The notes under the pieces: generated by a model | Database searches by the model: none | What the model was told of the DNA's origin: nothing | The model's input: only the letters and a program-made list of their open reading frames with translations | Made by a program: the position numbers and the translations under genes | DNA from: a virus | Virus record (IMG/VR): IMGVR_UViG_3300032087_003063 | Coordinates: 1 to 28,976 of that record | Length of the DNA: 28,976 nt | Reading direction: 5' to 3' (one strand) | Shown here: piece after piece, positions 1 through 28,976 of the stretch | Layout: each line of letters begins with the position of its first letter | Position numbering within the stretch: the first letter of the stretch is position 1

Positions 1-246
1 ATTAAACTGGATAAAGATACAAAAGGACTGCTTGCTAACTTTATGAATGCTTCTGCGCAAACTGGACTAAAAAATCATTTAAGTAATGAATCCAATCAAG
101 CAGCAGCACTTACAGGTGCAACCGAATTTGCCTTTAATTGCGACAAGGCCATTATCACTGGAATGAGCTTTAATGAACAAGCAGCAATGATGTACTCAGT
201 AGAGCAAAAATTGCTATTTGGCTCATTCACTATACGAAACAGCTAA
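1..246 (+). CDS. C-terminus of a probable major tail (tube) protein, 5' truncated
   Basis: The reading frame is open from base 1, so the gene starts outside the window and only the last 81 codons are seen; the ATG at 43 is internal. The visible part ends with an aromatic and Gly-rich stretch (LLFGSFTIRNS) of the beta-sandwich kind common at the end of tail tube proteins. Its position directly before a G/GT-like frameshifting chaperone pair and the tape measure is the canonical place of the major tail protein in siphoviruses. The assignment therefore rests mostly on gene order; no diagnostic motif is visible. Its stop overlaps the next start (TAATG), which suggests translational coupling. Confidence 0.5.
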   Translation: MKLDKDTKGLLANFMNASAQTGLKNHLSNESNQAAALTGATEFAFNCDKAIITGMSFNEQAAMMYSVEQKLLFGSFTIRNS

Positions 247-518
247 TGACAATAAAAACTGATCACGGATCTTTTGAGGTCCGTGAGCTTACCTTTGCTG
301 ATCGCAGAGCGCTTCATCGTCTAGAGGTCAAAGCAGTTGATCTTAAAACAGGCGAAATGAACACAGATGAATTTTACACTGTACTAGAATGGGTTATGGA
401 GCATGCATTTGAAGATGCAGAAAAAGCTCTTGCGCATTTGGATGACAATAAAATTGATGAAGTACTCATTGCGATCTATAATAAATACAAGCAAGGCGTA
501 GCTAAAAAAAAGAATTAA
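246..518 (+). CDS. Tail assembly chaperone, short (lambda gpG-like) form
   Basis: A 90-residue acidic alpha-helical protein that starts on the TAATG overlap with the tail gene before it. It has no catalytic motif. Three features identify it as the gpG-like chaperone that loads the tape measure during tail tube assembly: small size, position two genes before the tape measure, and a slippery heptamer just before its stop codon. The last codons are Lys-Lys-Lys-Asn-stop and encode A AAA AAG in frame. A fraction of ribosomes is expected to slip back one base there and continue into the next frame to make a 220-residue GT-like protein. Sequence similarity to lambda gpG itself cannot be judged by eye, so the name rests on architecture. 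Confidence 0.75.
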   Translation: MTIKTDHGSFEVRELTFADRRALHRLEVKAVDLKTGEMNTDEFYTVLEWVMEHAFEDAEKALAHLDDNKIDEVLIAIYNKYKQGVAKKKN

Positions 519-556
519 AGCACCGTATCGCTTTATGGTTTAGCTATAACGGTGCT
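506..556 (+). promoter_or_regulatory. -1 programmed ribosomal frameshift signal
   Basis: The slippery heptamer A_AAA_AAG occupies 506-512 in the zero frame. Six bases later an 8-bp perfect stem begins: AGCACCGT (519-526) pairs with ACGGTGCT (549-556). The 22-base loop contains an extra GCT/AGC pairing (530-532 with 542-544). The zero-frame stop TAA lies at 516-518, in the spacer. Heptamer, spacer length and hairpin match the layout of known bacterial -1 sites; A AAA AAG is the heptamer used by E. coli dnaX. A competing small stem (516-521 with 530-535) is possible. Confidence 0.85.
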
Positions 557-907
557 AAACCAAACGATCTGCATTTCCCATACAAAGCACCTAGTCCAAC
601 GCTGGGCAAAATGATGCTATATGATGAAGATGCGCTCTGGACCGAGGTAGAAAGAATACTAGAAGAGGACCCAGAGCGTCAATTCACACCGGGGCAGCAG
701 TGCTACCATAACCTTGTACATTGCGCAAATCCAGCGTATTTCTTGACACATGATACTACATTAGCATTGGAAGAATTTATGACTATGAAGCGCTTTAATA
801 TTCCACCAGCAAGAGATATAGATAGTGCAAATTATAATCGTTTAGTCATCTATTCGGCTATAGATGAAGAGTATAATGCAGCAATAAAGTTGGAGAGCAA
901 TGGCTAA
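512..907 (+). CDS. Frameshift extension of the tail assembly chaperone (gpT-like part of a GT fusion)
   Basis: This is the frame entered after a -1 slip at 506-512. It is open without interruption from the slip site to the stop at 905-907 and adds 131 residues to the first 89, giving a 220-residue fusion. The stretch between the slip and the first ATG (611) encodes protein-like sequence (HRIALWFSYNGAKPNDLHF), which independent initiation at 611 would leave untranslated. That favours the fusion over a separate gene. The extension is the gpT-like part, expected to contact tail tube subunits while the G part binds the tape measure. It overlaps the tape measure start by 8 bases. Independent translation from 611 cannot be excluded but has no clear ribosome binding site. 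Confidence 0.75.
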   Translation, partial: ELKHRIALWFSYNGAKPNDLHFPYKAPSPTLGKMMLYDEDALWTEVERILEEDPERQFTPGQQCYHNLVHCANPAYFLTHDTTLALEEFMTMKRFNIPPARDIDSANYNRLVIYSAIDEEYNAAIKLESNG

Positions 908-3146
908 ATTTATTATAGAAGTACGGACCAAAGGATTTGCGGTTGCAAAAGCAGATCTAAAGGAAGCAGCAAACCAGAGTCGTAAGTTTGCCAGAGAGGC
1001 AAACGGCGCAGCAAACTCATCTGCGATATTTAGAAGAGAAGTTTCCAAACTAAGAAATAACATGTTACTGTATACATTCGCAATTGCGGGTTCTATACGA
1101 GTAATGACTTCGTTTTTTAGAGCTTCTATGGAGTTTGAAAAGACCAGAGCAAGGCTAGAGGGTCTTACAGGAAGCGCAGAAGAAGCGGCCAGAACATTTG
1201 AGATATTTAACGAAGCTGCAAAGAAAACGCAGTTTGGTATACAGCAGATCACAGCAGCTGGTGCGCAGCTAGAAGCATTCGGGATCAATTCAAAAGCAAC
1301 GATCCGGATCTTATCTGATTTGGCTAGTTTTATGGGCCGCGACATTGGCACAGCTGCATTTGCTATGGGTCGTGCTTTCTCCGCTGGTGCAGCAGCAAGT
1401 GAGATTTTTCGTGAAGCTGGTGTACTCAATATTATAAAAACTTCGCAGGGCATTGAGGACCTCACAAAGTTAACGCTGCCAGAGTTCCGCGTAGCAATGA
1501 TGAAGACTTTTGTTGATGCTGCATCTGGAATACAAGGTAGTACAGAACGAATCCAGAAGACCACTGAGGGTATGATAATGAACTTGCAAGATGAGTTTGT
1601 GAACTTACAAGCTCGTATTGGAGATACATTTGTACCAGCATTAAAAACTGTAGTAGGGGCGCTCACAGAGTTTGTTAAAAGTTTAGATACAAAACAAGTC
1701 GCTATAATGGCTACAAACATAACCGTGCTTACTGGAGTTCTAAAGTTAAACTCAGTGGGATTTTTAGCTGCTGCAAAATCAGCTCGAACATTTGGTCTAA
1801 TATTATTAAATGTAGTCAATAGATTAGCAATACTAGCTGCTATGAATATTGTAGTAACTAGACTAGTGGAATTAGCACAAAAGTTTGAGCTATTTGGCAT
1901 GAAAGCTGAAGATGCTACAGAAAATATTGTCGATATGGATAAGGCAGAGCAAGATATGATTGCTACGCTAGAAAAAGCTACTGGAGTTGCAGCAAAACGA
2001 GCTGAAGCAAATGAAAAGATAGCTAAGTCTATAGATCAATCTGAGCAATCATTAGCAATTAAACTGCTTACAATGCAAGAAGAAACAGAATTAGGTAAAG
2101 CTAGAGTGCGAGTATTTATGGAAGAGTCTCGCAGCTTAACTGCAAATGAAGTAGCATTAATTAGAGCAATAGAGGCAATAAAAGAAAAAAACAAACAAGC
2201 TAAAGAAGAAATTAAATTAGCAAAAGAAAAGCGCGAGCAAGAATTAGACGAGTCATTAAAAAGAACAGATGATCACATTAAAAAGCTGCATGAAGAAAAT
2301 AGAATTAAAACAACACTAGCTCAAGTAAATAATGAAGCAATAATAATTCAGCAGCAGCTTGATGGCGCCACAGATCTTGAGCTTGAAAAGATGCAGCTTA
2401 AAGATGAGTTTATGCGAGAGCTAGCTGAGACTGTTGGTGGTACTGGTGCAGCATATAGGATTTATAATGAAACGGTCAGTACATCTAGCTCTCTAGCTGA
2501 TATTTATACTGAAGCGCTAAGGACTAATAAAGAGGGTACAGATGAGCTTGCTAAAGCGTTACTAGAGCTATATCAAGAAAAATTAAAACTATCTGAAGCA
2601 GAAGCGCAGGCGCTAATAGATGCGGCAGCTAAGAAAAAATCAGATCAAGACTTAGCAGAGTCAGCTAGGGAAAATGCCAAGCAGCAGCGCATGTTAGCCA
2701 GTTCAATTACGCTTGCAGCAGGTGCAATCAAATCATTTGGAGACAACTCCTTAACTGCCGAGCAAAAATTATCTAAGATGATGCAGACTATTGGTAGCTT
2801 ACTTATGATGATGCCGGGCGGTCAAGTAGCTGGATCATTCTTGCAAGCTGGATCTATGTTTATAGGTCACACTGGCGGTCTGATCGGAAACAACGGTATA
2901 CAGCGTTTTGCGCAGGGCGGCATGGTACAAGGAGAAGACAATGTTCCGATCATGGCGCAAGCTGGTGAGTTTATTATGCGCCGTGATGCAGTACAAAATA
3001 TTGGTATAGAAAATTTACATGCAATGAATCAAAGCGGGACCGCACCAGTTACGGTTAATATAAACGGTGGCATAGTACAGGAAGATTTTGTACGAAATGA
3101 GCTGATGCCGCAGATACATAAATCAATGAAAAATGATTTAGCATGA
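900..3146 (+). CDS. Tail tape measure protein
   Basis: A 748-residue protein that sets tail length and probably helps DNA enter the cell. The N-terminus is helical and basic. A first hydrophobic stretch lies near residues 55-70 and a second around 290-330, typical of the membrane-active part of tape measures. Long charged coiled-coil segments follow at about 345-480 and 540-600. The C-terminus has the Gly-rich GGLIG..RFAQGGMV.GEDNVPIMAQAGEF signature and an IG.ENLHAMN motif seen at the end of many siphoviral tape measures. The start at 900 is preceded by GGAGAG. At 748 residues it is on the short side, predicting a fairly short tail. A long open frame on the opposite strand (842-1900) is a shadow of this gene. 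Confidence 0.92.
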   Translation: MAKFIIEVRTKGFAVAKADLKEAANQSRKFAREANGAANSSAIFRREVSKLRNNMLLYTFAIAGSIRVMTSFFRASMEFEKTRARLEGLTGSAEEAARTFEIFNEAAKKTQFGIQQITAAGAQLEAFGINSKATIRILSDLASFMGRDIGTAAFAMGRAFSAGAAASEIFREAGVLNIIKTSQGIEDLTKLTLPEFRVAMMKTFVDAASGIQGSTERIQKTTEGMIMNLQDEFVNLQARIGDTFVPALKTVVGALTEFVKSLDTKQVAIMATNITVLTGVLKLNSVGFLAAAKSARTFGLILLNVVNRLAILAAMNIVVTRLVELAQKFELFGMKAEDATENIVDMDKAEQDMIATLEKATGVAAKRAEANEKIAKSIDQSEQSLAIKLLTMQEETELGKARVRVFMEESRSLTANEVALIRAIEAIKEKNKQAKEEIKLAKEKREQELDESLKRTDDHIKKLHEENRIKTTLAQVNNEAIIIQQQLDGATDLELEKMQLKDEFMRELAETVGGTGAAYRIYNETVSTSSSLADIYTEALRTNKEGTDELAKALLELYQEKLKLSEAEAQALIDAAAKKKSDQDLAESARENAKQQRMLASSITLAAGAIKSFGDNSLTAEQKLSKMMQTIGSLLMMMPGGQVAGSFLQAGSMFIGHTGGLIGNNGIQRFAQGGMVQGEDNVPIMAQAGEFIMRRDAVQNIGIENLHAMNQSGTAPVTVNINGGIVQEDFVRNELMPQIHKSMKNDLA

Positions 3147-5848
3147 GTATAACAGTACCCGCCAACCTTAATACTAATATAGCTAATAGATCCGAAAACT
3201 GGATTGTACAACTATTCAATAGTAGTAAAACAGACTCTGGAGCAAATACATCCGGATCGTTATATCAGAATCAAACAACTGTAAATGTCACTTCTGGAGC
3301 TGCTTTTAATGTAGCAGATATCATAAGTTTTGGCAGTGGCACAGAATTGTGTAAGGTTACTGCGATCAATAGCAATACATTGACATTGCAGCGGCGTTTT
3401 ATGGGTACCAGTGCAACATCTAGCGTTGCATCTGGATCAGATGTACATAAGCGCAACTATGTTGGACTCAGCTATTCATCTATCACATTTCAAGGGCAGT
3501 TTTTTGAGCCATGCATATTAAATAAAGCTAGTATTCGTGAATCAATTGATTTAGAAAATCAAACTAGCGCTAGATCTAATGTATCTATAAAAATTGCAAA
3601 CTTTGATTATCAAGGTGCGCCATTCTCTGAGCAACTGCATAATGGATCTAATGTATACTTCAATCAACTGGTTCGTATTTATATACCACCAGCTAAAATG
3701 TCATCTAGTATTGATATTGATGACTGTTTGCAAATATATGAGGGCCGCCTAGTAAATACTGCACATGATGATACTAGTATTACATTAGAGATTAATACAG
3801 ATGAGCCTTGGAAAGATGTCATTATACCCGATGTCAAACATGATAAATATGATGTATATCAACCAGTTGTATATGGAGATTATACACATTCAGATGCTAC
3901 TAATGGTGCGTCAAATGATGCAGCTTTTGGCACTGTTTTTCCTGTGCCAGTCTTATACACCAATAGAAATGTTTTTAGCTGCGTACTTCCTAAAGCATAT
4001 GGATCTGGATCTAATAGCTATATGCATCATTATGTTGGATTTAACTGGTTTTGTAGCGTAAAAGAAGAAGACACTGGCATAGTAGATACTACTACTACAG
4101 ATGGCGGCGTGCATGTTTTAGAAACACCTATTACACATAGAGCTACTGGATTAATTAGAAGTGCAAATGCAGCATACAGTGCTAGTGACGGTGGATCAGT
4201 TACTTATTTAAATAATCCAGAGAGGGCCTTTACTTATAATGCTGCAACTGGTGCAGCCGATACAAGTACATTTGCATCAATTAATATAAGCAGCATAAGT
4301 AGTCCGCGATATTTAGTTGTGCAAACACCTAATAAACAATTTGCAGTAACAATTATTAAGCAGATCAGATTAAAGCATGATGTATTTCTTACAGATCGTT
4401 CTGGGACCTCACAACTCTATGATCTTGATTTTTTTAGTAATAATTACGATTCAACTTTAGATGATTTGGTAATTAACCAACCCAGGAAAACGCTCGCAGA
4501 TAACAATATATCGACTGATTATGTTGAATTTACAGCACAACCAGCGAACGCAGTAAATAGTATTAATGCGGCTGTATGTCCAGATGAAATTTTAATAAAA
4601 TATATTCCTATTACTGGTCCACCTACAAATATATTTGAAGCACATACTTTGCGTGTATATGATGTACAATTAGAGATTAAAGTCCATTTTAACCACAATG
4701 ATGACGATGCAAAACGACTGGCTGATTTACAATATTTCTATTGCGGTGGAGATGGCTTGCATGATACGCAAGTAGGTGGCGTACATTGGATTAGCGGTGG
4801 TGGATCATCAACTAATATTACAAATCTTCCACAAATGCATAGAGATTTATTACATCGCTTTACACACATTGAATTAGCTCCAGAAAATTATAGTGATCTT
4901 AATACGCAGCACAACTGGGAAGCGCGTTTTTGGCAGCTAGATCGTAAACATTTAAGCGATATTTTAAAAAAGATACAAAGTGAGGGTCAGTTTATTTTTC
5001 GCCTAAAAAGCGATAATACTCCGCAATATGTATTTTTAAAAACCAATCCAATTGCTGATCATATTATTACTAAGCAGGATATAAGTAGTTTGCAAATATC
5101 AGATACTGATTTTAGATCAATTGCCACTAAGTATATTTTTAACTTTCATAAACACCCAGCAGAATCAAGCAAATATTACCAGACTACTGAAATATCAGAT
5201 AGCACAGCTAGAGATCTTTACGGCATATCTAATACAAAAGACAATACAAAAACAATAGATTTAGACTATTTAGTAGATGATGTAACAGCTGGATCTGGAT
5301 ATAATGCATCTTATCATAATTATAAAAAACAATTATTTGGCACAGTAAAAACAATATTAAAATGTAAAATTGTCAATCCAGAGTTTTATAATATGGATGT
5401 TGGCGATATAGTAGCTTTAGAAGATATGCATATCAAAGCATATAATGTTGATTATAGTAATACAGCTTATATGATCACATCTGTGCAGCGTAAGTTAGGA
5501 GAGATGGATATTGAGCTGCGGGAAGTAGCTGATAGTTTAGCTACTACATGGGGACCTATCGTTGTTAATACAGGCGGCGAGGGTGTGATACACAATGTAC
5601 AGAACAGTTTTACAATGGTTAATAATCACTGGAAATGTAAAACCATGAGTATTGAGCTTTTTAATGATACATTGGGATTTAATCAAGTTATATCAAGCAG
5701 CACAGCAATTAATTTTAGCACCAATACACAGCAATTTAATTATACTCCAGATATTGATTTAGCACATGCCAGATATCAGATTCGTTGCAGATGTAACGAG
5801 ACTGGAGAAGTAGCGGAGAGTAGTATTTTTAGTATAGCATTATCATAA
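3143..5848 (+). CDS. Large tail tip / hub-like structural protein
   Basis: A 901-residue protein coupled to the tape measure by an ATGA overlap. The sequence is beta-rich and Asn/Ser/Thr-rich with no signal peptide, as in baseplate and tail-tip proteins. Near residues 745-800 is a segment with GDIVALED followed by YMITSVQRKLGEMDIELREV. This resembles the barrel domain near the end of the central hub proteins of long tails (gp27-like). The last about 80 residues look like a separate beta-sandwich (a fibronectin-type or Ig-like fold is plausible). Gene order, directly after the tape measure, also suggests a tail hub or distal-tip protein. The fold is inferred, not proven. Confidence 0.65.
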   Translation: MSITVPANLNTNIANRSENWIVQLFNSSKTDSGANTSGSLYQNQTTVNVTSGAAFNVADIISFGSGTELCKVTAINSNTLTLQRRFMGTSATSSVASGSDVHKRNYVGLSYSSITFQGQFFEPCILNKASIRESIDLENQTSARSNVSIKIANFDYQGAPFSEQLHNGSNVYFNQLVRIYIPPAKMSSSIDIDDCLQIYEGRLVNTAHDDTSITLEINTDEPWKDVIIPDVKHDKYDVYQPVVYGDYTHSDATNGASNDAAFGTVFPVPVLYTNRNVFSCVLPKAYGSGSNSYMHHYVGFNWFCSVKEEDTGIVDTTTTDGGVHVLETPITHRATGLIRSANAAYSASDGGSVTYLNNPERAFTYNAATGAADTSTFASINISSISSPRYLVVQTPNKQFAVTIIKQIRLKHDVFLTDRSGTSQLYDLDFFSNNYDSTLDDLVINQPRKTLADNNISTDYVEFTAQPANAVNSINAAVCPDEILIKYIPITGPPTNIFEAHTLRVYDVQLEIKVHFNHNDDDAKRLADLQYFYCGGDGLHDTQVGGVHWISGGGSSTNITNLPQMHRDLLHRFTHIELAPENYSDLNTQHNWEARFWQLDRKHLSDILKKIQSEGQFIFRLKSDNTPQYVFLKTNPIADHIITKQDISSLQISDTDFRSIATKYIFNFHKHPAESSKYYQTTEISDSTARDLYGISNTKDNTKTIDLDYLVDDVTAGSGYNASYHNYKKQLFGTVKTILKCKIVNPEFYNMDVGDIVALEDMHIKAYNVDYSNTAYMITSVQRKLGEMDIELREVADSLATTWGPIVVNTGGEGVIHNVQNSFTMVNNHWKCKTMSIELFNDTLGFNQVISSSTAINFSTNTQQFNYTPDIDLAHARYQIRCRCNETGEVAESSIFSIALS

Positions 5849-5858
5849 AGGTCACATT

Positions 5859-6935
5859 ATGGGATACAGTAGAATAAGAACACCAAGAGCATATATAGAT
5901 AAGATTAGCAGGGATCTGTCTAATGGATGGAGAGATGCATCGCATTTTACCACAGTAAGAACAGACAGTAATTCATTTGCGCTGCAAAGCGGCCATATTT
6001 TAGATTTATTTGACTTAAAAGCGCATAGGTATGTAGTTATACCAAAAGCAACAAAAGAGTTCTATTTGCAGCTAAATACAGGCTATAGTACTGAATCACT
6101 GGGGGAGAGTAATTTTATTGCAATACTTGGTCATAATATGCACAGTGCTAATGTGAATTTTAAAGTAGAAATATCTGATAGCTCTACAATGAGCGGCACA
6201 GTAGCAACAGTAAGCGATGATGATTATACTGGCCATACTAAAATAGTAAATGCACCAGCTGATGGGTCGGATGATACATATATATCGCCGCAGGCTAATG
6301 GGTGGAGTATGTTTACATGGACAGATAGCGGAGATAGTACAAATGACAATAGATATTTGCGGGTCACATTTAGAGCAGATAATAGTGCTACTGCAAATTT
6401 TTCAGATGATCTTTATATAGGCGCAATTATGTACGGAGAATATTTTGATTTTCCTGCAAATGTTGATGTCGGCTATTCTGTTGCATATGATTACGATGAG
6501 ACTGAACAGAAAAGATCATTAGGCGGATCTGATTATAGTACTATAAGACACTATGGTAGTCCCATGTGGGCATATACACCAGCTTGGGCCGTATACGAAT
6601 CCACTACAAATATTGGCAGCACATCAACTAACCCTTATCATTTTATGAAAAGACCGGGCCGCAAAAAGATTAGTATGAATTTTTCTAATGTAGCAGATGA
6701 TAAAATATTTAGTGATAATCCATATAGTTCTGGAGAGTATTTAGATAGCACTGCATTTCATCCAGCGTTTTATCAGCAGATCGCTGGGTCCCATCATCCA
6801 TTCCTATTTTCATTTGATAATACTACCACAAGCTATAAAGACTTTTGCTTTGTACGCAGTATAAACGGTTTAAACACAAAGCAAGTTGCAGCAAATACAT
6901 TTAACTTTAAAATGAACCTAGAAGAAACTTGGTAA
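5859..6935 (+). CDS. Minor virion (probably tail) protein of unknown fold
   Basis: A 358-residue protein starting 10 bases after the hub-like gene with an AAAGG ribosome binding site. It is rich in aromatic residues, Asp and Ser, as are extracellular beta-structured virion proteins. The C-terminal part contains a HPFLFSFDN.....DFCFVRS segment and ends in F.FKMNLEETW, which looks like strands of a beta-sandwich. It is the last gene of the tail operon before the attachment site, a place often held by a tail-tip or receptor-related protein. I do not recognise a named family. Confidence 0.55.
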   Translation: MGYSRIRTPRAYIDKISRDLSNGWRDASHFTTVRTDSNSFALQSGHILDLFDLKAHRYVVIPKATKEFYLQLNTGYSTESLGESNFIAILGHNMHSANVNFKVEISDSSTMSGTVATVSDDDYTGHTKIVNAPADGSDDTYISPQANGWSMFTWTDSGDSTNDNRYLRVTFRADNSATANFSDDLYIGAIMYGEYFDFPANVDVGYSVAYDYDETEQKRSLGGSDYSTIRHYGSPMWAYTPAWAVYESTTNIGSTSTNPYHFMKRPGRKKISMNFSNVADDKIFSDNPYSSGEYLDSTAFHPAFYQQIAGSHHPFLFSFDNTTTSYKDFCFVRSINGLNTKQVAANTFNFKMNLEETW

Positions 6936-6940
6936 ATTTG

Positions 6941-6958
6941 CGTGCCAATTCGTGCCAA
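6941..6958 (+). repeat. Left pair of putative integrase arm-type sites
   Basis: CGTGCCAA at 6941-6948 and again at 6951-6958, period 10 bp. The pair starts 5 bases after the stop codon of the last tail gene. The same pair occurs in the same orientation on the other side of the tRNA core. A single related word (TGTGCCAAT) lies near 8404 upstream of the integrase gene. Confidence 0.7.
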
Positions 6959-7018
6959 ATTATATTGCACCACTATGCACTTTTAGAGCATCTATATACA
7001 CTTTATTACAAAAACAAA

Positions 7019-7042
7019 AAACCCCGCAATTAAGCGGGGTTT
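7019..7042 (-). terminator. Intrinsic terminator, mainly for the leftward integrase transcript
   Basis: Perfect 9-bp stem AAACCCCGC (7019-7027) with GCGGGGTTT (7034-7042) and loop AATTAA. On the minus strand the stem is followed by a T-rich run (the complement of AAAAACAAAAA), as expected for a Rho-independent terminator of the integrase message. It may also stop rightward tail transcription weakly. Confidence 0.8.
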
Positions 7043-7080
7043 CTCCTCGACAAACTAGGTAAAAAGCACTATTATGTGCT

Positions 7081-7138
7081 ACGGACTTAAAATCCGTTGG
7101 TAGCAATACCGTGCCGGTTCGAGTCCGGCCCCGGGTAC
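7081..7138 (+). other. tRNA-Leu(UAA) 3'-half fragment (attP core identity block)
   Basis: The anticodon stem ACGGA/TCCGT (7081-7085, 7093-7097) encloses a 7-base loop with anticodon TAA at 7088-7090. A class II variable arm follows, GGTA-GCAA-TACC (7099-7110). The T arm is GCCGG-TTCGAGT-CCGGC (7113-7129). Then come the 3' acceptor strand CCCGGGT (7130-7136) and discriminator A7137. No matching ACCCGGG acceptor strand or D arm exists upstream; instead there is a small hairpin AGCAC-TATTAT-GTGCT (7065-7080). It is thus a fragment and not a functional tRNA gene. An open frame read antisense through it is the well-known spurious antisense-tRNA peptide. Confidence 0.9.
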
Positions 7139-7145
7139 AGAGGAG

Positions 7146-7171
7146 AAAAGGCTCTTTGTTGAGCCTTTTTT
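7146..7171 (+). terminator. Intrinsic terminator, rightward
   Basis: AAAAGGCTC (7146-7154) pairs with GAGCCTTTT (7161-7169), loop TTTGTT, continuing into a T run to 7171. It lies 9 bases after the tRNA-Leu fragment. It may be the phage's own stop for tail transcription, or a copy of the terminator behind the host tRNA gene that keeps the rebuilt tRNA properly terminated after integration. Confidence 0.78.
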
Positions 7172-7192
7172 CGTTTCTGCACAAAACTGCTC

Positions 7193-7210
7193 CGTGCCAA
7201 ATCGTGCCAA
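7193..7210 (+). repeat. Right pair of putative integrase arm-type sites
   Basis: CGTGCCAA at 7193-7200 and 7203-7210, period 10 bp, ending 5 bases before the integrase stop codon. The two pairs are about 250 bp apart, a normal span for an attP with P and P' arms. Confidence 0.7.
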
Positions 7211-7215
7211 GTTTG

Positions 7216-8376
7216 TCAAGCTTCGCCTCTTGTTATGTGGTTATATGTTGCGCGGATCTGCTCGTTTACCATGCGCTGCGTATGGATTGAATCCGGTGCA
7301 TAGTGTGTCGTGACAACTGAATTAGTCTTATCGCCAATTGCAACTTTAGCAGCTTCAACTCCAGTATCATGGCGCCTTGCTAGCTGCGCTGATAATCTGC
7401 GCAAATCATGGCAAGTGAATGCAATACGCGTCTTTTTGTTCACGGATTTGATAATACTATTAAGCTTATCATACCCAATGTCTAATGGCCTTTTATGCCC
7501 AGCTAAGAAGTGCTTACGAAATATTGCGCGAACTTCTGGGTCCATATACTTCTTTGTACGCACTTTACCGCGCTTTTCAAGTATAAGCATTGTATTATTT
7601 TCAAAGTCAATGTGATGCCACTTTAGCTCCTTATCTCTGTTAAGATAATTACGCCCTATTAATTCCTTAGCTCGGCAGCCAGTAAATTTATACAGTGTAA
7701 TTATATCGCGTTCCTGCTCTGTAAGCTCACATTGATCTAAAGTAATAATTTCTTTATCTGTCCAGATCTTTATATCAATTGGATTAAGTTCAGCAGCTGT
7801 ATACTTATCTTGCCTTGTAAGGACCTCAAAAGATACCATACCAGTACCGTTAGATCCACCAGCTTGCATGGCCCACATAAATATATTACGCAGATCACGC
7901 AGATAACTATTGATCCCTTGTCGTGTCCTGCCAGCCATCTCTCTGTGCGTTTTATAAATTTCCCAGCCTTGCCTAAAGCCATCGTCTTTAGCGTGCGTTT
8001 TAACGCCTAATTGGCGCTTTAAGCTGCGAATTTTATCTACTGGTGTATTGTCTGGTATGATATCAATAAATGATTTCATTACAGTCTCGTATTTATTAAT
8101 AGTAAGCTGGCTAGCTTTGTTCACTAATACATTGCTGCGAAATGCATCAAATACTTCTGCTACTGTATACATCGTATTATTTTCTTCATATAGCTTGCGC
8201 CACTGCGGATTATTATTTTTAAAATATGTTTCAATTAGCTCCCATCGTAAAAACTCTTCATCTCTTTGCGCTTTTACCTTAAAGCCAATACGCTTTCTTT
8301 TACCAGTAGTAGGATCTGTATAATCCAACTTGTATGGTTTATTAGTGTCTGATTTTTTGTTATATGCTCTTGCCAT
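7216..8376 (-). CDS. int: Tyrosine recombinase, phage integrase
   Basis: A 386-residue site-specific recombinase expected to act on the adjacent attP and a host tRNA-Leu gene. The N-terminal about 65 residues are basic and likely bind the arm sites. Residues about 70-170 fit the SAM-like core-binding domain. The catalytic domain shows Arg235 (TGCRAKEL), Lys in RGKVRTKK (about 271-276), His323 and Arg326 (CHDLRR), and the nucleophile Tyr359 (TTHYAP). The position normally held by a second His or Trp is Asp349 (AIGDKT). The start is supported by AGGAGAG upstream. The gene ends 5 bases from the right arm repeats and is transcribed towards attP, a standard integrase-attP arrangement. Confidence 0.95.
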   Translation of the reverse strand: MARAYNKKSDTNKPYKLDYTDPTTGKRKRIGFKVKAQRDEEFLRWELIETYFKNNNPQWRKLYEENNTMYTVAEVFDAFRSNVLVNKASQLTINKYETVMKSFIDIIPDNTPVDKIRSLKRQLGVKTHAKDDGFRQGWEIYKTHREMAGRTRQGINSYLRDLRNIFMWAMQAGGSNGTGMVSFEVLTRQDKYTAAELNPIDIKIWTDKEIITLDQCELTEQERDIITLYKFTGCRAKELIGRNYLNRDKELKWHHIDFENNTMLILEKRGKVRTKKYMDPEVRAIFRKHFLAGHKRPLDIGYDKLNSIIKSVNKKTRIAFTCHDLRRLSAQLARRHDTGVEAAKVAIGDKTNSVVTTHYAPDSIHTQRMVNEQIRATYNHITRGEA

Positions 8377-8482
8377 TTGTCTCTCCTAGTTATCTGCAAA
8401 CCCTGTGCCAATTGCTTAGTACGAGGGTCTGCGTTGTGGTGTATAGTTATATTTATAACGGTTATGGTTATATTAATTACGA
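8377..8482 (-). promoter_or_regulatory. Integrase leader and possible control region
   Basis: This is the 106-bp gap between the repressor stop and the integrase start. It contains the inverted repeat GTTATA-TT-TATAAC (8446-8459) and repeated GGTTAT words, plus TATAAA/TATACA-like hexamers that could serve as a -10 on the minus strand. No convincing -35 is visible. The integrase may therefore be read through from the repressor promoter or be activated. Confidence 0.35.
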
Positions 8483-9247
8483 TTAATCATTAAGCCATCT
8501 AATATGAGCAGTGCCTGTTCCTTTAATCCAATTAACCCTGTACTCAACATTTGATTGAAATACTGTGCCATTTTTATGCGTATATAAAACTGGTATTTCA
8601 GCTACTAACATCGTTGTATTTAACTTAATACTTCTATATGCCGTCATAAAATTATTCACTATGCTCATCATTTCCTTTTTTTGCTGTTCCGTTCTTAGTT
8701 GATGAATTTTATGATCTTTGTAATCTACCATTTCATCTATCTGCAGTATGTCAATTATTTCTGCTTCAGTATACCCTAGTTTTTTAGCCATTAATGGTAT
8801 GTAGCTACTCTCTTGAGAGAGATATTTTACTTTTATTCCGGGTTTTTTTAATGACCAATTAAATTTTATTTCAAATGCAAATACAATGTCAGATTGTATT
8901 CCCCCATAAACATCTTCATGGTCACTAATTTGCTTTTTTAATTGCTGTATTTCTTGCTGCTGATATTTTATCAACATCTGCTGTTGTTCCATATTTAAGT
9001 CTCCTGTATTTTGTTTTTTTGTATGTGGTGTAATTGAGATTTCCTCTCCTTTATACTCAATAGTATAATTGAGAGCTGTAGCCAACTTAGTAAAACTGTC
9101 ATACCGCATCTGTTTTACTTCGCCAGCTTTCCAACGGTAGATCTGAGTGCGATTAACTCCGCATATGCGCTCAACATCTGTTGGGTTTAATTGCTTTTCT
9201 GCTATCATAGCAAGAGCCGCATCGACTCTGTTTTTATGTAAAGTCAT
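8483..9247 (-). CDS. HTH repressor with PAS-like C-terminal domain (CI-position regulator)
   Basis: A 254-residue protein transcribed away from a Cro-like gene, the position of a lysogeny repressor. Residues about 16-62 form a helix-turn-helix (DVERICGVNRTQIYRWKAG) followed by FTKLATALN. A Gln-rich coiled coil lies at about 84-110 (dimerisation). The C-terminal 130 residues contain MAKKLGYTEAEIIDILQIDEMV.YKDH and a closing beta segment (VFQSNVEYRVNWIKGTG), which resemble a PAS sensor domain. There is no Ala-Gly cleavage site or Ser/Lys dyad of S24/LexA-type repressors. Induction would then depend on ligand or redox sensing or an antirepressor, not RecA cleavage. The PAS assignment is by eye. 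Confidence 0.7.
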   Translation of the reverse strand: MTLHKNRVDAALAMIAEKQLNPTDVERICGVNRTQIYRWKAGEVKQMRYDSFTKLATALNYTIEYKGEEISITPHTKKQNTGDLNMEQQQMLIKYQQQEIQQLKKQISDHEDVYGGIQSDIVFAFEIKFNWSLKKPGIKVKYLSQESSYIPLMAKKLGYTEAEIIDILQIDEMVDYKDHKIHQLRTEQQKKEMMSIVNNFMTAYRSIKLNTTMLVAEIPVLYTHKNGTVFQSNVEYRVNWIKGTGTAHIRWLND

Positions 9248-9260
9248 AATATCTACCTTA

Positions 9261-9307
9261 TTTTGTCAACACAAATTATAACAAAAGTAACACTTTTGCA
9301 ATATAAT
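9261..9307. promoter_or_regulatory. Divergent repressor/cro promoter-operator
   Basis: The inverted repeat CAAAAGT-AAC-ACTTTTG (9282-9298) lies between two opposing -10 boxes. Minus-strand TATAAT (9275-9280) has a -35-like TTGCAA at 9296-9301, 15 bp apart, for the repressor. Plus-strand TATAAT (9302-9307) serves the Cro-like gene. One protein on the palindrome would cover both promoters. Upstream, TTTTGTCAACAC (9261-9272) is a 12-bp word repeated exactly at 18973-18984, and CAAAAGTAAC recurs at 18891. Confidence 0.7.
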
Positions 9308-9347
9308 GCTTGTAAAAAGCTTTATTTGCACTTTAAGTTTGTTTATT

Positions 9348-9569
9348 ATGAGAATCACAAACGCAACACAAACCCAACGGACAATCAACGATTGGATGCT
9401 AGAAAACAATATGAGCTTAAGAACATTAGCAAGACTAATTGGTGTTTCTCCTAGCTTATTATCAAGACTTATTAATAGAAAGAGAACATTTTTACACAAG
9501 CATAAGATCAACATATCAAAGGTGCTTGGTGTAGAGGAAAATCAAATAATATGGCCATCAAAGAAGTAA
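9348..9569 (+). CDS. Cro-like small HTH (XRE-type) regulator
   Basis: A 73-residue protein, first gene of the rightward early operon. The helix-turn-helix spans about residues 10-45 (LRTLARLIGVSPSLLSRLINRKR). I chose the ATG at 9348 over the one at 9306 because 9306 lies inside the plus-strand -10 box and could not be in the message. It faces the repressor across a shared operator, so a Cro-type role (shutting off the repressor, committing to lysis) is likely. It overlaps the next gene by 19 bases. Confidence 0.8.
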   Translation: MRITNATQTQRTINDWMLENNMSLRTLARLIGVSPSLLSRLINRKRTFLHKHKINISKVLGVEENQIIWPSKK

Positions 9570-9769
9570 GTACAAATCAGCAGTGGCTAAGCGTTGCACA
9601 AGCAGCTGAATACTTAGGTGTTAGCTTAAGAGGAATGCGCTATGCATTAAAGCTACGGAAAAGTGGCACTGCTAACATGGATTTAAAAATTAAATTATTT
9701 GGAAAAAGAATATTAGTACAAAGAAACAGTTTAGACGCAATTGAACAAATCGAATCATATATTAATTAG
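9551..9769 (+). CDS. Excisionase / MerR-type HTH protein
   Basis: A 72-residue protein with the helix-turn-helix pattern WLSVAQAAEYLGVSLRGMRY near residues 12-31, typical of the HTH_17/excisionase family. A strand pair (KIKLFGKRILVQRNSLDAIE), like the wing of such domains, follows. Size and position in the early operon fit a recombination directionality factor for the integrase, or a second early regulator. Its stop codon is the first base-paired element of the folded leader that follows. Confidence 0.72.
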   Translation: MAIKEVSTNQQWLSVAQAAEYLGVSLRGMRYALKLRKSGTANMDLKIKLFGKRILVQRNSLDAIEQIESYIN

Positions 9770-9854
9770 GCGGCATGGAACCACATCTACCTTACCACAT
9801 ATCCAGAGAGTTTTTCTCTCTTTCGGCTCTCTGGGCCTCCACTATTGCCGCCTA
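9767..9854 (+). ncRNA. Structured RNA leader between xis-like gene and next gene
   Basis: A perfect 9-bp long-range stem joins TAGGCGGCA (9767-9775), which includes the stop codon of the gene before it, to TGCCGCCTA (9846-9854), 5 bases before the next ATG. Inside is a perfect 8-bp hairpin CCAGAGAG (9803-9810) with CTCTCTGG (9827-9834). A competing 6-bp hairpin, AGAGAG (9805-9810) with CTCTCT (9816-9821), uses the same left arm. Mutually exclusive stems in an untranslated leader suggest a switch or translational control element. No known class is recognised. Confidence 0.55.
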
Positions 9855-9859
9855 TAATT

Positions 9860-10081
9860 ATGAAAGTATTTATTAAAAATAGCGAAGAGAGAATACGAAT
9901 GGCGTTAAAAATAAAAAAGATTTTAGAGCTGGCTGGCTACAGTAGTAGCATTTTTAGCTCAGATAGAAAGCATTGTGATATTGGATTAAAAAGCGATCCA
10001 GTAGATCAAGACACATTGGCTAAAGTAATTAGTCAAATTGAAAGAAAAGGTTACACTATAGATAAGAAAGGCCCAGCATAG
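9860..10081 (+). CDS. Small conserved-looking early protein, unknown
   Basis: A 73-residue basic protein of alpha-beta pattern (MKVFIKNSEERIRMALKIKK then a Cys-containing strand and CDIGLKS). The ATG at 9860 is preferred over the upstream TTG at 9845, since 9845 lies within the paired leader. There is no good ribosome binding site, so translation may depend on how the leader folds. The size and strand order resemble small nucleic-acid-binding or anti-defence proteins, but no family can be named. Confidence 0.6.
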   Translation: MKVFIKNSEERIRMALKIKKILELAGYSSSIFSSDRKHCDIGLKSDPVDQDTLAKVISQIERKGYTIDKKGPA

Positions 10082-10098
10082 TGCCGAGCCTTTCTATC
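10061..10098 (+). promoter_or_regulatory. Hairpin across the stop codon of the preceding gene
   Basis: AGAAAGGC (10065-10072) pairs with GCCTTTCT (10088-10095), extendable by GAT/ATC with one bulge. The stop codon at 10079-10081 is in the loop. No T run follows, so it looks more like a processing or attenuation element upstream of the SSB-like gene than a full terminator. Confidence 0.45.
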
Positions 10099-10143
10099 TC
10101 GTAGCTACACCACATAACTACAAAGAGACAGGAGAATATACAT

Positions 10144-10671
10144 ATGTCTGGATTACTACCGCAAGATTACGAGATCCCAACAGGCGGATCTGGTGGATTA
10201 TTTGCAAAACTAGAAAAAGGAGAGAATCGTTTTCGCATATTAGCTAAACCAGTATTTGGCTATATATATTGGGATAACAACGCTCCAGTTCGTATACAAA
10301 ACCCGAATGACTATAAGACTGATGAAAAGCCAAAAGATCTAAAGCATTTCTGGAATGTGCCAGTATACATGAACGATGAGATCAAGTATATGGAAATCGA
10401 CAAAGCTACAGTATTAAAAGACTTAGCTGCGCTTGATTCCAATAAAGAGTGGGGCAACTTGCTTGAATACGATGTTATTGTTACACGCTCTGGCGAGGGC
10501 ATGGATACTAAGTATAGTACCAATCCATGTAAGCCAACTAAGCTATCTGCTGAAGCAGAAGAGGCGTGGAAAGATGCGAAAGCAGAATATGAAAGATACA
10601 CTACGGAAGACTTATTTGAGTCTGAGCTATTTCCGACTAAAAAGACTGAAGAAGAAAAGCTGCCGTTTTGA
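10144..10671 (+). CDS. Single-stranded DNA-binding protein-like
   Basis: A 175-residue protein with the pattern KLEKGENRFRILAKPVFGYIYWDN near residues 22-45. This is followed by KHFWNVPVYM and an EIDKATVLKDLAAL...WGNLLEYDVIVTRSGEGMDTKYS segment. This arrangement is seen in a phage family of gp32-like or OB-fold ssDNA-binding proteins. The C-terminus is acidic and ends EEEKLPF, close to the DIPF-type tip by which bacterial SSB recruits partners. It has a strong AGGAG-type site 10 bases upstream. It probably coats DNA during replication and recombination together with the nucleases and helicase downstream. Confidence 0.72.
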   Translation: MSGLLPQDYEIPTGGSGGLFAKLEKGENRFRILAKPVFGYIYWDNNAPVRIQNPNDYKTDEKPKDLKHFWNVPVYMNDEIKYMEIDKATVLKDLAALDSNKEWGNLLEYDVIVTRSGEGMDTKYSTNPCKPTKLSAEAEEAWKDAKAEYERYTTEDLFESELFPTKKTEEEKLPF

Positions 10672-11021
10672 TCAATCCAGCTAAAAAGGGTTATACCGCA
10701 GAGGTCGAGGTCGTTGATTTTTTCAAGGACCTTGGCCTTGAGGCCCAGAGATCATGGGGCAGTGATGGGCGCAGCATGAGAGATAAAAATGGTAGACCCT
10801 GCGAAAGTGATGTAGATATACTAGCTGATCTAAAAGATATACAGCTAAAAATACAGGTTAAGCGCCGCAAAAAGATTGCCAAGTTTTTACAGTTTAAAAA
10901 TTGTGATATTGTCGCTACACGCCCAGATCGTGGAAGCTGGACATTTATTGTAAATGCAGAGACAATGAAAAAATTATTATTGAATACACTGGGAGATAAT
11001 AAAGTTAACGGGAAAGGTTGA
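10668..11021 (+). CDS. PD-(D/E)XK nuclease, Hjc-like Holliday junction resolvase
   Basis: A 117-residue protein starting with TTG in a TTGA overlap with the SSB-like gene; the next ATG (residue 37) would remove the catalytic Glu. Motifs: KGYTAEVEVVDFF (Glu12/14), ESDVDILADL (Asp48/50) and KIQVKRRKK (Gln63-Val-Lys65). This is the Glu...Asp...Gln-x-Lys order of archaeal Hjc and related phage resolvases, and the length matches. It likely cleaves branched replication or recombination intermediates before packaging. It is the first of four nucleases of this superfamily in 3.3 kb. Confidence 0.75.
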   Translation: MINPAKKGYTAEVEVVDFFKDLGLEAQRSWGSDGRSMRDKNGRPCESDVDILADLKDIQLKIQVKRRKKIAKFLQFKNCDIVATRPDRGSWTFIVNAETMKKLLLNTLGDNKVNGKG

Positions 11022-11024
11022 TGA

Positions 11025-11162
11025 ATGAATGATTGGCAATTCAGAGATCTCCCAGTGAAAATTTACCGACTATGTCGCAAATGCAATAAGTGGGACCTAA
11101 AATGCAACATAAATTGGTCGTTGGTCGGTGTTGGTGGTAACAGCCTTGGTCCCACGCATTAA
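11025..11162 (+). CDS. 45-residue Cys-containing microprotein
   Basis: A short open frame starting 3 bases after the resolvase stop, with AAAGG 8 bases upstream. It encodes MNDWQFRDLPVKIYRLCRKC and continues to Cys27, giving a C17-x2-C20-x6-C27 cluster that could bind zinc or sit in a small zinc-ribbon fold. The gap would otherwise be about 160 bases in an operon where genes normally touch, which supports coding. No homologue is recognised. Confidence 0.5.
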   Translation: MNDWQFRDLPVKIYRLCRKCNKWDLKCNINWSLVGVGGNSLGPTH

Positions 11163-11180
11163 AATAAAAGGAAAGAGAAT

Positions 11181-11381
11181 ATGTACGATATAAAAAAAGA
11201 TGTAAAAAATGTAGTTGAGAAAGCTGTAAACAAATACGGCAGCATGGAAAAAGCTATATTTGAAATGAATGGTCACATAGCTGATCTAAAAGCACAAGTA
11301 GATGGTAAGCAAGCTTTACTGGACCTGTTATATAACAGTATAGATAAGGCTAAAAAAGCACTAAAGAGCGTACTGATATGA
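11181..11381 (+). CDS. Small coiled-coil protein, unknown
   Basis: A 66-residue Lys/Asp/Ala-rich protein with heptad-like hydrophobics from end to end (IKKDVKNVVEKAVNKYG, then IADLKAQVDGKQALLDLLY), predicting a helical hairpin or coiled coil. It has a good AAAGGAAAGAG ribosome binding site and overlaps the next gene (ATATGATG). It is unrecognised; a scaffold or partner role in replication is possible but unsupported. Confidence 0.6.
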   Translation: MYDIKKDVKNVVEKAVNKYGSMEKAIFEMNGHIADLKAQVDGKQALLDLLYNSIDKAKKALKSVLI

Positions 11382-11602
11382 TGAGTCCAAAAGATAAAAT
11401 GATCCTTATTGTTGGCGAAGCGATTGTAAAGACATTGCGTAACCATAGTAATAAGCAAGTAAATCTAGATAGCAGCACAACTAGGCATGTCATAGCTAGC
11501 GATATACTAGATGAAATATTAAGAGTAATAGATAACCCGGAGTTTAAGAATGCCCAACAAGAGCGCGAAAGATCGCAAGCGAAAGCGGAGATTAAAAAAT
11601 AA
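11378..11602 (+). CDS. Small helical protein, unknown
   Basis: A 74-residue protein, mostly helical and ending in a charged tail (QQERERSQAKAEIKK). It starts inside the stop region of the preceding gene and overlaps the next small basic gene by 53 bases in another frame. No catalytic residues stand out and no family is recognised. Confidence 0.55.
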   Translation: MMSPKDKMILIVGEAIVKTLRNHSNKQVNLDSSTTRHVIASDILDEILRVIDNPEFKNAQQERERSQAKAEIKK

Positions 11603-11666
11603 AGAGTTGATGCGCAGCGGACGCACAGCAAAACAAGTTAGGAGAAAACGCAATGCTAACAGATGA
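11550..11666 (+). CDS. 38-residue highly basic microprotein
   Basis: Encodes MPNKSAKDRKRKRRLKNKEL and continues with a basic tail rich in Arg and Lys. More than a third of the residues are Lys or Arg. It lies out of frame across the end of the preceding gene and the start of the next, which would be hard to find without looking below the usual length cut-off. From memory, similar short MPNKSAKDRKRKRR-type proteins occur in other aquatic phages; this is a recollection, not a search. The charge suggests nucleic acid binding. There is no clean ribosome binding site. Confidence 0.5.
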   Translation: MPNKSAKDRKRKRRLKNKELMRSGRTAKQVRRKRNANR

Positions 11667-12081
11667 ATTTATACAATTTCGTAAAGATTTTTTAACTGAG
11701 GCTATTAGCCTGTCTGATAATAAAAGCGTTGAGTATACTATATCAGATGAAGACCGCCTACGCAATTTTAAACATGTAGCGGCAAGACTTGGAATTACAC
11801 CACAACAGGCCCTTATGGTATATGTATTAAAACATGTAGATGCAATATGTAACGATGCTATGACTGGTAAGCAATTTAGCGATGAATCATTTAGATCACG
11901 CGCGCTTGACATCTGCAACTATATGATTTTAGCGACTGCATTGCATAAGGATCTAACACATACTAGAGGTAACAATGATAGTAATACTGAATCAGATCGA
12001 AGCAGATCTAGCCAAAACAGTAGGGCAAGAGAGACACAATCAGAACCAAAAGAATGGAACCAGCTCCAGCGCACAAAGTAA
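11653..12081 (+). CDS. Helical phage protein, possibly MazG-like (all-alpha NTP pyrophosphohydrolase-like)
   Basis: A 142-residue protein with a strong AGGAGA site. Residues about 15-100 are helical, with KSVEYTISDEDRLRNFKHVA, LGITPQQALMVYVLKHVDAI and a late DICNYMILATAL. The spacing of acidic residues and the closing D-x2-NY helix recall small phage proteins related to the all-alpha NTP-PPase (MazG) group, though the diagnostic ExxE...ExxD set is not clear. The last about 35 codons are low-complexity (Ser/Arg/Asn/Gln) and overlap the next gene in another frame, so this tail is probably shaped by the other gene. Confidence 0.5.
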   Translation: MLTDEFIQFRKDFLTEAISLSDNKSVEYTISDEDRLRNFKHVAARLGITPQQALMVYVLKHVDAICNDAMTGKQFSDESFRSRALDICNYMILATALHKDLTHTRGNNDSNTESDRSRSSQNSRARETQSEPKEWNQLQRTK

Positions 12082-12451
12082 AGTACAAAATGATATAAAC
12101 GGCTTTGGTGCAGAGCTAGCTGTTGCAAAAATATTAAATTGCTGGCCCGATCTAAGTATTGGCCCGCATAGACGCGGATTTGATCTAACTTATACTTATA
12201 AGCAACAGAAGATCCGTATTGATGTCAAATCTACCAAAATGAATCCCGGCTACCTTATGGCCAAACCGTGGCGCAAGGTAGAAGATTGTGATGTATATGT
12301 ACATGTGAGTGGGACCAATCCACGCTATGTCATACATGGATGGGCATGGGCCAAGGAGCTAATTAGTCCAGTTAATTTATCTGATATGGGTTTTGGCGAA
12401 TCTTATCACATGGAGCCAAGTCAATTAAGAGAGTTCAATTTACATGCATAG
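11975..12451 (+). CDS. PD-(D/E)XK nuclease-like protein
   Basis: A 158-residue protein. Motifs: INGFGAELAVAKIL (Glu47), GFDLTY (Asp70) and IRIDVKSTK (Asp83-Val-Lys85), the core of the PD-(D/E)XK nuclease fold. The N-terminal part (NQIEADLAKTVGQERHNQNQ) looks like the usual start of this phage family, which supports initiation at 11975. That start lies 107 bases inside the preceding gene. Pfam-level assignment and substrate are unknown; a structure-specific or restriction-like endonuclease is likely. Confidence 0.62.
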   Translation: MIVILNQIEADLAKTVGQERHNQNQKNGTSSSAQSKVQNDINGFGAELAVAKILNCWPDLSIGPHRRGFDLTYTYKQQKIRIDVKSTKMNPGYLMAKPWRKVEDCDVYVHVSGTNPRYVIHGWAWAKELISPVNLSDMGFGESYHMEPSQLREFNLHA

Positions 12452-12833
12452 CCAAATGATCGGAAGATTGGGCGAGCTTAAGATCAAGCAAAGATTACTT
12501 GAGCAGAACCACAATATATATACCCCCGAGGTAGACATCTTTGGCACTGATCTGGTTGTTGAGTTATCGTACGGCGCATTTAAAAGAGTACAAGTAAAAA
12601 CAATTACAAAACCCACTACAGACACAGCTATTCAAGTTCGCTGCGTGAAGTATGTGAACCTCAAACCAGCTATAGATGTTATCGCTGTTTATTATGCGCC
12701 ATTAGATAAGTGTGCATTTGTCCCATATAATAATGAGAAGATGCTTTCGCTAGCGCTTACTACCGCAAAAAACAATCAATCTAGTAAGCGGGTTTGGTTT
12801 TATCAGTTTGATCGATTCCCGGAGTTTAGCTAA
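12444..12833 (+). CDS. PD-(D/E)XK endonuclease, group-I-intron-endonuclease-like fold
   Basis: A 129-residue protein starting in an 8-base overlap, with AAGAGAG upstream. Motifs are MIGRLGELKIKQRLLEQ (Glu11), DIFGTDLVVE (Asp36) and RVQVKTITK (Gln50-Val-Lys52), followed by the strands YVNLKPAIDVIAVYY and CAFVPYN. This order and length fit the small PDDEXK_5 endonuclease family (PF11645-type). No intron is visible nearby, so it is more likely a DNA-processing enzyme of the replication module than a homing enzyme. Confidence 0.65.
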   Translation: MHSQMIGRLGELKIKQRLLEQNHNIYTPEVDIFGTDLVVELSYGAFKRVQVKTITKPTTDTAIQVRCVKYVNLKPAIDVIAVYYAPLDKCAFVPYNNEKMLSLALTTAKNNQSSKRVWFYQFDRFPEFS

Positions 12834-13072
12834 TGATTAAAAATGAATGGTATGCGGGCAGCGTGTCCTATGACACAGATGATTTAGAGCGAGCTGATTC
12901 AATGTTTCATGCATTTGAATTTGAAACGCTAGTAGAAAAAATGGAAAGATTTATGAAGATGCGCAAAAGTGCAGAGGTGCATTTTGCTGTGCATAAAATA
13001 GGTAAAAGAGAAATAGACATAACAGAAGAGGTAAAAAATGCAATGGATCTTAGATCAACAAATAAAAAATAA
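12833..13072 (+). CDS. Small acidic/charged protein, unknown
   Basis: A 79-residue protein coupled to the nuclease gene by TAATG, with GGAG upstream. It has an N-terminal aromatic segment (NEWYAGSVSYDTDD), a central helix (FETLVEKMERFMKMR) and a strand (AEVHFAVHKIGKREIDIT). It overlaps the zinc-ribbon gene by 35 bases. The compact alpha/beta layout suggests a folded domain, but no family is recognised. Confidence 0.6.
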   Translation: MIKNEWYAGSVSYDTDDLERADSMFHAFEFETLVEKMERFMKMRKSAEVHFAVHKIGKREIDITEEVKNAMDLRSTNKK

Positions 13073-13292
13073 TAGCCGTAACGGTGGCCTAATAGGTGAT
13101 GAGTCTAGAGGTCGCAAGGTTGTTGTAGACAATACTGTCAAAATATGCAATTCATGCAAACGAGCTTGGGAAGATGTGAATCTGCGGAATCATCCAGCTG
13201 GATTTACTATATATCCATTAGGAGTTATTCCAAGCTACGGTAAAGAAAAACAAATATGTCCATCATGTAAAAGAAAACAGGAGCAGCAATGA
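13038..13292 (+). CDS. Zinc-ribbon protein
   Basis: An 84-residue protein with two CxxC knuckles, ICNSCKRAWE and ICPSCKRKQEQ, about 38 residues apart, the arrangement of a zinc ribbon that binds one zinc ion. The N-terminus is basic and Gly-rich. The AGAGGT site and 4-base overlap with the next gene place it in the replication operon. A nucleic-acid-binding role next to the RecB-like nuclease is plausible; nothing more specific can be said. Confidence 0.65.
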   Translation: MQWILDQQIKNNSRNGGLIGDESRGRKVVVDNTVKICNSCKRAWEDVNLRNHPAGFTIYPLGVIPSYGKEKQICPSCKRKQEQQ

Positions 13293-13942
13293 GCAAATTT
13301 GCAAAGCATGGCCAGAAATATATATTAGCAGATGGGACCATAGCGCCTAGCGTTACTACATATATTAATGATCTTGGCTGGAATAAACAGACATTAGTCA
13401 ATTGGGCCAAGCGGCTCACATTTAGCGGACTCGATGCAGATAAAGTATTGCAGGATGCAGCAGAGACTGGGACTTTACTTCATTTAATGATTGAGGGTTC
13501 TATAAAGGGTTTTAAAGTAGATACAAAAGACTTTACCTATAACCAAGAAAAGCAAGCATTGAAAGCGTTTGTTGGGTATACAGATTGGGTAAAGAAAGTT
13601 GATTTTAAGCCATTAGCTAGTGAAGTAATATTAATTAATGAAGAGCAGCGAGTCGGTGGGACCGTAGACTGTATAGGGCGGATCGGAGATGATCTGGTAG
13701 TCATAGATTGGAAAACATCAAAATACGGTCCCTACAAAGAACAAATTATTCAGATTGCGCAGTATGTTCATATGTATGAACAAGCGCAGCCTAAAGCAAA
13801 TGTAGCATATGGCATGATACTCCGTTTCGGTAAGGAAGACGGCAAGTTTCATCAGCACAAGATAAAGAGAGAAAAGATCGATGCAGGAGTCGAAATCTTC
13901 AAACATCTTGTCGCGTTGAGGAACTTAAAATCTAAAGTTTGA
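13289..13942 (+). CDS. RecB/Cas4-type PD-(D/E)XK exonuclease
   Basis: A 217-residue nuclease with the complete motif set of the PDDEXK_1 (RecB-like) family. ETGTLLHLMIEG carries His65, GGTVDCIGRIGDDLVVIDWKT carries Asp127 and the Asp140-x-Lys142 pair, and QIAQYVHMYE is the Gln-x3-Tyr motif that follows. No Fe-S cluster cysteines of Cas4 are present. A phage enzyme of this type processes DNA ends for recombination or replication restart. It directly precedes the primase-helicase and overlaps it by 4 bases (TTGA). Confidence 0.82.
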   Translation: MSKFAKHGQKYILADGTIAPSVTTYINDLGWNKQTLVNWAKRLTFSGLDADKVLQDAAETGTLLHLMIEGSIKGFKVDTKDFTYNQEKQALKAFVGYTDWVKKVDFKPLASEVILINEEQRVGGTVDCIGRIGDDLVVIDWKTSKYGPYKEQIIQIAQYVHMYEQAQPKANVAYGMILRFGKEDGKFHQHKIKREKIDAGVEIFKHLVALRNLKSKV

Positions 13943-15807
13943 GCGCGGAAATATTTACCCAGCGTAATCACGCGGGTAATCGAGCTAGATGTCCAGAATG
14001 TTCAGAAGATAAAAAGGATTATAGCGTTCAAATAGAGCCAGAGCATGCATATTGCCATCGGTGCAGTAAGCGCTGGTGGTTCGGGGAAAAAAGTGATTAT
14101 GAGCCAGAGACATATACAGTGACAAACACAAAAGAAATAAAAAGTAGCGGAGCAGTAGAAGAGAGCAACTTTGATGCGTGCCGCGAATCGTATAGAAAGA
14201 ATTTTGACTTCATCGTGCAAACTATGGGACTACCTTGGCCTAATAAGGCACTGGACCCGATACTCGGAATCGGAGCTAGAAATAACAAGGAAGAGATACA
14301 GTTAGTATTTAAGATCAATTCTGATCATGTAAAATACCATAAGGGTAAACAATTTGGCTCCGCAAGCTGCAAGATATACCCAGAGACTGTGTTGGACACA
14401 ACCCCCAAGGACAGCACGCTCATAGTCTGTGAGGGCGAAAAAGACGCAATCACAGCCTATTCACATGGTGCGCCGGCAATTACCTTTACCTCTGGCGCTG
14501 GCGCACTCCCTCAAGATATAAGCAAGCTGCAAGACTTTACGCAGCTGGTAATCTGCTATGATAATGATAGTAAGGGTAAAGAGGGTGCTGCTAAAATTGC
14601 AAAACAGCTGTTCAAACAAAATAAAAAACGCAAAATACGCATTATTGAGTGGCAAAATAAGCCAGAAACATATGATGTAACTGATTATTTTGCTGATGGT
14701 CATACATTACATGACTTTCATGGACTCATTGAAGCAGCTCCTGTATTTGGCAGCGATCCTAGAGACTTTGGCGGACTGCCGGAATATGATCCAGATACAT
14801 TTATGGAAGAGCGCAATCAAGAGGTAGTAGAGATATGTGAAGAGATACTACTTGAAAATGGGACCTCTGGCATCTCTGGCTCAAGCAATGTAGGCAAGTC
14901 AATACTGGCTTTGCAGTTTGCAGTTGCTGTGGCTATGGGGGTCCCATTTCTTACATTTAAGGTACCACGGCCGCGCAGGGTGCTGTTTGTGCAGTTTGAG
15001 ATGCTAGATACAATGATAGCACACAGGCTCAAGCCATTAAAAGATATGATGCTGCGGCAGTACCCTACAGCCGAAAAAGACTATAAGAAGAATTTACGGA
15101 TCACATCGGTAGCTAATCGCAAGATCTTTACTGATGCATATGATACAATAGAGGGTAACCTCATGGCAGCAGATCCACCGTTTGATGTACTGGTTATTGA
15201 TAACTTATATACATCTACTAGCGCAGACATAGCTAAAAACGATCAGCTTACTAAGTTAATGAGCCGTCTGGATCAGCTTAAAGAAGAATACGGCGTTGCT
15301 CTTATGCTTATATCGCATCATAAAAAGCAGGAAGAGAAACGGCCGCTAGATCATGGGATGGTCTTTGGCGGGTCTTATTATGTTAACTTCTTAGACAACT
15401 TGATTCAAGTAGCCAACACTGGTAGACATAAGTTCTTAAAAGTATTTAAGATCACAAAGGTGCGCTACCATAATCAATTCCATGATGTGCCGCTTGGCAT
15501 ACTACTTCATGCGGATGAAGAGAGTTTACATTTTGAATATAAAAAGCCATTACCAAAAAATGAAATGTACTGGTATCAAGAGCCGGAAGAATCGGAAGAA
15601 GAGAAAATATTAAATGCATTAGATACGCAGGGCGATAACTTTACATACAAAGATATGGCTACTGTTTTGGCTGATGAATTAAATATTACAAGCTCAAGAA
15701 GCGTTTATAAATGGCTTGATAAGCTTGAAACAATGGGACTGATTACAAAAGTGGAGCATGGTCATTTTGCTAAATTACCTAACGAATTGGAGAATTTCTT
15801 AAATTGA
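13939..15807 (+). CDS. Bifunctional primase-helicase (TOPRIM + RecA-like helicase)
   Basis: A 622-residue replication protein starting with TTG in a TTGA overlap. It has a zinc ribbon, Cys18/21 (CPEC) and Cys39/42 (CHRC). The TOPRIM motifs are CEGEKDA (about 164-170) and CYDND (206-210). The RecA/DnaB-type ATPase has Walker A GSSNVGKS (314-321), a Walker B strand ending DVLVIDN (Asp421) and the SHHKK motif 3 region. A C-terminal winged helix (about 560-610, SSRSVYKWLDKLETMGLI) may bind DNA or the origin. The order is that of T7 gp4-like primase-helicases. The long RepA-like central region and added HTH tail suggest an AAA_25-type ATPase. The iteron-like array starts 17 bases after its stop. 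Confidence 0.9.
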   Translation: MSAEIFTQRNHAGNRARCPECSEDKKDYSVQIEPEHAYCHRCSKRWWFGEKSDYEPETYTVTNTKEIKSSGAVEESNFDACRESYRKNFDFIVQTMGLPWPNKALDPILGIGARNNKEEIQLVFKINSDHVKYHKGKQFGSASCKIYPETVLDTTPKDSTLIVCEGEKDAITAYSHGAPAITFTSGAGALPQDISKLQDFTQLVICYDNDSKGKEGAAKIAKQLFKQNKKRKIRIIEWQNKPETYDVTDYFADGHTLHDFHGLIEAAPVFGSDPRDFGGLPEYDPDTFMEERNQEVVEICEEILLENGTSGISGSSNVGKSILALQFAVAVAMGVPFLTFKVPRPRRVLFVQFEMLDTMIAHRLKPLKDMMLRQYPTAEKDYKKNLRITSVANRKIFTDAYDTIEGNLMAADPPFDVLVIDNLYTSTSADIAKNDQLTKLMSRLDQLKEEYGVALMLISHHKKQEEKRPLDHGMVFGGSYYVNFLDNLIQVANTGRHKFLKVFKITKVRYHNQFHDVPLGILLHADEESLHFEYKKPLPKNEMYWYQEPEESEEEKILNALDTQGDNFTYKDMATVLADELNITSSRSVYKWLDKLETMGLITKVEHGHFAKLPNELENFLN

Positions 15808-15824
15808 CCGCACGCACTGGAAAG

Positions 15825-15949
15825 GTAAAATATGTAAAATATGTAAAATATTATTTTACCTACATAGCTAAAGTAGCACATAGGCTCACGAAGAGATATT
15901 TTACATATTTTACTTTTTTTACACTTACGGACCGTCCGTGATATTTTAC
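15825..15949. repeat. Iteron-like array, candidate replication origin
   Basis: Three tandem copies of GTAAAATAT (15825-15833, 15834-15842, 15843-15851) are followed by a partial inverted copy TATTTTAC (15852-15859). Then come two tandem inverted copies ATATTTTAC (15896-15904, 15905-15913) and another at 15941-15949. A near match GTAAAATGT lies at 16016. Two 18-bp arms (15834-15851 or 15825-15842, with 15896-15913) form an exact inverted repeat. The palindrome ACGGAC-C-GTCCGT (15927-15939) sits among them. The AT-rich repeats directly after the primase-helicase gene are typical of phage and plasmid origins. A regulatory site is the alternative. Confidence 0.65.
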
Positions 15950-16171
15950 TCAAAATGTCCACTTTCACACAATTCTGATAAAAGTTGCGGATTCGCGCTG
16001 GAAACAGAAAATTCCGTAAAATGTATGTATGTAATTGGCTGGTGGCATGATCTAGATATTAAACATCATACCAGATGCTTTATGAAAATTAAAAAGCGCG
16101 ACCGCTTGGCTTGGCGCAACAAAATGATTAAAAATCAGCGCTTGCTAAAAAATAAAAATGCTAGGCGCTAA
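15938..16171 (+). CDS. Cys/His-rich small basic protein, unknown
   Basis: A 77-residue frame starting with GTG inside the palindrome of the repeat array; a shorter version could start at ATG 16025. The N-terminal half has Cys7 and His10 (CPLSH), Cys17, Cys29, GWWHD, KHH and Cys47 (TRCF), enough ligands for one or two zinc ions. The C-terminal half is very basic (KIKKRDRLAWRNKMIKNQR). A DNA-binding role at the adjacent origin would fit, but the start is weak and no family is recognised. Confidence 0.42.
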   Translation: MIFYSKCPLSHNSDKSCGFALETENSVKCMYVIGWWHDLDIKHHTRCFMKIKKRDRLAWRNKMIKNQRLLKNKNARR

Positions 16172-16289
16172 AATATTAAAATCAAGAAAATCAAAAAAAA
16201 CACCCCAAAAAATCGCAAATTTTTCTGGCCAGTGTAACATTTTGTGCCCTAGGTAGATCAAGACAATTCACAATTTGAGACACCAAAAA

Positions 16290-16308
16290 ACAGCTTTTTT
16301 TAGGCTGT
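16290..16308 (-). terminator. Weak intrinsic terminator for leftward transcripts
   Basis: Read on the minus strand: ACAGC, a 9-base loop, GCTGT, then a run of T. The stem is only 5 bp. It would back up the stronger hairpin at 16664 for the reverse cassette. Confidence 0.4.
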
Positions 16309-16407
16309 CATTTTGACACTTTGCCAGATCTGGAAAACACAAAAGCGGACCAGCTGCAGCGCACCAGATCAGCAGCGCAGCAGCGCGCCAGATCCGGCGT
16401 TGTGGAC

Positions 16408-16497
16408 CAGATCAGCGCAGCAGCTTAAAACTGCGCACACAATCCAAAAAACAGCGCAGCAGCGCGCGCAGATCAGCGCAGCTAAGCAGCTTAAAAC
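16408..16497 (+). repeat. Two-copy direct repeat in non-coding DNA
   Basis: Copy A at 16408-16431 is CAGATCAGCGC joined to AGCAGCTTAAAAC. Copy B at 16469-16497 has the same two blocks with five extra bases (AGCTA) between them. The spacing of starts is 61 bp. Function unknown; candidate binding sites for replication, partition or packaging proteins. Confidence 0.55.
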
Positions 16498-16657
16498 ATG
16501 TATTTTTTTGATGGTTTTAAAACGGCGTTTTTTTGCTTTTTTTTAAAATTTTGGAAAAAGTTAAAACGCCCACCGAGGGAAAACGCAAAGCGGCGCCCGG
16601 TCAAATGGGCCCGGACGGCCTAAAACGGCTGCGCAGCTGATAGCACTTAAGGCCAAA

Positions 16658-16687
16658 AAAAAACCGCTATAAATAGCGGCTTTTTTT
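16658..16687. terminator. Bidirectional intrinsic terminator
   Basis: Stem CCGCTA (16664-16669) with TAGCGG (16674-16679), loop TAAA, preceded by a run of A and followed by a run of T. It can therefore stop transcripts from both directions. It lies between the rightward replication operon and the leftward cassette that ends at 16791. Confidence 0.82.
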
Positions 16688-16790
16688 GCGTTTAATCTGG
16701 CTTTATTCAATCGGGTCTATATAATACCATATACTAAAACCGATAATTAGCCATAAAACAAGCTGTATATCTATAAGCGCCCCCCTTTCA

Positions 16791-17783
16791 TTAGTGCTGC
16801 GGTATAACTACCGTCAACTGGTTAAAATTTTCTTGATCCCCGCACGCATGGCCCTTGCTGGTACAGCTGCCGCACAGGCCCGGACAGATAAACACTTTTT
16901 GATCTGGGTAGCTGCTGCGGATCTCTTGAGCTGCTGCGCGGGTCATTTTCTTAGCTTTACCTTTTATGACTGCTTTCCAGCTCTTAAGAGTTTTAGCTGA
17001 TACCGGGACCGCTTCAAAGTTACCGCGCCAGATCGGCAGCGCTGCCGCTGCTTTATGGGTCGCGGTGGCTTCGTACTTGCTGCCGCTGCTGCCGTTCAGC
17101 GCGTAATTTGTGGGCCATTCGTAGCCGCTGCGCTCTAGCTCTTCGAATAAGTGCAAGCTCTTTGAATAGCCATATATTTTAAGCTGCGGGAATTCCTTAG
17201 CCAGATCCAGCCACCAGCGCAGCAGCTCTAAGCTGCTAAAATCGCCGTCTACATACAAGCGCAGCGGTATGTTATCCAAGCCGCGGTAGATAGGGCGCTG
17301 AAGCTCTTTTTTTAGCTCTTGCTTAATGATCTGGCGCCCGGCTGGAGTTTGCTCTAATACGGTGTTTTGAAGCTGTCTAAGATACGCCGCTGGATAGCGC
17401 CAAGCTTTGACACTATAACACCAGCCGGTAAATTTGTTTTTAGCTAGGACCCAGCAAGATCCAGCGCCGGGACAATTGAAGCCGGGTAAAGTGGACCAGC
17501 TTAAAAACGGCAGTTTGCCATTGCCCGGCTGGAATAGCTTAAACGGCGGTGCGGCCAGTTCTTTTTTTAGCGCTTCTTTTGTTCCGGGTATACCGGACAG
17601 GACCAGCGCCCAAACATAACGCGACAGTTTAAAAGTGTAATTATACCAGCTGTTTTTTTGCTTCAGCGCTGCTTCATATTCTAATTTACATAGCTGTTTA
17701 TATACTGTGCGTAGATCCCAGCCGCTGAGCTTCATTGCTGCTGTTATTCTCATTAAAAATGATCTTTTAATAGTCTCTTTCAT
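16791..17783 (-). CDS. GP88-like Cys-rich protein
   Basis: A 330-residue protein, last gene of the reverse cassette. The pattern TLPGFNCPGAGSCWVLAKNK then WCYSVKAWRYP (Cys104, Cys110, Cys122), LRLYVDGDFSSLELLRWWLD (about 174-193), LKIYGYSKS, and a final ICPGLCGSC...HACG cluster (Cys300/304/307/314) matches the layout of the phage Gene product 88 family (PF17338-like). Seven conserved cysteines suggest bound metal, perhaps an Fe-S cluster, and the GDFSS strand looks like a TIM-barrel-type active-site loop. The biochemical role of this family is not established to my knowledge. Ribosome binding site AAGGA. The gene is richer in GC and Leu/Ala/Lys/Trp codons than its neighbours, suggesting a different origin. 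Confidence 0.72.
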   Translation of the reverse strand: MKETIKRSFLMRITAAMKLSGWDLRTVYKQLCKLEYEAALKQKNSWYNYTFKLSRYVWALVLSGIPGTKEALKKELAAPPFKLFQPGNGKLPFLSWSTLPGFNCPGAGSCWVLAKNKFTGWCYSVKAWRYPAAYLRQLQNTVLEQTPAGRQIIKQELKKELQRPIYRGLDNIPLRLYVDGDFSSLELLRWWLDLAKEFPQLKIYGYSKSLHLFEELERSGYEWPTNYALNGSSGSKYEATATHKAAAALPIWRGNFEAVPVSAKTLKSWKAVIKGKAKKMTRAAAQEIRSSYPDQKVFICPGLCGSCTSKGHACGDQENFNQLTVVIPQH

Positions 17784-17798
17784 GTGGTGTAGTTCCTT

Positions 17799-17882
17799 TT
17801 ATTTATTCTTAATTAATAGGTAAGCATTCCAAACAATAAGCGCCCAAGCTAGGGCGCCTATTGTATAGCCTAGCCAGATCAT
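17799..17882 (-). CDS. 27-residue single-pass membrane peptide
   Basis: A tiny open frame whose ATG overlaps the stop of the upstream 169-residue gene as ATGA, a classic coupling signal; it ends 15 bases before the GP88-like gene. It encodes MIWLGYTIGALAWALIVWNA and then YLLIKNK, one membrane span with a positive C-terminal end. It is far below usual gene-calling limits. The DNA also contains a GC hairpin (GCGCCC with GGGCGC), so part of the region could be structural. A holin-like, antiholin or regulatory membrane peptide is possible. Confidence 0.55.
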   Translation of the reverse strand: MIWLGYTIGALAWALIVWNAYLLIKNK

Positions 17883-18388
17883 TTACTGGCCTCTTTTGGC
17901 TGGTTTGCTTCTCTTATAGACTCCTCCAGATCGCCGCGCATGCAGCCAAACAGCCACCGCGGCGCAATAACGCCGCCGACCTCGTCCGGATCTATTTTAT
18001 ATAGCTGTTCAGCTGCTGCCATCATTGCAGCGCATGCGCCGGCTATAAAATCGGATCCGCTTTCAATGCCGATACCATCAGCGCGGCTTATGAACTGATT
18101 TTCTACATATTTATATGTAGCTAAACGCCATTCATTATACCGTACCGGGTCCGCTGGGATTGTCTTTTTTGCGTCTTCCAGCATTTTTTCAGCTGTCTCG
18201 ATTGCGTCCTCTTTACAGTCTGTATGATATCTGGCGGGGTCGTATTCTATCATTACGCCAGCACCGCGGCCGCTGGTGTGCGGCCTCTCTTGTAGATGAT
18301 ACAGTTTAACTGTGTACTCGTTATATCTAGGCTGTTTGTATACTTTAACGCCAGCTCTAGCTGCTTTTATTTCATGTATTAAGTGCAT
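17879..18388 (-). CDS. Accessory protein of unknown function
   Basis: A 169-residue protein. The N-terminal third is beta-like (VKVYKQPRYNEYTVKLYHLQ). The middle is helical (DAIETAEKMLEDAKK, then EWRLATYKYVENQFI) and the late part is small-residue-rich (GIESGSDFIAGACAAMMAAA). No catalytic motif or signal peptide is visible. It has a GAGAGGAAAA ribosome binding site and lies 14 bases after the membrane gene. Composition is GC-richer than the core genes, as in the GP88-like gene, so the two probably travelled together. Confidence 0.6.
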   Translation of the reverse strand: MHLIHEIKAARAGVKVYKQPRYNEYTVKLYHLQERPHTSGRGAGVMIEYDPARYHTDCKEDAIETAEKMLEDAKKTIPADPVRYNEWRLATYKYVENQFISRADGIGIESGSDFIAGACAAMMAAAEQLYKIDPDEVGGVIAPRWLFGCMRGDLEESIREANQPKEASK

Positions 18389-18402
18389 GTTGTTTTCCTC
18401 TC

Positions 18403-18582
18403 TTATATGCTTAAAAAAAGTGTTGTGAAATAGACCGGCCCAACTACTAACATAATCAATAATACTAAATTGAATATGTTTAAGCCGCTTTGCTCTATTG
18501 TTAATGCTACCTTATATATAAATAGGGCCCAGTGTGCCAGACACCCTATAATGATAAAACTAGCTAAAATGATCAATTCCAT
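18403..18582 (-). CDS. 59-residue two-span membrane protein, holin candidate
   Basis: First gene of the reverse operon, with an AAAGAGAG site upstream. It starts MELIILASFIIIGCLAHWAL, then a short polar loop (TIEQSGLN), then a second hydrophobic span (LVLLIMLVVGPVYFTTLFL). Two spans with few charges in under 60 residues fits small holins or other phage membrane modulators; there is no dual-start motif. No endolysin adjoins it, so a lysis role is unproven; superinfection exclusion is an equal alternative. Confidence 0.6.
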   Translation of the reverse strand: MELIILASFIIIGCLAHWALFIYKVALTIEQSGLNIFNLVLLIMLVVGPVYFTTLFLSI

Positions 18583-18654
18583 GTTTTTTTACTCTCTTTC
18601 CGGGCCGGTGGCCCTGTTGTTTAATTGTAACATATCCTATTCTATATATAACGC

Positions 18655-18681
18655 AACATAAAAGCAACAGTTAATTGTCAA
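18655..18681 (-). promoter_or_regulatory. Promoter for the reverse cassette
   Basis: On the minus strand TTGACA (18676-18681) is a perfect -35 followed by ATTAA. A TATGTT -10 (18655-18660) lies 15 bp on. TATATA words lie further downstream. It would drive the membrane protein, the 169-residue protein, the membrane peptide and the GP88-like gene. The -35 falls in a TTGTCAACA word that is also found at the repressor operator (9263) and at 18975, so it may be under the same control. Confidence 0.5.
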
Positions 18682-18691
18682 CAGCTTTTAG

Positions 18692-18863
18692 ATGATCAAA
18701 CTAGCCGCGAATCAAACAAAAATAGATCAGCGGCGGAACTTCTGAAGCTTTAAAAGATCTGGCACAATTTGACACAATGACAGATCCAGCTCTGGATGTA
18801 GTACCTGCATCTACACATATTGCTACAGATACAGAGGTCCGCCCTCGTAGAACGTACGGATAA
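18692..18863 (+). CDS. Possible small gene needing a +1 frameshift, or a decayed gene
   Basis: A frame from ATG 18692 encodes MIKLAANQTKIDQRRNF and then UGA (18743-18745). The +1 frame carries on in a protein-like way from there (EALKDLAQFDTMTDPALDVV), ending at 18861-18863 just inside a small hairpin. A slip at UUC-UGA would give 56 residues. Without the slip, only a 28-residue frame from ATG 18777 remains. No ribosome binding site is visible at either start, so confidence is low. Confidence 0.25.
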
Positions 18864-18875
18864 TCTATCCGTTTT
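18856..18875 (+). terminator. Small hairpin, weak terminator
   Basis: ACGGATA (18856-18862) with TATCCGT (18866-18872), 3-base loop, followed by TTT. It lies at the end of the small frame at 18692-18863 and before the late control region. The T run is short, so efficiency is uncertain. Confidence 0.4.
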
Positions 18876-18890
18876 ATGGTCCAAAATTCA

Positions 18891-19000
18891 CAAAAGTAAC
18901 AAAATGTTACGGCTACACCAAGGCCAGACAATGTCCGGCGAGGTAGTCAGTCTCAAAATTTTTTTCTTGTCTTTTTGTCAACACTTTTATGTGTATAATC
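18891..19000 (+). promoter_or_regulatory. Late (packaging/structural) operon control region
   Basis: CAAAAGTAAC at 18891-18900 repeats the left half of the repressor/cro operator exactly and forms an inverted repeat GTAAC-AAAAT-GTTAC (18896-18910). A second near-palindrome is GCCAGACA-A-TGTCCGGC (18923-18939, 7 of 8 pairs). TTTTGTCAACAC (18973-18984) repeats 9261-9272. TATAAT (18994-18999) is a perfect -10 only 11 bases before the first start codon; no -35 lies at the usual distance, so activation by a phage protein is likely. Confidence 0.55.
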
Positions 19001-19010
19001 TGTAGAGAAA

Positions 19011-19349
19011 ATGAGCAAAGAATGGCATAACTTAAGTGATGCGGATGCCGCTTTGTTAGAAGATGCCATAACGCAAAGCGATGAATACGCAACCAAGCTA
19101 GCAATATTCAAGTCTGGACTAATAGAACCAGAGCTACGCTGGCTGCAACTTGGCGCACATCAGATCTACGATGAGCTAAGTGACCGCGAACGCACTGTAT
19201 TTAACATGAGACTATTACAGCACACATTTCCAATCATAGCAGAGACATTAGACATATCCGTTAGCTCCGCCAAAACATACTGGCGCCGCTGCATGGCCAA
19301 GTGCAACAAGCTAATATTGTCAACTAACCCGCCTATAAGTGATGAGTAA
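19011..19349 (+). CDS. Sigma-70-region-4-like / HTH regulator, probable late regulator
   Basis: A 112-residue protein. Residues about 57-100 read LSDRERTVFNMRLL..TFPIIAETLDISVSSAKTYWRR, the layout of a sigma-70 region 4 helix-turn-helix (first helix after the SDRE turn, recognition helix SVSSAKTYWRR). No regions 2 or 3 are present. As first gene of the packaging operon it could act as an activator binding near the -35 of the late promoter or of its own operon. ArpU/RinA-type late regulators have a similar size and position. It overlaps TerS. Confidence 0.65.
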   Translation: MSKEWHNLSDADAALLEDAITQSDEYATKLAIFKSGLIEPELRWLQLGAHQIYDELSDRERTVFNMRLLQHTFPIIAETLDISVSSAKTYWRRCMAKCNKLILSTNPPISDE

Positions 19350-19752
19350 AAAGAAAACACACGAAATAGATCCAGATCAAGTACGCATGCTGGCAAGCTT
19401 TGGCTGTACGATCATGGATATAGGTAAATATTTTCAATGCAGCGAATCTCTGATCCGCAAAAAGTATAAAGACGCATTTGAAGCTGGCGAGCAGGACCTC
19501 AAGCTCAAGCTACGCCAGAAAATGATGCGCATGAGCTTAGAGGATGGCAATACTGCAACTACAATATTTCTAGCCAAAAATTATCTTGGCATGAGCGACA
19601 AGACCGCCGTAGACCTCACTGGTAACCTTGAAACGGTGCTAAAAGAGGTCGGATTTGAAAGCAATCCGCTTGATCAAACAAATACTGAACAGGAAGAAGC
19701 TCTGGAAGCTCTTGGGGTACAACCCGACCCCGCAGCAGCTGGAAGTGCATGA
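19342..19752 (+). CDS. terS: Terminase small subunit-like protein
   Basis: A 136-residue protein (GTG at 19339 is an alternative one codon earlier). The N-terminal half carries a helix-turn-helix (VRMLASFGCTIMDIGKYFQC, then SESLIRKKYKDAFEAG). It continues with a long helix and ATTIFLAKNYLGMSDK, a motif common in TerS proteins. It would recognise the pac or cos site and deliver DNA to the large subunit. The acidic C-terminal tail overlaps the large subunit gene by 98 bases in another frame. Confidence 0.75.
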   Translation: MSKKKTHEIDPDQVRMLASFGCTIMDIGKYFQCSESLIRKKYKDAFEAGEQDLKLKLRQKMMRMSLEDGNTATTIFLAKNYLGMSDKTAVDLTGNLETVLKEVGFESNPLDQTNTEQEEALEALGVQPDPAAAGSA

Positions 19753-20980
19753 GTCCACTGCGCGCTACCGCGTAGTATGCATGGGCCGTAGATCTGGCAA
19801 AAGCTGGATGGCTGCACATGAGATATTACCGTGGCTGCTTACGCCAAATACACGCGGCTGGATCGTAGCTCCTAATTACAATCTTGGGCAAAAAGTTGCC
19901 AGAGAGGTAAAACGAGTTATTATGACGCAGCTCAAGCTTCCTATTGAATCCAAAAAAGAAATATCTGGCGATCTGTACTTTATGCGTCTAGCTGGACTGA
20001 ACTCTGAGCTATCAGTAAAATCGGCCGATGCGCCAGATTCTCTGATAGGAGAGGGAATTGATTATTTAGTAATGGATGAAGCTGCGCTAATTCCAAAAAA
20101 CACATATGAGATGTATCTTAGGCCAACATTAGCAGATAGGCAAGGCTGGGCGCTATTTACCAGTACTCCAAGAGGATTTAATCACTTTGAGCGCATGTTT
20201 CGCTTTGGTAAAGATCCCAAACACCCAGAATGGGAGAGCTGGCAAGTCTCATCTACGGACTCTCCGTACTTCAAAGATGACATAGAAGAATTAAAAAGGA
20301 CCTTAACCCATGAAACGGTATTACAAGAAATTTTCGCTGAATTTACAAGCTTTGCGGGCAAAGTATACCCCTTTGACCGTACGACTCAGATACAAAAGAA
20401 CCTTAAATACAACCCCGCTCTACCAACCTACTGCGGAATCGATTTCGGTTACCGCCACAGTTTTTGTGTGGTCCTGCAAGTAGACACCAGCACAGCTGGA
20501 CTACCAACCGTATACCAAATAGACGAAATATCGATGAAAAATGTCAAAACAGAAGACTTCGGTAAGATGATCAGCCAGCTGCCATACCATATTACAGCAT
20601 ACTACGGCGATCCAGCTGGCATTGGTACTAACCTGCAGACAGGTATGAGTGATTTTTCTGTATTTTTCAAGCAATACGGTATTCGTATTCATAGCCGCAG
20701 AGATAAGCTATCCAGAGATATACCTAACAGTGTTTCTCATGTGCGCCGCTGGTTTGAAGACGCAAACGGTGACCCACATTTCTTTGTAGCAGCTCGCTGC
20801 AAGGAATCTATACAATCCTATGAAAATTATAGATATCCCACGCATAAAGAGGACCAAGCATTGAAAGAAGTGCCGCTAAAAGACGGCAGGTTCGACCATT
20901 GCGCGGATGCGTTAAGATTTTTCTTTGTCAACTATTCTCCTATTAAGAGTAACAAAGCCGGAACAATCGATTGGTTATAA
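19655..20980 (+). CDS. terL: Terminase large subunit
   Basis: A 441-residue packaging motor. The ATPase domain has Walker A GRRSGKS (44-50), Walker B YLVMDEAA (Asp141, catalytic Glu142) and coupling motif TSTPRG (169-174). The nuclease domain has GIDFGYRH (Asp263), YYGDPAG (Asp319) and FDHCADALRFF with the third acidic residue. All key residues are present. The start is TTG at 19655 within terS; a second TTG at 19712 just before GYNPTPQQ is an alternative and would shorten the overlap to 41 bases. It ends in an overlap with the portal gene. Confidence 0.95.
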   Translation: MKAIRLIKQILNRKKLWKLLGYNPTPQQLEVHESTARYRVVCMGRRSGKSWMAAHEILPWLLTPNTRGWIVAPNYNLGQKVAREVKRVIMTQLKLPIESKKEISGDLYFMRLAGLNSELSVKSADAPDSLIGEGIDYLVMDEAALIPKNTYEMYLRPTLADRQGWALFTSTPRGFNHFERMFRFGKDPKHPEWESWQVSSTDSPYFKDDIEELKRTLTHETVLQEIFAEFTSFAGKVYPFDRTTQIQKNLKYNPALPTYCGIDFGYRHSFCVVLQVDTSTAGLPTVYQIDEISMKNVKTEDFGKMISQLPYHITAYYGDPAGIGTNLQTGMSDFSVFFKQYGIRIHSRRDKLSRDIPNSVSHVRRWFEDANGDPHFFVAARCKESIQSYENYRYPTHKEDQALKEVPLKDGRFDHCADALRFFFVNYSPIKSNKAGTIDWL

Positions 20981-22320
20981 TTCAAGATTTATCAACATCA
21001 GCAATTCAAGCTGCGCTGAAAAAGCAGCTGCGTTTTATTGAGACTCAACGCGCTCGTGAAAGAGAGTACATGCTTGATTTCTATGAGGGGATCAACATGG
21101 ACCGCTATGTAGAAAAATACTTTGGCGCAGAAACATTACGCCAAGTACCAATGCTACATCAGAACCTTACGAAGCGTGTATGTTCACTTCGAGGCATGAC
21201 ATTTAAAAAAGCGCCTAAAGTGGATGTAAATGAGCAATATTTTAACTTTATTGACAAAAATAGTCTACAAGCGCAGCGCAGATTATGCGAAAGACTTACA
21301 TTTTTGTTAGGATCTATGGCATTTCGCTCTATTTGGAACGAACAAACGCAAAAAGTAGAACATGAATGTTTACCATTCTTTGAGCCGCTATTTTTAGCTG
21401 GAGATCGCAGAGATAGACCTGTAGGGGTATCATTTCCAATAGAATATCAAGGGAATGCAAGGTTAGAGCGACCAATGCATGCTGTATGGACCGAAGATAG
21501 GCCCGGAGTACCCGGTCAACATTACTTAATTGATCAAGATGGGCATAAACAAAGCGTAAATGAGCAGGATCGCAATCCATACGGTATTTTACCAATAACA
21601 TTTAGTCATCGCTACCCGCCAATTCGGGATTTCTGGGCTGGATCTGGAGCTATGGATGTAGTAGCTGTAGATCTGGCCACGAATGTGGCACAGATGGAAT
21701 TATCATTAGCTATCCGCTTTGGATGTCTTGGAATTAAACATATTTCCGGTGTCGATGACTCATCTCGCATATCCATTGGTACAGACAAAATACTCTATAT
21801 GCCAGAGGGGGCAGAGTTTGGAGTATCTAGTCCAAGTGGTAGTTTAAGTGAGATCATTGAAAGTACTAGATTCTTGATAGAATCTACTTTAAATAATAAT
21901 CATATCAGAGCTAAGTATGCTCGTAATGATTCTGGCAATGCTCCAAGTGCCGCAAGCTTATCTATTATTGAAATGGAAAATATGGATGAGCGCAGCGCAC
22001 AAACTGAAGATACATGGCGTCCGTGGGAGCATCGTAGATATGAAATAGATCGTCAAATAATTAAAACTGAAACCAACACCGACCTAGGACCCGATTATTC
22101 TGTTGATTTCCTTGAGCCGAATTATGCATTAACGCCAGAGAGTGAAATAGCTCTATGGAGTTGGCGTTTTGATCGGGGACTTGCTACACCAGAAGACTGG
22201 TTTGATTATCACAATAGTGATGCATCACCAGCAGCCAAAGAGCGCTTTATGGAAGCGCAAAACACGCGACAAGAAGACCAACAACCAGCAAACCGCTTAC
22301 TCAATAGACTACAGAGTTAG
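20971..22320 (+). CDS. Portal protein
   Basis: A 449-residue protein directly after the terminase. It starts with TTG in a 10-base overlap; the next in-frame ATG is too far in. Helical N- and C-terminal parts flank a beta-rich wing. The segment NPYGILPITFSHRYPP and the long clip/stem stretch DVVAVDLATNVAQMELSL are typical of SPP1-type or siphoviral portals. Acidic and Gln-rich C-terminus. It forms the dodecameric ring for DNA entry and exit at the capsid vertex. Confidence 0.88.
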   Translation: MVIIQDLSTSAIQAALKKQLRFIETQRAREREYMLDFYEGINMDRYVEKYFGAETLRQVPMLHQNLTKRVCSLRGMTFKKAPKVDVNEQYFNFIDKNSLQAQRRLCERLTFLLGSMAFRSIWNEQTQKVEHECLPFFEPLFLAGDRRDRPVGVSFPIEYQGNARLERPMHAVWTEDRPGVPGQHYLIDQDGHKQSVNEQDRNPYGILPITFSHRYPPIRDFWAGSGAMDVVAVDLATNVAQMELSLAIRFGCLGIKHISGVDDSSRISIGTDKILYMPEGAEFGVSSPSGSLSEIIESTRFLIESTLNNNHIRAKYARNDSGNAPSAASLSIIEMENMDERSAQTEDTWRPWEHRRYEIDRQIIKTETNTDLGPDYSVDFLEPNYALTPESEIALWSWRFDRGLATPEDWFDYHNSDASPAAKERFMEAQNTRQEDQQPANRLLNRLQS

Positions 22321-22322
22321 TC

Positions 22323-23108
22323 ATGGCAGCAATCGAAGATGCAATAGCTGCATACCAAGCTTCGCTGGACCAAGTACAAGGGGAATTTGTTAATGATGTT
22401 AAGCAAATGGAAGAAGAGGGTCTATCTACAACTGAAATACTGGGTATTCTCGCTGCAATTGATGTTACGACCTACATTATTGAGGATCTGGGAGCTAATG
22501 CCGCTATCAACGCCTATATGGCTGCGACTGGCAACATACTGGACGATCTGCCGTTTTTTGGGTCTATCACAGAAGCACAACTCGTGGCTCTCGAAACTAC
22601 TCAGCGAAGTACGATCGTCCAATACACCGCTAACCTAGGGCAAACCATGCGCAATGAAATATTGTTAGGGACCAGTACAGGAATGTCTGGCGATGCGATC
22701 AAAGCAAGGATCGCGCGTAATGTTTCATTAAATCCCAGTAGGATTGATGCAGTTTTGGGGACTACATTAGCTAATTATCAGCAATCTGTGATCTTTGCAA
22801 TGGCTGAGTCGCTGCCAGAGGATACAAAGTATCACTATGTTGGTCCTCTGGATGAGAAAACACGCCCTTTATGCCGCGATATACTTGCAAGCAGTCCATT
22901 GACTAAGCAAGAGTATGAAAGTCGCTATCCGGGCGTTTTACAGGACAGGGGCGGGATCAATTGTAGACACTCCTTTCAGCCAGTGTCATCTAACAAGGCA
23001 ATAGTAGAGACGCGTAATAAGGCGCGACAAGAAATAAATAGTTTAAAACAAAGCGGTAAATACAAAAAACCGAAGACACTTAAGCAGTATTATGAGAGCA
23101 ATAAGTAG
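22323..23108 (+). CDS. MuF/SPP1 gp7-like head morphogenesis protein
   Basis: A 261-residue protein with a helical N-terminal domain and the C-terminal MuF signature: KYHYVGPLDEKTRPLCRDIL near residue 170, then GGINCRHSFQPV. The Cys/His residues in CRDIL and GGINCRH are the conserved MuF set. These minor head proteins bind the portal and are packaged in small numbers; some carry toxin domains at the C-terminus, but this one ends in a short basic tail without an extra domain. Confidence 0.85.
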   Translation: MAAIEDAIAAYQASLDQVQGEFVNDVKQMEEEGLSTTEILGILAAIDVTTYIIEDLGANAAINAYMAATGNILDDLPFFGSITEAQLVALETTQRSTIVQYTANLGQTMRNEILLGTSTGMSGDAIKARIARNVSLNPSRIDAVLGTTLANYQQSVIFAMAESLPEDTKYHYVGPLDEKTRPLCRDILASSPLTKQEYESRYPGVLQDRGGINCRHSFQPVSSNKAIVETRNKARQEINSLKQSGKYKKPKTLKQYYESNK

Positions 23109-23673
23109 TTATACAGGACCTAGACTCGCAAAAAGGTTCCGCGGATTAAATGTATTAGAGCAGCTCTTGAAGTTTACAAGATCTGATCTGCAAAAATACG
23201 GCCGCGAAATTGCAAAAGTGCATATCAAACAAGCGCAAAAAGGTATTGGCGCATCAAAGCAGGGCGGTAAAACATTCCCACCATATACTGCTGAGTACAG
23301 GCGCAGAAAAGGCGCAAATAAAACTGGATTAAAACAGAAAAGCACTAGGACCAGTCCACCAGATCTAACATTGACTGGGGACATGTTTAGTGCATTTGGA
23401 TTTTTAGATGCAAAAGTAGATGGCGAGCTATCACTGGACTACGGTATTGGTGGTGGCAAAGAAGCTGTAAAGATGAAAGCTCATGCAATGGGCCGCTTTG
23501 GTAGGCCATCAAAAAAGTCAAAGATTACCCGCAAACCATCTAAGAAAAGGATGGTAGCTAAGACTGGAGTGGTGGGACCCATGGTTGAAGACGCAATCGG
23601 TAAAATGTTTTTAGGGGTATTTTTGCAAAATTTACGAAGACTTACTGGAAGACCAATTATCATAAACATGTAA
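23092..23673 (+). CDS. Basic virion morphogenesis / head-tail joining-type protein
   Basis: A 193-residue, strongly basic protein overlapping the MuF gene by 17 bases. The segment FPPYTAEYRRRKGANKTG followed by SPPDLTLTGDMFSAFGF resembles phage virion morphogenesis and tail-completion proteins, in which this loop is conserved. A Lys/Arg-rich stretch (about 140-160) could contact DNA. Its place between MuF and scaffold is unusual for a tail completion protein, so the exact role is open. Confidence 0.6.
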   Translation: MRAISSYTGPRLAKRFRGLNVLEQLLKFTRSDLQKYGREIAKVHIKQAQKGIGASKQGGKTFPPYTAEYRRRKGANKTGLKQKSTRTSPPDLTLTGDMFSAFGFLDAKVDGELSLDYGIGGGKEAVKMKAHAMGRFGRPSKKSKITRKPSKKRMVAKTGVVGPMVEDAIGKMFLGVFLQNLRRLTGRPIIINM

Positions 23674-23695
23674 GGCACTCATACAAGAGGTTAAA

Positions 23696-24238
23696 ATGGA
23701 AAACGAAAAAGTCATACCAGACGCTAAACAGGAAAATACTCCAGCTGCCGAGGTTAAAGAGCAGTCCGTCCAGCCAGACGCTAAACCGGATCAGATTCCT
23801 TATTCACGCTTCAAGGAAGTTGTAGCGAGTAATAATGAATTAAAATCAAAGTTACAAGAGTTTGAAAGCGCAGCTGAACAACAGCGCGTTGCAGAGCTTG
23901 AGAAAAAAGGCGAGTATGAAACGCTCGTTAGTGAGTTAAATAAAAAGTATGAAGCTGCTAAGGTCAAAGCAGATCAGCTTGATAGCTACATTGCTCAAGA
24001 TCGCGAATCAATCTTAAATAACTATGATGCAGAAGAGCGTGATATTATAGAAGCATTACCATTGGATAAGCTGAAAAAGTATCATGCTAATAATATAGCA
24101 AAACAAAAAGTTGCGGTGGATACAAGTCGTGCTGGAGTAGGTCAAACTACGCCAAAATCGTTTCACGAAATGACGGATCAAGAAAGAAACGATCCAGACA
24201 CTTGGGCCGCATATTTAAAGAATATTAGGAGTAACTAA
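23696..24238 (+). CDS. Capsid scaffold protein
   Basis: A 180-residue acidic protein directly upstream of the major capsid gene. It has a disordered Pro/Glu-rich N-terminus and a coiled coil at about 45-105 (KSKLQEFESAAEQQRVAELE, then VSELNKKYEAAKVKADQLD). The C-terminus is short and charged (DPDTWAAYLKNIRSN). Order, size and composition fit the internal scaffold of HK97-fold capsids without a fused delta domain. No protease motif is seen. Ribosome binding site AGAGGT; TAATG coupling to the capsid gene. Confidence 0.82.
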   Translation: MENEKVIPDAKQENTPAAEVKEQSVQPDAKPDQIPYSRFKEVVASNNELKSKLQEFESAAEQQRVAELEKKGEYETLVSELNKKYEAAKVKADQLDSYIAQDRESILNNYDAEERDIIEALPLDKLKKYHANNIAKQKVAVDTSRAGVGQTTPKSFHEMTDQERNDPDTWAAYLKNIRSN

Positions 24239-25113
24239 TGGCTTATGGAGCTGGAACTGGCGCTGGTATCACTGGAAATACAGAATTTGATGTATTTATA
24301 CCAGAGATTTGGAGCAGCGCAGTAGAGGGTTTTCTTAGAAGAAAACTACAATTCAAAGACATGATTACTGATTATTCATCGTTTTTATCAAGCGGTGGAG
24401 ATCGTGTGCATGTACCAACACTATCTGAAGTTGGAGTTGGGACTAAACAACAAAATACTATAATAGAATATGACGCAACAACTGAGTCTGATGTCGTATT
24501 GGTAGTAGATCAACACAAGTACGCATCAAAAATGTTTGAGGATATTTCTCTCATTCAAAGCAGCGGAGAACTTGTTTCTCAGTATGCTAGCATTATGGGT
24601 TACGCACTTGCGAAGAAGATTGACTTAGATATTGCTGCTGCACTTGCAGATGGTAGTAATGGGTTAAATCTTTCTGCTGTTACTACTGGTGATGATGATA
24701 CGCTTACTAATGCAAATATAGAATCAATTTTAGCTACACTTGGTGAAGCTGATATTGATTACAGAGATGGTAATGTAAACATGGTTGTTAACCCAACGAT
24801 GTATGCTGATCTATTAAATAACGATAGGTTCATCAGAGCTGATGCGTTAGGTAGAGAGAATATCTCTTCTGGTCAGTTAGGTTCTATCTTTGGATTGAAT
24901 GTGTTCATGTCTAATGCACTTGGAACTGCTGGTACTGAAGTTGCTGGACTTGTTTTTGATAAGTCTGCTTGCGGTATAGCAATTCAAAAAGACATTGGTG
25001 TCGAGAACCAAAGAGATATTGATTACTTGGCTGATAAGGTCGTGTTTTCTTGTCTTTACGGTATCAAGATGATTCATCGCGGACGCGGTTTAAGGATCGT
25101 TAACGACAACTAG
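24238..25113 (+). CDS. Major capsid protein (HK97 fold)
   Basis: A 291-residue protein following the scaffold. IPEIWSSAVEGFLRRKLQF is a typical N-arm start. GDRVHVPTLSEV and KKIDLDIAAALADGSNG correspond to the E-loop region and spine helix. VNMVVNPTMYADLLN and the closing KVVFSCLYGIKMIHRGRGL fit the A and P domains. The length is that of a compact HK97 fold. The codon mix changes little from its neighbours. Confidence 0.88.
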   Translation: MAYGAGTGAGITGNTEFDVFIPEIWSSAVEGFLRRKLQFKDMITDYSSFLSSGGDRVHVPTLSEVGVGTKQQNTIIEYDATTESDVVLVVDQHKYASKMFEDISLIQSSGELVSQYASIMGYALAKKIDLDIAAALADGSNGLNLSAVTTGDDDTLTNANIESILATLGEADIDYRDGNVNMVVNPTMYADLLNNDRFIRADALGRENISSGQLGSIFGLNVFMSNALGTAGTEVAGLVFDKSACGIAIQKDIGVENQRDIDYLADKVVFSCLYGIKMIHRGRGLRIVNDN

Positions 25114-25124
25114 AGTTAATCAAA

Positions 25125-25153
25125 GCTATGGGGCGGCGGCTGCTGCCCCTAGC
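25125..25153 (+). promoter_or_regulatory. GC-rich hairpin downstream of the capsid gene
   Basis: GCTA (25125-25128), a bulged T, GGGGC (25130-25134) pairs with GCCCC (25145-25149) and TAGC (25150-25153); further GC pairs are possible in the loop. No T run follows. Such a structure after the most expressed gene may protect mRNA 3' ends or partly stop transcription. The 95-bp gap is otherwise empty up to an AAGGAG site. Confidence 0.55.
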
Positions 25154-25208
25154 ATAACTATGTGACCATGAGAATAACCAAGCTCGGTAAGTCACAAGGA
25201 GAAAAAAG

Positions 25209-25526
25209 ATGGCAAATATTCATAAATTTTCAGTCAACGAAGCAAGTAATGTTGGGTTAGGTCAATCTGGTAGTATGCTGATAGATACAGCAAGCGCAGC
25301 CAAAACGCCGCCAACAGGATTTAGTATCGTTGCGATCACATTTCTAGAGGACACTACATTTTCTGCTCTGGTTCAAACAGATGCTGCAAAGCACGCTGGG
25401 ACCTCAGCAGTAAGTTTTGGATATGCAGTTGACTCTAGTAATACTTTCCCGCAAGGAGTTACATTATTTGGTAACTACAGCTCTGTGACCTTAGCGTCCG
25501 GCAGCTGCATTTGTTATTTTGGGTAG
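25209..25526 (+). CDS. Small virion protein, possible capsid decoration protein
   Basis: A 105-residue protein with a strong AAGGAG site. All-beta: SIVAITFLEDTTFSALVQ, then FPQGVTLFGNYSSVTLASGS and a YFG end. Short proteins of this type (LED/T.F... FP.G....G...S..L.SG) occur after capsid genes in many phages of aquatic bacteria, from memory. A decoration or head-fibre role is inferred from position only. It ends 3 bases before the adhesin gene. Confidence 0.62.
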   Translation: MANIHKFSVNEASNVGLGQSGSMLIDTASAAKTPPTGFSIVAITFLEDTTFSALVQTDAAKHAGTSAVSFGYAVDSSNTFPQGVTLFGNYSSVTLASGSCICYFG

Positions 25527-25529
25527 TAC

Positions 25530-28500
25530 ATGCTCGGATTAGCAGCAAGTTTACAGCGGGGTGGTGCATCCCTTTTAACCTTTGTTAAGGACAACCTTAA
25601 ACTATACCTCGACTTCAAATCAAATAAGTCAGACACGCTAAAGTTCCCATCAGAAGGTTCAACAGAGTTTGATGGTAGTAGTAATTACATAGAAACTGCA
25701 GACAGTGCTGATTTTGATTTTGGTACAGGAAATTTTTCTATTTCATTTTGGTTTAATGTAGATGACATTGATTGGAATTGGGCAGTATCAAGAGTAAATA
25801 CTGCAAATAATGCTGATGTATATAGAGGTGGAACAAATAATGGTGGAAAATTAATTTTTAGAGACATTGCAGGAAGTTCTGATATTGTAGGAAGTACAAC
25901 AATTTCTGCTAATGTATGGAATCATTATACAGCAGTAAGAGATAATGGAACTTTAAAGTTATACTTAAATGGAGTTGAGGATGCAAGTGCTTCATCAAGT
26001 GGTAATTTTAATAGTGATAAAGGATTTAGAATTGGAAGATGGCAAGGTTCTGGGGATTATTGGGATGGGCAACTTACCAATGTTGCAGTATGGTCAAGAG
26101 CATTAGAACCAGAAGAAATCCAATCCATAATGAACAAATCCTATAGCCAACTAAAGGGTGTAGAAAAAACAAGTTTAGTTATGTGGCAGTCTCTTGATAG
26201 TGCAAGTAATGGAGTAGTACAACCTGCAACAGGAGAAGCATTAGGTAGTGAGTTATCTAATAAGGATTTTACAGGATGGACATTAGATGGTAGTTCAAAT
26301 TGGTCTGCATCTTCTGCTACATCACTTTCACATACTGCAAGTTCAGCAGGTTTTGCATCAAGTCCATTTTCTACAGTAAGTGGTAAAATATATAAAGTAT
26401 CTATCACTATAAATAGTGGTCAAACAGGCACATATAAATTGCAACTTGGTGCAAGTAGTTGGTTACTTGACCCTACAGATGGAAATGATACTTGGTCTGG
26501 AAGTCATATTTTTTATGTATCAAATGCAGGTAGTTCATCAAATGGATTTAAAATATATGCTTCAAGTAGTTTTGTTGGAACATTTACAGATGTATCAGTC
26601 AAAGAAGTCCAAATGGGCAACCACGCTACTACAAATTTCTTTGGAGATAATTTACAGACAGGAACTTGGAATAATTCTGATTTTGATGATGGTAGTGAGT
26701 TGATTACTAATGGGACTATGGAAGCTAATTCAAATTGGGGCAATGGAAGCACTGCTCCTGCATCACAAGGGCAAAGCAATGAACAAGCTCACTCTGGAAC
26801 TTATTCTTGGAAATTTACAACAGATGGAAGCACTTCTACTGGCGGTATAAAAAATACTACAGGATTTACTACAGTTACTGGAAGAGTATATAAATTAAAT
26901 TATTGGATTTATAATGTTGGGTCAAATAGCCACAATCTTACAATAATTGAAGGAGATGGCTCTGGGGCAATAAGTGGTTATAATAATGCTTGGATGAATA
27001 GTGGTCAAACAAATGGTCAATGGAATGAAATAACTATTTATTATGTTGAATCAAGTGGAGGTTCAAGTGGGTTTATTGAAATTGAAGCACCATCTGCTTC
27101 TGATACTTGGTACATTGATGATGTCTCTTTAAAAGAAGCTGGATTTTCAAATGCTTCAGCAAGTGGATTTAGGGCACAGAATAGTAATGCAAGTGTAGGT
27201 AACGATGATAATGCTTATGGAGATGAAATATCATTTGTAGCAGGTAAGACATATAAATTAAGTTTTACAAATACTGTTAATAGTGGTACAATGCCAAGTT
27301 TATTTGTTGGTGTTACTTCTGGAACAGAAGGTAGTGCTGATAATATTATGTCTTATGCTACGATTTCATCAACAGGTGATTATTCTTACAACTTTAACCC
27401 ATCATCAACAGTAACACGCAGACCATCATTTAGATTTACAGCTAATGGTACTTATGATTTTACAATAAGCAATTTTGAGGTTAAAGAAGTAGGAATATCC
27501 TCATCTGGATTTATGCCTGTTACAAATGAACCTATAATACCACAAATACCATTGATGAGATATAATCAAGTAATGTTATTTGATGGAACTGATGATATTG
27601 TAGATTGTGGTGATATACATGGTATAGATGGAACAACAAAATTAACAATAAATGCTTGGATGAAAAGGTCGCAATCAGATAGTGTAGTTACTGTTGGTAA
27701 AACTCAAAGTTCAAATTATCGAGTAAGTATTAATTTATTTAATGATGGCAATCTATATGCAAATCTTGCTATAGGAAGTAGTTACGCTTTTGGTTCAGTT
27801 AGTTTAATAGGCACAGATTGGAATTATATTTCTTATGTATTTGATGGCACACAATCTGGTAATTCTTCGAGATTAAAAGTATATATAAATGGTGTAGCTC
27901 AAACTTTATCTTTTTCTGGGGGCGATATACCATCTTCAATACCTCCAACGACTGCAACTTTTAAAATAGGTAAAGATAATGCAAATAATATTTTTTCCAA
28001 AGGATGCATAAAAGATGTATCAGTTTTTAATGAAGCATTTAGTGTATCTGAAGTCCAAGAAATATTTAACGATGGTGTGGCATACGATGCTACTACACAT
28101 AGTAAAGCTGATGACCATTTATTAGGTTATTGGAGAAACGATGGTGTAACTACATGGACTGATAGAAGTGATATACAAGCGATAGCATTTAATGGATTTG
28201 ATAATTATATAAATACAACTGGAGGAACTACTTTATTAAACAATGGAGCATCTGGTAGTATATCAGTATGGGTATACGCAATAGCGTTAGACCAAACTCT
28301 TCATTCAAGTAATTTTCAATGGAGATACCCTACAATAATTACAAAAGGCAATGTTCATATGAGTTTAATTGTAACAAGGGATGGTGCTGTATTAGGTTTT
28401 TATTTTAATAGTTCATCATCTAATGTTGAAAATATAATAACAGCAAATAGTATAATAACTACAGGAAATTGGCATCATATTGTTTGGACTTGGAACGCAT

Positions 28501-28976
28501 CATCTTCAAAACTATATGTTGATAGTACAGAACGATATAGTGGTAGCTACACTCCATATGATATGAATAATAGTGGTAATAACACTGATATATATATTGG
28601 TATGAATGCAAGTTTATCTGGTAAATGGAATGGATTAATATCTCAATGTGCAATTTACAATTCTGAATTATCGTCAAGTGATGTACTTGGCATCTATAAT
28701 CTTGGTCGCAAAAATGTAGACCTAACTACATCATATCCTACTAATATTCAAGGATATTGGTTTTTAAATCCCACTCACTCTAATCCAGACTTGACAGGAA
28801 GTGATAAAATACTTGATAGAAGTGGTAATAGTAATCATGGTACACAAAGCGGTGGAGTTAATTTTCTTGGTACAAACGATGGAGATGTACAAGGCTCACC
28901 AGATTCTATAACAATCAGAGAAGGACTTAACTCAAACAGAGATGGACTTGGGTTTTACTTTACTAATCCAAGTAGC
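25530..28976 (+). CDS. Giant LamG/CBM-type adhesin, C-terminally truncated by the window
   Basis: The frame is open for 1149 codons to the last base, so the stop lies outside. Domain order by residue: short anchor (1-30, GLAASLQRGG..LLTFVKDNLK); LamG-like sandwich 1 (about 30-205, FDGSSNYIET... ending AVWSRALEPEEIQSIM); three CBM-like sandwiches (about 241-357, 390-540, 545-656), each closing with a V(S/L)KE-type strand; LamG-like 2 (about 680-850); LamG-like 3 (about 885-1063); and the start of a fourth module (YWFLNPTHS...LDRSGNSNHGT). LamG and CBM folds bind sugars, so this is probably a receptor- or surface-binding fibre. After about 25680 the DNA is more AT-rich with Asn/Gly/Ser codons, hinting at a grafted fibre. 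Confidence 0.85.
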   Translation, partial: MLGLAASLQRGGASLLTFVKDNLKLYLDFKSNKSDTLKFPSEGSTEFDGSSNYIETADSADFDFGTGNFSISFWFNVDDIDWNWAVSRVNTANNADVYRGGTNNGGKLIFRDIAGSSDIVGSTTISANVWNHYTAVRDNGTLKLYLNGVEDASASSSGNFNSDKGFRIGRWQGSGDYWDGQLTNVAVWSRALEPEEIQSIMNKSYSQLKGVEKTSLVMWQSLDSASNGVVQPATGEALGSELSNKDFTGWTLDGSSNWSASSATSLSHTASSAGFASSPFSTVSGKIYKVSITINSGQTGTYKLQLGASSWLLDPTDGNDTWSGSHIFYVSNAGSSSNGFKIYASSSFVGTFTDVSVKEVQMGNHATTNFFGDNLQTGTWNNSDFDDGSELITNGTMEANSNWGNGSTAPASQGQSNEQAHSGTYSWKFTTDGSTSTGGIKNTTGFTTVTGRVYKLNYWIYNVGSNSHNLTIIEGDGSGAISGYNNAWMNSGQTNGQWNEITIYYVESSGGSSGFIEIEAPSASDTWYIDDVSLKEAGFSNASASGFRAQNSNASVGNDDNAYGDEISFVAGKTYKLSFTNTVNSGTMPSLFVGVTSGTEGSADNIMSYATISSTGDYSYNFNPSSTVTRRPSFRFTANGTYDFTISNFEVKEVGISSSGFMPVTNEPIIPQIPLMRYNQVMLFDGTDDIVDCGDIHGIDGTTKLTINAWMKRSQSDSVVTVGKTQSSNYRVSINLFNDGNLYANLAIGSSYAFGSVSLIGTDWNYISYVFDGTQSGNSSRLKVYINGVAQTLSFSGGDIPSSIPPTTATFKIGKDNANNIFSKGCIKDVSVFNEAFSVSEVQEIFNDGVAYDATTHSKADDHLLGYWRNDGVTTWTDRSDIQAIAFNGFDNYINTTGGTTLLNNGASGSISVWVYAIALDQTLHSSNFQWRYPTIITKGNVHMSLIVTRDGAVLGFYFNSSSSNVENIITANSIITTGNWHHIVWTWNASSSKLYVDSTERYSGSYTPYDMNNSGNNTDIYIGMNASLSGKWNGLISQCAIYNSELSSSDVLGIYNLGRKNVDLTTSYPTNIQGYWFLNPTHSNPDLTGSDKILDRSGNSNHGTQSGGVNFLGTNDGDVQGSPDSITIREGLNSNRDGLGFYFTNPSS

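Follow-up and report, generated by a model that had tools for sequence, protein, structure and literature searches.

An antisense slot between the primase-helicase and terminase genes of a phage family carries exchangeable GP88-type proteins with a predicted radical-SAM-like fold

The stretch of DNA analysed here (the window), a virus record of IMG/VR, is a phage contig of 28,976 bases. In its right arm four open reading frames run on the reverse strand from 18582 down to 16791, opposite to all remaining genes of this arm. The original prediction interpreted this cassette as a moron, i.e. four genes forming one system with their own promoter and terminator and a GC-richer composition. This raises the question whether the four genes belong together at all and, if they do not, which part of the locus is conserved and what it may do. 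All four ORFs and their orientation were confirmed in the window, as were the small membrane peptides, the position of GP88 as the last large gene and its seven cysteines. The features of the window, including the edges of the slot in which the cassette is located, are as follows:

7079-7148: tRNA-like stretch beside the integrase, probable attachment site (matches to Marinimicrobia genomes)
7216-8376, minus strand: integrase, adjoining the tRNA-like stretch
13939-15807, plus strand: primase-helicase, left anchor of the slot and tree marker (HMM matches)
15938-16171, plus strand: 77-aa conserved protein, left edge of the slot (comparison of loci)
about 16655-16680, minus strand: intrinsic terminator of the cassette, hairpin followed by a T run
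16703-16774, minus strand: micro-ORF of 23 codons, probably starting at ATA, (M)DIQLVLWLIIGFSIWYYIDPIE, with conserved counterparts in L002 and L003
16771-16791, minus strand: remnant ATG AAA GGG GGG CGC TTA TAG of an 85-aa gene, complete in L002 and L003
16791-17783, minus strand: 330-aa protein of the GP88 family (PF17338) with a predicted radical-SAM-like half-barrel, a three-cysteine loop (C104/C110/C122) and a C-terminal CX3CX2C..HAC motif
17799-17882, minus strand: membrane peptide MIWLGYTIGALAWALIVWNAYLLIKNK, 27 aa, with an 89% identical copy in L004
17879-18388, minus strand: 169-aa protein, no assigned function, with relatives in several slots
18403-18582, minus strand: 59-aa membrane protein (ORF call), no relatives found
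18590-18745, minus strand: upstream control block TTGACA..TGTTGCTTTT, candidate promoter, conserved in four loci
18856-18872, no strand assigned: palindrome ACGGATAGATTATCCGT between the divergent units
19011-19349, plus strand: sigma-70 region 4-like protein, right edge of the slot (HMM match)
19339-19752, plus strand: terminase small subunit-like protein (profile match)
19655-20980, plus strand: terminase large subunit (TerL), uninterrupted in the window (HMM matches)

Within the cassette the start of the 27-aa peptide overlaps with the stop of the 169-aa gene (ATGA), and the 169-aa protein shows a weak match to phrog_7884 in its N-terminal third. Downstream of GP88 we noticed two elements that had been overlooked before: in the window the order 3’ of GP88 is the remnant of the 85-aa gene, the 23-codon ORF and the terminator. 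In L002 and L003 the complete 85-aa gene sits downstream of GP88. For the 23-codon ORF, ATA is the only sensible start and overlaps with the upstream stop as ATAG; changes between the window and L002/L003 are mostly synonymous or conservative. PADLOC gave no match for the three larger cassette proteins of the window and five cassette proteins of its relatives, and NCBIfam gave no call for any cassette protein.

The cassette does possess its own terminator: the hairpin with its T run was found by scanning and its stem is compensated in L003. A sigma-70 scan returned 4 promoter-like matches compared to 4.9 in shuffled sequences. A palindrome similar to the one between the divergent units, which is a possible operator, is present in L002 and L004 while none was seen in L003. 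The predicted GC-richer composition applies to GP88 (0.489) and the 169-aa gene (0.476) relative to the window (0.392), but the 59-aa gene (0.322) lies below the window, so that the cassette is GC-rich in part and not uniformly. A non-coding stretch rich in repeated GCTGATCTGGTCC-like words, a possible origin of replication, lies between the terminator of the cassette and the primase side, at 16200-16640 and at the matching place in L002 and L003.

We analysed relatives of the cassette at two levels. A close search recovered three loci in which GP88 is 75-79% identical in the best segment, and family profiles gave 16 loci together with 323 matching stretches, 80 of which were fetched. In loci of the window's own phage family GP88 is antisense without exception and located between the sigma-like/terminase genes and the primase-helicase, with varying preceding genes; several other phage groups likewise carry it in opposite orientation to their terminase genes. 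Among the fetched loci the 59-aa gene has no relatives (its place is taken by a protein of 122-183 aa in L002, L003 and L004), the 27-aa peptide has one, in L004, and the 169-aa protein is represented in eight loci. The four genes therefore form no unit. They occur together in none of the fetched loci, the nearest to a full set being L004 with three of them, and a conserved four-gene system can be ruled out: the conserved parts are GP88 and its place alone. A membrane peptide of 40-44 aa ending in VKQERNQYKNTL recurs in the slots of several clades (L003 2019-2146; L222 10359-10481; L226 6215-6346; L230 10211-10342; L237 3499-3633).

In order to avoid selecting on GP88 itself, we fetched loci by their primase-helicase (the best 80 by score) and counted the 49 of these 80 that reach the sigma or terminase side. 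Exactly one protein of the GP88 superfamily, belonging to one of four GP88 subfamilies or to DUF7227, is present in 44 of the 49 slots: 15 contain the long GP88, 10 the phrog_1617-type, 7 the short GP88, 6 the fourth type (GP88d) and 6 DUF7227. Two further slots carry an unrelated protein (phrog_11344) and three carry none. Slot proteins are antisense in every case, and no GP88-type gene was found in the fetched flanks. Pfam assigns three of the slot types to GP88 with E-values of 1e-22 to 1e-42. Thus, the genomes of this marine phage family have an antisense slot between the primase-helicase and terminase genes that in 44 of 49 loci holds one of five exchangeable GP88-type versions.

The different versions do not simply follow the phylogeny of the phages. 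On the primase-helicase tree we counted at least 17 changes of slot type, compared to a possible minimum of 6 and about 30 for shuffled labels, in a sample that includes some loci from contigs already represented, two tree rows that are identical copies and one locus, L256, whose slot type rests on a partial gene. The most direct case is that of L251, L254 and L257: their flanks share about 95-96% DNA identity, whereas the slot interiors are unrelated and of three different types, i.e. the slot version has been swapped on near-identical backbones. Cassette genes furthermore share short clade-specific leaders ahead of their start codons (AAAGGATAGACAAC.. or AGAGAGGTAATAA before the ATG), and the L233/L236 group additionally features repeated terminator-like hairpins (L233 8490-10040; L236 3880-5580; slot edges of L251/L254/L257). 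Judging from their sequence, the shared leaders and hairpins could serve recombination, as in exchangeable gene cassettes.

These observations bear directly on the moron interpretation, in which the prophage would express the cassette, and the membrane peptides together with GP88 would shut out other phages or modify the host surface (lysogenic conversion). An antisense unit with its own terminator, the membrane microproteins, an integrase on the same contig, the GC offset of two genes and the exchanged content all agree with such a role. Yet morons are sporadic and dispensable among close relatives, while GP88-type genes fill 44 of 49 loci, and a slot that is almost never empty does not fit an optional moron. 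The membrane proteins are moreover the least conserved parts of the cassette, and promoter-like matches do not exceed those in shuffles. We therefore consider a classical moron unlikely; host interaction or phage exclusion, much as originally proposed, may well be what the cassette serves.

We examined the GP88 protein family further. The window protein is a member of PF17338 (E-value 7e-16, 59.1 bits, cut-off 24.4), and all 50 aligned relatives match this family at E ≤ 1 (best 1.7e-21). Its seven cysteines (C104, C110, C122, C300, C304, C307 and C314) are 90-100% conserved in the alignment of the 50 relatives, with C104, C110 and C122 being invariant. The spacing of these three is CX5CX11C in the window protein and CX5CX3C in shorter relatives. 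GP88 proteins (PF17338, phrog_1392, phrog_1617) are known from numerous phages, from archaeal viruses and from some plasmids. We found no published function in the literature on GP88, PF17338 and DUF7227, and no solved structure related to GP88 by sequence. Besides GP88, the PF17338 HMM recognises DUF5131 (Gp37/Gp68) genes at the coordinates of the DUF5131 HMM itself, in several cases over the curated cut-off, which joins the two families, despite a negative hhalign comparison between GP88 and DUF5131. DUF7227 is a Pfam family of its own, and GP88 matches to it are sub-threshold only.

Two structural models were generated. Model 1 was calculated by AlphaFold2 on the 50 aligned GP88s (pLDDT 90.8), model 2 by AlphaFold for the divergent GP88 of L064 (pLDDT 91.9). 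When model 1 was compared with the PDB by VIA-align, spore photoproduct lyase ranked first with a Z-score of 8.4 over 198 residues, followed by other radical-SAM enzymes. For model 2 all of the first 15 matches are radical-SAM enzymes, among them spore photoproduct lyase (Z 8.4), QueE (6.9), pyruvate formate-lyase (PFL) activase (6.7) and E. coli QueE (6.5). VIA merely re-ranks the candidates supplied by Foldseek, and Foldseek alone gave no significant match in the PDB for model 1 or model 2; the partial (beta/alpha)6 barrel seen in both models is thus suggestive. Against viral models, Foldseek retrieved GP88 members and then, at weaker E-values, Gp37/Gp68 and DUF7227 proteins. In the model the loop that follows strand 1 contains C104, C110 and C122; the C-terminal strand ends are enriched in invariant residues (23 compared to 14.3 expected, P = 0.002).

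At the sequence level, the Radical_SAM HMM (PF04055) matched none of the 50 GP88 members, and profile-profile alignment of GP88 with a radical-SAM alignment (hhalign) gave only a short match in the cysteine motif, i.e. no sequence-level link. Because of its non-canonical cysteine spacing and the lacking Radical_SAM HMM and profile matches we do not file GP88 as a member of the radical-SAM superfamily. On the basis of the models we nevertheless regard a radical-SAM-like fold as likely and assume that GP88 probably works like a radical-SAM enzyme; that it performs Fe-S/SAM catalysis is slightly favoured. Alternatively, GP88 could be a non-catalytic metal-binding protein (Zn or Fe-S) with a structural or regulatory task, e.g. 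a regulator at the boundary of early and late genes. Its seven conserved cysteines, the fixed place beside the sigma-like and terminase genes and the missing HMM match would be compatible with this. However, a confidently predicted half-barrel with invariant polar residues at the C-terminal ends of the strands corresponds to the layout of an enzyme active site, and repeated replacement by divergent versions would be unusual in a core regulator, which renders this explanation improbable.

If GP88 is an enzyme, its substrate might be a nucleic acid, a nucleotide, a small molecule or a host protein. We tentatively name nucleic acid or nucleotide as the substrate, without regarding this as the probable outcome. 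A more specific version of our preferred explanation, in which GP88 would synthesise or alter a modified DNA base or nucleotide belonging to the phage, with an effect comparable to that of 7-deazaguanine modification, is more doubtful still. The nearest folds, spore photoproduct lyase acting on DNA and QueE from the 7-deazaguanine pathway, as well as the location of the slot between replication and packaging genes speak for it. The Z-scores, however, are middling and uninformative with regard to the substrate, no queuosine or deazaguanine genes were recognised when reading through the ORF list of the window, and GP88 is not mentioned in the published study of phage 7-deazaguanine (PMC6884629). 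A 7-deazaguanine transferase of the DpdA2/TGT type was also considered and tentatively set aside: GP88 is absent from the same study, and TGT is not among the structural matches listed. As a further alternative GP88 could act as a radical-SAM maturase with the neighboring ORFs of 23-60 aa as its peptide substrates. Micro-ORFs indeed lie beside GP88 in the window and in its relatives, and the RiPP maturases SuiB, SkfB, EpeE and CteB are among the structural matches of model 2. Since these small ORFs vary between close relatives and are mostly membrane-like without a common core or leader, this is the least probable of the explanations considered.

Taken together, we give about even chances to our preferred explanation, namely that the slot is an exchangeable antisense accessory site carrying one GP88-superfamily protein, predicted to be an Fe-S radical-SAM-like enzyme, which is used against the host. 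According to the two confident models GP88 would form a radical-SAM-like half-barrel in which the three-cysteine loop follows strand 1, strand 2 ends in a GD(F) motif and the C-terminal ends of the strands carry conserved residues. The three cysteines would hold a 4Fe-4S cluster, and GP88 would carry out SAM radical or related redox chemistry. That this reaction is directed at the host is suggested by the swapping: near-constant occupancy by one superfamily, together with frequent swaps, is in keeping with constant use of a varying version, as in an arms race. Most likely, the altered molecule would be a nucleic acid of the phage, a nucleotide or a target in the host, which would allow the infection to survive a host-specific defence. 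A role in host interaction or counter-defence as such is a serious candidate at slightly less than even chances.

The host of the window phage is probably a member of the Marinimicrobia (SAR406), for which the sequences give moderate support. L103, a locus of the same phage family, is located on a contig labelled Marinimicrobia bacterium (isolate AG-470-O07). In addition, two Marinimicrobia genomes match the tRNA-like stretch beside the integrase with 97% identity across about 70 bases, compared to a best match of 88% over 56 bases among 60 genomes of another phylum.

While comparing the loci we noticed that, among the distinct TerL sequences found in relatives, roughly half are interrupted just before Walker B, between SLIGEG and IDYLV (L002, L003, L004, L011, L012, L013, L016, L018, L029, L037, L045, L049, L052, L103, L228, L230, L233, L235 and L242). 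The inserts comprise 24-52 bases, and their lengths modulo 3 take all three values. Behind the last sense codon lies a hairpin, which often begins at a TGA directly adjoining this codon. As judged by eye, almost every variant, the exceptions being L230 and L242, resumes the frame behind a codon that is synonymous with the last sense codon. The TerL gene of the window shows no insert at the homologous place, and no such insert was seen in other genes of the relatives that are homologous to the window. Scanning other viral contigs for bypass-like hairpins with an unspecific pattern yielded no convincing further case among the matches listed. Translational bypass is known from gene 60 of phage T4. 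The TerL hairpin inserts resemble this system and look like candidate translational bypass elements; they merit separate study.

Comparing GP88 and its slot with known systems, the window protein belongs to the GP88/phrog_1392/phrog_1617 families by HMM, in which a fixed, swappable antisense slot appears to be unrecorded, as our search returned no earlier record of it. DUF5131 (Gp37/Gp68, PF07505) and DUF7227 (PF23872) share the order of motifs with GP88 (three cysteines with CY, D-F/GD, YTK/LTK) and differ in cysteine spacing; the DUF5131 genes found here come from cellular genomes, and DUF7227 occupies the GP88 slot in six loci. It is conceivable, although we hold it to be rather unlikely, that GP88, DUF7227 and DUF5131 constitute a large unrecognised group of radical-SAM-fold enzymes, of which each slot carries one interchangeable member, exchanged when hosts change and serving in counter-defence or in the modification of DNA or nucleotides. 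If GP88 is indeed a radical-SAM-like enzyme, this would provide testable biochemistry (Fe-S, SAM) for widespread phage families of unassigned function, and near-identical phages differing mainly in slot version would represent a natural experiment that may reveal the purpose of the protein. With radical-SAM enzymes such as spore photoproduct lyase, QueE, PFL activase and the RiPP maturases, GP88 shares the predicted half-barrel and a cysteine loop after strand 1; in GP88 this loop lacks the canonical CX3CX2C, and there is no Radical_SAM HMM match. Phage morons and anti-defence hotspots resemble the slot in being antisense accessory units with their own terminator, swapped content and many tiny ORFs. 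In contrast to the unrelated genes found there, the slot described here is nearly always filled, and by a single protein superfamily.
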